Shown: positions 1 to 64,000 of the stretch, piece by piece
How positions within the stretch are numbered: position 1 is the first letter of the stretch
How the letters are laid out: the number at the start of each line of letters is the position of its first letter
Assembly (NCBI GenBank): GCA_903834475.1
Contig: CAILJH010000160.1
Span: forward strand, 1 to 64,000
Source: an uncultured Prolixibacteraceae bacterium
GTDB lineage: Bacteria > Bacteroidota > Bacteroidia > Bacteroidales > Prolixibacteraceae
Length of the DNA: 64,000 bases
Direction of reading: 5' to 3'
Notes under the pieces: generated by a model
Databases searched by the model: none
Seen by the model: the letters and a program-made list of their open reading frames with translations, nothing else
What the model was told of the DNA's origin: nothing
Made by a program: the position numbers and the translations under genes

Positions 1-42
1 ACCCCGCCTGACAAGCGAGCGGACAGGAAGTTCGGCATGACA

Positions 43-1086
43 CTACAAGAGCGTTGAAAGTATTTCAGAAATAGAGAATCGGGCACCGCAAATCACTTCG
101 TCGCTTGCACCATAGTACATGAAGATGTCGTCACCTTTCACGTAATGACCATTGGTAAAGACCACATTCCCGAAGAATCCGGTCTGCTCATAGGTTTCAA
201 TGGGTTCCATGATCGGGTCGATGCTCCGGGCAAGAACTTTGGAAGGATCGTTGATGTCCAGAAGCAAAGCTCCAAGGCAATAGCGGTGGTCGCTGTTGGC
301 ACCGTGATAAATTTCGAGCCAACCTTTTTCGGTACGAATTGGCGCACCACCGGCTCCGACACGTTTCGAATCCCAGCTATCAGGTCGCACGGTGGCGATG
401 CACTTGTGTTGTCCCCAGTATATCAGGTCGGGCGATTCGGCCAGCCAGATGTAATTTCCACCCAGTTCAGGACTGCTTGGACGGTGTAAAGCGTAATATT
501 TGCCGTTTATTTTTTCTTCGAAAATCGCACAATCCTTATTGTGTGGTGGAAAGATCATCCCTTTGCGGTCAAAATTCTTCCAGTCTTTGGTGCGAATTAA
601 TCCAACTCCTACACCAAATTCAGAAACTTCAGTAAACGAAAGACTGAATCCATCAGCCATGGTGGCCACCCGGCAGTCCTCAATACCAAAAGTTTCGAGT
701 TCACCTTTACCAAAAATGGGTGGATAGCCGACCGGTTCCGAAAAATGGATTCCGTCGTCGCTGCAAACCAGACGCAGATAGGAGAGTGTAGTTAAGTAAT
801 CCTTTTTCTTATAATTGATAACCCGCGGATCGGATGCATCCAAATCCGGATCGTTTTTGTCGAAACTCAGAATTTCGATATTTCCTTTGCTATTATATAC
901 GGGGAAACTTATTTTACCTTCAATTTGTTTGGGCCTTTCTGCCACTCTTAATAGTAACCAGATTTTTCCTTCGAATTGAAAAACACCCGGGTTCAGCAGA
1001 CAAAGAATTTCCATTCCTTCAATGCCGGGTTTCAGATCAGCCGGGCGAAGTAATGGGTTTTGGGAGAATCGGTTTGCAATATCCAT
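43..1086 (-). CDS. GH130-family glycoside phosphorylase/hydrolase
   Basis: The 347-residue protein resembles GH130 enzymes (mannoside phosphorylases and related hydrolases), five-bladed beta-propellers acting on beta-mannosides. The segment GIEDCRVATM near residues 134–143 carries the conserved Glu-Asp-x-Arg, with Asp137 as the likely general acid. The N-terminus (NPLLRPADLKP) also fits the family. There is no signal peptide, so it should act in the cytoplasm, after import of oligosaccharides. It lies on the same strand as and 195 bp downstream of a hybrid two-component regulator, which suggests glycan-responsive control. Whether it is a phosphorylase or a hydrolase cannot be decided by reading alone. 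Confidence 0.85.
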   Translation of the reverse strand: MDIANRFSQNPLLRPADLKPGIEGMEILCLLNPGVFQFEGKIWLLLRVAERPKQIEGKISFPVYNSKGNIEILSFDKNDPDLDASDPRVINYKKKDYLTTLSYLRLVCSDDGIHFSEPVGYPPIFGKGELETFGIEDCRVATMADGFSLSFTEVSEFGVGVGLIRTKDWKNFDRKGMIFPPHNKDCAIFEEKINGKYYALHRPSSPELGGNYIWLAESPDLIYWGQHKCIATVRPDSWDSKRVGAGGAPIRTEKGWLEIYHGANSDHRYCLGALLLDINDPSKVLARSIDPIMEPIETYEQTGFFGNVVFTNGHYVKGDDIFMYYGASDEVICGARFSISEILSTLL

Positions 1087-1281
1087 AAGTAGTTTTGTTA
1101 GAGTGCATCAAAGCTACGACTGGATAAATTGATCAATGTCCCACCTGTTCCAGATCTTGTCCGGCGGAGTGTAAAAGAGAAAAAATAAAGGATAAACCTG
1201 TCTGAAATTAAAAATATTCACATTGGCCCTACTCCATAACTGATATTGTCAGGCAATTTTTTTAACATTTGAAGGGAATTT

Positions 1282-4200
1282 CTATACTAATGATTTGTTC
1301 CGAAAATCGGAGGGAGAACAGCCGTAAGCTTTATTAAACAGTTCGTAGAAATGTGTTCGGCTGGCAAACCCGGTTTGATCGATGATTTCGCTTACAGTCA
1401 AAGTGGTTGATTGAAGCAGGATTGCTGCCTTGCTTAACCTTCGCTGGTTGATGAGACTATGCGGAGTAATTCCAAGCACCGATTTGGTTTTGTTATAAAG
1501 AGAAGATTTGCTGATCGCGAATTTATCGCAAAGGGTTTCAGCTGAAAGCATTTCATCATCAATATTTTCGTCAATATAGTTGAGCATTTTTTGAAAGAAC
1601 GGATCAGGGATTTCCTTTGCCTGGGTTAAGCTATTTTCCTGTTTGCCGAAATTACGTTTGAAGGTATTTCTGAATTGAAGAAGCTTTTCAATGCGAATTT
1701 TCAGATGTTCAGGATGAAATGGTTTGGGAATATAGGAATCGGCTCCGGCTTTTAATCCGGAAATACGGTCCTCGATCTCTGCTTTCGCGGTCAGTAGAAT
1801 AATTGGTAAATGGCTCATGTCAAAATTTTCCCGGAGCTTGTTGCAGAGTTCAATTCCATCCATGATGGGCATCATTACGTCTGAAACGATCAGGTCGGGT
1901 TTTTCGGTGATTACTTTATCAAAAGCTTCCAATCCGTTTTCAGCAAATATGATGTTGTAATCTATCTGAAGGAAATCCCTTAAAAGAACCAGTATTTCAC
2001 GATCATCATCAACCAGCAATACCAAGGGTTTACCGGATGATAATTCCGTTTTTCCGGCTGGGTTTAACAGAATGGAATCATTCATGAAGCTGATTTCATT
2101 CAGGTCATCGGCAGGTTCATCCAACAATTCAGTTGTACTCAACTGATGTACATCCGGAAAAATACAGGTAAATTTTGTTCCTTTTCCGGGCTCACTTTCA
2201 AATTGGATCGTTCCTTTTAACAGTTCTACAAGCCCTTTTGTAACTGCAAGACCGAGACCGGTTGACCGATAACCCGGGAAGCTTCCCTGCCGCATGACCG
2301 AGGAAATACCAAAAGGCTCAAAAACTTTCTGAAAATACTCGGGCTTTATTCCCAGACCATTGTCTTCTATTTCAATTGTAAGCGCTGACTGATCTGATTT
2401 TATGGTAATTTGGACATTTCCTCCGGAATTGTTGTATTTGATTGCATTCGATACCAAATTTGTAATTATCCGCTGAAACTTATCAGCATCGGTCTTGAAT
2501 ACTAATTCAGGATTGGTCGTATTCACAATGCAGGTAATATTCCGTTGTTGTGCAAAAAGCTCGAGATCCGAAACAACTTCATCAATTAGTTGGGCCGGTT
2601 TGCAAGACCTGATATTTAAAGGTTCTTTCCCTTTTTCCAGTTTACGGAACTGCATAATTTCCAGCACCAGTTTCTGAATTTTAATGCTGTTGTTGTAAAC
2701 CTTCAACAATCTTGGATTTTCCAGTGTATTTCGGGTATCTTCCAGCAAAGCATGGATGTGGGAAGTAATAATAGTCAGCGGTGTGCGGAACTCATGAGCC
2801 ACATTGGTAAAGAATTCAATCTTGTAATTGTGTAGTTCATCCTCTTTCTTCATTTTGAATTCCTGAAGTGCAGCTTCTTTTTTTCGCGCAGCACGCCGGC
2901 GGTATCCAAGAAATATTAACAACTGAATTCCGATGAAAAGCAGTATATAGAAGGCAATAGCCCATGAAGTCCGCCAAATCGGGGGATTTATAACCACCTC
3001 GATTTCCCGGATATCTTTCGACCAGTCGCCATTTTCATCACTGGTGCGAATCTGTAAAAAGTACTTGTCGGATGCCAGATTGGAGAAACTAATGGGCTGA
3101 TTTTGTGGTTTGATGGTCCATTCATTGTCGAAATTTTTAAGCCGGTACGAAATCCGGTAACGTTCCTGCCCCCAATATGCCAGTGGTGACACATCAAATG
3201 TGATTGAATTCTGGTTGTAATTCAGGATTAGTTTTTTCTGGTGGTTGATGCGGCTGGTTAGTACGCCATTGGGATCCGGATCCACCTGCAGGTTTTTGAT
3301 GTATAGCTGATTAATAGCAATGGGTGGAAAATTTGACGAGAATTTGATTTGATCTGTTTGTATGATATCCACACCCATTGTGCCTCCGACATACAGCTTG
3401 TTTGTTTTTAAGTTGAAATAGGAAGCACCATCACTGTATTCCAAATTGAGCAGGCCATCGTTTACATTAAAGTTTCTGACTCTTTTTCTGCTGCTGTCAA
3501 TTAATGAAAGTCCCTGATTCGTGGTCAACCAAATATTTCCTGGTTTATCCAGCTGCATGGCATGAATGCTGGTATTGGAGAGTTCGGACTGAACAATTAA
3601 TCCACCTGCTATTACTGAATCGGAAGAAACAGGTAATAGATTAAAAATGCCGTTGCTGCTGCCAACCCAGATGGATCCGTTCTGATCCGTTTTCAGGCAG
3701 AGGATGTCATCATTTCGGATCAGTTTCGGATGAGTTGAAGTAGAGTACTGAGCAATCACCCGGTTCGTAATCGTATTGAAACGGTATACTCCAAATCCTC
3801 TGGTACCAATCCATATGATTCCGGGCTTTTCGACAGCCAGACTGTAAACAATCTGCTTCTGCGGAGCAGCTGTGGCAATCCTTTTATCGAGTATGAGTTG
3901 TTCGCAAAAGATAGGCAACGAACCGTTTTTTTCATCCAGATCAATCCGGATCACGCCATATCCACTGGTTCCGAGGTAAATCCGGTGATCGCTGTCCTCC
4001 AGAATACGATACACCGAAGCAAAGTCTAATGGATTGGGTATTTTGAAATCGCGCGGAAAATTACGGATCATGCGGTAATCAGGCGAAATAATGTCGATCC
4101 CTTTTCCGTCGGTTCCAACCCAGATGGTGCCGTTTTCGTGTTCGTGAAATGAAAGAACTGAACTATTGGTTAATCCATCTTTTACCGATATTTTCCGGAT

Positions 4201-5352
4201 TTGATTTCCGCTGGAATCAAAAACATCGATGCCTCCGCCTTTGGTACCTATTAAAACATCTCCTTTTTGAGTTACTAAAATGCATCGGACAATGGGGTAT
4301 GACAGCTGACTTGATGCCAGGCTTTTATTTGGAAATTCATTTAAATTCAGGGTATAGACTCCGTTTCCGTCGGTACCAATCCATAAGATGTCAGCCTCCG
4401 ATTCGTAAATGCTTAATATTCTGGTTGCAATGGGGTTGACCATGAACAATCCGGAGAGGATATTGAAGATTTCAAAATTTCGGGTCAGAAGATTGAAACT
4501 GTAAACTTTGCCTTTTTCTGTGCCGACCCAAAGCCTGTCTTTTACTTTCGAAAGCGAAAATGAAGTTATCACATCATCAGGAATACTGAGTTGCCTGACA
4601 GTTTTTTGTTCCAGGTCAACCATCAGGGTCACTCCGGTTCTCTGGGTGATCAACAAGTATGGATGTTGGTTAACTGAAACCGAAATTGATGTAGACAAGG
4701 TTCCTGTCAAAGGCAGTTTCAAAATTTCCTGAAGGTGATTTCCTTCCATTTGCAATAATTTGCCATTCGAAGTCAGGCAATATGCATGGTTTCCTGCCAG
4801 ATAGATTCGTTTCGTGCTTAGAGAATTTTGCTTCGAAGCTTCATCAAAATCAATTTTACCGAATTGTCGGGAGATGCTGTCATACCTGAAAATACCACGT
4901 CCGAATACCGAAGCCAGAGTGCCATAGGTATCTGAGTGACAAATTGTAATGTCATCTTCATAGTTTATCTGTTCGGATTCCGCCGTAAAAAAAGAGGTAA
5001 AACGGTCGTGGATGTTGTCGTACAAGCCCACACCCTTATTGGTTAGCATCCAGATTGGACCTGATGCAGTCGGATATATTTCGCGGATTACATGATTGTG
5101 AATGGAATTTGAATTGCTGCCGGGCAGGTAAGTTACCATTGAACTGCCATCATAACGGTTAAGTCCATTCCATGTTCCAAACCAAAAGTACCCTTCTGCA
5201 TCTTTCACAATCGCATTCACTGCTCCATTCGACAAGCCTTCGCTGCGCGAAATGAAATGCACGTTGGTCCTGAAATCGGCTCTGATAGAGAGTGATAACA
5301 GAAAGAACAAGATGAGTATTGTGAGTTGCCGCATAATTTCCTGACTGTTCAA
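1282..5352 (-). CDS. Hybrid two-component system regulator (HTCS, SusR-like)
   Basis: This 1356-residue protein joins sensor kinase and transcription factor in one chain. In order: signal peptide (roughly 1–25; a second Met at residue 7 is a possible start), two seven-bladed propellers of the two-component-regulator type (about 30–710), a Y_Y_Y domain (about 720–790), one membrane helix (about 794–816), HisKA with the H-box HEFRTPL near residue 853, HATPase_c with DNGLGIKPEY and GLGLAVTKGL, a receiver with acidic DDD near 1116 and phospho-acceptor Asp in VSDVMMP near 1158, and a C-terminal AraC-type HTH (about 1255–1356). Such proteins sense a specific oligosaccharide in the periplasm and switch on a polysaccharide utilisation locus. 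The adjacent GH130 gene is a plausible target; no susC/susD pair lies in the window. Confidence 0.95.
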   Translation of the reverse strand: MNSQEIMRQLTILILFFLLSLSIRADFRTNVHFISRSEGLSNGAVNAIVKDAEGYFWFGTWNGLNRYDGSSMVTYLPGSNSNSIHNHVIREIYPTASGPIWMLTNKGVGLYDNIHDRFTSFFTAESEQINYEDDITICHSDTYGTLASVFGRGIFRYDSISRQFGKIDFDEASKQNSLSTKRIYLAGNHAYCLTSNGKLLQMEGNHLQEILKLPLTGTLSTSISVSVNQHPYLLITQRTGVTLMVDLEQKTVRQLSIPDDVITSFSLSKVKDRLWVGTEKGKVYSFNLLTRNFEIFNILSGLFMVNPIATRILSIYESEADILWIGTDGNGVYTLNLNEFPNKSLASSQLSYPIVRCILVTQKGDVLIGTKGGGIDVFDSSGNQIRKISVKDGLTNSSVLSFHEHENGTIWVGTDGKGIDIISPDYRMIRNFPRDFKIPNPLDFASVYRILEDSDHRIYLGTSGYGVIRIDLDEKNGSLPIFCEQLILDKRIATAAPQKQIVYSLAVEKPGIIWIGTRGFGVYRFNTITNRVIAQYSTSTHPKLIRNDDILCLKTDQNGSIWVGSSNGIFNLLPVSSDSVIAGGLIVQSELSNTSIHAMQLDKPGNIWLTTNQGLSLIDSSRKRVRNFNVNDGLLNLEYSDGASYFNLKTNKLYVGGTMGVDIIQTDQIKFSSNFPPIAINQLYIKNLQVDPDPNGVLTSRINHQKKLILNYNQNSITFDVSPLAYWGQERYRISYRLKNFDNEWTIKPQNQPISFSNLASDKYFLQIRTSDENGDWSKDIREIEVVINPPIWRTSWAIAFYILLFIGIQLLIFLGYRRRAARKKEAALQEFKMKKEDELHNYKIEFFTNVAHEFRTPLTIITSHIHALLEDTRNTLENPRLLKVYNNSIKIQKLVLEIMQFRKLEKGKEPLNIRSCKPAQLIDEVVSDLELFAQQRNITCIVNTTNPELVFKTDADKFQRIITNLVSNAIKYNNSGGNVQITIKSDQSALTIEIEDNGLGIKPEYFQKVFEPFGISSVMRQGSFPGYRSTGLGLAVTKGLVELLKGTIQFESEPGKGTKFTCIFPDVHQLSTTELLDEPADDLNEISFMNDSILLNPAGKTELSSGKPLVLLVDDDREILVLLRDFLQIDYNIIFAENGLEAFDKVITEKPDLIVSDVMMPIMDGIELCNKLRENFDMSHLPIILLTAKAEIEDRISGLKAGADSYIPKPFHPEHLKIRIEKLLQFRNTFKRNFGKQENSLTQAKEIPDPFFQKMLNYIDENIDDEMLSAETLCDKFAISKSSLYNKTKSVLGITPHSLINQRRLSKAAILLQSTTLTVSEIIDQTGFASRTHFYELFNKAYGCSPSDFRNKSLV

Positions 5353-5428
5353 CGATCAGGTAAAAGTAGCTAAAATTGAATAATTTTTATAGCAGGAAGT
5401 TTACTCCGGGATTAATTTGATCATCGGT

Positions 5429-5458
5429 TTTGATTTCAGGATTAATGTTTTATCTTTG
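5429..5458 (+). promoter_or_regulatory. Predicted Bacteroidota promoter of rpsP
   Basis: TATCTTTG at 5451–5458 matches the Bacteroidota -7 consensus TAnnTTTG, and TTTG at 5429–5432 lies 18 bp upstream, close to the usual -33 element spacing. The rpsP start codon follows 46 bp downstream of the -7 element. Confidence 0.7.
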
Positions 5459-5504
5459 CGCCACAAATTTTTTAATAACTGTTTATCAATTTAAATTAAG
5501 CAAA

Positions 5505-6077
5505 ATGCCAGCAAAAATCAGATTGCAGCGCAACGGGCGCAAAAGGTATGCTTACTATCACATTGTGATAGCTGATAGCAGGGCACCACGAGATGGTAAA
5601 AATGTAGAACGTATCGGATCTTATAATCCAAACACGAATCCTGCTACTATCGATCTCGATTTTGACAAAGCTTTAACATGGCTTAACAATGGTGCTCAAC
5701 CTACCGATACAGTAAGAGCTATTTTATCTTACAAAGGAGTATTGTTCAAAAAACATCTTTTAGGTGGTGTAGCCAAAGGCGCTTTCACTGCTGAAGAAGC
5801 TGAAACCAAATTCGAAGCTTGGGTAGCCGAGAAAGCGAATAAAGTTCAGGCTAAAAAAGATGGTTTAGTTGTAAGTTCAGATACTTCGAAGAAGGTTCAA
5901 TTCGACAAGGAAACCAAGAAGAATGCAGATCGTGCCAATGCAATTGCCAAGCGTCATTCTGATGCTGTTGCCGCCGCAAGGGCTGCTGCTGCACCTGCGC
6001 CTGCACCAGTTGTTGAAGAAGTAGCTGAAGAAGCTGCTCCTGAAGTAACTGATGCTCCTGAGGAAACTGAGGCTTAG
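5505..6077 (+). CDS. rpsP: 30S ribosomal protein S16 with long C-terminal extension
   Basis: S16 binds 16S rRNA and is needed for 30S assembly. The start is placed at 5505 because [20 protein letters not shown] matches the S16 N-terminus; an in-frame ATG at 5430 would add 25 residues and would overlap the predicted promoter. The core occupies about residues 1–85 of 190. The rest is a Lys-, Ala- and Glu-rich tail ([20 protein letters not shown], then an acidic end), which is about twice the size of proteobacterial S16 and is a normal feature of Bacteroidota S16. rimM follows, separated by a hairpin terminator. Confidence 0.96.
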
Positions 6078-6123
6078 TATTCGCAAAATCCTGCTTTTGC
6101 TCCGGTATATAGCAGACAAATAT

Positions 6124-6154
6124 AAAAGCGACAGAGAAATCTGTCGCTTTTTTC
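6124..6154 (+). terminator. Hairpin terminator after rpsP
   Basis: A perfect 12-bp stem (AAAAGCGACAGA, loop GAAA, TCTGTCGCTTTT) runs straight into a T tract. It lies 46 bp after the rpsP stop and 14 bp before the rimM start, so it should terminate or attenuate rpsP transcription. Confidence 0.85.
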
Positions 6155-6167
6155 TATTTTTACTCCC

Positions 6168-6707
6168 ATGGAAACAATACCGAAAAACAATTGTGTTAAA
6201 GTTGGCTATGTCCAGAAACCGCATGGGATCCACGGAGAACTGGTGATCCGGTTTCAGGAAGAATTCTATGAAACCCTGGAAGAAAATCCAGCCATTTTTC
6301 TGGAGATTGATAATTTGCTGGTACCTTTTTTTATTTCAGACGAAGGATTGCGATTTAAATCCGGCGAATCGGTCATCACACAACTCGACTGGGTTGATTC
6401 GGACAAGAAGGCGAAAGATCTTTGCGGATTATCGGTTTATGTCGACCGCGATGATGTGATTGAATTCGAGGATGAAATGAGTCCGCATGCATTGATCGGG
6501 TACCAATTGTTTGATCAGACGCTTGGGCCGATTGGCCAGATTACCGAAGTGAATGATTTCTCCGGAAACATTCTGCTCTCGGTCGTATATCAGGGAAAAG
6601 ATGCCCTTGTGCCATTAAATGATGATTTAATTGTACGCCTCGACGAAGACCTCCATGAAATAGAACTCCGCATTCCTGAGGGTTTGTTTGATTTGGATGA
6701 AGAATAG
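6168..6707 (+). CDS. rimM: Ribosome maturation factor RimM
   Basis: RimM assists maturation of the 30S head domain and binds S19. The 179-residue protein has the N-terminal RimM motif VGYVQKPHGIHGELVI (about 12–27) and a C-terminal PRC-barrel-like half (from about residue 100, ALIGYQLFDQTLGPIGQITE), at the family's usual length. It follows rpsP, the conserved arrangement in many bacteria. A strong hairpin lies between the two genes and TATTTTTA sits at 6156–6163 immediately before the start, so rimM may depend on read-through or produce an almost leaderless transcript. Confidence 0.95.
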   Translation: METIPKNNCVKVGYVQKPHGIHGELVIRFQEEFYETLEENPAIFLEIDNLLVPFFISDEGLRFKSGESVITQLDWVDSDKKAKDLCGLSVYVDRDDVIEFEDEMSPHALIGYQLFDQTLGPIGQITEVNDFSGNILLSVVYQGKDALVPLNDDLIVRLDEDLHEIELRIPEGLFDLDEE

Positions 6708-6709
6708 GA

Positions 6710-6738
6710 GCCCCTCTAAATCTCCCCGAAGGGGAGAC
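6710..6738. repeat. Dispersed palindromic repeat, type A copy 1
   Basis: A 29-bp unit beginning GCCCCTCTAAATC and ending in the hairpin CTCCCCGAAGGGGAG. It is identical, in reverse complement, to 28354–28382 and close to the reverse complement of 43780–43809. It begins 2 bp after the rimM stop codon. Confidence 0.9.
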
Positions 6739-6747
6739 TTTTGGATA

Positions 6748-6783
6748 GTCTCCTCCCCAGCGCTTCTCAAAAAGAGAAGGGAG
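6748..6783. repeat. Degenerate dispersed repeat copy
   Basis: GTCTCCTCCCC, then CTTCTCAAAAAGAGAAG (a hairpin) and GGAG. Read on the minus strand it resembles the type B unit (CTCCCTTCTC...GAGAAG...GGGGAGGAGAC), so it is probably a diverged copy between the A and B units of this gap. Confidence 0.6.
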
Positions 6784-6865
6784 TGTGTTTCTGGACTTTC
6801 ACCAAAATACTAAATTTGAACAACACTTTATATTGAAAGTATATTCTCCAAATTCCAATTCCAAA

Positions 6866-6895
6866 CTCCCCTCCTTCGGAGGGGTAGGGGGAGGC
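6866..6895. repeat. Dispersed palindromic repeat, type B copy 1
   Basis: Begins CTCCCCTCCTTCGGAGGGG (hairpin) and ends TAGGGGGAGGC. With the type A unit at 6710 it bounds a 186-bp block whose outer ends, GCCCCTC and GGGGAGGC, are roughly inverted repeats of each other. Confidence 0.85.
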
Positions 6896-6981
6896 TTATT
6901 TTTTCACTTCAATGCAACTTTCCGAATAATTTGCCGTCTATAAAATCGTTAAGTAGACAAACAATTAAAAATAGCAAGCAA

Positions 6982-7692
6982 ATGAAAACAAAATTAGCAG
7001 CAGCAATCATTTTAATACTGTTTATTCAGGCCGGAATTCAGGTTCAGGCGGAGGAACAAACACGAAAAGTTGAATCCTTTTCTTCCATTTCGTTGCGCAT
7101 CAGTGCCAATGTTCATCTCGAACAGGGTGAAAAGCAAAATCTGGAAATTGTTGCAAAATCTTCTACACTCGAGGAAATCATAACTGATGTAAAAGACGGA
7201 GAACTAATCATTCGGTTTCACAACAAAGATTATTTTTGGAGTACATTCAAACCAGGTGAAATAACCATTTACATTACCACTGCTGAAATTAATGGATTGG
7301 TGGTTTCGGGTTCGGGCAATATTATTGCAGATGGTGAAATCAAGACAAAAAAACTGGATCTGGGCTTAAGCGGCAGCGGGAACATTAAATTATCTGATCT
7401 TTCAGCAGAACAAGTAAAGTCAACGATCTCCGGTTCCGGCAATATTCATTTGGCTGGAAAGACAGCCGCCCAGGATTTAAGTGTGGCTATTTCCGGGAGC
7501 GGCAGTGTGAAAGCATTGGAATACAATGCTGATGATGTAACTGTCCGGATTTCAGGTTCAGGAAATGTTGGTATTCAAGCCAATAAAAATCTGTATGTCA
7601 GGGTATCAGGCTCCGGAAACGTGAATTACAAGGGCAAACCGCTGATTGATTCAGCAATTTCGGGTTCGGGAAAAGTAAAATGCGCGAATTAG
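6982..7692 (+). CDS. Exported GIN-domain (DUF2807) protein
   Basis: The start at 6982 (MKTKLAAAIILILFIQAGIQ) opens with a clear Sec signal peptide cleaved near QVQAEE; an upstream in-frame ATG at 6931 would bury it. The roughly 210 mature residues form a repetitive right-handed beta-solenoid: SGSGNI or SGSGSV recurs about every 20 residues from the middle to the end (for example VVSGSGNIIADGEI, GLSGSGNIKLSDL). This is the DUF2807/GIN pattern, often annotated as a putative auto-transporter adhesin, common in Bacteroidota and of unproven function. It is probably periplasmic or surface-located. No operon partner is evident. Confidence 0.88.
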   Translation: MKTKLAAAIILILFIQAGIQVQAEEQTRKVESFSSISLRISANVHLEQGEKQNLEIVAKSSTLEEIITDVKDGELIIRFHNKDYFWSTFKPGEITIYITTAEINGLVVSGSGNIIADGEIKTKKLDLGLSGSGNIKLSDLSAEQVKSTISGSGNIHLAGKTAAQDLSVAISGSGSVKALEYNADDVTVRISGSGNVGIQANKNLYVRVSGSGNVNYKGKPLIDSAISGSGKVKCAN

Positions 7693-7750
7693 GCCGTAAA
7701 TTTGACTTCTGAAGTGTTTAATATTGTATTGAAAAGTGAAAAATAGTTAA

Positions 7751-7785
7751 GGTGGCTGTAAAATACTACAGACCACCTTTTTTCT
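7751..7785 (+). terminator. Terminator after the GIN-domain gene
   Basis: GGTGGCTGTA pairs with TACAGACCACC (one bulged A) around a short A-rich loop and is followed by a T-rich run. Confidence 0.75.
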
Positions 7786-7876
7786 TTGAACTTTATTATA
7801 CAGGACTTGTTCATCATTCATTGATTGGGTTTTGATAAATTAATATAATTCGGATTAATCTGTATAAATAAAACGT

Positions 7877-8935
7877 ATGAAAAACAAGCTATTTTCTATA
7901 CTTATTTGCTCTTCATTTCTAATCTTTTTCTTTGCATGTAAAAAAGATACTGTGAATCCGGAAACCGATCTTTCTGTTAGTCAAACGGTAAGCAGCGATT
8001 CACCAACAGTTGGTTCCAATGTTACTTTTACCGTTACTGTTTCAAATAATGGTCCCAGTGCAGCAACCGGAGTTACAGTTAACTATACACTTCCCGCCGG
8101 ATATACCTTGGTCAGTGCAACACCTTCGGTGGGTACTTGGGCTTCTTCTACCTGGACAGTCGGTAACTTAGCAAACGGATCGGGAGCCACGTTAACAGTT
8201 ATATCCAAAGTTAATTCAACCGGACCATATTCAAATACAGCAACAATAATGGGTTCTGAAACAGACCCAACTGCAGGAAACAATATTGCAATTAAAGCAA
8301 CTGTACCGGTCGCTCCTCCTTCAACCGACATTTCAGTAACCCAAACGGTTAGCAATGGTGCTCCGGTTGTTGGCACCCAAGTTACTTTCTCGGTAAAAGT
8401 TCTGAATAATGGGGCGATTGAAGCCACAGGGGTTTCTGTCAGCGATGTGTTGCCTGCCGGATATACACTGGTAAGTGCAACTCCTTCAATTGGTACATGG
8501 GTTGCTCCTAACTGGACAGTTGGCAAAATGACCGGTGGTTCAAGTGCAAATCTGTTGATTGTGGCTAAAGTACTGGAAACAGGACCTTATGAAAACACTG
8601 CAACAGCAACCATCACAGAGACTGATATAAATGCAGCAAACAATACATCTACCAGTTCAACAATTCCCGTTTCTGCGGTTGCATCGAAAATTACCTACAA
8701 TAGTGATGTTAAACCACTGTTGGTGGTATCCTGTGCTCCGTGTCATGTTAGTGGCGGATCGTATGAAAAGTGGGATGTTTATGCAAACGCAAAAAGCAAG
8801 ATAAACACAATTATTGGCCGGGTAAGCCAGACACAGGGTTCCGGAGGATTTATGCCATATGGCGGAACAAAATTATCGGCTGACAAGATTGCCATCCTGA
8901 ATAAATGGGTTACTGATGGTCTACTTGAAAAGTAG
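7877..8935 (+). CDS. Lipoprotein with two DUF11 repeats and a C-terminal monoheme cytochrome c domain
   Basis: The 352-residue protein begins with a lipoprotein signal (MKNKLFSILICSSFLIFFFAC, Cys21). Two similar DUF11 beta-sandwich repeats follow (about 31–145 and 150–265), sharing AGYTLVSATPSxGTW. A C-terminal segment of about 80 residues contains CAPCH, the covalent haem attachment motif, plus a later GFMPYGG Met that could be the distal ligand. DUF11 repeats usually form stalks, so the likely picture is a haem domain held away from the membrane on a spacer. The partner is unknown. Terminators bound the gene on both sides, so it is probably monocistronic. Confidence 0.85.
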   Translation: MKNKLFSILICSSFLIFFFACKKDTVNPETDLSVSQTVSSDSPTVGSNVTFTVTVSNNGPSAATGVTVNYTLPAGYTLVSATPSVGTWASSTWTVGNLANGSGATLTVISKVNSTGPYSNTATIMGSETDPTAGNNIAIKATVPVAPPSTDISVTQTVSNGAPVVGTQVTFSVKVLNNGAIEATGVSVSDVLPAGYTLVSATPSIGTWVAPNWTVGKMTGGSSANLLIVAKVLETGPYENTATATITETDINAANNTSTSSTIPVSAVASKITYNSDVKPLLVVSCAPCHVSGGSYEKWDVYANAKSKINTIIGRVSQTQGSGGFMPYGGTKLSADKIAILNKWVTDGLLEK

Positions 8936-8960
8936 AAAGATCAATTTGCCTCCAAGAAAA

Positions 8961-8998
8961 AATCCTGACAGGTTTTAAAAATCTGTCAGGATTTGCTT
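8961..8998. terminator. Bidirectional hairpin terminator
   Basis: AATCCTGACAG (8961–8971) pairs perfectly with CTGTCAGGATT (8983–8993), with A-rich sequence before and T-rich sequence after. It lies between the convergent DUF11/cytochrome and GH109 genes and can serve both. Confidence 0.85.
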
Positions 8999-9019
8999 TA
9001 ATAATTACAATTATTCCTT

Positions 9020-10447
9020 CTATCCTTTTTTCAATTCTTTCACACCGGTAGTTCCACCACCTTTCAGAGTCAGTTCAACAGGGGCATTGGTTTTCCAGGA
9101 ACCACAGGTGAAGTCAGGAACATCAACCGAATTGGAACGGCTGGCAACCGATTTTTCGCTTAAAGGTGCAATTGAACTCCAAAGTGCAGCATCGTAAACA
9201 TTCTCGTCGAGCGGAAGTCCGTTGCGCAGGCAATCGATGAGCCGCCAGTCCATCATGAAATCCATACCGCCGTGTCCACCAACTTTTTTGGCCATTTCGC
9301 CAATCTTGGTCACAATTTCAGGAGTGTATTTTTCTTCCAGTTTTTTCATTTCTTCATCGTTCAGCCATTCGTCTGCGATAGAAATCCTTGCAGGATCAGG
9401 CCATTTGCAGGCAACTCCTTTGGTACCGCTTACCAGATGAATCCTTGAGTACGGCCGTTCGCTGGTTACATCGTGCTGAACCATGATCGTCCGTCCGTTT
9501 ACCGTTCGGATGGTGGTCGTGTTCATATTTCCCCGATAATGATCGGTGGTAAATTCAGTATAGAAGCCATCTTTTGATGCCAGATCCTTTGCCATCGCGG
9601 CCATCTGGAAATCGCTGGACGACATGGAAGTCAAATACTCCATCTGATCGCCACGGTTGATGTTCATCACCTGGCAAATTGGTCCCAGGCCATGTGTCGG
9701 GTATAAATTTCCGTTGCGGTTCTGATTTTCTTTCAGGCGCCACATTTCGGCATAACCACCATCTTTTTTGAAATTCAGATCACGCAGGTTGTGAATGTAT
9801 GCGCCTTCGCCATGCACAATATCACCAAAGAACCCTTGTCGTGCCATGTTCAATGTCAGTAATTCGAAAAAATCGTAGCAGCAATTTTCGAGCATCATGC
9901 AATGTTTTTTGGTACGTTCCGAAGTTTCAACCAATTGCCAGCATTCTTCGATAGTTTTTGCTGCCGGAACTTCGGACGCTGCATGTTTGCCCTGTTCCAT
10001 CGCATAAACAGCCATCGGTGTATGCCACGACCAGGGTGAAGTGATGTAAATCAGATCGATATCGGGATTTTCGCACATTTGCTTCCATGCATCTTTACTT
10101 CCGGAATAGGATTTGGCTCTGGGGAGACCTTGTTTTTCGAGAAACTTTTGCATTTTTTCAACACGGTCGTCATACTGATCACACAAGGCAACAATTTCAA
10201 CTCCCTCGATGTACGACATCCGCTCAACGGCACCAGGTCCACGCATTCCCAGGCCGACAAAGCCAATTCGCACTTTATCAAGTTTTGGTGCTGCATAACC
10301 GCTCATGTTGAACAGCTGCGTATGCTTGTCGCTTTTTGATGTGACTGATTCGCTGTTTACGGTTGCAGCCTGACCGGCAAAACCTGTTGCCAGCATTCCG
10401 GTTCCCAGCATGGTGTTCCGGAGAAAATCCCTTCTGTTTGATGCCAT
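9020..10447 (-). CDS. GH109-family alpha-N-acetylgalactosaminidase-like protein, Tat signal
   Basis: A 475-residue NAD-dependent glycosidase of family GH109, with a Gfo/Idh/MocA-type fold. The N-terminus has a twin-arginine motif (SNRRDFLRN) followed by a hydrophobic stretch, indicating Tat export with cofactor bound. The nucleotide-binding loop is VRIGFVGLGMRGPG (about 59–72). Segments such as EVPAAKTIEECWQLVETSE and HCMMLENCCYDFFELLTLNM are hallmarks of the characterised GH109 enzymes. These use an NAD-assisted redox elimination mechanism on alpha-GalNAc. Substrate specificity is inferred from family only. The convergent plus-strand neighbour is unrelated. Confidence 0.87.
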   Translation of the reverse strand: MASNRRDFLRNTMLGTGMLATGFAGQAATVNSESVTSKSDKHTQLFNMSGYAAPKLDKVRIGFVGLGMRGPGAVERMSYIEGVEIVALCDQYDDRVEKMQKFLEKQGLPRAKSYSGSKDAWKQMCENPDIDLIYITSPWSWHTPMAVYAMEQGKHAASEVPAAKTIEECWQLVETSERTKKHCMMLENCCYDFFELLTLNMARQGFFGDIVHGEGAYIHNLRDLNFKKDGGYAEMWRLKENQNRNGNLYPTHGLGPICQVMNINRGDQMEYLTSMSSSDFQMAAMAKDLASKDGFYTEFTTDHYRGNMNTTTIRTVNGRTIMVQHDVTSERPYSRIHLVSGTKGVACKWPDPARISIADEWLNDEEMKKLEEKYTPEIVTKIGEMAKKVGGHGGMDFMMDWRLIDCLRNGLPLDENVYDAALWSSIAPLSEKSVASRSNSVDVPDFTCGSWKTNAPVELTLKGGGTTGVKELKKG

Positions 10448-10567
10448 TTTAAAGTGGTTTATAGATTTGTTAGAATAGTTTACTTATTTCATGACTGAAA
10501 AGTACTGTATTTTATGGAAATTATGAAGGTTGAAAATGCAGATGTTTTGGCAGCAGTATTGAATTTT

Positions 10568-11995
10568 TCAAATTCCAGGTTCAACCTGTTGTTGTTTTTC
10601 CGGAGGATATTCGTTTTCCCAGCGGGCAATTACCACCGTTGCCAGGCAATTGCCAATAACATTCACCGAGGTTCGTGCCATATCCATCAATACATCAATT
10701 CCGAGAATGATATAGATTGGCCAGGTAGGCAGCCCAAAACTACTGGCCGTTGCAAACAACAAAACCAGTGAAGCCCGTGGAACAGCTGCAACTCCTTTAC
10801 TGGTAAGCATCAGGGTGAAAACGATCAGTAGTTGACGGTCAAACGAAAGGTCTATCCCGCTGATTTGTGCCACGAAAATCGTAGCCAGCGAAAGGTACAA
10901 GGTTGTTCCGTCGAGGTTAAAACTATACCCGGTAGGCATCACAAAGGCTACGATTTTCCGGGGAATTCCAAATTCTTCCATGCGTTCCATAGCCACCGGA
11001 AGGGCCGATTCGGAACTGGTAGTTGCAAAGGCGATTGCCACCGGTTCGGAAATGGCCGAAATGAATTTTCGAACCGGAATTTTCAAGGCTAAAGCGATTG
11101 GAAGCAAAACTCCCACCAGAAAAATGACCAGTGCGACATAAAGGGTTGCCAGCAATTTAAAGAGAATGACAAATATTTCGAGTCCCATTTGCCCGATGCT
11201 GTATGCAATTGCAGCAAAAACGGCAAAGGGGGCAAAGTACATGATCAGGGAAGTAAACTTAAACATCGTTTCAGACAAGGCTTCACAAAACACGATCATC
11301 GGTCGTTTCGTCCGTTCTTTCAGCAAAGCAACAGCAATACCAAAAATGATACTGAAAATTACAATCTGAAGAACTTGACCTTCATAAATGGCTTTGGCCA
11401 GATTTTCAGGAAAAACATGCAGAATAACATCAGTGCCTTTTAGAACCTGAACTTGTGGAATCTCTGAATGCAACAAGCTTTCAGGAACTTTCACTCCGAT
11501 TCCGGCTTTGCTGATGTTGATGACCAGTAAACCGATCAGAAGAGCAGCTGTGGATACAATTTCGAAGTAAAGCAGAGATTTCCAACCCATTCGGCCAACC
11601 TGTTTCAGGTTGGAATGCCCGGCAATTCCCACTACTATGGTAGCAAATAGCAAAGGCGCAATAATCGTTTTGATCAACCTCAGGAATATCTGACTGATCA
11701 CATTCAGATTCAATGAAATTTCCGGAAAATCGAATCCAAATTCTGCGCCGGCGATCATGCTGATCAAAATCCAGGTGGTCAGCGACCGTTTCTGAACGGC
11801 ATAACCGAAAAGTACTCCCAGAAAGAGCCATCGGGAAAGAATCAGAACTGTTTTATTGATTTCAATCAGCTGGTATTGGTTGAGGATGGTCATCAATGAA
11901 ACCACAAAAAGCAGCACCAACATTGAAACGAAATACGGCGCGGATACTGTCTTTTTTGCTGATTGATTGGAGGTTTGAGCGGTGTCGGTTGTCAA
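10568..11995 (-). CDS. Dicarboxylate/amino acid:cation symporter (DAACS family)
   Basis: A 475-residue inner-membrane carrier of the GltP/DctA/glutamate-transporter family, importing acidic amino acids or C4-dicarboxylates with Na+ or H+. Visible family marks are AFATTSSESALPVAMERMEEF (serine-rich re-entrant loop HP1), FVMPTGYSFNLDGTTLYLSL (the conserved TM7 substrate and Na+ region) and a C-terminal DVLMDMARTSVNVIGN segment that binds substrate. It has about eight membrane helices plus two re-entrant hairpins. The 120-bp gap to the GH109 gene does not show them to be one operon. The exact substrate is not readable. Confidence 0.92.
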   Translation of the reverse strand: MTTDTAQTSNQSAKKTVSAPYFVSMLVLLFVVSLMTILNQYQLIEINKTVLILSRWLFLGVLFGYAVQKRSLTTWILISMIAGAEFGFDFPEISLNLNVISQIFLRLIKTIIAPLLFATIVVGIAGHSNLKQVGRMGWKSLLYFEIVSTAALLIGLLVINISKAGIGVKVPESLLHSEIPQVQVLKGTDVILHVFPENLAKAIYEGQVLQIVIFSIIFGIAVALLKERTKRPMIVFCEALSETMFKFTSLIMYFAPFAVFAAIAYSIGQMGLEIFVILFKLLATLYVALVIFLVGVLLPIALALKIPVRKFISAISEPVAIAFATTSSESALPVAMERMEEFGIPRKIVAFVMPTGYSFNLDGTTLYLSLATIFVAQISGIDLSFDRQLLIVFTLMLTSKGVAAVPRASLVLLFATASSFGLPTWPIYIILGIDVLMDMARTSVNVIGNCLATVVIARWENEYPPEKQQQVEPGI

Positions 11996-12156
11996 GGTAT
12001 TTGAATTAGAAGTTGGATATTACAAAAATAGCAATTTAGACCAACTTACAATATTTCATTTCAAACAGGATTAAAATCCTGAAATTCTGATTTTTAATAA
12101 ATATTGATTGATTCACGACTCTGAATAATCAGGGCCTGAATTGGGCATAAAAAAAA

Positions 12157-12188
12157 GCTGCCGGAAGAAAAAGTTCTTACCGACAGCC
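12157..12188 (-). terminator. Terminator after the GH3 gene
   Basis: On the minus strand GGCTGTCGG pairs with CCGGCAGC around a 14-nt loop and is followed by TTTTTTT. It lies 32 bp past the GH3 stop codon. Confidence 0.75.
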
Positions 12189-12219
12189 TTTACACTCTGA
12201 AACCTACACTAAGAAATTT

Positions 12220-14544
12220 TTATTTTTTGTACCGGACAACCCGTGCATCATTGATCACACCCTGCCAGTTCATCCCGAAAGCAAAATCGTAGGTATTACC
12301 TTCCGAATCCACATAACATTTCATGTCGCGCGGAACATCTTCCTTTTGTTCCTCAACGGTTTTCATATCAACAGGCATCTGGAATGGCAACAAAGCCGAA
12401 GGTTCAACCGCACCGGTTAAGATATCCATTAATGCCTGATCCTGAACTCCCATATGGATCAGAATGGCGTTGGCACTTTTTTCAATTTCAGAAAAAACTA
12501 ATGGGTTCGAAACTTTTACAATGACAATTACCGGCTTTGCACCCATCTTTGCTTTGGTTTCGACAACCGTTTTCATATCCTGAATATTCGAAGCTGTCGT
12601 GGTTTTCCCTTTGTACGAACGGTTGGTAAAACTTTCGAAGGGGCTACCACCGGCGATACTTGTTTCGCGGGCAAAGTCGGCTCTGTATGGGCCGTATTGC
12701 AAACTAATTGGCACATAACCATTGCCATTCTTTTTTACATCATCCGTTGAATAACCAACTCCACCTTTTGGACTGTCGATGCAAACCAACGCAAGGTCTG
12801 CTTCTTCTGGTTTTTCAACCACCTGGAAATATTTTTTAGCGACTTCAGGATTGACCGCATCTTTCCAGCTTTCAGGTGTTTGAACGCCAAACCAGTTTAA
12901 GCTGGCAGGAATCAATTTTTTTGGGATGTAAACTTTCAACTGTTTTTTCACCGGAAGTGTTTTCTGCTGATTTTTCAACATCACCACCGATCGCAACTGC
13001 GCATCGTATCCGGCTTTCATATAGTCTGGATTACCAACTGTTTTTTCGGTTTCAGCTACATCGAGGTAAGCATTTTCGAACAGACCCACGCGGAAAATAT
13101 TCCGGAGTAAACGCACAGCCGATTGCTCCAAACGTTTGCGCATCACTTCTTCACCATGCGCGGTAACACCCATTTTATAGGCTTCAATAACCGGTCCCAT
13201 TTCGTTGTTCCCACCAAACTGATCGACTCCAGCTTCAATGGCTTTATAGTGACGTTCGGCTATCGTCAATTTTTCCACGCCCCAGCTTTTCCCGGCGAAT
13301 GTGTAAACGTTTGGAACATCAGCAGTGATCATCCAGTCCGTGCAAACCACACCATCGTATCCATATTTACCGCGAAGTAAATCGGTAATCAGGTATTTAT
13401 TATAGGCGTTGCCCACGATTTCGCCATTCACAGTATCCTGATTGTACGAAATCGTGTAATAAGGCATCACTGCCGAAGCCATTTTGGTTGCTCCTTCAAG
13501 CTTGAAAGCGCCTTCAGTAAAAGGTTTCAAGTGATCTTTTATATTTTTGCCCGGATAAACGGCATATTCGCCATAACCAAAATGACCATCGCGACCACCC
13601 TCTTCTGGTCCGCCACCGGGCCAGTGTTTCACCATGGCATTCACACTTTTATATCCCCATCCTCCTGAAATTTCTGCAGCACCGGTTGAAGTTTGAAAAC
13701 CATCGACATAAGCCCTGGCCATTTCGGCAGTCAGGTTTGGCTCTTCGCCCATGGTTCCGTCGAAACGGCTCCAGCGAGGTTCGGTACCTAAATCGATTTG
13801 TGGTGAAAGCGCCGTAGCAATTCCCAATGCACGGTATTCGGCACCCGCAATTTCGCCAAACTGTTTCATTAACTGCGGATCGAACGAAGCTGCAATTCCA
13901 AGCGTTCCGGGCCACATCGAGATTTTACCACCGGCACCGGCATTAAATTCGGCATACGAATCGCTGCCGTGGCGCGGATCGGAACTATTATTAGACGGAA
14001 TTCCAAAACCAATTCCTTCGACTAAAGCCTGCGCATTGTTATTCCACTGAGCCGAAATTGCAGGACTCTGAACAGAAGTAATAAGTACATGCCGAAGGTT
14101 ATCTTCGGTTAAAAATTTCTTTTGCTGATCGGATAAATCGCTGGCAACAGCGCCACTTTCAGGGAATGGTTTGGCGTTATAGATTCCGCCGAAACGTCCG
14201 GCGCTCATCACCGGAATCGACTGATGCCCACTGTACAACATCAGTCCGGCAATTTGCTCAACCGATAGTTTGGTGGCCAGGTCTTTGGCACGTTCGTCAA
14301 CCGGCAAGCGCCAGTCTTCGTAGGAATCAAGGATTCCGTTTTTGTTCAGGTCTTTAAAAGCAAGTCGGTCAATTGTAAGGATTTTGACTCCGGAAGTTGC
14401 AGAATAGCCCAAAGTTTGGCCACCTTCGTTGCTGATCAGTTTAAATGATCCTTTGTCTGTTTCTGTCCATTTTGGACTACATCCGTAACCGAAGAATAAT
14501 AAAAATAAGAAGCCAAGCGAATAGGATTTCAATTTTAGGTTCAT
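12220..14544 (-). CDS. GH3-family beta-glycosidase lipoprotein
   Basis: A 774-residue family 3 glycoside hydrolase. The signal MNLKLKSYSLGFLFLLFFGYGC ends in a lipobox Cys, so it is anchored to a periplasmic or outer-membrane face. The (beta/alpha)8 domain fills about residues 70–510 and includes YDGVVCTDWMI, where Asp403 is the expected nucleophile, and MVKHWPGGGPEEGGRDGHF, the conserved substrate-binding KHWPGGG region. The alpha/beta sandwich domain follows to the C-terminus. EDWRLPVDERAKDL near residue 76 is typical of beta-glucosidase/xylosidase-type GH3. The natural substrate cannot be assigned. It has its own terminator. Confidence 0.92.
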   Translation of the reverse strand: MNLKLKSYSLGFLFLLFFGYGCSPKWTETDKGSFKLISNEGGQTLGYSATSGVKILTIDRLAFKDLNKNGILDSYEDWRLPVDERAKDLATKLSVEQIAGLMLYSGHQSIPVMSAGRFGGIYNAKPFPESGAVASDLSDQQKKFLTEDNLRHVLITSVQSPAISAQWNNNAQALVEGIGFGIPSNNSSDPRHGSDSYAEFNAGAGGKISMWPGTLGIAASFDPQLMKQFGEIAGAEYRALGIATALSPQIDLGTEPRWSRFDGTMGEEPNLTAEMARAYVDGFQTSTGAAEISGGWGYKSVNAMVKHWPGGGPEEGGRDGHFGYGEYAVYPGKNIKDHLKPFTEGAFKLEGATKMASAVMPYYTISYNQDTVNGEIVGNAYNKYLITDLLRGKYGYDGVVCTDWMITADVPNVYTFAGKSWGVEKLTIAERHYKAIEAGVDQFGGNNEMGPVIEAYKMGVTAHGEEVMRKRLEQSAVRLLRNIFRVGLFENAYLDVAETEKTVGNPDYMKAGYDAQLRSVVMLKNQQKTLPVKKQLKVYIPKKLIPASLNWFGVQTPESWKDAVNPEVAKKYFQVVEKPEEADLALVCIDSPKGGVGYSTDDVKKNGNGYVPISLQYGPYRADFARETSIAGGSPFESFTNRSYKGKTTTASNIQDMKTVVETKAKMGAKPVIVIVKVSNPLVFSEIEKSANAILIHMGVQDQALMDILTGAVEPSALLPFQMPVDMKTVEEQKEDVPRDMKCYVDSEGNTYDFAFGMNWQGVINDARVVRYKK

Positions 14545-14819
14545 TTTTGAATGGGTTTATTTGGTGTATAATTTCTTCAGGAAAAATTAAGGTATTGTTG
14601 ACTGAATTTTTTGGGTTTTTTTATTTATGAATTGTACTATTCTCTTTGCGTCATTCTGACACATTGAAAAAACTGTTCGAATTTAGCTTATTTTCTGGTT
14701 TTGAAGCCAAAATATCGGGAATTTTTATGCGGAAGCATGCCGAATGTTTTGTGATGAGCACCTGACTGCCAGTTACAAATTCAGGAGTATGGAAATATTG
14801 AATAAAAATAGCGAAGCAA

Positions 14820-15488
14820 TTAATAGATCCCGTTAAACTTTGCTTTTACGATTTCCTTGACTTCCTGCATATCGATTTTGTGGCCCAGTTCCTTTTCGAT
14901 GGAAGTTACTCCGTAGGTAATAAATCCACACGGATTGATGTAATTGAAATAGCGCATGTCGGTATTGACATTCAGGGCAAATCCGTGCATCGTAACATAC
15001 CGGCTGATCCGAACACCGATTGCGCTTATTTTTCGTGATTTCGCCGGAATGCCTGCATCGAGCCACACCCCGGTGGCATCGTCTTTCAAAGCTCCTTCCA
15101 GCCCAAATTCGGCGATGGTCTGAATAATGGCCTGTTCCATCCTGAAAATGTATTCTTTCACACCGATCTTTAAATTTTCCAGATCGAGAATCGGGTAGCC
15201 TACAAGCTGTCCCGGACCATGATAAGTAATATCGCCTCCACGATCGATCTTGTAATAAGCGGCATCAATTTTCTTCAGGAAATCATTGTTGATAAGGAGA
15301 TTATGCTCATCACCACTTTTACCCAAAGTGTACACGTGTGGATGTTCAACCAGCAGGAAGCGGTTAATTTCACTGCTTTTCTTTCTTGAAAGCTTGTCGG
15401 CAACAATTTCAGAATGGATGGTTTCCTGATAATCCCAGCACTCTTTATAGTCCTTCAGTCCAAGGTCTTCGAAATTGAAATTTGCCAT
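14820..15488 (-). CDS. lipB: Octanoyl-ACP:protein N-octanoyltransferase LipB
   Basis: LipB moves octanoyl groups from acyl carrier protein to lipoyl domains of 2-oxoacid dehydrogenases and GcvH, the first step of endogenous lipoate synthesis. The start at 15488 (MANFNFEDLGLKDYKECWDY) is preferred; a longer in-frame reading from 15596 adds 36 residues unlike LipB. The 222-residue protein shows RGGDITYHGPGQLVGYPIL, the acyl-binding signature, then KISAIGVRISRYVTMHGFAL and the catalytic Cys in NPCGF. It is divergent from the TPR gene at 15664, and the intervening region holds the promoters. Confidence 0.95.
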   Translation of the reverse strand: MANFNFEDLGLKDYKECWDYQETIHSEIVADKLSRKKSSEINRFLLVEHPHVYTLGKSGDEHNLLINNDFLKKIDAAYYKIDRGGDITYHGPGQLVGYPILDLENLKIGVKEYIFRMEQAIIQTIAEFGLEGALKDDATGVWLDAGIPAKSRKISAIGVRISRYVTMHGFALNVNTDMRYFNYINPCGFITYGVTSIEKELGHKIDMQEVKEIVKAKFNGIY

Positions 15489-15632
15489 TAATCGTCGTTT
15501 AAAAGGAATAATTGACCGTCGTATAAGTCGGATTCTCGCCAAAAATAAGCTAAAATCCGAAGTTGGTGACTCCAGACCTGCAAAACATTCACACAATTGT
15601 TTGTTTAAGATACCGGAAACGCTTTGGTTTGT

Positions 15633-15640
15633 TATTTTTG
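15633..15640 (+). promoter_or_regulatory. Predicted -7 promoter element for the TPR gene
   Basis: TATTTTTG matches TAnnTTTG exactly and ends 23 bp before the ATG of the TPR gene. No convincing -33 TTTG was found at the standard spacing. Confidence 0.5.
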
Positions 15641-15663
15641 TAATTTAAAATTAAAACTGGTTC

Positions 15664-17532
15664 ATGAAATCCTTGCTCTGGCTCATCTTTTTAATGGCAC
15701 CCATTATGGTTTTGGGGCAGAAAAAAGACCTTCAAAATATGGCGGTTCTTGCAAGCCAATATTACCAGAACAAAGAGTATGGGAAAGCTGCAGAATTGTA
15801 CGAACAATTGTATTCGGACACTAAATCGGAGGGTTATTTTACGATCTATCTCGACTGTTTGATGGGCATTCCGGATTATGAAAAGGCCGAGAAAGAGATA
15901 CGGAAAGGATTGCGTGGTAATTCATCCGATACGTATTGGTACGTTCAATGGGGATTTCTGAAAAAAGCACAGGGACAGGATGCCGAATGTAGAAAAATGT
16001 ACGAAAAAGCCATCGGTTCAATTTCGGACAACCCGGCTGAATACCAGAATCTGGCCAATCAATTCATCAACCGCCGCGAGTTTGAATATGCCGAAAAGGT
16101 TTACCTGAAAGGACGTTCAGTCCAAAATCCAGCAATTTATAATTATGAGTTGGCACGCATTTATAATTACATGCGCAACTATGACCTGATGATGAAAGAA
16201 TACCTGGAATGGGTGAATCAAAAGGAAAGCAATCTCGATATTGTAAAGAGTAACCTTCAGTCTGTTTTGTCGGTGGATAACGATCAGGAAATCAGCAATC
16301 AGTTGAAGAAATATATTCTGAAACGCATTCAGGATGAACCGGGCCAGATACTTTACAACCGGCTGTTGATCTGGCTGTTTATTCAGGATAAAAATTTTGT
16401 GGCGGCCATCCGTCAGTCCATTTCGCTTGACAAACGAATCGGAACTGAAGATGCCAATATTTTCGGACTGGCTGGTGTCGCAGCATCCAACAAAAGCTAC
16501 GACGAAGCAATTAAAGCATATGATTACCTGATTTTAAAGGGTAAAAAGGCTGAATATTTCAACCTCGCGAGCCAGCAACTCATGCAGATGTATTATGACC
16601 GTTTTGTTGATGAAGACATTCTGGATGTTTTACATGCCAACGACGTAAAAGATAAATTTGCGAAAACATTTGAGGTTTTGGGTAAAACTCCTGAAACTTC
16701 AATTCTCCTTACTGAATATGCACATTTACTGGCTTTTTATCTCAATCAGCCCAAGGAAGCCATTCAGGTTTTAACCGATGGGTTGGCAATGGCCGGGATC
16801 AACATGGTGCAAATGGCGGGCATGAAAGCTGAACTGGCCGATTTGTATGTGTTTTCTGGCGATCTTTGGGAGGCTGTGATCAGTTATTCTCAGGTGATCG
16901 AAAGCAGCAAAAGTTCCCTGTTGGGAGATGATGTAAAGATCAAACGGGCGAAACTGGGATATTATATGGGTAATTTCAGTTGGGCCAAAGCTCAGCTGGA
17001 TGTACTTCGTGCCAGCACTTCAAAACTGATAGCCAACGATGCGATGGATTTATCGCTGTTTATCAGCGAAAACCTGGAGTCGGATAGTCTGGCTGCTCCG
17101 CTGAAGATTTTTGCTCATGCCGATTTGAACATATTCCGGAATAACTTTCCGGAAGCAATGTCAGCACTGGATTCCGTTCAAAATCTGTATCCTGGAAATT
17201 CACTGATTGACGATGTAGATTTCCGGAAGGCCGCTATTTTTCAGAAACAGGGCAAATTCGCCGAAGCTGCTGTGCTACTCGAATCCATCGTCAAAGATCA
17301 CAGCTGGGAACTGCTGGCCGACGATGCGCTTTTTCAGCTGGCCACGATTTCTCAGAATAAGCTCAACAAAAAGCAGGAAGCCATGCAATTGTATAAAAAA
17401 ATGCTGACCGATTACCCCGGAAGTGTTTATGTGGTGGATTCCAGAACGGAATACCGCAAATTGCAGGATGCTGAAAATAAAACCAGCTTGCCAGCAAACC
17501 CGGAGGAAAAGACAAAAGGGCTAAAACCCTGA
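15664..17532 (+). CDS. Exported tetratricopeptide-repeat protein
   Basis: A 622-residue protein with a signal peptide (MKSLLWLIFLMAPIMVLGQ). It is built of TPR-like helical pairs throughout, for example ASQYYQNKEYGKAAELYEQL near residues 30–50 and ALFQLATISQNKLNKKQEAM near 560–580. Such periplasmic TPR proteins act as scaffolds in Bacteroidota envelope machinery, but no specific function is identifiable. The last few codons (...KGLKP, stop) lie in the left arm of an inverted-repeat element that continues through the following intergenic region, so the C-terminus may be recent. Confidence 0.85.
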   Translation: MKSLLWLIFLMAPIMVLGQKKDLQNMAVLASQYYQNKEYGKAAELYEQLYSDTKSEGYFTIYLDCLMGIPDYEKAEKEIRKGLRGNSSDTYWYVQWGFLKKAQGQDAECRKMYEKAIGSISDNPAEYQNLANQFINRREFEYAEKVYLKGRSVQNPAIYNYELARIYNYMRNYDLMMKEYLEWVNQKESNLDIVKSNLQSVLSVDNDQEISNQLKKYILKRIQDEPGQILYNRLLIWLFIQDKNFVAAIRQSISLDKRIGTEDANIFGLAGVAASNKSYDEAIKAYDYLILKGKKAEYFNLASQQLMQMYYDRFVDEDILDVLHANDVKDKFAKTFEVLGKTPETSILLTEYAHLLAFYLNQPKEAIQVLTDGLAMAGINMVQMAGMKAELADLYVFSGDLWEAVISYSQVIESSKSSLLGDDVKIKRAKLGYYMGNFSWAKAQLDVLRASTSKLIANDAMDLSLFISENLESDSLAAPLKIFAHADLNIFRNNFPEAMSALDSVQNLYPGNSLIDDVDFRKAAIFQKQGKFAEAAVLLESIVKDHSWELLADDALFQLATISQNKLNKKQEAMQLYKKMLTDYPGSVYVVDSRTEYRKLQDAENKTSLPANPEEKTKGLKP

Positions 17533-17669
17533 TAAAGAATTGAAATATCATGTCCGTCACATGAATGTGACGGCAAAGGCTATCTGCCAGTATCATCAAT
17601 TTCGCCAATATTCTTTGCCCTTGGTTTTAGCCAACGGACAGGATATAAAAAAATACAGGGTTTTAGCCC
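17518..17669. repeat. 152-bp inverted-repeat element
   Basis: Bounded by perfect 14-bp inverted repeats, GGGCTAAAACCCTG (17518–17531) and CAGGGTTTTAGCCC (17656–17669). Inside lies a second palindrome, CCGTCACAT-GA-ATGTGACGG (17554–17573), and a third small hairpin, TTGGTTTTAGCCAA (17621–17634). It overlaps the stop codon of the TPR gene and ends 13 bp before the EamA gene. It looks like a non-autonomous mobile or REP-like unit; no transposase is present. Confidence 0.8.
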
Positions 17670-17682
17670 GAACGAATTAAAC

Positions 17683-18567
17683 ATGAATAAAATTCCAAAA
17701 GCCTATATATTCGCACTTCTGTCTGTCTTTCTTTGGTCGACTGTTGCAACCGCTTTTAAACTTGGGTTGCAAATTCTTTCTCCGCTTTACCTGATCCTTT
17801 GCGCCTCGGCAATTTCATTGCTGACTTTTTTTATTGTCATACTTTTTCAGGGTAAAATCGCTGAATTGTTTACTGTTACGCTTTCAGGATTGGCAAAATC
17901 AGCGCTTCTCGGGGCTTTAAATCCTTTTGCATATTACCTCATTCTTTTTCAGGCATACAGCCTTCTTCCGGCCCAGGTAGCCCAGCCATTAAACATGGTT
18001 TGGCCGATTACACTCGCTCTGCTTTCGGTTCCTTTGCTTCAGCATAAAATTACTTTTCGAAATTACCTGGCTATTCTGATCAGCTTTGTCGGAGTAATTT
18101 TTATCTCATCGCAGGGGAATTTTTCCGGAATGGTTAATATGAATTTAACCGGTGTTTTTCTGGCGGTTGGCAGCAGCGTGATCTGGGCATTATTCTGGAT
18201 ATTGAGTGTTCTGGATAAGCGCGATGAAATCTTCAAGTTGTTCTGGAATTTCGCCTTTGGCTTCATTTACCTGCTAATCGCGACCTTCTTTTTCACCGAT
18301 TTTCATTTTCCTGATTTGAAAGGCTTGCCGGCTGCCGTTTACATCGGTTTGTTCGAACTTGGAATTACCTATATTTTGTGGATGCAAGCCATGAAACTGA
18401 GCGAGAACAATGCAAAAACCGGCAATCTGATTTTCCTGTCACCTTTTTTGTCGCTGATATTAATCCATTTTATTCTCGGCGAAACCATATCTATCACTAC
18501 CTTTATTGGCCTGGCGTTTATCGTTTCAGGAATCTGGATTCAGCAAGAGGAGCGGCAGAGAAAGTGA
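17683..18567 (+). CDS. EamA-family drug/metabolite transporter
   Basis: A 294-residue inner-membrane protein with about ten hydrophobic helices in two tandem EamA halves (about 5–138 and 150–288). The opening KAYIFALLSVFLWSTVATAF and the second-half GLFELGITYILWMQAM are typical of DMT-superfamily exporters or permeases of small metabolites. Substrate is unknown. Its start lies 13 bp after the 17518–17669 element, which therefore occupies its upstream region. The stop codon lies within an 8-bp tandem repeat. Confidence 0.9.
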   Translation: MNKIPKAYIFALLSVFLWSTVATAFKLGLQILSPLYLILCASAISLLTFFIVILFQGKIAELFTVTLSGLAKSALLGALNPFAYYLILFQAYSLLPAQVAQPLNMVWPITLALLSVPLLQHKITFRNYLAILISFVGVIFISSQGNFSGMVNMNLTGVFLAVGSSVIWALFWILSVLDKRDEIFKLFWNFAFGFIYLLIATFFFTDFHFPDLKGLPAAVYIGLFELGITYILWMQAMKLSENNAKTGNLIFLSPFLSLILIHFILGETISITTFIGLAFIVSGIWIQQEERQRK

Positions 18568-18597
18568 GAAAGTGAGAAAGTGGGAAACTGAGAAAGT
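18558..18597. repeat. Tandem octamer repeat GAGAAAGT
   Basis: Five consecutive 8-bp units; the first, second, third and fifth are perfect GAGAAAGT and the fourth is GGGAAACT. The first unit covers the EamA stop codon. A degenerate purine-rich tail continues to about 18606. Confidence 0.85.
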
Positions 18598-18676
18598 AGA
18601 AAAGGAGCATCGTAAGTTTTTCACTCAGGGATTCCAGAACGCATGAACTTTTAAAGAACATTAACTTTAAATCGTA

Positions 18677-19246
18677 ATGAAAGAACCGTCTGATAAAAAA
18701 CCGGTTAAAATATTGGGCATCGACCCGGGAACCAATGTGATGGGCTACGGACTGATCGAGGTGATAGACAACAAACCTCGAATTCTCCAGGTTGGAGTAA
18801 TCAAAACCGCCGGATTTACTGATCATTACCAAAAGCTTAGGCATATTTTCGATCGCTCAAACGCGCTGCTGAATGAGTTAAATCCGGATGAACTGGCCAT
18901 CGAATCACAGTTTTATGGCAAGGATATTCAGGCCATGCTCAAACTGGGACGGGCGCAGGGCGTGGTGCTGGGATTGGCGCTCAGCAAAAACATACCGGTT
19001 TTCGAATACGCTCCGTTGAAAGTAAAACAATCGATTACCGGAATGGGCCGCGCAGCCAAGGAACAGGTTGCTTTTTTCCTCAAAAACATGTTCAGCATGA
19101 ATGAACTTCCAAAAGAACTGGATGCGACCGATGCCATCGCCGTTGCAGTGTGTCATTACCTCCAGATGAAAAATCCGGTAGGAAAATCAGGAGTAAAAAG
19201 CTGGGGTGATTTTGTGAAAAAGAATCCGGATCGGGTGAAAAAATAA
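18677..19246 (+). CDS. ruvC: Crossover junction endodeoxyribonuclease RuvC
   Basis: RuvC resolves Holliday junctions with RuvAB. The 189-residue protein keeps the four acidic catalytic residues: Asp16 in ILGIDPGTNVMGYG, Glu76 in LAIESQFYGKDIQ, and Asp149 and Asp152 in ELDATDAIAVAVCHYLQ. The N- and C-terminal tails are slightly longer than in E. coli RuvC, which is usual in this phylum. It is followed by an inverted-repeat unit and then the convergent HIT–greA pair. Confidence 0.96.
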   Translation: MKEPSDKKPVKILGIDPGTNVMGYGLIEVIDNKPRILQVGVIKTAGFTDHYQKLRHIFDRSNALLNELNPDELAIESQFYGKDIQAMLKLGRAQGVVLGLALSKNIPVFEYAPLKVKQSITGMGRAAKEQVAFFLKNMFSMNELPKELDATDAIAVAVCHYLQMKNPVGKSGVKSWGDFVKKNPDRVKK

Positions 19247-19247
19247 A

Positions 19248-19334
19248 GGTCATTCGTTGTCATTAATTGTGACTGGTTGTGGTCAGCAAGTACGCGGTTT
19301 ACCTTGAATGACTATCGAATGACAACGAATGACC
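19248..19334. repeat. 87-bp inverted-repeat unit between ruvC and HIT gene
   Basis: GGTCATTCGTTGTCATT (19248–19264) is perfectly repeated in inverted orientation at 19318–19334 around a 53-nt centre that itself contains GAATGACTATCGAATGAC. It starts 1 bp after the ruvC stop codon and ends 10 bp before the HIT gene's stop. There is no adjacent T tract, so it looks more like a dispersed element than a simple terminator. Confidence 0.8.
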
Positions 19335-19344
19335 GGGAGATTTT

Positions 19345-19749
19345 CTAACTCTGTGCCAGACATTCTTTCGCAATAGCAGCAGTAATTTCAGCCATTTCTT
19401 CTTTAGTGAACGACAATTTTTTAGAAAAGTGAAGCAAATCGGCTTCGGTTTGCATCGGTACCAGATGAATGTGGGCATGAGGAACTTCAAGACCTAAAAC
19501 CATTACTCCGACTTTCTGACAAGGAATAGCTTTCTGAATTCCAAGAGCAACTTTTTTTGCAAACAACTGCAATCCGGTATAGGTTTCCTCATCCAGATCA
19601 AACAGATAATCAACTTCTTTTTTAGGAATGACCAGCGTATGTCCTTTGGCTACCGGAAAAATATCCAGAAAGGCCAGAAAATTTTCATCTTCGGACACTT
19701 TCCAGGCGGGGATTTCTCCGTTTACAATTTTGGTAAAAAGGCTTGCCAT
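19345..19749 (-). CDS. HIT-family nucleotide-binding protein
   Basis: A 134-residue histidine-triad protein (HINT branch), a nucleoside phosphoramidase or nucleotidyl hydrolase. The catalytic triad motif is H91-x-H93-x-H95 in PHAHIHLVPMQ, and the N-terminus SLFTKIVNGEIPAWKV is typical. It follows greA by 12 bp on the same strand, so the two are probably co-transcribed, an order often seen in Bacteroidota. Confidence 0.94.
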   Translation of the reverse strand: MASLFTKIVNGEIPAWKVSEDENFLAFLDIFPVAKGHTLVIPKKEVDYLFDLDEETYTGLQLFAKKVALGIQKAIPCQKVGVMVLGLEVPHAHIHLVPMQTEADLLHFSKKLSFTKEEMAEITAAIAKECLAQS

Positions 19750-19761
19750 TTTCAGTCCAAA

Positions 19762-20235
19762 TTACATTGCAATGTCAATAATCTCGAATTGCATTTTTCC
19801 TGAAGGAACCTGTATTTCAACCACATCGCCAAGCTTTTTCCCCATCAGGCCTTTGGCAATCGGAGTCTGAATGGAGATTTTTCCCAGTTTCAGATCGGCT
19901 TCAGGTTCTGAAACGATGATGTATTGCATAGTGGCATTATTGGTCTTGTTGCGAATAGTAACCTTATTCAACATCTGAACAGACGAGATGTCGATTTTTG
20001 ATTCATCGATAATCCGTGCAGAAGCGATCTTTGAACTTAAAATTGCAATTTTAGCTTCCAGCATTCCTTGTGCATCTTTGGCAGCATCATATTCGGCATT
20101 TTCCGAAATATCTCCTTTTTCAATGGCTTCGCCTATCGACTTCGAAATAGCCGGGCGTTCGATCTTGGTCATTCGTTCCAACTCATCTTTCATTTTCCGA
20201 AGACCTTCTTCCGTAATATAAGTAACCGTTCCCAT
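19762..20235 (-). CDS. greA: Transcription elongation factor GreA
   Basis: GreA rescues backtracked RNA polymerase by stimulating cleavage of the nascent 3' end. The 157-residue length is standard. The N-terminal coiled coil includes GDISENAEYDAAKDAQG, with the acidic loop that reaches the polymerase active site, and the C-terminal FKBP-like domain includes SIQTPIAKGLMGKKLGDVVE. A strong ribosome binding site (AAGGAG) lies a few bases upstream. The leader contains a predicted promoter and a terminator-like hairpin, described separately. Confidence 0.96.
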   Translation of the reverse strand: MGTVTYITEEGLRKMKDELERMTKIERPAISKSIGEAIEKGDISENAEYDAAKDAQGMLEAKIAILSSKIASARIIDESKIDISSVQMLNKVTIRNKTNNATMQYIIVSEPEADLKLGKISIQTPIAKGLMGKKLGDVVEIQVPSGKMQFEIIDIAM

Positions 20236-20268
20236 GGGTTTCTCCTTTTTTTTAAAACGATATTAAAA

Positions 20269-20302
20269 ACAAAAAAGAATTCCGCCCATAGCGGAACTCT
20301 TT
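20269..20302 (-). terminator. Hairpin in the greA leader / terminator after the 20366 gene
   Basis: On the minus strand AGAGTTCCGC, loop TATGG, GCGGAATTCT is followed by TTTTTTG. It lies between the stop of the gene at 20366–20806 and the greA start. A TAnnTTTG match immediately upstream would place this hairpin at the very 5' end of the greA transcript. Confidence 0.75.
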
Positions 20303-20309
20303 CGTGACA

Positions 20310-20317
20310 CAAACTTA
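20310..20317 (-). promoter_or_regulatory. Predicted -7 promoter element of greA
   Basis: Minus-strand TAAGTTTG matches TAnnTTTG. A start site about 6 bp downstream would be near 20304, just before the leader hairpin. No well-spaced -33 element was found. Confidence 0.45.
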
Positions 20318-20365
20318 TACAAATTTTTTATTCTTTACGAATCTAATGTTATATAATACAATCAG

Positions 20366-20806
20366 TCAATATTTTCGTTGCATGATTTCGGAATAAACAA
20401 ATGCTTTGCGCAGCGAGAAATCTTCTAAATAGCCTGGCGTCTCTTCATCTTCATCTTCAGGTTTCGGTGCTTCAACCAACGACTTCCGTGTGCTTGGCTG
20501 GAGCGGTTTTTTCGCCCGTTCAGGAAGTGTGCTAACGAAACTGGTATGATAAAGTCCTGATTTAACTGCTGGAGCTGGCATAACCAACGGTTCTTTTTTC
20601 AATACGGGTTTAACCAATACTTTTGGCTGAATCTCCACTTTGGATTCGGCGAGGAACTCTTCGCCCAACAGCTGATCCAGGAAGAAATTTCTTGGTTTGA
20701 CGCCTTTTTCAGCAGGATCATCCATCGCCTTTTTCTTCTTGTTCTGATTGATTGCACCTAAAATTGAAAGCGCTATTGCGATAATCAGGAAAATATAATC
20801 ATCCAT
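20366..20806 (-). CDS. Hypothetical membrane-anchored protein
   Basis: A 146-residue protein with one N-terminal membrane helix (DYIFLIIAIALSILGAIN, about 3–20) followed by a short basic stretch (NKKKKAMDD) and a long polar, Pro- and Lys-rich tail without recognisable domain (for example KPLQPSTRKSLVEAPKPEDE). The positive charges after the helix suggest the tail is cytoplasmic. It is upstream of greA on the same strand but separated by a hairpin. I do not recognise the family. Confidence 0.7.
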   Translation of the reverse strand: MDDYIFLIIAIALSILGAINQNKKKKAMDDPAEKGVKPRNFFLDQLLGEEFLAESKVEIQPKVLVKPVLKKEPLVMPAPAVKSGLYHTSFVSTLPERAKKPLQPSTRKSLVEAPKPEDEDEETPGYLEDFSLRKAFVYSEIMQRKY

Positions 20807-20880
20807 CTTTTGCTTTTTTTAATGCCGAATGCAAAAATTTGTGCTTTTCTTTGTTCGTTCAGAAATTAAAGGTAGTAAAA

Positions 20881-21327
20881 ATGGTTCAATTATCCCGACA
20901 TGTTTTCAAAGCAATTTTGATTTGCTTTTTTGTATCCATTGGTATCAATGGTTGCAAGAAAGATTACACATCGGTGATCCCATATGTTTATGTCAATTTT
21001 TCATTTAATCCGGCCAGTTATATCGAGTTAAATATCCCGGGTGGAGCAGTATCTTTCTCTGGAATTGGCTTTGGAGGCCTCATTGTTTTTAAAGATTTTG
21101 AAGGCAGTTCAACGCCCTTGCTTGCTTTCGATGCTGCATGCACCTATGAAGTTAACCCAACAGTTCGGGTTACTGTTGATGGAAGCGGAGTGGCTACCTG
21201 TCCAAAGTGCAAATCTCAATTCATTTTGATCGGCGGAGGTGGCAGTCCGGTAAAAGGACCAGCAATGGAACCGTTAAAACAGTACCAGGCGCAGTACGCC
21301 AATGGAAGCATTTTGGTAAAAAACTAA
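20881..21327 (+). CDS. Rieske-like lipoprotein lacking the histidine ligands
   Basis: The start at 20881 (MVQLSRHVFKAILICFFVSI) gives a lipoprotein signal with Cys near residue 25 (INGC). An upstream in-frame ATG at 20839 is less likely. The fold matches Rieske [2Fe-2S] domains: the first cluster loop reads A-C-T-Y-E, the second C-P-K-C, 17 residues apart after the Tyr, and the end has the typical GPAMEPLKQY. Canonical Rieske loops are C-x-H and C-x-x-H; here the histidines are replaced by Tyr and Cys. The protein (148 residues) may be a structural or metal-binding relative rather than an electron carrier. Confidence 0.7.
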   Translation: MVQLSRHVFKAILICFFVSIGINGCKKDYTSVIPYVYVNFSFNPASYIELNIPGGAVSFSGIGFGGLIVFKDFEGSSTPLLAFDAACTYEVNPTVRVTVDGSGVATCPKCKSQFILIGGGGSPVKGPAMEPLKQYQAQYANGSILVKN

Positions 21328-21797
21328 ACCCAAACTTTTAACTCATAAACTTTCCGCGTTTTCAGTTCGAATAAGAATACTTTTTGAAATTCAGAACTGA
21401 AATTCCAGCTTTCAAGTTTGTTCGACAAGTTGAAAGATACCGGACTTTCATCCAGATCAGCCGTTATTAGCAGCCAAAGCTGGCTTAGCTTTTTCTTTTG
21501 ATAAAGGGGAAGTTTTTCATTTTTAGCAAGAATGGTGAATTCGATGTTCTCACGGTTCAGTTCAGGTGGCTGATATCCGCTGATCTGTCGGGGATAATGC
21601 GTTTTCAATTTGAGAACCCTTGGTCCGTGCAGTTTGGTGAGTTCAATCCCAATGGAAATTCTGGATGTATTCCGGATAATAAAATCAGGCGACTCTGATT
21701 TGATCAGTTTCCCTTTTGGAAATTCGTCATACCTGTTCCTGAATTGCTCCATGATATGCATTTCTTCCAATGACTGTGAAAACTGATTGAAACTCAT
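21324..21797 (-). CDS. Hypothetical protein, possible PD-(D/E)xK-type fold
   Basis: A 157-residue cytoplasmic protein of unknown family. It contains SPDFIIRNTSRISIGIELTK (about 35–54), in which an Asp after Pro is followed about 14 residues later by Glu-Leu-Thr in a predicted beta strand, and a later hydrophobic strand LSQLWLLITAD. This resembles the core of PD-(D/E)xK nuclease-fold proteins, but a clear catalytic Lys after the Glu is not certain (ELTK). It converges with the Rieske-like gene and their ends overlap by 4 bp. Confidence 0.6.
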   Translation of the reverse strand: MSFNQFSQSLEEMHIMEQFRNRYDEFPKGKLIKSESPDFIIRNTSRISIGIELTKLHGPRVLKLKTHYPRQISGYQPPELNRENIEFTILAKNEKLPLYQKKKLSQLWLLITADLDESPVSFNLSNKLESWNFSSEFQKVFLFELKTRKVYELKVWV

Positions 21798-21844
21798 TTA
21801 TTCAATTTTTAATAAACGAAAATAACATTTGTTCCCGAAAAGAA

Positions 21845-21870
21845 AAAAGGAACTGAATCAGTTCCTTTTA
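21845..21870 (-). terminator. Terminator after ahcY
   Basis: AAAAGGAACTGA-CAGTTCCTTTT forms a near-perfect palindrome with A/T tracts on both sides. It lies downstream of ahcY on the minus strand, past the type B repeat, and upstream of the 21324–21797 gene. Confidence 0.75.
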
Positions 21871-21891
21871 AATATTTGAATGTATTCACAA

Positions 21892-21924
21892 CTCCCTCTC
21901 CTTTGGAGAGGGTTGGGGAGAGGC
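21892..21924. repeat. Dispersed palindromic repeat, solitary type B copy
   Basis: CTCCCTCTCCTTTGGAGAGGG (split here: hairpin CCCTCTCC-TTT-GGAGAGGG) followed by TTGGGGAGAGGC. It ends 2 bp from the ahcY stop codon. No type A partner is seen nearby. Confidence 0.85.
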
Positions 21925-21926
21925 TA

Positions 21927-23345
21927 TTAGTACCGGTAATGTTCAGGTTTGTATGGGCCTTGAGCCGAAATGCCCAGATAACTTGCCTGGTCAGGTGTCA
22001 GAACAGTCAGTTTTACACCCAATTGTTCCAGATGCAAACGGGCAACTTCTTCATCGAGGTATTTTGGTAAACGATATACATTGACGGCATATTCTTTTTC
22101 CCAAAGTTCGATTTGTGCCAGGGTCTGATTGGTAAACGAGTTCGACATCACAAACGATGGATGACCGGTTGCACAACCCAGATTCACCAAACGGCCTTCA
22201 GCAAGCAGAAAAATAGAATGCCCATCGGCATAAGTATATTTATCAACCTGTGGTTTGATATTGGTTTTGCGAATTCCCAGCCAGTTTTCGAGGCGAACAA
22301 CCTGAATTTCATTGTCGAAATGTCCGATGTTGCATACGATAGCCTGATCTTTCATTCCAGCTAAATGTTCCGCAGTAATAATGTCCTTGTTTCCGGTGGT
22401 GGTTACAAAAATATTTCCTTCCGGAACAGCGTCTTCCATGGTTTTTACTTCAAAACCTTCCATGGCAGCCTGAAGGGCACAAATCGGATCGATCTCGGTC
22501 ACAATGACGCGTGCTCCGTAGCTGCGCATCGAATGGGCACAACCTTTACCTACGTCACCATATCCGGCTACGACTACAACTTTTCCGGCAATCATCACAT
22601 CAGTGGCACGTTTGATTCCATCGGCCAAAGATTCGCGACAACCATACAGGTTATCGAATTTTGATTTGGTCACCGAATCGTTTACGTTGAAGGCAGGGAA
22701 AAGCAATTTTCCTTCATTCATCATCTGATAAAGACGATGAACTCCTGTAGTAGTTTCTTCTGAAACGCCTTTAATCAATGGTACCTGGCGGGTCCAGCGT
22801 TGTGGGTCGAAAGCCAGCACTTCTTTCAAAGCATTGTAAAGTTCCCGTTCGTCTTCAGCTTCAACAGGCTGATCAAGTATGGAAGGATTTTTTTCAGCAT
22901 CATAACCAATGTGAACCATCATGGTAGCATCGCCGCCGTCGTCAACAATCAGAGTTGGCCCCAGTCCGTTGCCAAAATCGAGTGCACGTTCGGTACACCA
23001 CCAGTATTCGGCAAGGGATTCGCCCTTCCATGCAAAAACAGGAATTCCGGCAGCAGCAATAGCCGCAGCAGCGTGATCCTGAGTGCTGAAGATATTACAG
23101 CTTGCCCAACGCACTTCGGCGCCCAATTCGGCAAGTGTTTCAATCAATACGGCAGTTTGAATGGTCATGTGCAGCGAACCCATGATGCGGGCATTTTTCA
23201 GCGGTTTTGCTGCTGAATGTTTTTTCCGGATTGCCATCAATCCCGGCATTTCCTTTTCAGCAATCTCAATTTCTTTTCGCCCGAATTCTGAAAGCGATAT
23301 ATCGGCTACTTTGTAAGCCAATTGAACCAATGTTTTTGTAGTCAT
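21927..23345 (-). CDS. ahcY: Adenosylhomocysteinase
   Basis: S-adenosylhomocysteine hydrolase splits SAH into adenosine and homocysteine, relieving product inhibition of methyltransferases. The 472-residue length is that of the long bacterial form. Visible features are the NAD-binding [20 protein letters not shown] (about 255–275), the substrate region [20 protein letters not shown], and the C-terminal YKPEHYRY that reaches the neighbouring subunit's cofactor site. A -7 element TATCTTTG lies upstream on the minus strand at 23369–23376. A repeat and a hairpin terminator follow the gene. Confidence 0.97.
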
Positions 23346-23368
23346 TTCATTATTTTTTTAATTGTGGA

Positions 23369-23376
23369 CAAAGATA
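23369..23376 (-). promoter_or_regulatory. Predicted -7 promoter element of ahcY
   Basis: Minus-strand TATCTTTG matches TAnnTTTG and lies 23 bp upstream of the ahcY start codon. A -33 element at the expected spacing is not obvious. Confidence 0.55.
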
Positions 23377-23434
23377 AGCAAATCGCCAGTTGTTATTTGC
23401 TAATATTGATCACAAAACTGTTTAATTAAATAAT

Positions 23435-24388
23435 TTATTTACCTGAAATATTTTCAATCGTATTGAAAAAGTTCAGTGTCGCAATTTTATCTTTTGCAAG
23501 TTGATTTTTCAATTCGTCAATTGATGAAAATTTCTGTTCCTCACGCAGTTTGCGGAAGAAGCTAATCTCGATGAATTCAGCGTAAATATCCAAATCAAAG
23601 TTAAAAATATTGACTTCAATGCTGCGGTGATCGGCATTGTTATTAACAGTCGGGCGGCTGCCTATGTTCAACATCCCAAGGTAGATTTGATCCCTGACCT
23701 TTACTTTTACAGCATAAACCCCGTATCCCGGAACAATTTTATCCGGATCGGAAGTATCAATATTTGCCGTTGGAAATTGAATTTTCCGGCCAAGTTTTTG
23801 CCCTTCAACCACCGAACCATGAAGTGTAAAAGGATATCCAAGAAAGGCGTTTGCTACCTCAAAGTTACCATGTTGTATGGCTTCACGGATTTTGGTCGAA
23901 CTGACATTGGATTCGTTCATCAATAAAACATCCAGTTTTTCGATCTGAAAACCCAATCGACCGGCACTGTTTTTCAGGAATTCGAAATCACCCTGCCGGT
24001 TTTTACCAAATTTATGGTCGTACCCAACCACCAGGTATTTGGTATGGATTTGTCCGATTAAAATTTGTTCAACAAACTCACCATATGATAATTGCGCAAA
24101 TTCAGGAGTAAAAGGATAAATGATCAGATGATCGATACCCGATTGTTCAAACAATTCTATTTTTTCGTTCTGTGTGGTGAGCAACCTCAGATTCGTTTCT
24201 TCCGGCGCTATAACCTTACGGGGATGGGGATCGAAGGTGAAAATGACCGATTCGCCACCGATTCTCGCTGCAAGTTCGTTCATCCGGTCAATAATTTTCC
24301 GATGACCCAAATGGACACCATCGAAAGTTCCAACGGTTAATACCGGATTATGGGCATGAAAACTATTCAGGTCTCTGTGTATTTTCAC
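23435..24388 (-). CDS. ribF: Bifunctional riboflavin kinase / FAD synthetase RibF
   Basis: RibF makes FMN from riboflavin and then FAD. The 317-residue protein has the N-terminal nucleotidyltransferase domain, with TVGTFDGVHLGHRKIIDRM (HxGH motif, about 17–35) and SSTKIREAIQHGNFEVA (about 163–179), and the C-terminal flavokinase domain with GRKIQFPTANI and YAVKVKVRDQIYLGMLNIGSRPT. Its stop lies 89 bp upstream of ahcY on the same strand, but ahcY has its own predicted promoter. Confidence 0.95.
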   Translation of the reverse strand: MKIHRDLNSFHAHNPVLTVGTFDGVHLGHRKIIDRMNELAARIGGESVIFTFDPHPRKVIAPEETNLRLLTTQNEKIELFEQSGIDHLIIYPFTPEFAQLSYGEFVEQILIGQIHTKYLVVGYDHKFGKNRQGDFEFLKNSAGRLGFQIEKLDVLLMNESNVSSTKIREAIQHGNFEVANAFLGYPFTLHGSVVEGQKLGRKIQFPTANIDTSDPDKIVPGYGVYAVKVKVRDQIYLGMLNIGSRPTVNNNADHRSIEVNIFNFDLDIYAEFIEISFFRKLREEQKFSSIDELKNQLAKDKIATLNFFNTIENISGK

Positions 24389-24500
24389 TTCAATAAGTAT
24401 TTGAATTCGGGGTCAAAATTAATTATTTAGCGGTGTCTGCATCAATTAAAACAACAACTAAGCAAAGGTAAATTTCAAAACTTGACAAACCTGTCATTTT

Positions 24501-25703
24501 ATGAAAGCGAAATTATTATTTTTATACCCTGTTTTGACTCAAAAAAGTATAATCGTGAAAAAAATATTCTTGGTATTCACCATTCTTACAGCATTTCTTT
24601 TCTCATGCAAAAAGCCTAATGGTTTCGTTATCAGTGGAAAGATCACCAATTCTGAAGGCAAGTATTTATATCTGGATGAATTGAAAGTTGCTTCGAGCCT
24701 GCCTGTCGATTCGGTGCAATTGGAAAGGGACGGATCTTTCAGGTTTAAAGGGAAGATTGGTTATCCTAATTTTTACCTGCTTCGCCTGAATGAGAAGAAC
24801 TTTGTAACCTTGTTAGTTGATACGACTGAAAAAATCAACGTTTATGGCGATGCCGCCAATTTTTCAAGGGACTATGTTGTGGAAGGTTCACCTGGTTCGA
24901 AACTTGTTCAGGAATTAAACAACCGGCTTGCAAAAACCAAACATCAGCTTGATTCCATTCAAAGCCGGATTATCGCCTTCCGGAATTATCGGGATTACAA
25001 CATTCAAAAAATCAAGTGGGATCAGGAACTGACTGACATCAAACAAAATCAGATCAGGTATTCAACCGAATTTGTTCAGAAACATCCGTTCTCCATGTCA
25101 TCCGTATTGGCCTTGTATCAGAAATTTGATGATGCAAACTATGTCATTCAGGATCTGCAATCACTTAAGGTTGCCGCATCGGCCCTGAATACCATGTTCC
25201 CCAAATCAGAACATGTAAAAGCACTTTATGCCAATACCCAACGATTGATGGTTGATGTAAAGAACAGTAGGTTACAGGAATTCATTTCGAAAAATGGCCA
25301 GAATTTTCCCAATATCACGCTCCCAAATGCCAATGGCCGGGATGTTTCTCTGTCATCTCTTGATTCAAAAGTTGTCCTCATTCAGTTTTGGTCAGCGCTC
25401 AACACTGATTCGCGTTATCAGAATCAGGCACTTGCCGAACTTTATAAAAAGTATAAATCAAAAGGCCTGGAAATTTACCAGGTGAGTCTTGATGATGACC
25501 GGAATGCATGGCTGACTGCCATTCAGCAGGATGGCTTGAACTGGATTAACGTTGGGGATATGAAAGGAAGTATTAATGCAGTGAACTCATATAATGTAAA
25601 AGTCATCCCATCCAATTTTATTATGGATAGTGAAAGACGAATTGTTGCCAGGGATGTTATAGGCCCTGCTCTTGATCAGGTGATCGGAAAACTTACCAGA
25701 TAG
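24501..25703 (+). CDS. TlpA/DUF4369-type lipoprotein with thioredoxin fold lacking CxxC
   Basis: The protein is a lipoprotein (FLVFTILTAFLFSC). A GTG at 24555 (18 codons in) may be the true start, since it gives a standard signal peptide beginning KKIFLVF; the ATG at 24501 gives 400 residues. A DUF4369 domain (about 42–140, ISGKITNSEGKYLYLDEL) is followed by a helical linker and a thioredoxin-like domain (about 265–400). Where TlpA-type proteins have WCxxC, this one reads QFWSALNTDSRYQ, without either Cys. The cis-Pro region VIPSNFIMDSE is kept. Redox catalysis is therefore unlikely; a binding role is possible. Confidence 0.8.
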   Translation: MKAKLLFLYPVLTQKSIIVKKIFLVFTILTAFLFSCKKPNGFVISGKITNSEGKYLYLDELKVASSLPVDSVQLERDGSFRFKGKIGYPNFYLLRLNEKNFVTLLVDTTEKINVYGDAANFSRDYVVEGSPGSKLVQELNNRLAKTKHQLDSIQSRIIAFRNYRDYNIQKIKWDQELTDIKQNQIRYSTEFVQKHPFSMSSVLALYQKFDDANYVIQDLQSLKVAASALNTMFPKSEHVKALYANTQRLMVDVKNSRLQEFISKNGQNFPNITLPNANGRDVSLSSLDSKVVLIQFWSALNTDSRYQNQALAELYKKYKSKGLEIYQVSLDDDRNAWLTAIQQDGLNWINVGDMKGSINAVNSYNVKVIPSNFIMDSERRIVARDVIGPALDQVIGKLTR

Positions 25704-25817
25704 AGATTTTCTTAATCAATTATGAATTGAGAGGTCAGGAGCCTGCCTGAACTTTGGCTCTATCAATATTACGGCTATATTTACGATCTAATATTTTCGA
25801 ACCAATCATTTCAGGAA

Positions 25818-26591
25818 TTGAAAAATCAAGATAAAAAAATTTACTTCATATCCGATATTCATCTTGGCGCTCCGGCATTAAAGAATAACAAGGAACGTGA
25901 GCTTGCTTTTGTAAACTGGCTGGATGATATTAAGCGGGATGCGTCGCATCTTTTCCTGATGGGCGATATCTTCGATTTTTGGTTCGAATACAAGACCGTT
26001 GTTCCGCGTGGATTCACCCGCACTTTGGGAAAGATTGCCGAAATTGCCGATTCAGGAGTGGAGGTTCACTTTTTTACCGGAAATCATGATGTTTGGGTTT
26101 TCGATTATCTGCCTGACGAATTAGGAATGATACTTCACCGTGATGAATTTAAAACTGAACTGTATGGCAAAAAATTCTTTCTCGCTCATGGCGATGGGCT
26201 CGACCTGAGTGATAAAGGTTACCTGTTTCTTAAAAAGATGTTTACCAGCAAAACGCTTCAATGGTTGTTTGCCCGGGTTCATCCGAATTTTGGGGTAAAA
26301 CTCGGAATGAATTGGTCCAAACATTCACGGGTCACAAAAGGGATAAAAGGTGAAGAGTTTAAGGGAACAACCAACGAAGGAATGTTTATTTTTGCAGAGT
26401 CGGTTTTACGTGCTGAGCAGTTTGATTATTTCGTATTTGGACACCGGCACGTTTTGGAAAACTGCCCTATTGGAGAAAATAGCCGTTACATCAATCTGGG
26501 CGACTGGATACATTATTTTTCCTATGGTGTATTTAACGGAGAGAAATTTGAATTGAAACTATATAATTATCAGGGGCCAAAAGGCCATTAA
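25818..26591 (+). CDS. UDP-2,3-diacylglucosamine diphosphatase-like metallophosphoesterase (LpxH-like)
   Basis: LpxH-type enzymes release UMP from UDP-2,3-diacylglucosamine in lipid A synthesis at the inner membrane. The 257-residue protein has the two-metal metallophosphoesterase motifs: ISDIHLG (Asp13, His15), MGDIFDFW, TGNHDVW, AHGDGLD and FGHRHVLE. No ATG precedes these in frame, so TTG at 25818 is the likely start. It is followed 11 bp later by a beta-ketoacyl-ACP synthase III gene, so both probably serve lipid synthesis. Confidence 0.88.
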   Translation: MKNQDKKIYFISDIHLGAPALKNNKERELAFVNWLDDIKRDASHLFLMGDIFDFWFEYKTVVPRGFTRTLGKIAEIADSGVEVHFFTGNHDVWVFDYLPDELGMILHRDEFKTELYGKKFFLAHGDGLDLSDKGYLFLKKMFTSKTLQWLFARVHPNFGVKLGMNWSKHSRVTKGIKGEEFKGTTNEGMFIFAESVLRAEQFDYFVFGHRHVLENCPIGENSRYINLGDWIHYFSYGVFNGEKFELKLYNYQGPKGH

Positions 26592-26602
26592 AATGCCGGA
26601 TT

Positions 26603-27685
26603 ATGACAAAACGGGTATATACTAAAATCGTTGGAACCGGGAGCTATATTCCCACACGTGTAATCGGGAATGATTTTTTCATGGATTATACTTTTTTTGA
26701 CGCCCATACGAAAAAGCCTCTGGAAAAAAGCAATGATGAGATTATTCTGAAATTCCAGGAAATAACCAACATCAGCGAACGGCGGTATATTACCGACGAT
26801 ATGAATAATTCGGATATGGCAACTCTGGCTGTCAGGGATGCCTGCCAATCAGCCGGTATCGATCCTGAAACACTTGATTTTATTATCGTTGCTCACAATT
26901 TTGGTGATGTTGATCCGGTATCCACGCGGGTAGATATCCTTCCAAGTCTGGCCAACCGGGTAAAAGCAAAACTTGGGATCTCGAATCCTGCATGTTTTTG
27001 CCACGACCTCATATCCGGATGTCCTGGCTGGACTCAGGGAATGATCACTGCCGATGCCTATATCCGAAGCGGAATTTCTAAAAGAGGAGTGGTTGTTGGA
27101 ACCGATGTGTTATCCAGAATTTCCGATCTGCACGATCGGGACACAATGATCTATGCTGATGGGGCAGGTGCCACGATTGTTGAAGCTATAGAAAGTGACG
27201 AACCAACCGGAATCCTTTCTCATTCAAGCCGTTCTGATTCAGTCAATTTCTGGAATTTGCTAACCAACGGGAAATCATTCAATCCTGACTTTGAAGGAAA
27301 CGACCAGTTTATTAAAATGGCAGGTCATAAATTGTATGTCTATGCCCTGACGTATGTTCCGGGAGTAGTAAAAGATAGTCTTGATAAAGCCGGACTGCAC
27401 CTGAGCGACATTAATAAGGTTTTGCTTCATCAGGCCAACGAAAAGATGGACGAAGCAATCCTGAAAAACGTATTCAAATTGTACAATGAAAAGCAAATTC
27501 CGGAAGGAATTATGCCCATGAGCATCGCAAAACTGGGGAATTCATCTACAGCAACCGTACCTACTTTACTCGATACCATCCTGAAAGGCCGGATGGAAGG
27601 ACAGTCGATCAACTCCGGAGATTTCATCATTTTGGCTTCGGTGGGTGCCGGGATGAATATTAATTCGATTGTTTATAAATGGTAG
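26603..27685 (+). CDS. 3-oxoacyl-ACP synthase III family protein (KAS III)
   Basis: A 360-residue FabH-type thiolase-fold condensing enzyme. The catalytic triad is complete: Cys140 in ISGCPGWTQG, His276 in VLLHQANEKMD and Asn313 in LGNSSTATVPT. FabH starts fatty acid synthesis by joining acetyl-CoA or branched acyl-CoA to malonyl-ACP. The insert near residues 24–60 (DYTFFDAHTKKPLEKSNDEI) makes it longer than E. coli FabH (317), so it may be one of the FabH paralogues used in specialised lipid synthesis. The gene sits directly behind the LpxH-like gene. Confidence 0.88.
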   Translation: MTKRVYTKIVGTGSYIPTRVIGNDFFMDYTFFDAHTKKPLEKSNDEIILKFQEITNISERRYITDDMNNSDMATLAVRDACQSAGIDPETLDFIIVAHNFGDVDPVSTRVDILPSLANRVKAKLGISNPACFCHDLISGCPGWTQGMITADAYIRSGISKRGVVVGTDVLSRISDLHDRDTMIYADGAGATIVEAIESDEPTGILSHSSRSDSVNFWNLLTNGKSFNPDFEGNDQFIKMAGHKLYVYALTYVPGVVKDSLDKAGLHLSDINKVLLHQANEKMDEAILKNVFKLYNEKQIPEGIMPMSIAKLGNSSTATVPTLLDTILKGRMEGQSINSGDFIILASVGAGMNINSIVYKW

Positions 27686-27696
27686 ATCAAAATGTC

Positions 27697-28314
27697 TTAA
27701 AATTTTTTCAGTTGTTCATATAAATCCTGAACCGGCAGACCCATCACATTAAAAAATGAACCTTCGATGCGATGGATTCCGATGTACCCGATCCATTCCT
27801 GAATGCCATACGCTCCGGCTTTATCGTATGGGCGATAGTTTTCGAGGTAATAATTGATTTCCTCATCGGAGAGTTCCTTGAACCAAACATCCGTTGAGGC
27901 ATAAAACGATACTTTCTTTTCTGTGGAGAGCAAACAAACTCCGGTCAAAACCTGATGCTTTTTACCTGATAAATCACGCAGCATGCGGAATCCATCAGCA
28001 TAATCTGCGGGTTTATTGAGTACTTTTCCATCCAACCAGACGATGGTGTCAGCAGTAATTATCAGCTGGTTATCTTTTAGCTGTGGCCGAAACGCCTCCG
28101 CTTTCAGTTCAGCAAGATAAACCGGCACTTCAGTCATTCCCATACCTTCAGGAAAAACTTCAGGAATATCCATCGACTGAACGGTGAATTTCAATCCCAA
28201 ATCGCGGAGCAATTCCTGACGGCGGGGTGATTTGGATGCCAGGATGATTTCAAGGCCTCCCCCAACCCCTCCGAGGGAGGGGAGTTTTTGTTGCGATTTA
28301 TTATCTGAATTCAT
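27697..28314 (-). CDS. Maf-family nucleoside triphosphate pyrophosphatase with repeat-derived N-terminus
   Basis: Maf proteins hydrolyse dTTP/UTP or modified nucleotides to monophosphates. The core begins at LEIILASKSPRRQELLRDLG, the family signature. ITADTIVWLDGKVLNKP and YDKAGAYGIQEWIG are also typical. The only in-frame ATG (28314) lies upstream of a type B dispersed repeat at 28255–28284, so the reading frame runs through the repeat and residues 11–20 (LPSLGGVGGG) are encoded by it. Total length is 205. It is third in a minus-strand set DUF2520–kdsC–maf, with an A/B repeat pair spanning the kdsC–maf junction. Confidence 0.9.
   Translation of the reverse strand: MNSDNKSQQKLPSLGGVGGGLEIILASKSPRRQELLRDLGLKFTVQSMDIPEVFPEGMGMTEVPVYLAELKAEAFRPQLKDNQLIITADTIVWLDGKVLNKPADYADGFRMLRDLSGKKHQVLTGVCLLSTEKKVSFYASTDVWFKELSDEEINYYLENYRPYDKAGAYGIQEWIGYIGIHRIEGSFFNVMGLPVQDLYEQLKKF
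28255..28284. repeat. Dispersed palindromic repeat, type B copy inside maf
   Basis: Begins GCCTCCCCCAACCCCTCC and ends GAGGGAGGGGAG. It lies within the maf coding frame near its 5' end and pairs with the type A unit at 28354–28382; the pair spans 128 bp. Confidence 0.9.
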
Positions 28315-28353
28315 GTGCTGGAAAATCTCATTTATCTAATAGGTTCTTCAAAA

Positions 28354-28382
28354 GTCTCCCCTTCGGGGAGATTTAGAGGGGC
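28354..28382. repeat. Dispersed palindromic repeat, type A copy 2
   Basis: The exact reverse complement of the 29-bp unit at 6710–6738 (GTCTCCCCTTCGGGGAG then ATTTAGAGGGGC). It ends 2 bp before the stop codon of the kdsC-like gene. Confidence 0.92.
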
Positions 28383-28384
28383 TG

Positions 28385-28915
28385 CTAATCCACCTTTATC
28401 CCCTGAATTTCCTGCCCGAACCATTTTTGTTGCGATCGCATCACTTGTTCGATGACATCGCGCACACAACCTTCGCCGCCTTTTTTGTCGGAAATGTATT
28501 GCGAAATGGCCTTTATTTCTGGAACAGCATCCACCGGACAGGTTGAAATTCCAACTTCTTTCATGATTTGATAATCAACCAGATCGTCGCCCATATATAG
28601 AATTTCATCTTTGGCAATACCGGTTTTCAGGATAAAATCATCCAGACATTCAGTTTTGTTGAATGAATTCAAATAAATGTGTTCAATACCCAGTTTTTTA
28701 TGGCGAAGCCTGACCCGATTGGTATTCGCACCGGTAATAATGGCCACCTGAAATCCGGTCTCAATCGCACATCGCATGGCAAAACCATCTTTCACATTGG
28801 CCGTTCGCATGGGATCGCCGCTTTCATCGAGTGGCGAAGTGTCAATAGAAAGGACACCGTCGACATCGAAAATAAATGCTCTGATATTTTTAAGTCGCTC
28901 TTTAAAGAAGGTCAT
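28385..28915 (-). CDS. kdsC: KDO 8-phosphate phosphatase-like HAD protein
   Basis: KdsC removes phosphate from 3-deoxy-D-manno-octulosonate 8-phosphate, supplying KDO for lipopolysaccharide. The 176-residue C0-type HAD protein has no cap domain, as expected of this tetrameric family. Motif I is FIFDVDGVLS (Asp17 nucleophile, Asp19), motif II is ITGANTNR, and motif III is YMGDDLVDYQIM. NVKDGFAMRCAIETGFQVAI is typical of KdsC. Its start overlaps the end of the upstream DUF2520 gene by 14 bp. Confidence 0.88.
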   Translation of the reverse strand: MTFFKERLKNIRAFIFDVDGVLSIDTSPLDESGDPMRTANVKDGFAMRCAIETGFQVAIITGANTNRVRLRHKKLGIEHIYLNSFNKTECLDDFILKTGIAKDEILYMGDDLVDYQIMKEVGISTCPVDAVPEIKAISQYISDKKGGEGCVRDVIEQVMRSQQKWFGQEIQGIKVD

Positions 28916-29696
28916 GGTTTTGATTTTGTTGAAATTGAAAGATACTCTCGGACATTAGCCGGTAGATTTTCTGAAGTTCAGGCTGATCGTGAAGCATTTT
29001 CAGATGTGCATTGATGATGGTTTGGTCGTTCCGTTTAGCAGGCCCGGTTTGAGCATCAAGCGGAGGAAGGAATTCTATCTTTTCGGCAGTTTCGCGGATC
29101 AGCGGCTTTAATAAATCGAAGTTGAGTTTTTTATTTTGAAGCAGAATTTCTCCGATGGAATAGAAATGATTCACGAAATTGTTGGCAAACAGTGCGGCCA
29201 GATGCAAGGTCTTTCGATCGTCCGAATCGATTTGGTGCACTGAACCGGAAAGTTTATCTGCCAATTCCTGAAGTTTCATCAGGTTTGCCGGATGATTCGC
29301 TTCGATGCATATTGGGATATCCGAAAAATCGATCTTCCGGTTTTTTGAGAAAGTCTGTAAAGGGTAAAATACTCCGTAATTTCCGGAGAATCCATCCAGT
29401 ATATTCATTGGCACGCTTCCCGCAGTATGAACGATCAGCTTGGTTTCATCGAGCAAAATATTTTCCAGAACTTCCTGTATAGCCGAATCTTTTATTGCGA
29501 TCACATACAAATCGGATGCAGGCAAAAGTGTCGACAAATCGTTGGTGAAATCAGCCCCCGTTTTTTCAGCCAATTCCCTGGCCGAATCCAGGTTCCGGCT
29601 GAAAATCTGCTTCACCAAAACCCCTTTTTCAGTCAGAGCCAAAGCCAACTGAGTCGCAAGGTTTCCGGCTCCGATAATAACTGCATTTTCTATCAT
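28902..29696 (-). CDS. Rossmann-fold DUF2520 protein
   Basis: The start at 29696 (MIENAVIIGAGNLATQLALA) is chosen because the GAGNLA nucleotide-binding loop then lies near the N-terminus; an upstream in-frame reading to 29756 adds 20 unrelated residues. The 264-residue protein has an N-terminal NADP-binding domain and a C-terminal all-helical DUF2520 domain (from about residue 140, KTLHLAALFANNFVNHFYSI). It resembles 6-phosphogluconate-dehydrogenase-like reductases; the substrate is unknown. It overlaps the kdsC gene, and the DUF2520–kdsC–maf order recurs in Bacteroidota. Confidence 0.87.
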   Translation of the reverse strand: MIENAVIIGAGNLATQLALALTEKGVLVKQIFSRNLDSARELAEKTGADFTNDLSTLLPASDLYVIAIKDSAIQEVLENILLDETKLIVHTAGSVPMNILDGFSGNYGVFYPLQTFSKNRKIDFSDIPICIEANHPANLMKLQELADKLSGSVHQIDSDDRKTLHLAALFANNFVNHFYSIGEILLQNKKLNFDLLKPLIRETAEKIEFLPPLDAQTGPAKRNDQTIINAHLKMLHDQPELQKIYRLMSESIFQFQQNQNHDLL

Positions 29697-29775
29697 GGCT
29701 TGATTTATTACTTCTGAAAGGTATGAATAATCGGGATTTCGCAGACTACCGGTCAAAGAAATATACTTACAAATA

Positions 29776-30075
29776 CTATGTGGTCAAAATAAGAAGCACC
29801 ATTGTGGCACAAAGCAACAGGAAAGTATAAAATGATAACGACGAGAACTTTTTATTTTCCTTTGAAAGTGCAATGACCGACAGAACTGTTAAAACGAGCC
29901 ACAGAAGTATGGCCGGAATGGTTAAAAATTCACGCACAAATCCCAAAACCGGATTGTCAATTTTGTAATAATACGTGGAGATCATTACTCCAAAATAGAC
30001 CGCAATTGCCAAACTTAAAATCATTACCAATTTATCGTTCTTTCTTCCCTTATTTACGGATTTTCCTGCTGCCAT
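29776..30075 (-). CDS. Small three-helix membrane protein
   Basis: A 99-residue protein with a basic N-terminus (MAAGKSVNKGRKNDK) and three hydrophobic helices at about 16–33, 50–68 and 78–97. Its family is not recognised. It lies 79 bp upstream of the DUF2520 gene on the same strand and may be first in that transcript. The basic N-terminus suggests a cytoplasmic N-terminal end. Confidence 0.75.
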   Translation of the reverse strand: MAAGKSVNKGRKNDKLVMILSLAIAVYFGVMISTYYYKIDNPVLGFVREFLTIPAILLWLVLTVLSVIALSKENKKFSSLSFYTFLLLCATMVLLILTT

Positions 30076-30114
30076 TTATTTTCAATATTAGGGTTAACAA
30101 TTATTTTAAGAAAT

Positions 30115-30148
30115 AATGAGCGGCTGAATTAAGGTCAACCGCTCACCA
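30115..30148 (-). terminator. Probable terminator after the superoxide dismutase gene
   Basis: TGAGCGG pairs with CCGCTCA around a 15-nt loop that itself can pair further (CTGA/TCAA region). It lies 32 bp past the sod stop on the minus strand; the T-rich tail is weak. Confidence 0.55.
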
Positions 30149-30179
30149 AACTTAAAAAAAATATCGTAAATAAAATCAA

Positions 30180-30881
30180 TTACCTGTTCTCGTAGCGTTT
30201 ATTGACGGTATCCCAATTGACCACGGTCCAAAAACTATCAACATATTCAGCACGCCGGTTTTGATAATTCAGGTAATAAGCGTGTTCCCAAACATCGATG
30301 CACAAGAGCGGAGTACCTTTCTTTTCTACCACATCCATCAACGGATTATCCTGGTTCAGCGTGTCAGAAATGAAAAGATTACCATCATTTCCGGCTACCA
30401 ACCAGGCCCAGCCGCTGCCGAAATGTTTTTTAGCGGCAGTCGAAAATTCTTCCTTGAACTTATCCATCGAACCGAAGCTTTTGTCGATTGCTGCTGCTAC
30501 AGCACTTGATGGGCTGGTTTTAGCCGGAGATAAATTTTCCCAAAACAGTGAGTGGTTGTAAAAACCTCCACCATGATTCCTGACAGCCATGCTTTGTTTG
30601 CTGATCCCTGCAAACAAGGTTTTCATATCCAGTTCTGCAGCCGGTGTATCTTTGATAGCCGCCATAAAGTTGGTGAAATATGCTTTGTGGTGTTTGGTGT
30701 AGTGAATTTCCATCGTCTTCGCATCAATAGCCGGTTCCAGGGCGTTGAATGCATATGGTAATTCAGGAAATGCACTGTCGATTGCCTTTGGTGCAGGCAG
30801 ATTACTGGTAATCCCATTGGCCCATAATGGTGCGGAGGCAATTGAGGTTCCAACCAGCGCGATAAAATTTCTTCGTTTCAT
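30180..30881 (-). CDS. Fe/Mn superoxide dismutase with Tat-type signal
   Basis: A 233-residue Fe/Mn-SOD. The N-terminus MKRRNFIALVGTSIASAPLW has a twin-arginine motif (RRNFI) and a hydrophobic stretch, followed by a linker before the enzyme begins near residue 38. All four metal ligands are present: His60 (EIHYTKHH), His109 (YNHSLFW), Asp195 and His199 (DVWEHAYYLNY). Export by Tat would place a folded, metal-loaded enzyme in the periplasm or on a membrane face, unlike the usual cytoplasmic SodB. The gene appears monocistronic. Confidence 0.92.
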   Translation of the reverse strand: MKRRNFIALVGTSIASAPLWANGITSNLPAPKAIDSAFPELPYAFNALEPAIDAKTMEIHYTKHHKAYFTNFMAAIKDTPAAELDMKTLFAGISKQSMAVRNHGGGFYNHSLFWENLSPAKTSPSSAVAAAIDKSFGSMDKFKEEFSTAAKKHFGSGWAWLVAGNDGNLFISDTLNQDNPLMDVVEKKGTPLLCIDVWEHAYYLNYQNRRAEYVDSFWTVVNWDTVNKRYENR

Positions 30882-30976
30882 ATTTTCTGAATTTAAAGTT
30901 TATTATTTCCGATGCTATAGATTAATAAACAGTCAGTTTGCTGATTTGTTCAGGTACTGTTCAGAAGCTAAAAACT

Positions 30977-31252
30977 TTAATTGCCCAGTTCGAACATATT
31001 GGCTAAGTCGCTTTTCGAAAGCGTTTTAAAGGCAACCATCGATTCGGTTTTGGTGATTCCTTCCACTTTGGTTACTTTCCCGGTAATCAGTTCGGCCAGA
31101 TCGTCGTTGTGAGGAAGACGGATTACGGCAACCAGGTCGAACCGGCCGCTTACTGAATAAACATCGGTAATTCCTGGAAGACTAACCAGTTGTTCGGCAA
31201 CTGAATTGATTTTTGTGCGTTCGGCATTGATGAGGATGATAGCGTTGATCAT
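30977..31252 (-). CDS. Stand-alone Lrp/AsnC ligand-binding (RAM) domain protein
   Basis: The 91-residue protein is only the C-terminal RAM domain of the Lrp/AsnC family: MINAIILINAERTKINSVAE begins its first strand, and GRFDLVAVIRL is the conserved second-strand signature. No helix-turn-helix is present and the gene is not visibly truncated. Stand-alone RAM proteins exist in several phyla and form amino-acid-binding oligomers. It lies 28 bp downstream of nadD on the same strand. Confidence 0.88.
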   Translation of the reverse strand: MINAIILINAERTKINSVAEQLVSLPGITDVYSVSGRFDLVAVIRLPHNDDLAELITGKVTKVEGITKTESMVAFKTLSKSDLANMFELGN

Positions 31253-31280
31253 GATTTTTCCTCCTGATATTTAAATTGAT

Positions 31281-31859
31281 TTACTTTTTATAGAAATTCA
31301 TTTGCTGCAAGTAGTCCCAGGTCCGGGTGGGCAGAAAATGCCGGATATCTTTGCCAGCTTTAATGGATTCGCGGATGAAGGTGGACGAAATCTCCATTAG
31401 CGGGGCATTGGCAATCTGAACGCGAGGATATTTTCCGGCACTCTCAGAATTGAATCCTGGTCGCGGATATACGATCACATCATAGTTGGCCATCAAAACA
31501 TCAGCGTTTTTCCATTTTTGAATATTCTCCAGGTTGTCGGTTCCCATCAGGATAAAAAACTGGTGGGTTGGATATTTTTCGCTCAGGTAGGCCAGTGTGT
31601 CGATGGTGTAGGAGGGTTTGGGCAAATTAAATTCCACCTTCGAGGCACGGAACCGCAAATCGTCACCAATGGCACGGTTGACCAGCTCCAGCCGCTGATA
31701 ATCGTCGAGCAATGTCTTTTTCTTTTTTAGCGGATTCTGCGGACTCACCACAAACCAAAGCTGATCGATGTCGGTGTATTCGACCATGTAATTCGCGATG
31801 GCCATGTGCCCAACATGGATTGGATTGAACGAGCCAAAGTAGAGTCCGGTTTTAATCAT
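31281..31859 (-). CDS. nadD: Nicotinate-nucleotide adenylyltransferase
   Basis: NadD adenylates nicotinate mononucleotide to deamido-NAD in NAD synthesis. The 192-residue protein starts with TGLYFGSFNPIHVGHMAIAN (His15-x-Gly-His18, nucleotidyltransferase motif) and carries SSTFIRESIKAGKDIRHFLP (the second, SxTxxR-type, motif, about residues 160–180). Standard length. It lies 9 bp downstream of the yicC gene and upstream of the RAM-domain gene, suggesting one transcript. Confidence 0.95.
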   Translation of the reverse strand: MIKTGLYFGSFNPIHVGHMAIANYMVEYTDIDQLWFVVSPQNPLKKKKTLLDDYQRLELVNRAIGDDLRFRASKVEFNLPKPSYTIDTLAYLSEKYPTHQFFILMGTDNLENIQKWKNADVLMANYDVIVYPRPGFNSESAGKYPRVQIANAPLMEISSTFIRESIKAGKDIRHFLPTRTWDYLQQMNFYKK

Positions 31860-31868
31860 GATTCACTA

Positions 31869-32744
31869 TTATAAAACATTCAAAACCTGCTCCTTAATCT
31901 TTTCAAGGCTGTCTTTCATCTGGACTACAATGCGTTGAAGGTTGCTTTCGTTGGCTTTGGATCCAAGTGTATTGATTTCGCGTCCGATTTCCTGGGCTAT
32001 GAAACCGAGTTTGCGTCCGGAAGGTTCTTCCTCTGCCATGGTTTCGGTGAAATAGCTGCAATGATTGGTTAGCCGGACTTTTTCCTCGTTGATGTCGAGT
32101 TTTTCCATGTAATAAATCAGCTCCTGCTCGAAACGGTTTTTGTCGATACTGCCATTGAGTTGAAGATCATTCAGGCTGTCCATGATTTTAGCCTTGACAT
32201 TTTCCATGCGCTGGTTTTCGAATGGTTCAGCCTGCACCAGCAAATCCAGAATATTTTTGATACTACCTTCGATATCAGCCTGAAGAGCCAGTCCTTCCTG
32301 ATCGCGGAAACGGTTGAGCTCGTCGAGCGTTTTGATCAGGTTTTCGCGAACCACCAGCCACTCCGATTCATCAAGTTCTTCGTATGTCATTTTAACCGTA
32401 TCAGGCAACCGCATGATGCTGTGCATGATGGTTTCGTTCACTTCCAGCCCAAGTTCCTGGTGAACTTTTTTTAGCTGACGGTAATAATCCTTAATGATTG
32501 CAGTATTGATCTTCGATGTACTTTCGGAACCCAAATTGTCGAGATAAAGTGCAAAATCAACTTTGCCGCGGGTAAGCATTTCAGACATCAACCGGCGTAT
32601 CTCTATATCTTTCTGTCTGTAAAGTGCAGGAATTCTGGTGTTTATATCGAGTTGTTTACTGTTGAGCGATTTAATTTCCAGCGTATATTTTTTATTTCCT
32701 AATTCAAATTCGGTTTTCCCGAATCCAGTCATCGATCTGATCAT
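31869..32744 (-). CDS. YicC-family endoribonuclease-like protein
   Basis: A 291-residue YicC/YloC protein. The N-terminus IRSMTGFGKTEFELGNKKYT and the C-terminal GRKLGFIAQEIGREINTLGSKAN are the two hallmark blocks; the latter contains the conserved acidic residues of the DUF1732 domain. E. coli YicC has been linked to small-RNA decay as an endoribonuclease. It is followed 9 bp later by nadD; the two genes are commonly adjacent to gmk in this phylum, but gmk is not here. Confidence 0.93.
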   Translation of the reverse strand: MIRSMTGFGKTEFELGNKKYTLEIKSLNSKQLDINTRIPALYRQKDIEIRRLMSEMLTRGKVDFALYLDNLGSESTSKINTAIIKDYYRQLKKVHQELGLEVNETIMHSIMRLPDTVKMTYEELDESEWLVVRENLIKTLDELNRFRDQEGLALQADIEGSIKNILDLLVQAEPFENQRMENVKAKIMDSLNDLQLNGSIDKNRFEQELIYYMEKLDINEEKVRLTNHCSYFTETMAEEEPSGRKLGFIAQEIGREINTLGSKANESNLQRIVVQMKDSLEKIKEQVLNVL

Positions 32745-32867
32745 ATTTTATATGGTTTTAGCTGCTAAAGATACAGAAAAAGGGAAATGGAAAAAGAAAA
32801 AGGGAAAAAGGAAATGCGGAATGGAAGTCGCGACTACTTTTTCCTAATTTATAATTCCTTTTTACTG

Positions 32868-34046
32868 TTATGAAATGACTCCTGATCCGATCAATTCATC
32901 GCCTTCGTACCAGGCCGCAAATTGTCCGGAAGTTATACCGCGCTGTTCTTCGTCAAAAAGGATGTACATGCCATCTTCGCGCTGATAAATGGTGGCTTTT
33001 TCCAGTGGCTGACGGTAGCGGATGCGTAAATCGTATCTCCGGTTTTCTCCTGAATTCATGACTATGTCAGGTCGAATCCAGTGAATTTCTTCTTTCGGAA
33101 TAAACAGCCCCGGACGGTACAATCCAGGATGCTCGGTGCCTTCGCCGACATACAGGATGTTGCGGGTCACATCGGTTCCGATAACGAATAACGGATCCAG
33201 ATGCCCACCAATGTTCAATCCCTTTCGCTGTCCAACAGTGTAATAATGCGCTCCCCGGTGTTCTCCAATCACTTTGCCATTCCATGGTTTAAAAGGAAAT
33301 TCCGAACATAGTTTCCGGAAATTCTCCTCGGTTTTTTCTGTGATCTTTTTCTTTTCGATGAAGGCTGCCGGGATTTCAATCACATTGCCGGTTTTGGGTT
33401 CGAGCTGCTGCTGAAGAAAGGTGGGCAAATCAACTTTTCCGACAAAGCAAATTCCCTGCGAATCCTTGCGCTCGGCTGATGGAAGTCCGGCCTGACGTGC
33501 AATTTCGCGTACTTCAGGCTTTTCCAGATGGCCAATCGGAAACATGGCTTTTGATAACTGATACTGGTTCAACTGACACAAAAAGTAGCTCTGATCTTTG
33601 TTGTTGTCTTTTCCGGCGAGAAGCTGGTGGATGATTTGACCCTCATTTTCAAACTCCGATTTCCGGCAATAATGACCGGTTGCCACAAAATCGGCATTGT
33701 ATTTCAGGCATTCGTCCAGGAAAATATCGAATTTGATTTCGCGGTTGCACAAAACATCCGGGTTGGGCGTCCTGCCTTTGCTGTATTCTGCAAACATATA
33801 ATCGACCACCCGTTTTTTATAATCCACACTTAGATCGACAATGTGAAATGGAATGTCGAGTTTTTTTGCCACCATTTCTGCAATCATGGCATCGTCTTCC
33901 CAGGTGCAGCGAGAAGTAATTGTTCCGGTGCGGTCATGCCAGTTCACCATGAAGAGTGCCACCACATCATGTCCCTGTTGCTTCAGTAAATATGCAGCAA
34001 CACTCGAATCAACACCTCCCGATAACCCTATAACTATACGACTCAT
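32868..34046 (-). CDS. mnmA: tRNA-specific 2-thiouridylase MnmA
   Basis: MnmA thiolates U34 of tRNAs for Lys, Glu and Gln. The start at 34046 (MSRIVIGLSGGVDSSVAAYL) matches the family; a reading from 34115 would add 23 residues and pass through a palindromic repeat. The 392-residue protein has the PP-loop SGGVDSS, the catalytic cysteines in NPDVLCNREIKF and DSQGICFVGK, and the C-terminal beta-barrel domain (YTVGQRKGLNIGGH onward). The leader carries a perfect 20-bp palindrome 14 bp before the start. Confidence 0.95.
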   Translation of the reverse strand: MSRIVIGLSGGVDSSVAAYLLKQQGHDVVALFMVNWHDRTGTITSRCTWEDDAMIAEMVAKKLDIPFHIVDLSVDYKKRVVDYMFAEYSKGRTPNPDVLCNREIKFDIFLDECLKYNADFVATGHYCRKSEFENEGQIIHQLLAGKDNNKDQSYFLCQLNQYQLSKAMFPIGHLEKPEVREIARQAGLPSAERKDSQGICFVGKVDLPTFLQQQLEPKTGNVIEIPAAFIEKKKITEKTEENFRKLCSEFPFKPWNGKVIGEHRGAHYYTVGQRKGLNIGGHLDPLFVIGTDVTRNILYVGEGTEHPGLYRPGLFIPKEEIHWIRPDIVMNSGENRRYDLRIRYRQPLEKATIYQREDGMYILFDEEQRGITSGQFAAWYEGDELIGSGVIS

Positions 34047-34060
34047 CCTTTTTCTGTTAG

Positions 34061-34080
34061 AGACGCACGGCCGTGCGTCT
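34061..34080. repeat. Perfect 20-bp palindrome in mnmA leader
   Basis: AGACGCACGGCCGTGCGTCT is self-complementary over all 20 bp. It lies 14 bp upstream of the mnmA ATG. Its sequence looks like a dispersed interspersed palindrome rather than a gene-specific operator. Confidence 0.85.
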
Positions 34081-34167
34081 TTACTAAATCGACCCATTTC
34101 AAATATGATCTGCAAAAGTATCGAAAGAACCGAGGTTTTCCAAAAGAATGAAAAGTTATTCGGGAAG

Positions 34168-34476
34168 CTACTCGGGCTTGCAGCGTGCCAGCACGAAACT
34201 GGTAATCAACTTTGCGTCACTCACCGAAATCTTTGCTTTGACTTGCATCTTCGGCATCGCTTGTAGCCAAATACTTCTGGAATACCTTTCAGGCTGACGC
34301 AGAGTGTGGCAACTTCCACACGATTTGACATACATTTCACGGCCAATGAGAAGGCTATCGACAGAGGTTCCGGCATGTCCGGCATCGGCACTGGTAGGCA
34401 GGTACAGTGCGGGACTGCACCCGAATAACAAAAATGCCAGGGAAACGACTATTCCGGCATGAAATTTAGAACGCAT
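34168..34476 (-). CDS. Small monoheme cytochrome c lipoprotein
   Basis: A 102-residue lipoprotein: signal MRSKFHAGIVVSLAFLLFGC (Cys20), then a haem c motif CGSCH (about residues 56–60) followed by TLRQPERYS. Distal Met candidates lie in LQAMPKMQVKAKIS. It is paralogous to the protein at 61921–62238: both share G-R-x-x-Y-V-x-x-C-G-x-C-H and a C-terminal S-x-S-D-A. Its start overlaps the end of the upstream barrel gene by 11 bp, so the two are translationally linked. Confidence 0.88.
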   Translation of the reverse strand: MRSKFHAGIVVSLAFLLFGCSPALYLPTSADAGHAGTSVDSLLIGREMYVKSCGSCHTLRQPERYSRSIWLQAMPKMQVKAKISVSDAKLITSFVLARCKPE

Positions 34477-35263
34477 ACGAAAAGATTAAACGGGTTTGAA
34501 GTCCGTCGTCGGATACCATGCTGCGGCTAACGGTTTTCAGATCGGTGAGTTGAGGCATCAGTGTAAAATTCACCCAAAAGCCTTGTCCTGAGTAAGAAAT
34601 GCCGGGACCAGCTTTCAACAGTGATTTCTGAAGTTCACCTTCAGCCAAAACATTTTCGTTCATTACTTCAACTCCGGCAAACCAATTTTCATTGATCCGG
34701 CAGGAGAACCCGTAGTTCAATTCCAGATTGATTTCTTTTTCAGTTTCAGTTAAGATGTGGTTTCCTTCCGGTGTAAATTTCTTTCCAAAACCCAGCTCCC
34801 CGACAAGGTTCAGGGCATGAATAAACCGACCTGTCTGTTTGTCCAGAATAATTTTTCCTTCCAAATCAGCTGTTTCAGGAGCAAGTTTATATTCAAGGTA
34901 AAACGCCGAGCCCAGCCTGTCTGCAACCGGATCGCTCAGTTTTAGCTTCCATTCATTCGAAAAACTGTACGAATTGTCTTTGGTTAAAATGTCCGTTCCG
35001 GTACTTTTGGTGATACCTTGGCTATATCCATAGTTCAGGTAGAATGCGGTTTGTAACTTACCGCCAAGGCCGACTTCGAATTCAATGCTGTGGTTCAATC
35101 CCCGGTAATAATCCTGACGACCAGTTCCCAAAGTGGTCCATACTTCAAGTTCTTTCTGACCTTTATTCAGTACATTACTTTGGTAGGTGTACGTGAAAAC
35201 ACGGTCTTGTGCTTTTGCACCCAGGGCCACGATCATAGCGGCTATAAATAGAGTTTTTCTCAT
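34466..35263 (-). CDS. Predicted outer-membrane beta-barrel protein
   Basis: The start at 35263 (MRKTLFIAAMIVALGAKAQ) gives a clean signal peptide; the longer reading from 35323 is unlikely. The 265-residue protein is made of alternating-pattern strands (for example KLQTAFYLNYGYSQG, GSAFYLEYKLAPETAD, GFWVNFTLMPQLT) and ends in LIFSYAF, with the terminal aromatic residue expected of Omp85/BAM substrates. Family not recognised. It overlaps the downstream cytochrome gene and lies 77 bp after a LuxR-type regulator gene. Confidence 0.8.
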   Translation of the reverse strand: MRKTLFIAAMIVALGAKAQDRVFTYTYQSNVLNKGQKELEVWTTLGTGRQDYYRGLNHSIEFEVGLGGKLQTAFYLNYGYSQGITKSTGTDILTKDNSYSFSNEWKLKLSDPVADRLGSAFYLEYKLAPETADLEGKIILDKQTGRFIHALNLVGELGFGKKFTPEGNHILTETEKEINLELNYGFSCRINENWFAGVEVMNENVLAEGELQKSLLKAGPGISYSGQGFWVNFTLMPQLTDLKTVSRSMVSDDGLQTRLIFSYAF

Positions 35264-35340
35264 TTGATGATTTTTTGTTCGTTTAACAGAAGCAAAAGTA
35301 CCGGAGGTACAATCATCAAACAATCCCTAAAAGTGGGGAT

Positions 35341-35943
35341 TTATATCAGATCTGCAGTATCGATGTCATTCACATCAATGATCTTTTTCAGGATGGCATA
35401 CATGGTCATTCCGGAAGCCGATTTAATCCCGGTTTTTTCTGAAATGTTCTTACGGTGTGAGATAACGGTATGGGTGCTGACAAACAGCTGGTCGGCAATT
35501 TCCTTGTTCGAAAGACCTTTGGTAATGAGTTGAAGGACTTCGGTTTCGCGTCGGGTGAGTTCGGTGTCTGTATCTCTGACCTGATTCACAGTAAATGAAT
35601 GCAGCACTTCGTTGACTTTGTAGCAAATCAGCGAAGGCGAGTCAAAAAGGTTTACCGATGGATTTGACGATACCGAATCCGGTTCTAAATTCAGGCAAAG
35701 AAACTGAGTATTACTGGCAACTGGGAGGACTTGCCGGATTAAAGCGGTGCTTTTTTCGAGTTCTTCCGAATCGGCTATCACCAGGAAATGGCCTGACAAA
35801 CCAGGGTAATCAATGATCTCGTCACCACGGTGGAGCAAAATAACTTCACTTGCCAGACTTCCTTTCAGAATTTCTGACAGGCCTGTCAGAACCACATCCG
35901 ACTGGCATATTACCATAATTGATTTATCGGGGCTGCTATTCAT
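35341..35943 (-). CDS. LuxR-family regulator with degenerate receiver domain
   Basis: A 200-residue protein. The C-terminal HTH (about 133–195) is classic LuxR/NarL: LTRRETEVLQLITKGLSNKE then IADQLFVSTHTVISHRKNI. The N-terminal 120 residues have the size of a receiver, but the usual acidic pair after strand 1 reads ICQSD, and the phospho-acceptor region (FLVIADSEELEKS) lacks the normal D-x-x-M-P context, so phosphorylation is doubtful. It overlaps the upstream hemerythrin gene by 8 bp, tying its role to that protein. Confidence 0.87.
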   Translation of the reverse strand: MNSSPDKSIMVICQSDVVLTGLSEILKGSLASEVILLHRGDEIIDYPGLSGHFLVIADSEELEKSTALIRQVLPVASNTQFLCLNLEPDSVSSNPSVNLFDSPSLICYKVNEVLHSFTVNQVRDTDTELTRRETEVLQLITKGLSNKEIADQLFVSTHTVISHRKNISEKTGIKSASGMTMYAILKKIIDVNDIDTADLI

Positions 35944-36667
35944 GGCTTTGTAAAAGCTTTTCGAGCTGTTTTACCTTTGGAAGCAGAATGTGGTCTTCGA
36001 TGCGTGAATGATTTTTCAGGTCCTTTTCAAAAAGGAAAAGGTTGGATAAAAAGGCATTGCCCCAGTTTTGATCGTAATTTGGAGGAAGGTATCTGATGAT
36101 TATATTTTTGAGGTCATCCATTTTATCGTCCATCGCCGAGTGTTCTTTTTCGAATCCTGAGATGGAATAATCCGGATATTTTTGCCTGAAATTTGGACGG
36201 GTCAGCGGATTTTCAATGACCGAATTCAGTTCAAGTATGTACGGGAACATCACCCTTTCTTCAAAATTGATATGAATAACGAACTCTTCCTTGAATTTTG
36301 CATAAAATTTACGGACCAGATCATTCTCGGCACTTTCCTCCGGATTGCCCGAAAGGAATAGTTCAATCAAACGGTCATTTTCAGGAATCAAAAAACCGAT
36401 GTAATACTGATGGGTTTTTACCAGGTAATCGATCACCATCGAAACCGGAAAATCGAGCAGCCGTTTTTCAGGAAAATAGGCTTCGTGATGAAAAACGTTG
36501 ATGGTTTCAACAAAAAAATTGAGGTCAATCATTTTTTCTTCGCAGATGTTTCGGATAGTCCGGTCACCAAAACCCAGTTTAATTCCCAAACGGTTAATTA
36601 CCGGCAAAAGCGAATGATCTTTATGGATGACCGCAGCAAGCTTGTTGTTCTCGTTAAACAATTCCAT
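35936..36667 (-). CDS. Hemerythrin-domain protein (YtfE/ScdA-like)
   Basis: A 243-residue di-iron hemerythrin-like protein. Candidate iron ligands are in VKTHQYY, VIHINFEERVMFPYI, GFEKEHSAMDDKM and NHSRIEDHILLPKV, the expected spacing of His and Glu in the four-helix bundle (from about residue 85). The N-terminal 60 residues (VIHKDHSLLPVINRLGIKLG) match the ScdA_N-type domain. YtfE/ScdA proteins repair iron-sulphur clusters or handle nitric oxide. Overlap with the LuxR-type gene suggests an O2- or NO-related switch, which is inference. Confidence 0.88.
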   Translation of the reverse strand: MELFNENNKLAAVIHKDHSLLPVINRLGIKLGFGDRTIRNICEEKMIDLNFFVETINVFHHEAYFPEKRLLDFPVSMVIDYLVKTHQYYIGFLIPENDRLIELFLSGNPEESAENDLVRKFYAKFKEEFVIHINFEERVMFPYILELNSVIENPLTRPNFRQKYPDYSISGFEKEHSAMDDKMDDLKNIIIRYLPPNYDQNWGNAFLSNLFLFEKDLKNHSRIEDHILLPKVKQLEKLLQSHE

Positions 36668-36735
36668 ATTCTGAATGAAAGGTTTGATGTTTCAGTAAAG
36701 ACAACCATTGCAATGAAAGGTTCACTGGAAAAAGG

Positions 36736-36760
36736 AAAACCCCACTTGTGGTGAGGTTTT
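36736..36760 (-). terminator. Terminator after the helicase gene
   Basis: AAAACCCCAC and GTGGTGAGGTTTT pair imperfectly with T-rich flanks, between the hemerythrin start and the helicase stop. It can serve the minus-strand helicase only if transcription passes the stop by about 45 bp. Confidence 0.6.
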
Positions 36761-36804
36761 CGTTAAAATTTTCATTTTCCTAATGACTTTCCCTTGCTTC
36801 TGAC

Positions 36805-38115
36805 TTATGGTCTTCTGCTCCAGAAAGATCTTTTTGGCTTCGGTTCGGCTTGGGCAGATGGGTGATTATTTGGCCTGACCTCGCGGTTGCCTGATGTTTC
36901 CCTTACGGCCTGACCATTGTGTTCGCGACGGATTGGTTTCCGCACTTCCTTCGCAGGTGCTTTAACCGGAGTAAAATCTGTCATCGCATAGGGATGATCT
37001 TTAACCACCGGAATTGATTGTGAAATCAGACGTTGAATATCGCGCAGGAAAGTAATTTCGGTATTATCGCAAAAAGAAAGTGCAATGCCACTTTGACCTG
37101 CACGGCCAGTCCGGCCAATGCGATGAACGTAGGTTTCAGGTATATTCGGGATTTCGAAATTTATCACATGCGTTAAATCATCAATATCGATGCCTCTGGC
37201 TGCGATATCGGTAGCAACCAAAACACGAATTTTCCCTGCTTTAAAGTCCGAAAGGGCTTTTTGACGGGCATTCTGCGATTTGTTACCGTGAATAGCCTGT
37301 GCCAGAAATCCATTTTTCTGAAGTAACATGACCACTTTGTCGGCTCCGTGTTTGGTTCGCGTAAAAATCAAAGCCGAAACAATTTCCGGATTCCGGAGGA
37401 CATGAACCAAGAGACTTCGTTTGTCGGCATAATCCACCATGTACATCCATTGCTCTACTTTTTCAGCAGTAGTTACTTCCGGAGTAATTTCCACCTTGAG
37501 CGGGTTCTTCAGGATGGTTTGCGACAATTTTACGATGTCGGCAGGCATGGTTGCCGAGAAGAAAAGTGACTGGCGTTCACGTGGTAATTCAGCAATGATG
37601 CGTTTTACATCGTGAATAAAGCCCATGTCGAGCATCCGGTCGGCTTCGTCGAGCACAAACAATTCGATGTTTCGTAAATCGATATATCCTTGATTCATCA
37701 GATCGAGCAAACGGCCTGGAGTGGCAATCAGAATATCAATTCCCTGACGCAGAGCGTCAGTCTGAGGACGTTCGCCCACACCGCCAAAAATAACGGTATG
37801 TTTCAGTCCGGCATATCGCCCGTAGGCACTAAAACTTTCGCCAATCTGGATAGCCAGTTCGCGGGTAGGAGTTACAATCAGTGATTTAATTTTGCGTTTT
37901 CCTTTGGCGGGAATGTGAGTGTCGTATAGAATCTGGATGATCGGAATGGCAAAAGCTGCCGTTTTTCCGGTTCCTGTCTGTGCACAACCAAGTAAATCTT
38001 TTCGCTGAAGTATAATGGGTATTGCTTGTTCCTGAATTGGGGTTGGTTTTTCGTAACCTTCTGTTTTTAAAGCCCTCAGGATGGGCTCAATCAAATCTAA
38101 ATTCTCAAATAACAT
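36805..38115 (-). CDS. DEAD-box ATP-dependent RNA helicase (RhlE-like)
   Basis: A 436-residue DEAD-box helicase that remodels RNA, ribosome assembly intermediates or mRNA. Motifs in order: Q-motif [13 protein letters not shown] (about 21–33), [14 protein letters not shown] (Walker A), [12 protein letters not shown] in [14 protein letters not shown] in FFSATMPAD, and [10 protein letters not shown] (motif VI). The tail after about residue 375 is basic and low-complexity (RRPI-type Arg/Lys/Asn/Pro-rich), common in RhlE. No neighbour shares its strand closely. Confidence 0.95.
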
Positions 38116-38504
38116 TTTTTAATTTTGAAAAGGCCTCGCAAATCAAATGGTCTTCTAATGGCCTTTGTGTTAACGACGCAAACTTAAACATAAATAAGGA
38201 AACCAATATGAACTCAGGGTTAAATTTGGTTTTTATCTGAAAAAGAAGCTGTTAGAACCGTTTTATTCAACTTTTGGCTCAACAGGCAAAGCTGCTTGCA
38301 ATCCTTTGGATGATGTTTAACCGAGTTCAGGCTGAAGGCGCTTCAAAGAAAAAGTGGAAAGGAGTTGGCAAGGATAGCCATTGTTCGATGACAAAAAAGG
38401 GGGAGAAAGTAATTTTCTTTTAGCTAATACGAAGGAAGATAGTTGAATGGTCCACAAATAGAAAATGCTCCATAAAGGAGCATTTTCATAAGAGATATTA
38501 AAAA
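38116..38504. other. Gene-poor 389-bp gap
   Basis: Between the helicase start and a small basic protein gene. No supportable ORF, tRNA-like fold or repeat family was seen. It holds the helicase promoter region and, near its right end, the hairpin at 38461–38487. The middle (about 38230–38440) is not recognisable. Confidence 0.6.
38461..38487. terminator. Perfect hairpin terminator after the 38505 gene
   Basis: GAAAATGCTCC (38461–38471) and GGAGCATTTTC (38477–38487) are perfectly complementary around ATAAA. It lies 18 bp past the stop codon of the minus-strand gene at 38505–38729. Confidence 0.85.
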
Positions 38505-38729
38505 TTATTTTTTAACCGGAGCTTTTTTTGCTTTTGCTTTTTTAGCTGGAGCAGCTGGAGCAGCAGCAGGGGCAGCAGCAGGAGCAGCTACTTTAGCATC
38601 TTTTTTAACTTCAGGGGCAGCAGCTTCTTTCTTTGCAGCAGGAGCAGCTTTCTTTGCAGCAGGAGCTTGTGCACTACCAACAACTGCTAAACTCAATACC
38701 AATGCGGAAACTAATACTAATTTTTTCAT
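38505..38729 (-). CDS. Small exported Ala/Lys-rich protein
   Basis: A 74-residue protein with a signal peptide (MKKLVLVSALVLSLAVVGSA, cleaved near AQA) and a mature part of about 53 residues made almost only of Ala, Lys and Pro (KKAAPAAKKEAAAPEVKK, then AAPAAAPAAAPAAPAKKAKA). It is highly basic and probably unstructured. A proper terminator follows, supporting a real gene. Function unknown; it could be a periplasmic polyanion- or DNA-binding tail-like protein. It lies next to a second small basic exported protein. Confidence 0.75.
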   Translation of the reverse strand: MKKLVLVSALVLSLAVVGSAQAPAAKKAAPAAKKEAAAPEVKKDAKVAAPAAAPAAAPAAPAKKAKAKKAPVKK

Positions 38730-38801
38730 GATTTTAATTTTTATTAATGTTTATTTATTTGAACAATATGTCCGTTTCTTAATGTTTCAGAATAATCCAG
38801 C

Positions 38802-39008
38802 CTATTTAGATTTCTTTGTGGCTGTAGTAGTTTTGTGTTTTTTACTATGCGCCTTCTTTGATTTTCCCGATTTCATCGTTGAAGAAGAGTTCGTTTTAGA
38901 GGCGGTTATGTTTTCCGTCTGACTTTTTGCAACAGATTGAATGGTTGCTGCACTGCCCGAAATTGTAATTGTAAGTGCCAATGCGAGTACTAAAAGAATT
39001 GTTTTCAT
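38802..39008 (-). CDS. Small exported Ser/Lys-rich protein
   Basis: A 68-residue protein with a signal peptide (MKTILLVLALALTITISGSA) and a mature part of about 45 residues rich in Ser, Lys and Thr (SGKSKKAHSKKHKTTTATKK). It resembles the 38505–38729 protein in size and charge but not sequence. It is divergent from a histidine kinase gene 152 bp away. Function unknown; the pair may be targets of the neighbouring two-component system. Confidence 0.7.
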   Translation of the reverse strand: MKTILLVLALALTITISGSAATIQSVAKSQTENITASKTNSSSTMKSGKSKKAHSKKHKTTTATKKSK

Positions 39009-39160
39009 CGTTTTGAAATTTTATGTGTTTAATTACGATTCAAATGTATGGTGAGGAAAACCAAACAGAGGTTACCGGCATGTTAACGCGATGTTAATAA
39101 AATGCCGGTCTTGATTTTATTGAATATCTTTACTCGTGTGTTAGGAAAAAGGCGCAAGTC

Positions 39161-40447
39161 ATGAAACAATTTTATTTCCGGTTCAGCAAAAAGTCCGGAC
39201 GATTGATACTTACTATTTTAGTTGTCGCATCAATGCTTGGTTTGTTGGTGATTCAGGTTGATTGGCTGAAGGAATCGATTAATATGCAGGAAGTAATTTT
39301 CAGCAAAGGTGTTAATATGGCCCTTCAACAAACCGCATTGAATATGTCAAAAGATGAGGAATTAACTGCGGCCATGCAAAACAGCATAGAAAAAGACAGT
39401 TTGATCAACTCGCAGGAGGTTTTTACTCAGAATATCATTACGCGCCTCGATTCCACAATCCGGAAGGAACTCGATTTTTATCATATTAACCTTGACTTTC
39501 ATTTTATTCTGATTAACGGAGAAGACACATTATCATTACAACCAGATTCAAAAGTTAAGAACGGTGAGTTATTTCATCAGTCATTTAAATCTCCATATCC
39601 GGATTCAAGTATTGACCTTGCCGTTCATTTTCCTGAGAGAAGTACCTTTATCCTGAGACGAATCGGAATCATGTTCGGAATTTCTGTAGTTTTAATCCTG
39701 TTCACTATGGTTTCCATTTTCCTGATTTTAGCCTACTCCCGAAGAGAACGGATGTTCGCCCAGCAAGTTAAAGACATGATCGGAAATCTGACCCATGAAT
39801 TTATTACACCAATTTCTTCCATTTCATTAGCTGGAAACATGATTCATGCACGAAGTGAACGGCTTGGCGATCAGGCAATCGGTCAGTTTGCAACTGCGAT
39901 TAAGGAGGAAAACAAGAAACTTCAGCGGCAGGTCGATCGGCTCTTGCAGTTAGCTGCGGTCGAAAACAGTGGCTTTGAATACAATAAGGCACAGGTAGAT
40001 ATCCATCAGATTATCGAAGATGCCCTGCACTCCATGTCATTTCTTCTGAATCAAAATGATGTTCAGGTTATCCGGACCTTTCAGGCCGAAAAATCGATGA
40101 TTTTGGCTGACAGTCTGCATCTGGTTGATGTCTTCGTAAATCTGATATCCAACAGCATTAAATATTCCTCCGAAAAACCTTTCATCGGGATAGAGACACG
40201 AAATCTGGAACATACCATTGAAATTATTATTACAGATAAAGGAATTGGTATTCCACATCGGGAGTTTAAACGGATTTTTGAAAAGTATTACCGGATCACA
40301 ACCGGCGATTTGCACAATACCAAAGGATTCGGAATAGGTTTGTATTACGTTAAAACAGTCATCAGAGCGCACAAAGGTACGATTACGGTGAAAAGCGAAC
40401 CGGCGAAAGGAAGTACTTTCACCATATCTTTACCTGTCTTAAGATAA
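39161..40447 (+). CDS. Sensor histidine kinase
   Basis: A 428-residue inner-membrane kinase. TM1 lies at about 14–34 (LILTILVVASMLGLLVIQVD) and TM2 at about 167–191, enclosing a periplasmic sensor of about 130 residues. HisKA has the H-box LTHEFITPISS with phospho-His212. HATPase_c shows NLISNSIKYSSE (N box), DKGIGIP (G1), FEKYYR (F box) and GFGIGLYYVK (G2). It lies 5 bp before an OmpR-type regulator gene and forms a pair with it. The signal is unknown. It resembles RprX-type kinases of Bacteroides. Confidence 0.94.
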   Translation: MKQFYFRFSKKSGRLILTILVVASMLGLLVIQVDWLKESINMQEVIFSKGVNMALQQTALNMSKDEELTAAMQNSIEKDSLINSQEVFTQNIITRLDSTIRKELDFYHINLDFHFILINGEDTLSLQPDSKVKNGELFHQSFKSPYPDSSIDLAVHFPERSTFILRRIGIMFGISVVLILFTMVSIFLILAYSRRERMFAQQVKDMIGNLTHEFITPISSISLAGNMIHARSERLGDQAIGQFATAIKEENKKLQRQVDRLLQLAAVENSGFEYNKAQVDIHQIIEDALHSMSFLLNQNDVQVIRTFQAEKSMILADSLHLVDVFVNLISNSIKYSSEKPFIGIETRNLEHTIEIIITDKGIGIPHREFKRIFEKYYRITTGDLHNTKGFGIGLYYVKTVIRAHKGTITVKSEPAKGSTFTISLPVLR

Positions 40448-40452
40448 AAATT

Positions 40453-41145
40453 ATGAATCGGATCGTAAATATTATGCTGGTTGAAGATGACCTGAACCTT
40501 GGTTTTCTTCTGGTCGAATTTCTGGAATTGAAAGGATTCTCCGTGAAATTATATCGCGACGGTCAGACCGCATTTACCGGATTTCAGAACGGACATTTCG
40601 ACTTTTGCATACTGGATGTGATGTTGCCCAAAATGGATGGATTTACCCTGGCGAAGAAGATTAAAATTCTTAATGCACAAATACCTGTGATTTTTCTGAC
40701 TGCACGTTCGCTCAAGGAAGACAAGATGAAAGGCTATGAAATTGGAGTGGATGATTACATTACCAAACCCTTTGATGAGGATGAACTGCTGTATAAGATC
40801 CATGCCATTCTGAACCGAAGCAAATTGCCAAAGTTTTCCGAAGAAAGCATTTTTCAGATCGGGCTTTTCCGGTTCGATTTTCAGAATCAGCAACTTGAAA
40901 TGGATGGGCAGAAACGCCGCCTGACCGAACGCGAAAGCTCGCTGCTTAAAATGTTGTGCCTGAACAAGAACAATGTAATACGGCGCGAACAAATACTGAC
41001 AGCCATTTGGGGCGACAACGATTATTTCGCCGGAAGAAGCCTCGATGTTTTCATCTCCAAGCTCCGGAAATATTTCAGCCCCGATCCGTCAATCAGCATC
41101 GAAAATGTTCCGAAAGTGGGATTTATTTTACAGGATAACAGCTGA
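40453..41145 (+). CDS. OmpR-family response regulator
   Basis: A 230-residue response regulator. The receiver (about 5–120) has acidic EDD near residue 10, phospho-acceptor Asp55 in CILDVMLPKMDG, Thr in FLTARS and Lys in YITKPFDEDEL. The C-terminal winged helix (about 130–228) contains RRLTERESSLLKMLCLNKNN and RSLDVFISKLRKYF. It is the cognate partner of the kinase immediately upstream and is followed by a terminator hairpin. Confidence 0.95.
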   Translation: MNRIVNIMLVEDDLNLGFLLVEFLELKGFSVKLYRDGQTAFTGFQNGHFDFCILDVMLPKMDGFTLAKKIKILNAQIPVIFLTARSLKEDKMKGYEIGVDDYITKPFDEDELLYKIHAILNRSKLPKFSEESIFQIGLFRFDFQNQQLEMDGQKRRLTERESSLLKMLCLNKNNVIRREQILTAIWGDNDYFAGRSLDVFISKLRKYFSPDPSISIENVPKVGFILQDNS

Positions 41146-41192
41146 TATTTATGAATCAGCTAAATGAAACTGGCGACATTAGCTTCAACAAA

Positions 41193-41216
41193 AAACCCGG
41201 CGATCACCGGGTTTTC
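41193..41216. terminator. Bidirectional terminator
   Basis: AAAACCCGG pairs with CCGGGTTTT around CGATCA, with A- and T-tracts on both sides, between the convergent response regulator and Gfo/Idh/MocA genes. Confidence 0.8.
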
Positions 41217-41235
41217 ATATCTTAAAATGGTCGAT

Positions 41236-42555
41236 TTAAATTTTTGGCAACACCCAAGGAGCACGGTATTGAGGAACCAGAAATTTATTGGCTTCATCGT
41301 CGTTAATGAATTTACTCATTTCAGCATCCCAGTATAAACGGCGACCAGTTCGCATGGCAATATTTCCCAAATGAGCGACACGTGCCGTGTTGGCAGCAAT
41401 TTCGATACTGGCATTCAGGTTGCGGTTACGGGTTTTCACGCCGTCAATGAAATTTGCCATGTGAAGTTCAAGTCCTTTGCCGTTCCCTTTTTGCAATTCG
41501 ACACGTTCCATCAGGTCTTTATTTTTCTTCTTTTCCGGAATGACTTCCCAGCCTTCACGGTCGACCACCAGTGTTCCGTTGTTTCCAACATAACCAACAC
41601 CATGGTTGCGTCCGTAATAACCTCCATCAATTCCTGTTCCGTGGTCCCAAAGCAGAGTGTGTCCATCAAATTCATAAAGCGCCTGCAAGGTGTCTGGAGT
41701 TTCAGCAGCATCAAATGGATAAGCCATTTTTCCTCCCATGGCCATCACCGATTTCGGAGCTTTATCTCCCATTCCGAATAAACCGTAGTCAATGATATGA
41801 ACGCCCCAGTCGGTCATCAAACCTCCTGCATAATCGTAAAACCACCTGAAATTAAAATGGAAACGGTTGGGATTGAATGGGCGTTTCTTAGCTGGTCCGA
41901 GCCAGAAATCGTAATCAACTCCTGCCGGAGCTTCGCCATCGGGTTGTACCGGCACAGGTTCCATCCATCCCTGATAGGCCCAGGTTCTCACAGTGCGAAC
42001 TTTACCAAGTTTTCCGGATTGAACAAAGTCTACAGCCGCTCTCCAATGTGGATCGCTTCGTTGCCACATACCGACCTGAACCACGGTTTTATATTTGTTG
42101 GCCGTATGTTCCATGATGTTTATTTCCTCAATGGAATTTCCCAGCGGTTTTTCGCAATAAACATCTTTTCCGGCCTGACAGGCTTCCACCATAGGCAAAC
42201 AATGCCAATGGTCCGGAGTTCCAATGATTACCACATCCACATCTTTGTTTTCGAGCAGTTTACGGTAATCGCTGTATAATTTGGGTTTAAATCCCTGCAT
42301 TTTTTCGGTGTCGGCAGCCCGTCGGTTGAGTACATTGCTGTCGACATCGCAAATAGCAACACACTCGGTGTTTTTCTGGTGCAGAAAGGCCGTTAAATCG
42401 GCAAATCCCATTCCGTTAGCACCGATCAGGCCGCAACGAAGTTTTTCGTTGGCGCCTGCACAGGCACTCATCGGAATTGGCATTGTTGCAACCAGGCTCA
42501 GACCAACTGCAGCTGTTGTTGTACTTTTCAGAAATTGTCTTCTGTTTGAACTCAT
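41236..42555 (-). CDS. Gfo/Idh/MocA-family oxidoreductase, Tat signal
   Basis: A 439-residue NAD(P)-dependent oxidoreductase. The N-terminus MSSNRRQFLKSTTTAAVGLS carries a twin-arginine motif, implying Tat export. The nucleotide loop is LRCGLIGANGMGFADL (about 39–54), and the catalytic Glu-Lys-Pro appears in VYCEKPLGNSIEEIN (about 131–145). The C-terminal domain fits sugar or keto-sugar oxidoreductases of polysaccharide-degrading Bacteroidota. It belongs to a minus-strand group with a sugar isomerase and a second family member (42648–44969). Substrate unknown. Confidence 0.9.
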   Translation of the reverse strand: MSSNRRQFLKSTTTAAVGLSLVATMPIPMSACAGANEKLRCGLIGANGMGFADLTAFLHQKNTECVAICDVDSNVLNRRAADTEKMQGFKPKLYSDYRKLLENKDVDVVIIGTPDHWHCLPMVEACQAGKDVYCEKPLGNSIEEINIMEHTANKYKTVVQVGMWQRSDPHWRAAVDFVQSGKLGKVRTVRTWAYQGWMEPVPVQPDGEAPAGVDYDFWLGPAKKRPFNPNRFHFNFRWFYDYAGGLMTDWGVHIIDYGLFGMGDKAPKSVMAMGGKMAYPFDAAETPDTLQALYEFDGHTLLWDHGTGIDGGYYGRNHGVGYVGNNGTLVVDREGWEVIPEKKKNKDLMERVELQKGNGKGLELHMANFIDGVKTRNRNLNASIEIAANTARVAHLGNIAMRTGRRLYWDAEMSKFINDDEANKFLVPQYRAPWVLPKI

Positions 42556-42577
42556 GGATTATTGGTTATTAATGTTT

Positions 42578-42636
42578 AAACGCAAAGGCACAAAGACGCT
42601 AAGAAATTATTTTTGCGCCTTTGTGCCTTAGCGTTT
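42578..42636. repeat. Imperfect inverted repeat between the isomerase and oxidoreductase genes
   Basis: AAACGCAAAGGCACAAAGACGC is followed after 14 nt by GCGCCTTTGTGCCTTAGCGTTT, an almost perfect inverted repeat. It fills most of the 92-bp gap and begins 22 bp upstream of the Tat oxidoreductase start (minus strand). It looks like a dispersed element, or a long leader hairpin. Confidence 0.8.
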
Positions 42637-42647
42637 ATTCGATTTTT

Positions 42648-43640
42648 TTATTTTTGCATGGCATCGTCGAATGCTACATCTGAAGGATCGAAATCGCTGT
42701 AACGCACAAAATCGCATGCTTCAACTGCTCCGGCTTCACGGTTCATGCCGCTGTCTTCCCATTCAACCGAAAGCGGTCCCTGGTATTTGATATCGTTCAG
42801 AGCTCGAATGATATTTTCGAAGTCGATTTTTCCCCGGCCTAAACTCCGGAAGTTCCAGTAACGTCGGTTATCACCAAAATCAGTATGACCGCCGAAAACT
42901 CCAATGTCCGTCGGATGTTCGCTCCAGTAAGCATCTTTCATGTGAACATGGAAAATACGATCGGAAAATTCATAGATGAATTTCACATAGTCAACACCCT
43001 GATATCCGAGATGACTTGGATCAAAATTGAATCCAAAGGCAGGGTGATTATTCACTGCTTTCAAAGCACGACGTGCGGTTGCAATATCAAATGCAATTTC
43101 GGTTGGATGAACCTCGAGTGCAAATTTGACGCCCATTTTCTGGTATTCGTCCAAAATAGGAATCCAACGCTTTGCAAAATCTGCAAAACCTTTGTCAATC
43201 ATTTCCTGACTGACTGCCGGAAATGAATACAGCATGTGCCATATAGAACTTCCGGTGAATCCAATTACGGTATCCAAGCCCAGCATTTTAGCTACTTTGC
43301 CGGTTTTGATCATTTCAGCGGCTGCACGCTGACGTACTCCTTCCGGATCGCCATCGCCCCAGATGTAGCCAGGCAAAATGCCCTGATGACGTTCATCAAT
43401 CCGGTCGCAAACACACTGGCCGACCAAATGCGATGAAATCGCAAAAAGTTGAAGATCATATTTGTCCAGCGTTTCTTTGCGTGCATCGCAATACGCCTGA
43501 TCGGCTTTATCAATTTCCATGTGATCGCCCCAGGTACAAAGTTCAAGGCCGTCGTAGCCAAACTCCAAAGCTTTCTCACACATTGTTTCAAAGGGAAGGT
43601 CGGCCCATTGTCCGGTAAATAAAGTTACTGGTCTGCCCAT
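42648..43640 (-). CDS. Sugar phosphate isomerase/epimerase family protein (xylose isomerase-like TIM barrel)
   Basis: A 330-residue AP_endonuc_2-type TIM barrel. [17 protein letters not shown] (about 27–43), [11 protein letters not shown] (about 182–192), [16 protein letters not shown] (about 210–225) and [13 protein letters not shown] supply the His, Glu and Asp residues of the metal site. Such enzymes isomerise or epimerise sugars, keto-sugars or inosose. It starts 171 bp downstream of a Gfo/Idh/MocA gene and 92 bp upstream of another, giving a probable carbohydrate catabolic unit. No signal peptide is present. Confidence 0.9.
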
Positions 43641-43659
43641 GATATTTTTGTTTTTAGAA

Positions 43660-43696
43660 GCCTCTCCCCCAACCCCTCTCCAAAAGGAGAGGGGAG
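43660..43696. repeat. Dispersed palindromic repeat, type B copy 3
   Basis: GCCTCTCCCCCAACCCC is followed by the hairpin CTCTCCAAAAGGAGAG and GGGAG. It is paired with the type A unit at 43780 across a 150-bp span, in the same arrangement as the 28-kb pair. Confidence 0.88.
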
Positions 43697-43779
43697 TCTG
43701 AAAAGGCAGTTTTATAAAACTTTGTTTATTTCAAATGTTCTGTTTTATTAACAGATGAATAAAAATCACCAGATCTGTA

Positions 43780-43809
43780 GTCTCCCCCTTCGGGGGAGTC
43801 AGAGGGGGC
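43780..43809. repeat. Dispersed palindromic repeat, type A copy 3
   Basis: Hairpin CTCCCCCTTCGGGGGAG followed by TCAGAGGGGGC, a diverged version of the 28354 unit. It ends 2 bp before the stop codon of the 43812–44969 gene. Confidence 0.88.
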
Positions 43810-43811
43810 CT

Positions 43812-44969
43812 TTATTCAAATTTTACCCATTTTACATCGTCATTGTAGCCGGCTCCAACTACTGCATCGATGAACTGCATTCCGCGGATACCGTCCTCAA
43901 CGCCCGGATAATCGAGCCATTCTGGTTTTGGTTCTTCGCCATTCATTTTGGCACGAAGTGTAAACGAGAAATTACGGTAAATATTGGCAAATGCTTCCAG
44001 ATATCCTTCCGGATGGCCTCCCGGAGTTCGGGTATTGGCGTTGGCAGCGGCTCCCATCGAAGTGCCAACACGTAAAATTTCGGTAGGTCTGCTGGTCCAT
44101 TTGGCTATCAACGTATTGGGTTCCATTTGTGCCCATTCCAGTCCGCCTTTATCTCCATAAACACGAATTCTGATCGCATTTTCTTCACCGGCTGCAATTT
44201 GTGTAGCAACCAAAACTCCTTTGGCACCGTTGTCGAAGCGAAGTAAAACAGCGCCATCATCGTCAAGTAAACGTCCGGGAACAAAAACATTCAATTCAGC
44301 ACACAGCGAAGTAGTTCTCAAACCGGTAATGTATTCGGCCAGATGATGAGCATGTGTTCCAATATCGCCCATAGCACCTGCTTTTCCTGAACGTTTGGGA
44401 TCGGTTCTCCAAGATGCCTGAGGATTTCCGGTGTCTTCGAGTTTTGAAGACAACCATCCTTGCGGATATTCAACCAAGATTTTGCGGATTTTCCCCAACT
44501 GGCCTTCAGCAACCATCTGTTTGGCCTGTTTTACTGCCGGATATCCCGAATAAGTATGGGTTAATGCAAGTAATAAACCGGTTTCCTTTAATTTAGCCTG
44601 AAGTTGCAGTGCTTCGTCGAGTGTGAAGGTGATGGGTTTATCGATCACCACATTGAAGCCATTTTCAAGAGCCATCATGGCAGGGCCAAAATGGGCGAAG
44701 TTTGGGGTGACAATGGTAACGAAGTCCATGCGGTCGCCTTCGGGCAACTTGATTTCGTTTTCAAACATTTCCTGATAGGTTTTGTACACCCGGGTTTCAG
44801 GAAGGTAATACGATTTTCCGGAGGAAAATGAAATGTCAGGATTGATACTGAAACAGCCGCAAACCAATTCGATTTGTCCGTCCATAAAGGCTGCCAGGCG
44901 GTGAATGGCTCCGATGAAGGCATCGCTGCCGCCACCAACCATTCCCATGCGTAATTTACGATTCATCAT
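43812..44969 (-). CDS. Gfo/Idh/MocA-family oxidoreductase
   Basis: A 385-residue cytoplasmic relative of glucose-fructose oxidoreductase. The start MMNRKLRMGMVGGGSDAFIG places the nucleotide loop near residues 9–16, and the catalytic block is VVIDKPITFTLDEA (about 111–124), where Lys follows Asp rather than Glu. GDIGTHAHHLAEYITGL matches the C-terminal alpha/beta domain. It is upstream of the isomerase gene on the same strand, with an A/B repeat pair filling the gap. Probably a step in sugar or inositol-like oxidation. Confidence 0.9.
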   Translation of the reverse strand: MMNRKLRMGMVGGGSDAFIGAIHRLAAFMDGQIELVCGCFSINPDISFSSGKSYYLPETRVYKTYQEMFENEIKLPEGDRMDFVTIVTPNFAHFGPAMMALENGFNVVIDKPITFTLDEALQLQAKLKETGLLLALTHTYSGYPAVKQAKQMVAEGQLGKIRKILVEYPQGWLSSKLEDTGNPQASWRTDPKRSGKAGAMGDIGTHAHHLAEYITGLRTTSLCAELNVFVPGRLLDDDGAVLLRFDNGAKGVLVATQIAAGEENAIRIRVYGDKGGLEWAQMEPNTLIAKWTSRPTEILRVGTSMGAAANANTRTPGGHPEGYLEAFANIYRNFSFTLRAKMNGEEPKPEWLDYPGVEDGIRGMQFIDAVVGAGYNDDVKWVKFE

Positions 44970-45173
44970 TTAGATATAATTTAGTTGGTTTATGAATTAG
45001 TGTCCATATATTTTGGATGGATAAAATTAGAAAACTTTTTCAGAAAGAAGTCTAAGTTTTGGGGAAAACAGACAACTCAGTAAAAGTCAATTTTTTATTT
45101 CGAAAGGTTTTCAGAAATCAGGGTTATTCAAAAAAAATGGACAAGCTAAGAGCAACAGTATGAGAATTATCCG

Positions 45174-45181
45174 TATTTTTG
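45174..45181 (+). promoter_or_regulatory. Predicted -7 promoter element of the toxin–antitoxin pair
   Basis: TATTTTTG matches TAnnTTTG exactly and lies 16 bp before the start codon of the DUF433 gene. Confidence 0.55.
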
Positions 45182-45197
45182 GGAAAAATAAACAGCA

Positions 45198-45425
45198 ATG
45201 AACCACTCGGATAGAATAACAATTGATGCAGATATTTGTCATGGCAAACCGTGCGTCAGAGGAATGAGATGGCCCGTGGAGATTATTATTGATATGCTTG
45301 GCTCAGGGATGTCGATGGATGACATTCTCGAAGATCATCCAGAACTTGAAAAGGAAGACATTCTAGCAAGTCTGAATTTTGCAAAATTATATCTCACCGG
45401 AAGGTCAATTAACGAGGTTGCCTGA
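45198..45425 (+). CDS. DUF433 antitoxin (VapB45-like)
   Basis: A 75-residue DUF433 protein: DADICHGKPCVRGMRWPVEI (about 10–29) and the helical MSMDDILEDHPELEKEDILA fit the family, which includes antitoxins paired with PIN-like toxins. The stop codon overlaps the start of the next gene by 1 bp (TGATG arrangement), typical of toxin–antitoxin operons. It probably binds the toxin and represses its own promoter. Confidence 0.9.
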   Translation: MNHSDRITIDADICHGKPCVRGMRWPVEIIIDMLGSGMSMDDILEDHPELEKEDILASLNFAKLYLTGRSINEVA

Positions 45426-45784
45426 TGAAGTTTCTTTGTGATGTCCATATTTCCTTTAAATTAGTCAATTTCCTTTCCAACTCAGGATTTGAGACCATAC
45501 ATGTAAATCAGATACTTGATCGGTGGAATACGAAAGATAAGGATATTTGCGAATATGCAGATGCCGGAGACTGGATTGTTGTCACTAAAGACTATGATTT
45601 TCGTAATAGTTTCTTCGTTAATGGAAGTCCGAAAAAACTGTTAAAGATTAATTTGGGAAACATTTCTACGACTGATCTAATCCGTTCAGTTTCTCAGATT
45701 TTGCCTGCAATTGAAAAATTAAGTTACAATTCTACTTTCCTGGTTGAGATTGATAAGAATCAGACAACTTATACCATCGAATAG
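45425..45784 (+). CDS. DUF5615 PIN-like toxin (VapC45-like)
   Basis: A 119-residue DUF5615 (Mut7-C/PIN-like) protein, predicted to be an RNase. It starts MKFLCDVHISFKLVNFL (Asp6, first acidic residue) and has DKDICEYADAGDWIVVTKDYDFRNS, holding further acidic residues typical of the PIN-like active site. It is coupled to the DUF433 antitoxin gene. Cleavage target is unknown. Confidence 0.9.
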   Translation: MKFLCDVHISFKLVNFLSNSGFETIHVNQILDRWNTKDKDICEYADAGDWIVVTKDYDFRNSFFVNGSPKKLLKINLGNISTTDLIRSVSQILPAIEKLSYNSTFLVEIDKNQTTYTIE

Positions 45785-45799
45785 TATAGGCTGTTGTTG

Positions 45800-46267
45800 C
45801 TAAATTCCTAATTCCTTGAAAATTGCATAAACCTTATTCGATTCAAATCCTCTGCCGAGTGCAAAACGCATGAGTTTGTTGCGCTTGTCGTATTTATCTT
45901 TGGCTTTAACCGAAATGGCCTTATCTGAAATCAGTTTCAGGAGACCTTCTGAATAATCGTCCTCAACGATCTCTTCAAAAGCCAGTTCAAGAATCTCCTG
46001 ACTTATTTTTTTTGCCCGAAGCATGAATTCGATTTTCTGCTTTCCCCAATGATTAAACCTGAATTTGTCTTTCACATATGCACGGGCAAATCGTTCGTCG
46101 TCGAGGTATTTCTCTTCTTTTAATTGGTTGATAACCGGAAGTGATTCCTCAACCGAAAGTCCATATAGCTTTAGTTTCTCCAGAATTTCAGAAGTGCATT
46201 TCTCTGATCTGCTGCATAATACGGCGGCCTTATCGTAGGCAAGGAGTTGTTCACGAGAGAAATCCAT
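45800..46267 (-). CDS. recX: Regulatory protein RecX
   Basis: RecX limits RecA filament extension. The 155-residue, largely helical protein has the tandem three-helix repeats of the family: AAVLCSRSEKCTSEILEKLK (about 14–33), KYLDDERFARAYVKDKFRFN and GKQKIEFMLRAKKISQEIL. No recA is nearby. It converges with the toxin gene 15 bp away and follows the PadR/ABC operon after a 205-bp gap that shows nothing recognisable. Confidence 0.9.
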   Translation of the reverse strand: MDFSREQLLAYDKAAVLCSRSEKCTSEILEKLKLYGLSVEESLPVINQLKEEKYLDDERFARAYVKDKFRFNHWGKQKIEFMLRAKKISQEILELAFEEIVEDDYSEGLLKLISDKAISVKAKDKYDKRNKLMRFALGRGFESNKVYAIFKELGI

Positions 46268-46472
46268 GAGTTTAAAATGTCAATTTTTAAGAGCCAAACA
46301 AAATAATGTCCTTTACAGAATCCTTGTATCCACACTGCAAACAACCTTTTAAATCTTTTAATAGTACTTGTCTGCCATTCCAACTGGTTTTGGATAAAAT
46401 TACAATATTTTGCCTCAAACTGCCAAATAGAGAGAAACAATACTGAGGCTAATTATTTTGAATCAGGCAATC

Positions 46473-47105
46473 TCACAGCATAGGCATGTTTAAATTGGCG
46501 GCCGGGTTCAACCCTTTTCCTGGTAACTTCAACCCAAATTCGATAAAAAAAACATAGGGTAAAACACTAATTACAACAACAAAAATTCCTATATATTTGT
46601 GTATATCAATGAACCTGCCAATAATAAGAGGAAGAGTTCCATTGATAAGAATGACAGACATAACTGATATTGCATATTTCCGGATTGGAATCAATGCATA
46701 AAATTTGGCAGCAGAATCCCTGAATAGGAATATAATCCATACAATCATTACCAATGTCCAGACCGCGCCATTCACCATAATAACTAATTTCGAAACATTC
46801 ATTTCAGCCTGATTGAAATGTTGAAGTATTGTTCCTGTTATTTCAACGATCAGAAAGACCAGAGTTATTTTACGAAGGCTTTTAAGTTTAAAAAAGTTGA
46901 AATATTCAACGATCACAATCATGATATATCCATAAGGAATTATTTGCAGAATGGACAGAATTATTCGTAAAGTATTATTGAGTTGTGCAGATTCTATTAG
47001 AAAAAATATAGCAGTAACGATTACAGCTTTCAGGATTAAAAATACTGCACAAAAAATGATTAGATTTCTTTTGGCTCTGCTTATCGAGTATTCCATGGCA
47101 TTCAT
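46473..47105 (-). CDS. Hypothetical six-helix membrane protein
   Basis: A 210-residue integral membrane protein with about six hydrophobic helices (for example LIIFCAVFLILKAVIVTAIF at about 15–34 and YIGIFVVVISVLPYVFFIEF near 175–194). Family not recognised. It begins 31 bp after the ABC ATPase gene on the same strand, so it may be the last gene of the PadR-headed operon. Confidence 0.75.
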   Translation of the reverse strand: MNAMEYSISRAKRNLIIFCAVFLILKAVIVTAIFFLIESAQLNNTLRIILSILQIIPYGYIMIVIVEYFNFFKLKSLRKITLVFLIVEITGTILQHFNQAEMNVSKLVIMVNGAVWTLVMIVWIIFLFRDSAAKFYALIPIRKYAISVMSVILINGTLPLIIGRFIDIHKYIGIFVVVISVLPYVFFIEFGLKLPGKGLNPAANLNMPML

Positions 47106-47136
47106 GAATTAAGAGAATTTGCCGAATTATTCGCTG

Positions 47137-47853
47137 TTAAAACAAATCCGACTCAACCACCGGTCTAAAGAAGGCTTCAATTTCCTGAAGTGTTGTTTCG
47201 GTTTTCAGGACGTCGCGTACAATTTTACCTTTTTCGAGGATAATCAGCCGGGTGGAGACATCGGCAATGTTTTCGAGCGTGTGGTCCGAAATCAGGAAGG
47301 TCGAGCCGTTTTGTGCTGCAAAATCCTTGATCAGCTTGCGGAGTTTGTATTGTGAACTTGGGTCGAGGTTGGCAAAAGGTTCGTCCAGTACAATCACCTC
47401 AGGTTTGCCCATCAGAGCGGCCACGATGCCCACTTTTTTCTGGTTTCCTTTCGAAAGGTCGCGAATGAATTTCTTTTTACCTGTAATTTCACCGTTGAAG
47501 AAGTCGGCAAAACCTGCGATGAAATCAGCAGTTTCAGTCTTGCTCATCTTCCGGAGACCGGCGATGAATCCGAAATATTCTTCGGCAGTGAGGTAGCCAA
47601 TCAGAAAGGTTTCGTCGATAAACGCACCGGTAAAGTCTTTCCAGTCTTCCGATTCGCGTACGTTGATGCCTTTGCTGATCACCTGTCCTTTGCTGGCCGT
47701 AATCAGGTCGAGCACCAGGTTGAACATGGTCGTTTTTCCGGCGCCATTATTTCCGACCAGTCCGAAAATTTCGCCATTTTCGATATTCAGTTCAGGAATA
47801 TTCAGTACAATTTCTTTATTGTAGGCTTTGATGAGTTCTTTTATCTGTATCAT
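47137..47853 (-). CDS. ABC transporter ATP-binding protein
   Basis: A 238-residue ABC ATPase with Walker A GLVGNNGAGKTTMFNL (about 31–46), signature LSKGNQKKVGI, Walker B VIVLDEPFANLDP and the H-loop ISDHTLENIADV. It belongs to the CcmA/YxlF-like export branch. It begins 2 bp after the DUF5687 permease gene and so forms a transporter with it. The operon starts with a PadR-type repressor, a frequent arrangement for drug- or bacteriocin-responsive exporters. Confidence 0.94.
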   Translation of the reverse strand: MIQIKELIKAYNKEIVLNIPELNIENGEIFGLVGNNGAGKTTMFNLVLDLITASKGQVISKGINVRESEDWKDFTGAFIDETFLIGYLTAEEYFGFIAGLRKMSKTETADFIAGFADFFNGEITGKKKFIRDLSKGNQKKVGIVAALMGKPEVIVLDEPFANLDPSSQYKLRKLIKDFAAQNGSTFLISDHTLENIADVSTRLIILEKGKIVRDVLKTETTLQEIEAFFRPVVESDLF

Positions 47854-47855
47854 GA

Positions 47856-49331
47856 TCAGGAGTTTTTGTAATTTTTAATGAGTTCGTGCTTTTTCTTGAG
47901 GTATAGTTTGGCGAAATAATCGATGATTACCGAATGGAACAGGATTCCGGTGAGACCCAACAAACCAAGTCCGATATAGCCTCCAACAGTTCCGAAAGCA
48001 AGCTGAAACAAATAAAACAAACCGATAGGACCGAGCATGAGTGGAAGTCCGCCCAGCCATTGCGAAGCGCCTAGTCCCTGGTAATTCATTACTGACGACC
48101 CGTTTAAATCGAGGCGTTTTTTGCTGTAAAGTCCGATAAAAAAGATGATCGGAATGTTGATTCCCAAGTTGTAAAGCAGCATGGCCAAATGCGTGTAGAT
48201 GACTTTGGAATGCATCAGCGCATAAGGCAATGTGATGAAATAGCAGGCCACCGAAACCACGGTAACCAGCATATAAAACGATAGTAAAAACTGTTTCATT
48301 TTCAGGCGCTGACACATGAGCATCGAAAAATAATTGCTATGCCAGGCCGGAAAAAATTGTCCGTACGAAATCGAAAACATACCCACCAGGATAATTCCGC
48401 CCATGATGAAAACAAATTCAGGCAGCTCTTTTCCAGGTTGATCACGATAAATCATAAATCCATATAAAAACATAATCAGGGTCATCATGGCTGTTGAGCG
48501 CGGACGTTTATTCCGCCAGATCAGCCGCAGATCGAGTGCGATAAAGCGACCGGTTTCACCCAGATTGTTTAACCATGAATAATCACTGACTTTTTCGGCC
48601 TTTTGTTTCTCAGAAACAAGGTTCACAAACATGCGGCTTAGCAGAAACCGGACATTTAGAAAATAGATCAAAACCGGAAGAATGATCAGCATAATGGCAA
48701 GCGCCGGATAAATCAGGATCAGGTCAAGCAATTTGCCCAATCCTCCCGATAAATCGACAATTCCGAAATGATTGATTGCAAAAAGTCCTGCAAGACCGGC
48801 AAGTATGATGAAGAACCCGTATTCGGCTTCGTTGAACCGCCATTTCAGGTAAATGGCCAGAAAATGGTTGCTGAAAACCAGGAAGAAAACGCCCAGAAAC
48901 CAGCTTGTAGTTGCCAGTCCTGAATGTACATGTCCAACCAGTGAAAAAGTTACCGGAAGCAGGATAAAGAACGGCAGAAGGTTAAAGAAATTGAGTACTG
49001 AGCGCACCATCAGGTAATTCGCAATCTGTGGGCGACGAATATTCTGAAGAAGCAAAGGTTTGAAACTGACCGTTGGCAACTTTTGCAACAATTGACGCAT
49101 GATCAGGTCGATGGCAAAATAGGCCAGCAAAATGCTGTTCAACTTGCTAATGGCCTCAGCTTCCGAGAATTTTTTAGTCAAAATCTCCGGAATGGCTAAA
49201 CCCAGAAGCAGAAAGCTTACTGCAAAGTAAACTGCCAGAAAACCTAATCCGATATTGGTTGCAATGCTTTTGCCCCAATAGGCCGATCGGGTGGTTTCGC
49301 GCCAGGCAAGAGAAAAGAGGTTTGGATTCAT
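47856..49331 (-). CDS. DUF5687 family ABC permease
   Basis: A 491-residue polytopic membrane protein with about twelve hydrophobic segments, matching the Bacteroidota DUF5687 permeases that pair with a single ATPase. The N-terminus LFSLAWRETTRSAYWGKSIA and the central LRLIWRNKRPRSTAMMTLIM fit the family. The ATPase gene follows after 2 bp. The substrate is unknown. Confidence 0.88.
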   Translation of the reverse strand: MNPNLFSLAWRETTRSAYWGKSIATNIGLGFLAVYFAVSFLLLGLAIPEILTKKFSEAEAISKLNSILLAYFAIDLIMRQLLQKLPTVSFKPLLLQNIRRPQIANYLMVRSVLNFFNLLPFFILLPVTFSLVGHVHSGLATTSWFLGVFFLVFSNHFLAIYLKWRFNEAEYGFFIILAGLAGLFAINHFGIVDLSGGLGKLLDLILIYPALAIMLIILPVLIYFLNVRFLLSRMFVNLVSEKQKAEKVSDYSWLNNLGETGRFIALDLRLIWRNKRPRSTAMMTLIMFLYGFMIYRDQPGKELPEFVFIMGGIILVGMFSISYGQFFPAWHSNYFSMLMCQRLKMKQFLLSFYMLVTVVSVACYFITLPYALMHSKVIYTHLAMLLYNLGINIPIIFFIGLYSKKRLDLNGSSVMNYQGLGASQWLGGLPLMLGPIGLFYLFQLAFGTVGGYIGLGLLGLTGILFHSVIIDYFAKLYLKKKHELIKNYKNS

Positions 49332-49379
49332 GGAATATTTTTAAGGTATTGGTATGGTATTGTTATGTATTATTACAAC

Positions 49380-50087
49380 TTACGACATAACAAATTGTGG
49401 AAATTGTTCGGTGAAATGCTCCCTGATTTTTTGAGGCACAACAAAGAAATAGATATAGAGCAACAGTATAAATCCTACCAGAAAAAATGAAAGGGCAAAC
49501 TCGATTTCAGGATGGTTGATATTGTCCAAGTCGCTGACAATCTTACCAATAAGCCAGCTTAATTGATACATACCCGATACCATGATTTGTCTGCTTTTCA
49601 TGTAGTCGAGTATCAAAAATGACTTTTTAGGAGAAGTTTTTACTTCGAAGAACTTCTCGAAAAAGTAAACGTGGTAACCAATCACGGAAATGCAAACAGC
49701 AAGTGATATGATGACCGTAACTACCTGAACATTATTCGTCAGTCGGAAAATCATAAACAAAAAGATGGTCAGGGCAAGAGTTAGCAGTGCCTTTGGCCAC
49801 TTGTAAAAGTCAATCAGGTACTGAAAAAGCAGTAGGCTGTATTTCCGCCGGAGTTCTTTTTCCTTCCGGTCTTTAATTTTGCTGAACCCGAATATTCCAA
49901 ATTTGCCAAAGGTTTTATTCAGCGCTTCCTGAAAAGGCAATTTGGGATCGCTTTCCCATTGTTCCTCGATCGAAGATGCCATGTGATCAACCAATTCGAT
50001 CTGCAAATCGTATTGATTCACATAGTGTTCGCAGCAAAATCCAAAAAGTTTTTCGATCTGTTCCGGAGTTAGTTTTCGTTCGGTCAT
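49380..50087 (-). CDS. HAAS-like membrane protein, copy 2
   Basis: A 235-residue protein with a soluble N-terminal region of about 85 residues (MTERKLTPEQIEKLFGFCCE, then YDLQIELVDHMASSIEEQWE) and four hydrophobic helices. It is paralogous to the gene just upstream (50092–50817); the two share TERKL-PEQI, YDLQIELVDHMAS and FGI-GFSK. The soluble part resembles the HAAS/DUF1700-type domain that accompanies PadR regulators and may link envelope state to the repressor. That is family-based inference. Confidence 0.8.
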   Translation of the reverse strand: MTERKLTPEQIEKLFGFCCEHYVNQYDLQIELVDHMASSIEEQWESDPKLPFQEALNKTFGKFGIFGFSKIKDRKEKELRRKYSLLLFQYLIDFYKWPKALLTLALTIFLFMIFRLTNNVQVVTVIISLAVCISVIGYHVYFFEKFFEVKTSPKKSFLILDYMKSRQIMVSGMYQLSWLIGKIVSDLDNINHPEIEFALSFFLVGFILLLYIYFFVVPQKIREHFTEQFPQFVMS

Positions 50088-50091
50088 GACT

Positions 50092-50817
50092 TCAGGATTT
50101 TACAAATTGAGGAAAATCACGGATAAAGTCTTCTTTAATTCGTTGAGGAACATGCGAAATAAGTGCAATCATTATGTAGATGAAAAGGGTGATTGAAAAG
50201 GAAGTTATCAACTCCAGGATGTAAATGCCTGTTGGCGAGAAGTGAAATTCTCTGAGGACAATACTTGTAATAGTTAATAAATTAAACGGAACAAATCCAA
50301 CAGCAAACAGCGATCCGCGGACAGTGTTTAAATAATCTATTTGCATGAATGATTTGCCTGTAGTCAGTTCGATTCGGGATTTGTTTTTGTGAAAGAAAAG
50401 GAAATAGACCAGAAGCGACGTAGCATATATGCCCAGTAAAATCAGGTTTAGTAAAGTAATGTTGCTCGATAGCCTGATGATTGTGAAAAGTGATAATGAA
50501 ATGGCAATGGTCATGATAATTTTCGGCAATCGGTAAAACTCTAAAATGTACTGCCATTGCAAACGTGTGTACTTCTTTCGCAATGCCTTTTCCCTGATTT
50601 TATGAAATTTGGAAAATCCGTAAATGCCAAATTGGTGGTAAGCTGAAGGAAGCGCTTCGGTCAAAGAAAGATCTGGGTTTTGTTCCCATTTTTGCTCAAT
50701 TGCACTGGCCATATGGTCAACCAGTTCTATCTGCAGATCGTAATGTTTTACACCTTTCTTTTTACAAAAAGCGAATAGCTGATCAATCTGTTCCGGAGAA
50801 AGTTTTCGTTCGGTCAT
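50092..50817 (-). CDS. HAAS-like membrane protein, copy 1
   Basis: A 241-residue paralogue of the 49380–50087 protein: soluble N-terminus MTERKLSPEQIDQLFAFCKK and YDLQIELVDHMASAIEQKWE, then four membrane helices. The ATGA overlap with the PadR gene (4 bp) and the 4-bp gap to copy 2 point to translational coupling. The pair probably arose by tandem duplication. Confidence 0.82.
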   Translation of the reverse strand: MTERKLSPEQIDQLFAFCKKKGVKHYDLQIELVDHMASAIEQKWEQNPDLSLTEALPSAYHQFGIYGFSKFHKIREKALRKKYTRLQWQYILEFYRLPKIIMTIAISLSLFTIIRLSSNITLLNLILLGIYATSLLVYFLFFHKNKSRIELTTGKSFMQIDYLNTVRGSLFAVGFVPFNLLTITSIVLREFHFSPTGIYILELITSFSITLFIYIMIALISHVPQRIKEDFIRDFPQFVKS

Positions 50818-51152
50818 GCCAGTTCAATTTTGGGATTCAGCAAACTTTGCATGTTACGGATATATGATTCCATTTCGGTCATCAGGTTTGCAACTTCCTT
50901 TTTGCCGTTTTTGGTGATTGAGTAATACTTCCGCATCCGGTTGCCGGTCATTTCAATTTCAACGGTCAGCAAGCCTTGGGCTTCGAGCTTGTGCAGCATG
51001 GGGTAAAGCGCACCTTCAGTAATCACATATTCGCCTGAAGAAATGGCTTTTACTTCCTGTGTGATCTGGTAGCCATACATGCGCCCTTTTTCGCCCAAAA
51101 GCTTCAGGATGATGGTCGAAAGACTTCCTTTGTACAATTGATTGGTTGCCAT
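50814..51152 (-). CDS. PadR-family transcriptional regulator
   Basis: A 112-residue winged-helix protein (PadR subfamily 2, short form). LGEKGRMYGYQITQEVKAIS (about 18–37) and VITEGALYPMLHKLEAQGLL (about 43–62) are the hallmark HTH and wing blocks; the C-terminal helix mediates dimerisation. As first gene of the operon with the HAAS-like and ABC genes, it probably represses that operon until a ligand binds. Confidence 0.94.
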   Translation of the reverse strand: MATNQLYKGSLSTIILKLLGEKGRMYGYQITQEVKAISSGEYVITEGALYPMLHKLEAQGLLTVEIEMTGNRMRKYYSITKNGKKEVANLMTEMESYIRNMQSLLNPKIELA

Positions 51153-51302
51153 CTGAATTAATTTTTAACAAATATACATAAATTACTTATGCATTAGAGT
51201 GTGTTGCAATGGAGTTTTGGGTAATCTGCCGAAGAACAGGTTTTGGTCGTCCTAAAATGGTGTTTTCGGCGGAAAGTTGTAAATTAGTGTAGTTTCATAA
51301 AT

Positions 51303-51352
51303 CGTCATTAAAGTCATTGAGGACTTTAATGACCTTAAAGACTTTAATGACG
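51303..51352. repeat. Cluster of GTCATTAAAGTC inverted/direct repeats
   Basis: GTCATTAAAGTC (51304–51315) occurs once forward and twice inverted as GACTTTAATGAC (51322–51333 and 51340–51351), able to form a cruciform or hairpin. It lies between the divergent PadR and four-helix-bundle genes, 31 bp before the latter's start. Confidence 0.85.
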
Positions 51353-51382
51353 GAAATAGTACTAACAGCATTAAACTAAAAC

Positions 51383-51946
51383 ATGAACAACAACCAGCAA
51401 AACCAGGAGCCTTTGCTGCCGCGGACCGGCAATTACCGGAAGTTGCTAACTTACCAGAAGGCTGAGGCGATTTACGATATTACTTACTATTTCTGCAAGA
51501 ATTACCTGCAGCGCTTTGACCGAACCGTCGACCAAATGGTGCAGGCTGCACGCTCGGGTAAGCAAAACATTGTTGAAGGTAGCGCGGCTTCGGCGACCTC
51601 GAAAGAGACCGAGATCAAACTGGTGAATGTTGCTAAAGCAAGCTTGCAGGAACTGCTGATCGATTATGAAGATTACCTGCGCACAAGAAATCACCGCCAG
51701 TGGGAGACTAATTCTGTGGAACTTTTAAAGATGCGTGAACTGGGGCGAAAGCACAACGATTCAGCTTTCTATATGCCGCTGGTAAGGGTTCGACCTCCTG
51801 AAACCATTGCCAATATGGCGATCTGTATGATCAAACAGACAGACTATATGCTGTTTAAGCAGTTGCAATCGCTCAGTGAAGATTTCCTGAAAAATGGCGG
51901 TCTGCGCGAACGAATGACCCGGATGCGCCTTGAAAAACGAAGGTAA
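51383..51946 (+). CDS. Four-helix-bundle suffix-domain protein
   Basis: A 187-residue, mainly helical protein. The region MVQAARSGKQNIVEGSAASA (about 53–72) and the following ELLIDYEDYLRTRNH match four-helix-bundle proteins related to those encoded by 23S rRNA intervening sequences; the extended C-terminal part fits the suffix-domain variant (TIGR04258). Function unproven. It is upstream of and converges with the lamin-tail gene, with no gap between their stop codons. Confidence 0.85.
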   Translation: MNNNQQNQEPLLPRTGNYRKLLTYQKAEAIYDITYYFCKNYLQRFDRTVDQMVQAARSGKQNIVEGSAASATSKETEIKLVNVAKASLQELLIDYEDYLRTRNHRQWETNSVELLKMRELGRKHNDSAFYMPLVRVRPPETIANMAICMIKQTDYMLFKQLQSLSEDFLKNGGLRERMTRMRLEKRR

Positions 51947-53827
51947 TTAATCCAAGCGATCAGTCAGCGTGCATGTTTTCTTATACCCTTTGACATTTCC
52001 ATCGCGATCAAAAACTTCAACCAAAATGATATAAACGCCCAAGGTTAATCGCTGACCACTTTCATTTTCGCCAGTCCACAACCAGCTTCCTTCCTGATCA
52101 AGCGATTGATTTTTTACCAGATATTTTACTTGTCGCCCGGCTGAATCAAAAATCCGGACATTAGCCATGAATCCTGGTTTGCTCAACTTGAATTTAATCG
52201 TCAACTCATCGTTGTAACCGTCGCCGTTAGGGGAGAATGTTTGTGGTTCGGGAGTAATTTCATCCTGAATTTCAGTTTTGCTTTCGGTTTGTGAATTCGG
52301 CAATCCGGGACTTGCAAATCCAACCGAAGCTGCTGCTGAAGCCCAATTACTGCGATCTGAACTTGGTTTTTCGAGCGAAATCCGTTCGAGCGAAACGCCG
52401 TTTTCGTCGGCCAGAAAAGGCGAGTGCATTTTGGCCGAATAGTGGAATTCATCCAGAACCTCCATCGAATCGTTCAACAGAACCACCGTTCCGGCATCGT
52501 CCGGATAACTTGGAAAAGATTTCATTTGGCAAAAAGCTTCCGGATTGCAAGATATATATTGCGATTGGACAATGGCCGGATCTTTCGTGCAAACCAGAAA
52601 CCCACCAGATTTCAGATATCTTTTATTGCTGCTTACCGGATAAATTTGCTTCAGAGCCATTGTGTCATTCCGGGCAGCCAATAACAGTCGATGAACCGGA
52701 ATTGTGCTTTCGGAAACGTTGACCAGTTCCACAAAATCGACTCCTCCTGAAAACGGATTGAACAAGATTTCATTAATCAGAATTGATCCAACTTCCGGAG
52801 AAAAAGAATAGGAAAACGTTCTGGTTTCGGGAGTCATGGTTTTTCCGGAACGTGAAGAGATTCCGGAAACGATCAGATTCAATTCCATTCCTTCGACTTT
52901 TCCGAAATTGATGTCAATGGAACGATCAGCGTTTTGGGTAACCTGAATGACCGGAATATTCAATCCGTTTTCATCGGTGAGTTTGAAATTTCCGGAGTGA
53001 ATGGAAGCCGGATCAACAGGTTCATTGAATGTGATTCTGACCAAATGAGAATTGATCAGCGCCAAATTCTGAATAAATAGTTCCGGTGGTAAATGGTAAA
53101 CGGAAATATCGTCGATCCACAATTGACCAGCCCGGGTTGCAGTGTATTTAAAGTAAAGTCCGATATTTTTGAAGTTAAAAATTGTCCGATCAGTGCCAGT
53201 GAATGTTTTCGGATTTGAATCTCCTGATTTCATGTAGTTCAAAGTCCAATTGCCACGGGTAGTTCGCTTCACATGGATCGAGACTGACATGGATGCATTC
53301 CAATCGAAGTCGGACTGAATAATCAGGCTATCAGTTTTTCCTTTCCTGATTCGCCAAAGGCTAAGCAAATCTGAACTTCCGGAAATATTTACACCCACCG
53401 CAAATCCATTAAACAGGTCGGATTGAATGGTATCGGCACTCAGGTAAAACCAAAATTTGTTGGAGGAGGAAGGATCCCACTTCCCATCTTTGAGCCTGAA
53501 CGACCATTCTATATCTGACGAATTCCAGTCTGCAACTGCCTTGTGAAATACGGAAGACGCGCCACTAATACCTTTTGACAAATGCTTCAGGGAAAAATTG
53601 CCTGAAATCGGTACTGTTGCAGAAACCTCCCAGTCGGCAGTTTGTTTCCATCCGGACAGATTGCCCGATTCGAAATCATCCCTGAACAGGATGGTATCGG
53701 TTCCGGAGATAATCTCATCTTTTGCCTGATAATCCTGATGAGTCAAATTTCCGCTGAAAGCACTTTTGCTTACAATTGTTAAAATATGGACAAGGATAAA
53801 TGGAAATATAAAAATTAATCGGACCAT
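51947..53827 (-). CDS. Lamin-tail domain surface protein with FlgD-like C-terminus
   Basis: A 626-residue exported protein with a signal peptide (about 1–25). After it comes a lectin-like region (about 45–245, including FRDDFESGNLSGWKQ), an Ig-like segment (about 250–345), a lamin-tail domain (about 348–460; GSILINEILFNPFSGGVDFV) and a C-terminal FlgD-type Ig module (about 525–620; TFSPNGDGYNDELTIKF and YIILVEVFDRDG). Lamin-tail proteins are common surface or secreted proteins in Bacteroidota. A strict type IX sorting tail is not obvious, but the T9SS regulators lie 8 kb away. Confidence 0.87.
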   Translation of the reverse strand: MVRLIFIFPFILVHILTIVSKSAFSGNLTHQDYQAKDEIISGTDTILFRDDFESGNLSGWKQTADWEVSATVPISGNFSLKHLSKGISGASSVFHKAVADWNSSDIEWSFRLKDGKWDPSSSNKFWFYLSADTIQSDLFNGFAVGVNISGSSDLLSLWRIRKGKTDSLIIQSDFDWNASMSVSIHVKRTTRGNWTLNYMKSGDSNPKTFTGTDRTIFNFKNIGLYFKYTATRAGQLWIDDISVYHLPPELFIQNLALINSHLVRITFNEPVDPASIHSGNFKLTDENGLNIPVIQVTQNADRSIDINFGKVEGMELNLIVSGISSRSGKTMTPETRTFSYSFSPEVGSILINEILFNPFSGGVDFVELVNVSESTIPVHRLLLAARNDTMALKQIYPVSSNKRYLKSGGFLVCTKDPAIVQSQYISCNPEAFCQMKSFPSYPDDAGTVVLLNDSMEVLDEFHYSAKMHSPFLADENGVSLERISLEKPSSDRSNWASAAASVGFASPGLPNSQTESKTEIQDEITPEPQTFSPNGDGYNDELTIKFKLSKPGFMANVRIFDSAGRQVKYLVKNQSLDQEGSWLWTGENESGQRLTLGVYIILVEVFDRDGNVKGYKKTCTLTDRLD

Positions 53828-53973
53828 TTTCAGAGAAATTAAAAGTAAACCCTTATTTTTGGATTTTTATTTGTGTCTTTGAAAAGTTAATTTGATTCAA
53901 TTTAACAAATATTCTGCATCCGGCCAAATAAAAATGTAAGTGGTAGATATCTAAACATATAAATACAATTGAA

Positions 53974-54984
53974 ATGAAAGTTGCAGTAGTAGGTGCAAGT
54001 GGCGCCGTAGGTCAGGAATTTCTGAAAGTTTTGGAAGAAAGGAATTTTCCGCTCAGTGAACTGGTTTTGTTTGGTTCCGGACGTTCGGCCGGAAACGAGT
54101 ACGAATTCAAAGGAAAAACTCTGGTAGTTAAGGAATTGAAGCATAACGACGATTTTAAGGATATCGATATTGCTTTGACTTCGGCCGGTGCTTCCATTTC
54201 GAAAGAATTTGCCGACACCATTACCAAATACGGCGCAATCATGATCGATAATTCAAGTGCGTTCCGTTACGACAGTGATGTTCCACTCGTGGTTCCTGAA
54301 GTGAATCCTGAAGACTCGCGCAACCGTCCGCGCAATATTATTGCCAATCCGAATTGCTCAACCATCCAGATGGTGGTGGCGCTGAAACCGATCAACGATT
54401 TATCGAAAATCGTCCGGGTACATGTGGCTACTTATCAGGCTGCCAGCGGTGCCGGAGCACAGGGAATTGCCGAACTCGAAAATCAGATTCAGCAGGTTGC
54501 CAAAGGCGAAGAACCAACAATCAAGAAATTTCCGTATCAGTTGGCTATGAATATCATTCCGCAGATTGACGTTTTCCTCGAAAATGATTACACCAAAGAG
54601 GAAATGAAAATGAACTGGGAAACCAAGAAAATCATGCATACCAATGCTGAAGTGAGTGCAACCTGTATTCGTATTCCGGTGGCACGCGCACATTCCGAAG
54701 CAGTTTGGGTTGAAACAGAAGAAGCACTGGATATTCAGGAAGTAAAAGCAGCAATGGAAGCACTGGAAGGGTTGACTGTTCTGGATAATCCGGCAGAGAA
54801 AATCTATCCGATGCCTTTGTTTGTTTCAGGAAAAGATGATGTTTATGTGGGGCGAATCCGTAAAGATGTTTCAAATCCGAAAAGTCTGACATTTTGGTGC
54901 GTTGGCGACCAGATTAAGAAGGGCGCGGCGCTGAATGCAGTTCAGATTGCAGAATGGCTGATTAAAAACGGAGAGATCAAATAA
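53974..54984 (+). CDS. asd: Aspartate-semialdehyde dehydrogenase
   Basis: Asd reduces aspartyl phosphate to aspartate semialdehyde, the branch point to lysine, methionine, threonine and diaminopimelate. The 336-residue protein has [19 protein letters not shown] (NADPH-binding, residues 2–20), Cys128 in [12 protein letters not shown] as catalytic residue, and the catalytic His in [13 protein letters not shown]. Standard bacterial form. It is monocistronic, with a bidirectional terminator after it. Confidence 0.97.
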
Positions 54985-55002
54985 ATTTCAATATAACCTT
55001 TA

Positions 55003-55042
55003 AAACGAAAGAGGCTCCGTTTTCGAAGCCTCTTTCGTTTTG
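55003..55042. terminator. Bidirectional terminator after asd
   Basis: AAACGAAAGAGGCT and AGCCTCTTTCGTTT are perfect inverted repeats around a 9-nt loop, with A- and T-rich flanks, between convergent asd and the coiled-coil lipoprotein gene. Confidence 0.9.
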
Positions 55043-55056
55043 TATTTTTCCTGAGT

Positions 55057-55923
55057 TTATTCCACTACGATAAGCAGGTATTTCGAGGCTTTCCAGAATT
55101 CTTCCGGTTTGTCGATCACGAGGCTTTCAACGGTTTTTACTCCGGTAAGGTGATATGAATCAGCCGAATGAGTCGTGATGATTTTAGCTTTTTTGGTATT
55201 CAGCGGCAACAGGTTAAACTCACGGATATCAATCTTCATGAAATAGTCGTGATTGAAATCTTTTTTCATTTTAATGGTTTTGCCCATTCCTAAAACTCCG
55301 CCTTCTTTTTCGATCACATTCTTGGCTTCAAGTTCCTTTTTTGTGCCAAAAGCATAATAAGCAGTGTTCATTGCGACAGTTTGTGCTTCAATCGCCTGAT
55401 TTTTTTCCTTGATGGTTTTTTCGCTTTCAGCAGTAATCGTCTCGATTTTCTGGTTCAGGCCGGCCACATTCACATGCAGATTTTCCAATTCCTGTTTCAG
55501 ACTGGCAATTTCGCCATCTTTTTCGCCTACCTGCTTGTTCAGGTTTTCGATCATTTTCTCCAGTTCAGCAATTTTCAGATTCGAGTTCCGGAGTTTTCCC
55601 TGAAGTGATTTCACCAACTCTTTATTCTTCTGCAACAGGTTGTTAATTTGAGCAATGTCTTCAATAATCCGGTTCTTGGCTTCCGCTTTCAGTTCAGTTC
55701 CTGGCGCAGTTTGTACCGAAACGATTTTTTCGATGGTTTTAATCGAATCCAGATTGGCCTGAATGTCGTTCATAGCACCAATAAATCCTAAAATGGAATT
55801 ATCTTTTTGCACGCCCAGTTGAGAGACGCTATCCTGCTTGGCCTGCATACGGGCAATTTCTTTTTTGTGCTGTCCGCATGAAACCAACACCATGACTGAT
55901 AAAACAAACAATAAATTTTTCAT
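55057..55923 (-). CDS. Coiled-coil lipoprotein (Cbp1-like family)
   Basis: A 288-residue lipoprotein: MKNLLFVLSVMVLVSC gives Cys16. The middle, about residues 85–190, is a long heptad-rich coiled coil (NLLQKNKELVKSLQGKLRNS, then GEKDGEIASLKQELENLHVN). The C-terminal part (about 195–288, YYAFGTKKELEAKNVIEKEGG) is a compact domain typical of a Bacteroidota family sometimes annotated as Cbp1-like collagen-binding adhesin. That name is not well supported in free-living species. Periplasmic or surface location is likely. Confidence 0.8.
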   Translation of the reverse strand: MKNLLFVLSVMVLVSCGQHKKEIARMQAKQDSVSQLGVQKDNSILGFIGAMNDIQANLDSIKTIEKIVSVQTAPGTELKAEAKNRIIEDIAQINNLLQKNKELVKSLQGKLRNSNLKIAELEKMIENLNKQVGEKDGEIASLKQELENLHVNVAGLNQKIETITAESEKTIKEKNQAIEAQTVAMNTAYYAFGTKKELEAKNVIEKEGGVLGMGKTIKMKKDFNHDYFMKIDIREFNLLPLNTKKAKIITTHSADSYHLTGVKTVESLVIDKPEEFWKASKYLLIVVE

Positions 55924-56036
55924 TGGATTGAATTTTATAATGATTAAATTTTTTCTTAAACGGCTATTTCAGAACGCAAAGATAAACTGCTTTTCGAAAT
56001 AATGCCCTTAGTTCGATTGTATTTGAAATGTGTTAA

Positions 56037-56864
56037 CTAATTGTCCTTTATCGCGATATTCGTTTTTTCCTGAAAAACCTGCTTCAAATCAATGGTATCA
56101 AACATTTCAAGAATCCGTCTTTCTGTTTCCTCAAATCCGATCCTGAAAATTTCATCTGCCTTGTTAAAATCAAAGGTGTTGAACTTTCTGGTTTCCGGAG
56201 GCTCAATCACAAAATCACATTTGGCCAGGCTTTCATGAACATTCTGATTCATAGCAAGCCGAACCGTTCGTTCAGCAACAGCTTTTATTCCGGAAATATT
56301 TTCGACCGGACCGTTATGGTTCACATGAACACCAATCAGGATGCGGCATTGATCGCGGATACAGTCGACGGGAAGGTTATTGAGCAGGCCTCCGTCAACA
56401 TAGGTGGACCCATTGATGATCTGTGGTTCAAAGATGATCGGAATGGATGCTGATGCCAATACCCATTGGAATAGCTTGCCTTCATTTTTTATTTCCGTAT
56501 GACCACTGTTCAGGTTTACAACCGAGCAGTAAAATGGCTTTTTAAGGCACGAAAAATCATCCTTTTTGATGTTGGTTTCGAGTAGCGACAGAATCTTTGT
56601 GATATCGATTAATCCGTTCGAAGGCAATTGCCATTTGAACATCTTCACAAGTTTGCTCGATTTCACCAGTTCCAGAATCTGCAAGGGTTCCATTCCGGCA
56701 GCATAGAAGACACCTACCAACGCACCGGCACTTGCTCCGGAAATGATTTCGGGACGGATGCCGTACTTGTGAAGTGCCTCGATTACACCGATATGTACGA
56801 TTCCCCTTGCTCCGCCACCACTCAGCGCCAAGCCGATTTTATAGGATTTTGGATTCAGTAACAT
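56037..56864 (-). CDS. Patatin-like phospholipase
   Basis: A 275-residue patatin-fold serine acyl hydrolase. The oxyanion loop GGGARGIVHIG (17–27), nucleophile Ser45 in SGASAGALVG and catalytic Asp157 in YVDGGLLNN are all present, so it should be active as lipase or phospholipase. There is no signal peptide. It is a compact RssA/YlaK-like member with a C-terminal helical end. Substrate is unknown. Confidence 0.93.
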   Translation of the reverse strand: MLLNPKSYKIGLALSGGGARGIVHIGVIEALHKYGIRPEIISGASAGALVGVFYAAGMEPLQILELVKSSKLVKMFKWQLPSNGLIDITKILSLLETNIKKDDFSCLKKPFYCSVVNLNSGHTEIKNEGKLFQWVLASASIPIIFEPQIINGSTYVDGGLLNNLPVDCIRDQCRILIGVHVNHNGPVENISGIKAVAERTVRLAMNQNVHESLAKCDFVIEPPETRKFNTFDFNKADEIFRIGFEETERRILEMFDTIDLKQVFQEKTNIAIKDN

Positions 56865-57010
56865 ATATTTTTCGCTTTAATGAATTAGGTTCAAAGTACC
56901 TCAGATGCAAAAGAAAAATCTTGCTTTTCGTTCACTTCCTTTATATAAAGATAAGAATAAATCGAACGAAAATGTTGCATAACCATTGGAAAATTAGCCT
57001 GATTCATTCA

Positions 57011-57991
57011 CTATGAAGATGAAATCCTGATTTCTTCAATTTTACCGGCAACTTCCAATCCGGCATTTCGGCCCACATCCGTAAATATGGACTTTCCGGA
57101 TTTCCGGTCCGTCAGATTTACTTCAACCCGGGCATTCATGCTTTCTTCGATCCGGCCATCCATCAATCCCAGAATTGGCGATGCCAAAGCAGTGGATGCC
57201 TCCCGCTGGACGAGAATCTCAATTATGTAATTCTTGTTTTGCATCACCAGCTCAACCTTTTCGGCATCGATCACCGATTTTCGCAAAACACTCCCATTGT
57301 AGGTCGTGAATTGGATGAGTTGGTCGCCCAGCCAGATGCCGGTAATAAATCCCACAAACGAATAACCCAGATAGGGAATTTTGGCTACCGATGTTTTAAG
57401 CGATATTCCGCTTTGGCTGAAATGATTGGATTGCAGCCAGATGTATGCACTCGGGAATGACCGTCCCCAGTCTTTCTCAATATATCCGCGACCATGATCA
57501 AAGTTCAGAATTTGGCCGTCAACTTCGAAATTTCCTTTGATCGAATGATCCATACTAACAATTCCATGATAGCATTCCATCCAGGGTAGAAAGGTATAAG
57601 GTCCCATAATCCCGGGCGAATACCAATGTTTCGGCCATCGGACATTCTCCGAAAATTCAAGTTCTCCTTTGATTTCCGGAAGGTCAATTTTCAGGATTTG
57701 TTCCGAAAAATGATTGCTGCCAATTTTCAGATCAAACCGATCAGTTTCCGGTATGAAAGAATTTGAGTCGAATGTGTGATATCGAGCGGTAAGCTTTTTC
57801 CCGTCGAGAACCTGTACAAATGCATGCCCGTTACCCTTATCGTCTATGGCAATTCCGGGAATAATTGCAAATGCTTTGGTTTCATCATGGTTCACCACTT
57901 TGAAATACCAGCCTTCAAAATAGCTTTGTTTTTGGGCCCAACCCTGAAATTGTTCAGGATGAAAGACCGATCGGAATTTTTGACGTATCAT
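57011..57991 (-). CDS. Tocopherol cyclase-like protein
   Basis: A 326-residue protein resembling plant and cyanobacterial tocopherol cyclases: YFEGWYFKVVNHDETKAFAI (about 24–43), the conserved WYSPGIMGPYTFLPWMECYH (about 131–150), RGYIEKDWGRSFPSAYIWLQ (about 181–200) and late-strand GLMDGRIEESMNARVEVNL. Bacteroidota do not make tocopherol, so the true substrate is unknown; related proteins may be lipocalin-like AttH-type hydrolases. The gene is divergent from sprE. Confidence 0.85.
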   Translation of the reverse strand: MIRQKFRSVFHPEQFQGWAQKQSYFEGWYFKVVNHDETKAFAIIPGIAIDDKGNGHAFVQVLDGKKLTARYHTFDSNSFIPETDRFDLKIGSNHFSEQILKIDLPEIKGELEFSENVRWPKHWYSPGIMGPYTFLPWMECYHGIVSMDHSIKGNFEVDGQILNFDHGRGYIEKDWGRSFPSAYIWLQSNHFSQSGISLKTSVAKIPYLGYSFVGFITGIWLGDQLIQFTTYNGSVLRKSVIDAEKVELVMQNKNYIIEILVQREASTALASPILGLMDGRIEESMNARVEVNLTDRKSGKSIFTDVGRNAGLEVAGKIEEIRISSS

Positions 57992-58178
57992 GGTAGCTTA
58001 CTGTGTAACATTTTAGTTTTCCAATTTAGGGTTTTCTTTCGGAATTAAACTTGAAAGTTTGTAATATTGTACGCTCTAAAATTGCCGGAATAAATACTAT
58101 AAACCAGTATTTTCGAGTGAGTTTTATACAATATATTTCCAAATTGGCAGTTTAGCTTAGAGCAACAAATTTCAGATA

Positions 58179-61100
58179 TTGGGCAAACACAATTCATATC
58201 GTATTTTATTTATTTCAGTATTGTTTTTTCTATCGGGTTGTTCGACTGAAAAGAATACTACTTTTTCCCGTGCCTACAATAATGTTACTGCACATTATAA
58301 TGTGTATTTTAATGGCAAGGAAAGCCTCCGGAAAGGAAAGGAAAAGATAGACAAATCGGTAGATGATGATTATTCGAAAGTTTTGCCGCTTTTTAAATCA
58401 AGTATACAATCCACAGCAACAGCCGCCAATTCCGATATGGATATTAGTATACTTAAAGGCTCAAAGCTTATCCAGTCACATTCGATTACCAAAAAGCCAA
58501 AACGCAAAAAGAACCGAACCAAATCGTACATCAAGTTTGCCAGTCGCGAAGAGTTTAATAATTGGGTTGACGATGCCTATCTCCTGATGGGTAAAGCCTA
58601 TTATTACAAACATAGCTATGCCTCGGCTGTCGAGAATTTCTCCTATGTAATCCGGAAGTTCGGTACTGATCCGTCGCGCTATACTGCATACGTCTGGTTA
58701 ATACGTTGCTATACTGAGACTGAAAGGTATGTTGAGGCTTTTGAAATTATCCAGCAGATGCAGACCGATGAAAATTTTCCGCATAGTCTTGAAGGTGAAT
58801 TTGCTGCAGCAACTGCAGACTACTATGCTCGGCAATTGTACTACAAAGAAGGAATTCCTTTTCTGTCAATTGCGGTAAAACAAACTGGTAAAAAGGAAGA
58901 TAAGCTGCGTTATAAATACGTTTTGGCACAATGGTACCAGCAAACTGATAATCCTGAAAAAGCTTCCCAGACTTTCAGGGAAATTGTCCGGATGGATCCG
59001 CCGTATAAAATGGCTTTTAATGCGCGTATCAGTGCTGCCGGAACTTTTACCGGGACCGGCGATGCGGAAAAGCTGAAAAAGGAATTGCATAAAATGCTTC
59101 GCGATAAAAAGAATCTGGAATTCAGGGATCAGATTTATTTTGCTATGGGTAAGATCTCACTGAAAGAAGGCAGTAAAAAACAGGCGCTGGAAGAATTTTC
59201 CAAATCGGCTTTTTTGAGCTCAACTAACCTTTATCAGCGGGCACTTTCGTGTCTGACACTTGCTCAGATTTATTTTGAGGAACCTGAATACAAAAAAGCT
59301 CAGAGTTACTACGACAGCGCCATGGTGGTTATCGACAATAAATACCCGAATTACCAGCAAATTTACGATCGCCATAAAAGTCTGACCCGGTTAACCGACA
59401 ACATTTACGCGGTAGAACGGGAAGACAGCCTCCAACGGATTGCCCATTTGGATGAAAAATCAAGAAATGCTTTGATTGACAAATGGATCGCCGATGTTTT
59501 GGCTAAAGAAGCAAAAGCCAAGTTAGCCGAATCGGAACAGATGCTGAATCAAAATTATTTCAGGCAGAATCAAAGTCGTTTTGGGTTGAGTCAGAAACAA
59601 GACGGAGCCGGATGGTATTTTTATAATCCAACCACGGTTGCCTACGGAAAAGTGGAATTTGAACGGCTTTGGGGTAAGCGAAAATTAGAAGATAACTGGC
59701 GAAGGGCGAATAAAAGCGCCAACGTTGAAGGCGATACAGAGCTTGCTGAAGATTCTCTTTTGAACGCCAAGGGAAAAGTTGTCAAGGTGAAAGATCCCAA
59801 AAACCGCGAATTCTATACGCAGGATTTGCCGGTAAACGATTCGTTAATGGCTGTTTCCCATGGAAAAATCCGGAATGCCTTGTTTAATGCGGGCCGTATC
59901 TTTAAAACTGATTTTAGCGATTTCCCGCGTGCAATCGGATCGTTCGAGGATCTGAATAAGCGTTATCCGGAAAATCTTTTCGCATTGTCTTCGTGGTTCG
60001 AATTGTATGATTTGTACACTAAACAAAAAAATCAGGAAAAGGCCGATTTCTATAAAAACCTGATTATTGGCAAATATCCCGATTCGAAGTATGCCAAATA
60101 TTTACAGAACCCTAATTATTTCATTGAACTTGAAGCTCGGGCCGATAGTGTGAACCGTCTGTATCAGAAAGTATTCATGGAATTTAAGAATGGCAATTAT
60201 GCTCAGTCCGGAAAAGTTGCTGATCAGATTATGCAAATGAAACCTGACAGTTTATTGATTCCAAAAATTAAATTCTTTCGGATCATTTCCGATGGAACTT
60301 CATCAACACGCGAAAATTTCAGTAAACTGCTTACCGATTATATTTCAACTTATCCAAAAGCAGAGCCTGTAACTTTTGCCGGTGAGATACTGAAGCTAAT
60401 TCAGGATAGCACTCTGATTGATTATCAGAAAATGGTTGCTTCAGGATACCTGAACGACCAGATTCAGAATAGCGAGTTACAACCAGGGAACAATAAAGGT
60501 GCCGATGAATTTGGAGGGAAATTTTCATACGATGAAGATTTACAGCACTATTTTGTGATTGCTTATCCGAAAGCAGCAAATATTGATCTTAACCAGCTGA
60601 AATTTGATCTGGCCAATTACAACATTGACCATTATACGAAAGTCGATTTTGATATTGAGACACAGACGCTGAACGCCAATACTTCCTTGTTACTGGTGCG
60701 TTCGCTCAATGACAAAGAGCAGGGGCTGATTTATTTCCGGTCGATTATCAAAAGAAGGAATGTTTTTGAATCGCTTAAAAAGATCAAATACGTCAATTTT
60801 ATTGCCTCTTCAACTAATTTCAGGGAAATAACAACCGACAAGGATTATGCAGAATACCTGAAATTCTTTGTCAAGAATTACAGTCATTTTATTACCGGCG
60901 ATTTCTCCGACGAATTACTTCCCGAGCCTGAAGAACTGTTGGCAAAGGCTCAGCATGATGAGGATCTGCCGAAGGAAAAGGGTTCATTTGTATCGATCAA
61001 TCCGGTTAGTTCGGGTTCCGATTTATATTCAAACGAAGAAAGTGGTAAGCAGAATTTTGTAATAGCGGTTAACCTACCGGGAGCAAACCTGAAATCGGTT

Positions 61101-61802
61101 ACCTCAGCTTTCTCTGCGCATAACCGCGATCAGTTCCGTTCTTCAAATCTCACAATCAGCCAAAGTCAGGTTGCCGATTATCAGCTGATGGTTGTCGGTT
61201 CGTTTAAAACCAAAACTGAGGCCATCGCGTACTTTACCAAATCGGTTACCAACCGGAAATTGTTCCGTAGCCTCGATACTTTGAGCTACCGTAATTTTAT
61301 AATTGCTGATGCCAACCTGAAAAAACTTACTGAGACCAAACGGATTTCTGATTACCTGAACTTCTTCAACACCAAATACATTGATGCTGTTGCAAATACC
61401 CATAATGCTGCAGATGCCGCTTATAAAGGTCCGTACAGTCCGTCTGTTGATGCTGCTCAATCCTACTTCCTGATCATTCCAAAGGAAGAAGTCAATGCAG
61501 ATCAGCTTGTTGAGGCGATCCGGAAATTCAATGAGCTGAATTATCCGAAACCAGCGCTAAGTGTGACTTCGGCTATGCTCGATGATTTCAGGATACTCGT
61601 TAAAGTGGAAGGACTTCCTGACTTGAAATCCGGTTTGGCCTATTTGCGTGCCATCGTCAAAGACCAGCAGGTATATGGTCCTATTCAAAATGCAAACTAC
61701 CGGAACTTCATCATTACTCCTGAAAATGAAACAGTTTTCAAAAAGGACAAGAACATCCTTACGTATATGGAATTCTACAAACAGTTTTATCTCAAACAAT
61801 AG
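58179..61802 (+). CDS. SprE/PorW-like type IX secretion lipoprotein, TTG start
   Basis: A 1207-residue TPR-rich lipoprotein. The signal (ISVLFFLSGC, Cys21) is followed by FSRAYNNVTAHYNVYFNGKE, diagnostic of SprE/PorW, an essential type IX secretion component that links the translocon to other parts of the machine. TPR units follow to about 700, and the C-terminal part holds three related repeats beginning HYFVIAYP, NFVIAVNLPG and SYFLIIPKEE. A stop codon lies at 58158–58160 in frame, and no ATG precedes the signal, so TTG at 58179 is the likely start. A CxxCH lipoprotein and porX follow on the same strand. Confidence 0.9.
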   Translation: MGKHNSYRILFISVLFFLSGCSTEKNTTFSRAYNNVTAHYNVYFNGKESLRKGKEKIDKSVDDDYSKVLPLFKSSIQSTATAANSDMDISILKGSKLIQSHSITKKPKRKKNRTKSYIKFASREEFNNWVDDAYLLMGKAYYYKHSYASAVENFSYVIRKFGTDPSRYTAYVWLIRCYTETERYVEAFEIIQQMQTDENFPHSLEGEFAAATADYYARQLYYKEGIPFLSIAVKQTGKKEDKLRYKYVLAQWYQQTDNPEKASQTFREIVRMDPPYKMAFNARISAAGTFTGTGDAEKLKKELHKMLRDKKNLEFRDQIYFAMGKISLKEGSKKQALEEFSKSAFLSSTNLYQRALSCLTLAQIYFEEPEYKKAQSYYDSAMVVIDNKYPNYQQIYDRHKSLTRLTDNIYAVEREDSLQRIAHLDEKSRNALIDKWIADVLAKEAKAKLAESEQMLNQNYFRQNQSRFGLSQKQDGAGWYFYNPTTVAYGKVEFERLWGKRKLEDNWRRANKSANVEGDTELAEDSLLNAKGKVVKVKDPKNREFYTQDLPVNDSLMAVSHGKIRNALFNAGRIFKTDFSDFPRAIGSFEDLNKRYPENLFALSSWFELYDLYTKQKNQEKADFYKNLIIGKYPDSKYAKYLQNPNYFIELEARADSVNRLYQKVFMEFKNGNYAQSGKVADQIMQMKPDSLLIPKIKFFRIISDGTSSTRENFSKLLTDYISTYPKAEPVTFAGEILKLIQDSTLIDYQKMVASGYLNDQIQNSELQPGNNKGADEFGGKFSYDEDLQHYFVIAYPKAANIDLNQLKFDLANYNIDHYTKVDFDIETQTLNANTSLLLVRSLNDKEQGLIYFRSIIKRRNVFESLKKIKYVNFIASSTNFREITTDKDYAEYLKFFVKNYSHFITGDFSDELLPEPEELLAKAQHDEDLPKEKGSFVSINPVSSGSDLYSNEESGKQNFVIAVNLPGANLKSVTSAFSAHNRDQFRSSNLTISQSQVADYQLMVVGSFKTKTEAIAYFTKSVTNRKLFRSLDTLSYRNFIIADANLKKLTETKRISDYLNFFNTKYIDAVANTHNAADAAYKGPYSPSVDAAQSYFLIIPKEEVNADQLVEAIRKFNELNYPKPALSVTSAMLDDFRILVKVEGLPDLKSGLAYLRAIVKDQQVYGPIQNANYRNFIITPENETVFKKDKNILTYMEFYKQFYLKQ

Positions 61803-61920
61803 ATTGTTCGAAGGTTAAAGTATGTTAAGTCAATACTATTTTCAATTTTCAATTGTTTATTGCAGTAATACATTTTAATCAAAGTGTAGCTTGACGATTT
61901 TATTTACTTATTTATTTTTT

Positions 61921-62238
61921 ATGAAGAGATTAAAATTACTTCCAGTGATGTTTGTTAGCTTGTTCTTAATTACCTCATGTCAAAAAAACATCACGGTTCC
62001 GGATACTTCAGCCTATGTTCCTACAGCTTCGGATGTCACGAAAACGGCCACACTGGCTCAATTGTCGCAGGGACGTTCCCTGTATGTGAATAATTGCGGA
62101 AGATGTCACGGATTACCATCACCCGATAGCTATTCGGCTTCTAACTGGAATATCATCCTGGGAAACATGATTCCAAGGACTCAAATGTCAGCTTCTGATG
62201 CAGCATTGGTTTCAAAGTATGTCAGGAGAGGCAACTAA
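61921..62238 (+). CDS. Small monoheme cytochrome c lipoprotein in T9SS cluster
   Basis: The start at 61921 (MKRLKLLPVMFVSLFLITSC) gives a lipoprotein with Cys20; an in-frame ATG at 61891 adds ten residues. The 105-residue protein has CGRCHG (haem c) about 40 residues after the lipid Cys, and Met residues in ILGNMIPRTQM as possible axial ligands. It is paralogous to 34168–34476. It sits between sprE and porX on the same strand, 24 bp before porX, so it may be co-transcribed with the T9SS regulator. Confidence 0.88.
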   Translation: MKRLKLLPVMFVSLFLITSCQKNITVPDTSAYVPTASDVTKTATLAQLSQGRSLYVNNCGRCHGLPSPDSYSASNWNIILGNMIPRTQMSASDAALVSKYVRRGN

Positions 62239-62262
62239 AAGTTATTAAAAGTAAATTACCGG

Positions 62263-63819
62263 ATGAAGAAAACTAAAATACTCTGGACCGACGACGAAAT
62301 CGATCTTTTACGTGCTCACATCATTTTCCTTCAGGAAAAGGGATTTGAAGTTGTTACGGCCAATAATGGTTCCGATGCCATTGAGCTGGTTCGGAAAGAT
62401 TTTTTCGATATCATTTTCCTGGATGAAAACATGCCCGGATTAAGCGGTTTGCAAACCCTGAATGAGATAAAATCGATCGATCCGAATGTTCCTGTGGTAA
62501 TGATTACCAAAAGCGAGGAGGAGGATATTATGGACGAGGCAATTGGCTCGAAAATGGCTGATTACCTGATAAAACCCGTCAATCCGAATCAAATTCTTCT
62601 GACTATAAAAAAGAATGTCGACCAGCGTCGGCTGGTTACTCAACGTACCACGTCGGCTTACCAAAGTGAGTTCGGGAAAATCGGACTGCAAATCAGTGAC
62701 CGCCTTTCATTTGCCGAATGGGTCGAAGTTTACCGGAAACTGGTATTCTGGGAACTTGAGCTCAGCACCTCCGGAGATTCGGCCATGGATGAGGTCCTGA
62801 AAATGCAAAAATCAGAAGCCAATCATTCTTTTGCACGATACATCCGTGGTAACTATCAGTCCTGGTTTGGGGCTAATTCAGTTGATCGTCCTCTGCTTTC
62901 TCCGGATATCTTCAGAAACAAAATATTTCCTCAGGTCGAAGATGGCAATAAAGTTTTCGTTCTGGTCATCGACAATTTGAGGTATGACCAGTACCGTGTT
63001 TTGGCCACAGTTTTGAGTAATTATTACCATATCGAAGATGAAGATCTGTATTGCAGCATTCTTCCAACTGCGACCATGTATGCCCGAAATGCCATGTTTG
63101 CCGGTTTGATGCCTACTGAAATTGAACGTTTATATCCTGAATTCTGGGACGATGACGACAACGAAGGTCATAAGAATCGCTTTGAAAAAGAGCTGTTAAT
63201 GAAGCAACTTTCGAGGTTGGGAAAGAATTACAAACTGTTTTTCGAGAAAATTACCAATGTAAAAGGCGACAAAAAAATGAGCGACTACCTCGGGAGTATT
63301 CTCCAGAGCGACCTGTCTGTGATGGTTTTCAATTTTGTGGATATGATTTCACACGCACGCACCGAAATGGATATGATCAAGGAACTGGCCAGCGACGAAG
63401 CGGCTTACCGATCGCTTACGCTGAGTTGGTTTAATCACTCATCGCTTCTCGATTTGCTGAAACTACTCGCTGAAAATAAAGTGAAGGTCGTGTTGACAAC
63501 CGATCATGGCAGCATTCGGGTTGATAATCCGCTGAAGGTGATTGGTGACCGTGAAACCAACACCAATCTTCGTTACAAACTGGGGCGAAACCTCAATTAC
63601 AAATCGAAAACTATTTACGATATAAAGAATCCGGCATCAATTAATCTTCCCTCAAGGAATGTGAGTACTTCGTATATTTTTGCGACCAATACCGATTTCT
63701 TTGCATATCCAAACAATTACAACTATTACGCACAATATTACCGGAACACGTTTCAGCACGGAGGCGTTTCCCTGGAAGAAATGATCATTCCGGTAGTGAC
63801 CTTGACACCAAAAGGTTAA
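62263..63819 (+). CDS. porX: PorX-type response regulator with PglZ domain
   Basis: PorX regulates the type IX secretion genes and also binds the PorL/PorM components. The 518-residue protein has a receiver (about 1–125; KILWTDDEIDLLRAHIIF, phospho-acceptor Asp54 in IIFLDENMPG, Lys in YLIKPVNPN), a helical linker and a C-terminal PglZ domain (about 205–515) of the alkaline phosphatase superfamily, with VLVIDNLRYDQYR and VVLTTDHGSIRVD holding metal ligands. It is a full-length, intact member and follows the cytochrome gene by 24 bp. Confidence 0.94.
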   Translation: MKKTKILWTDDEIDLLRAHIIFLQEKGFEVVTANNGSDAIELVRKDFFDIIFLDENMPGLSGLQTLNEIKSIDPNVPVVMITKSEEEDIMDEAIGSKMADYLIKPVNPNQILLTIKKNVDQRRLVTQRTTSAYQSEFGKIGLQISDRLSFAEWVEVYRKLVFWELELSTSGDSAMDEVLKMQKSEANHSFARYIRGNYQSWFGANSVDRPLLSPDIFRNKIFPQVEDGNKVFVLVIDNLRYDQYRVLATVLSNYYHIEDEDLYCSILPTATMYARNAMFAGLMPTEIERLYPEFWDDDDNEGHKNRFEKELLMKQLSRLGKNYKLFFEKITNVKGDKKMSDYLGSILQSDLSVMVFNFVDMISHARTEMDMIKELASDEAAYRSLTLSWFNHSSLLDLLKLLAENKVKVVLTTDHGSIRVDNPLKVIGDRETNTNLRYKLGRNLNYKSKTIYDIKNPASINLPSRNVSTSYIFATNTDFFAYPNNYNYYAQYYRNTFQHGGVSLEEMIIPVVTLTPKG

Positions 63820-64000
63820 TTACTGATCATTAAGTTTATCATCCCTGATTTTCTGATATTGCTTGTTCGCAAATACAAATTCCTGAAGTTTTTGATTGTC
63901 GGAATAGAGAATCTCGTTTCGGTTACCTTCCCAGCACTTTTCTCCTTCAGAAATAAACAGAATATTGTCCCCGATTTCCATCACCGAGTTCATGTCGTGG
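63820..64000 (-). CDS. ABC transporter ATP-binding protein, C-terminal fragment (cut by window edge)
   Basis: The last 60 codons of a minus-strand gene, cut by the window edge. The visible C-terminus starts HDMNSVMEIGDNILFISEGE, where the His is the ABC H-loop, and ends KIRDDKLNDQ. The wording matches Mla/Ttg2A-type ATPases that serve a lipid-asymmetry ABC transporter. The stop lies directly next to the porX stop. Confidence 0.8.
   Translation of the reverse strand, partial: HDMNSVMEIGDNILFISEGEKCWEGNRNEILYSDNQKLQEFVFANKQYQKIRDDKLNDQ

Follow-up and report, generated by a model that had tools for sequence, protein, structure and literature searches.

Locus organization

The stretch of DNA analysed here (the window) spans 64,000 nucleotides and comes from an uncultured Prolixibacteraceae bacterium, whose genome assembly is fragmented and 66% complete and whose close named relatives are mostly Prolixibacteraceae MAGs. 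Four genes follow each other in a row on its minus strand, from position 36667 to 34168, and encode a hemerythrin-domain protein, a LuxR-type regulator, a predicted beta-barrel and a small cytochrome. They are flanked on the same strand by a DEAD-box helicase gene upstream and by mnmA downstream. The features of the locus are the following:

35936..36667, minus strand: RIC-like di-iron (hemerythrin-domain) protein, 243 aa, with a degenerate ScdA_N domain and a hemerythrin domain; proposed iron-state sensor
35341..35943, minus strand: LuxR-type regulator, 200 aa, with a pseudo-receiver and a GerE domain; putative CdhR-type partner of the di-iron protein
35322..35341, minus strand: candidate operator AATCCCCACTTTTAGGGATT, a palindrome of 20 bp whose first base also ends the luxR stop codon
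35293..35300, minus strand: TACTTTTG, presumed -7 box of Bacteroidota type, whose start lies 21 nt after the palindrome; putative promoter for the barrel and cytochrome genes
34466..35263, minus strand: predicted outer-membrane beta-barrel of family DUF6662, 265 aa with signal peptide
34168..34476, minus strand: monohaem c-type lipoprotein, 102 aa, with lipobox, CGSCH and distal Met77

The original prediction had described four co-directional genes with overlaps, and the ORF coordinates agree with it: the di-iron gene overlaps luxR by 8 bp and the barrel gene overlaps the cytochrome gene by 11 bp. The gene identities it had proposed also hold. The di-iron protein matches PF01814 (42.1 bits, cut-off 25.3), the LuxR protein PF00196 (65 bits, cut-off 23.5) and the barrel DUF6662 (PF20367; 35.9 bits, gathering cut-off 27). 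No Pfam family scores above cut-off for the cytochrome, which is recognized by its lipobox and CGSCH motif. For the barrel, the listed TTG start at 35323 is unlikely, since the signal peptide begins with MRKTLFIAA at the ATG 35263, which we retain as the start.

The gap of 77 bp between luxR and the barrel gene contains its own promoter-like box and an operator-like palindrome. For this reason a single four-gene operon was rejected, and the four genes probably form two transcription units, di-iron-luxR and barrel-cytochrome. A promoter-like TACTTTTG box also precedes the downstream mnmA, in the gap that separates it from the cytochrome gene. Another perfect palindrome, AGACGCACGGCCGTGCGTCT, lies before mnmA at positions 34061-34080 of the window and is REP-like; similar elements are found at the equivalent place in several genomes of the genus (L008, L011, L035).

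The di-iron protein and its LuxR-type partner

The di-iron protein shares with the RIC/YtfE/ScdA family the two-domain layout and all six metal ligands. These residues (H86, H132, E136, H176, H220 and E224) are invariant in 14 aligned sequences and correspond, in the alignment to YtfE structures, to the di-iron ligands H84, H129, E133, H160, H204 and E208 of YtfE (PMC9268430). The protein aligns over most of the RIC model TIGR03652, with a score of 67.6 bits that remains below the equivalog cut-off of 204.7. It also differs from the family in being encoded together with a LuxR protein and in having lost the CC motif of the ScdA_N domain (DfCCgG), in place of which it carries LGFGD. Three class-level relatives without a LuxR partner score above the TIGR03652 cut-off as canonical RICs; the di-iron protein of the pair thus looks like a distinct branch. 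In spite of the loss of the CC motif, each of the 14 aligned sequences retains C42 within the degenerate ScdA_N domain, a possible redox or metal thiol.

The AlphaFold2 model of the LuxR protein displays a receiver-like domain (mean pLDDT 82.5) and matches full-length structures of NarL, FixJ, LiaR and RcsB (Foldseek E about 1e-8), regulators with which it shares this domain together with the GerE DNA-binding domain. Contrary to them, it lacks the acidic pocket, with CQ in place of the DD pair, and its relatives do not conserve the phospho-Asp position. These substitutions make phosphorylation of the LuxR protein unlikely and agree with the pseudo-receiver originally assigned to it. Moreover, no histidine kinase gene was found next to the pair, either at the window locus or at the pair loci examined.

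A couple of the same layout has been described in other Bacteroidota as a hemerythrin and CdhR: PG1236-PG1237 in Porphyromonas gingivalis, BT_0519-BT_0520 in Bacteroides thetaiotaomicron and one fused protein in Prevotella intermedia (PMC10434189). Iron depletion induces it about 7-fold in P. gingivalis and 16-20-fold in B. thetaiotaomicron (PMC10434189), and CdhR is described as activating the hmu genes for haem uptake (PMC10101095). We liken the two by layout: in the window a di-iron/hemerythrin gene is followed by an overlapping LuxR-type gene, and fusions occur in relatives. The difference lies in the target, no barrel and cytochrome operon being described in PMC10434189, and our literature search returned neither a published operator nor a di-iron role for the CdhR pair. 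Hence the earlier statement that no named system has this composition has to be divided. Its first two genes appear to form a regulator pair of a kind already described; novelty, relative to the literature found, seems to lie in the operator, in the barrel-cytochrome target and in the set of four genes as a whole.

Conservation of the pair and its neighbours

Judged by adjacency, the pair is conserved across the order. Outside the genus, 27 genomes of the order have a strong di-iron match; di-iron gene and luxR are adjacent on the same strand in 25 of them and lie on different contigs in the remaining two. In two genomes (G054, G055) they are fused into one ORF. Di-iron ORFs of 320 aa from other orders were considered as further fusions and rejected; no HTH was found in them and they are merely long open frames.

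The neighbours of the pair are repeatedly genes of iron or metal uptake. It adjoins feoAB in five further genera devoid of the barrel (G028, G059, G057, G044, G038), with an OprB porin inserted between pair and feoAB in two of the pair-feoAB loci. Elsewhere it adjoins a ferritin gene (L150), ZIP/CDF metal transporters (L143, L138, L139) or, as recognized by eye, TonB receptors (G407). It is divergent from a flavodoxin gene in G290 (L237) and G298 (L240), as recognized by eye in the translations. In G290 a DUF2023 gene, also identified by eye, stands beside the flavodoxin, an iron-linked context that reproduces the arrangement of BT_0516-0520.

This context bears on the signal. The original prediction had put forward NO or O2, the di-iron protein reacting with these gases as RIC proteins do and the LuxR protein switching an envelope electron-transfer or repair function. 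Indeed, RIC relatives are NO-induced and NO-reactive (PMC9268430) and the di-iron ligands are all intact. Nevertheless, no NO-metabolism gene was seen beside these genes in the lineages examined, where iron and metal uptake genes are found instead, both as neighbours and behind the common promoter site described below, and the published pair of the same layout responds to iron depletion (PMC10434189). We therefore regard sensing of NO or O2 as highly improbable, and the reading of the locus moves, with fair confidence on our part, from NO or redox sensing to iron starvation. NO or O2 could nonetheless modulate iron sensing if it proceeds through a labile di-iron site.

In one genome of the genus (G014, L047), the luxR-mnmA interval contains about 1.1 kb of other DNA, where other genomes have barrel-cytochrome or nothing. 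This insert begins with a nucleotidyltransferase-like ORF and includes a second LuxR-type HTH fragment.

A palindrome at a fixed distance from the -7 box

The 20-bp palindrome between luxR and the barrel gene has the form AATCCC-N8-GGGATT and precedes by 21 nt the TACTTTTG box, which we take to be a Bacteroidota-type -7 box. Allowing at most 2 mismatches, ten genomes of the genus contain 23 such sites, versus 3 for the reversed pattern. By our count, 17 of the 23 stand before barrel-cytochrome, OprB-feoAB, feoAB, porin/FMN_bind or TonB-receptor genes. Flavodoxin genes and, in relatives, the di-iron/luxR pair itself are also preceded by the palindrome.

The site is associated with luxR outside the genus as well. 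Of 23 luxR 3′ gaps from non-genus loci, 8 contain it within 130 bp after the gene when up to 2 of 12 arm mismatches are allowed, compared with 1.1% of the background windows; such luxR-adjacent sites come from several families and also from beyond the class. Seven pair loci examined later gave 14 flanking windows, 5 of which contained it. Two loci (L138, L139) have a porin/FMN_bind operon directly after the pair, with an exact palindrome in the gap. Operons in which an outer-membrane channel accompanies FeoAB behind the same palindrome (OprB-feoAB; L179, L181, L183, L148) are comparable to the window operon in that respect, whereas OprB is unrelated to the DUF6662 barrel and a cytochrome is missing.

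The spacing is rigid. We assembled 47 sites, selected by the palindrome and by their position before an uptake, flavodoxin, ferritin or di-iron gene and not by the -7 box; they include orthologous promoters of close relatives, about 19 being independent by our count. At an offset of 21 nt, 35 of these 47 sites have a -7 box with a score of 5 or 6 out of 6, compared with a mean of 0.39 at other offsets. Among nine palindromes away from recognized uptake genes, the box was present only at two, both in L220. A scan for promoters of sigma70 type and for terminators gave no more than chance; promoters in these organisms are of a different type.

Palindromes also occur in genomes without a detected pair, and many of those in the whole-genome count are GC-centred hairpins that inflate it. 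Those checked in two genomes (G025, G032) fall within coding sequence and have no -7 box. The case of G006 is of another kind, since good sites with a -7 box are present there and no pair was detected. This observation, the fur gene found in the barrel locus of one genome (G260, see below) and the fact that no palindrome was observed ahead of the di-iron gene in the genus would fit with the site of another iron regulator, of Fur/DtxR type or other. The pair would then be a mere member of the regulon and control other genes, and barrel and cytochrome would remain iron-regulated uptake proteins. We find this alternative unlikely. A palindrome in the gap immediately 3′ of luxR, found in several families and also beyond the class, is the arrangement expected of a regulator and its adjacent target, and the spacing of 21 nt to the -7 box fits an activator, whereas Fur/DtxR regulators usually repress. 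As for G006, its assembly is fragmented into 1070 contigs, in which the pair may have been lost.

The barrel-cytochrome module

DUF6662 has no assigned function and we found no mention of it in the literature. The predicted structure of the window barrel consists mostly of long strands and is of low confidence (mean pLDDT 54.9), so that its best Foldseek matches, the outer-membrane channels FapF and COG4313, should be taken with caution. Few genomes of the phylum encode such barrels (18 of 395, some of the matches being weak). A monohaem lipoprotein gene is found directly 3′ of nearly every strong barrel locus examined, other families included, and usually overlaps it. Relatives of the cytochrome conserve the CxxCH motif, the distal Met, one Trp and, almost always, the lipobox Cys. 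The link to an envelope function made in the original prediction is supported; the association of DUF6662 with a monohaem lipoprotein and with an iron context appears to be new here.

Among the genus genomes searched (G000-G022), six possess the barrel, our own included, and wherever both flanks are readable it is located between luxR and mnmA. Carriers are scattered over the di-iron/luxR tree, which suggests that the barrel was repeatedly lost within the genus. An apparent barrel-cytochrome fusion in G016 was discarded as an assembly gap of N. The four genes are found in the same order in these six genomes and in two other lineages, L049 and G074, the latter belonging to the same phylum outside the class and carrying the complete set. 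Co-occurrence, the check named in the original prediction, holds for the whole set, which recurs beyond chance, and is only partial for its second half, present in only six of the genus genomes searched; together with the separate promoter-like site, this makes the description as one four-gene operon too strong.

In other lineages the module is combined with iron genes: one run contains di-iron gene, luxR, feoAB, barrel and cytochrome (G095), another fur, feoA, feoB, barrel and cytochrome (G260). Several barrel-cytochrome loci have no adjoining iron gene, and feoB was not found in the 66% of the window's own genome that is covered. Taking together the iron and metal uptake neighbours, the common palindrome and the published induction of a like pair upon iron depletion, the assignment of the barrel-cytochrome operon to an iron regulon is well supported.

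Alternatively, barrel and cytochrome could constitute a device for extracellular electron transfer or Fe(II) oxidation, a sort of split Cyc2-like cytochrome-porin serving respiration and not iron nutrition. A monohaem c cytochrome beside an outer-membrane barrel does resemble the parts of Cyc2 (PMC8406198). However, the window proteins are small, unfused and encoded by separate overlapping genes, and the barrel is smaller than Cyc2. Their promoter site is common to genes of nutrient iron (TonB receptors, feoAB, flavodoxin), and feoAB or fur adjoin the module in other lineages, a regulatory context of iron uptake and not of iron respiration. We consider a respiratory role very unlikely.

A second monohaem c lipoprotein, 37% identical to the cytochrome, is encoded in the window at 61891-62238 on the plus strand. 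It lies between two genes whose products were named by eye: 58179-61802 would code for a large TPR-like protein similar to SprE/PorW, and 62263-63819 for a response regulator similar to PorX.

A model for iron-responsive control

Little is known about the way in which Bacteroidota, which are abundant in the gut, the mouth and sediment, switch on their iron uptake, and the locus hints at a DNA switch common to many iron-uptake genes of this bacterial group. We propose that it is an iron-acquisition unit, in which an iron-starvation activator pair stands beside one of its targets, an outer-membrane module for iron uptake or iron reduction; we hold this to be probable. When iron is scarce, the di-iron centre would be lost or changed in redox state, thereby altering the di-iron protein, which in turn would free or activate the LuxR protein without phosphorylation. 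As position and spacing suggest, a LuxR dimer would then bind AATCCC-N8-GGGATT just upstream of the promoter and activate transcription. The second operon, directly downstream behind the palindrome, would provide the DUF6662 channel and, on the periplasmic side of the outer membrane, the monohaem lipoprotein. Both together would probably pass iron through the outer membrane, change its redox state and deliver Fe2+ for FeoAB, this being the weakest step of the model.

On a wider scale, the pair could be the master iron-starvation activator of Bacteroidales and of some related lineages, in which a RIC-like di-iron centre would gate a LuxR protein that is not phosphorylated. It would act through an operator, AATCCC-N8-GGGATT or the AATCAC/AATACC variant, located exactly 21 nt upstream of the -7 box in the promoters of its own gene and of those for TonB receptors, porins, FeoAB and flavodoxin. 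Within this regulon, the DUF6662 barrel and its monohaem lipoprotein would represent a new device of the outer membrane for taking up iron by reducing it. We put forward this extended scheme tentatively, as possible rather than probable. The analysis supplies a concrete candidate operator rigidly spaced from the promoter, together with a list of targets and a candidate for the di-iron sensor, hence a directly testable question, as well as a first functional hypothesis for the DUF6662 outer-membrane family and its cytochrome partner.

Other genes associated with the palindrome

Two further kinds of genes were encountered during this survey. A second conserved operon encodes a porin of 405 aa together with a small FMN_bind protein (L172, L173, L175, L177, L138, L139, L242); it is located behind the palindrome in the genus and adjoins the di-iron/LuxR pair in other genera. 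At three loci (L225, L227, L230) the palindrome stands before a gene for a small His-rich protein, here at 20 nt from the -7 box, and a similar protein precedes a TonB receptor at a fourth (L233).
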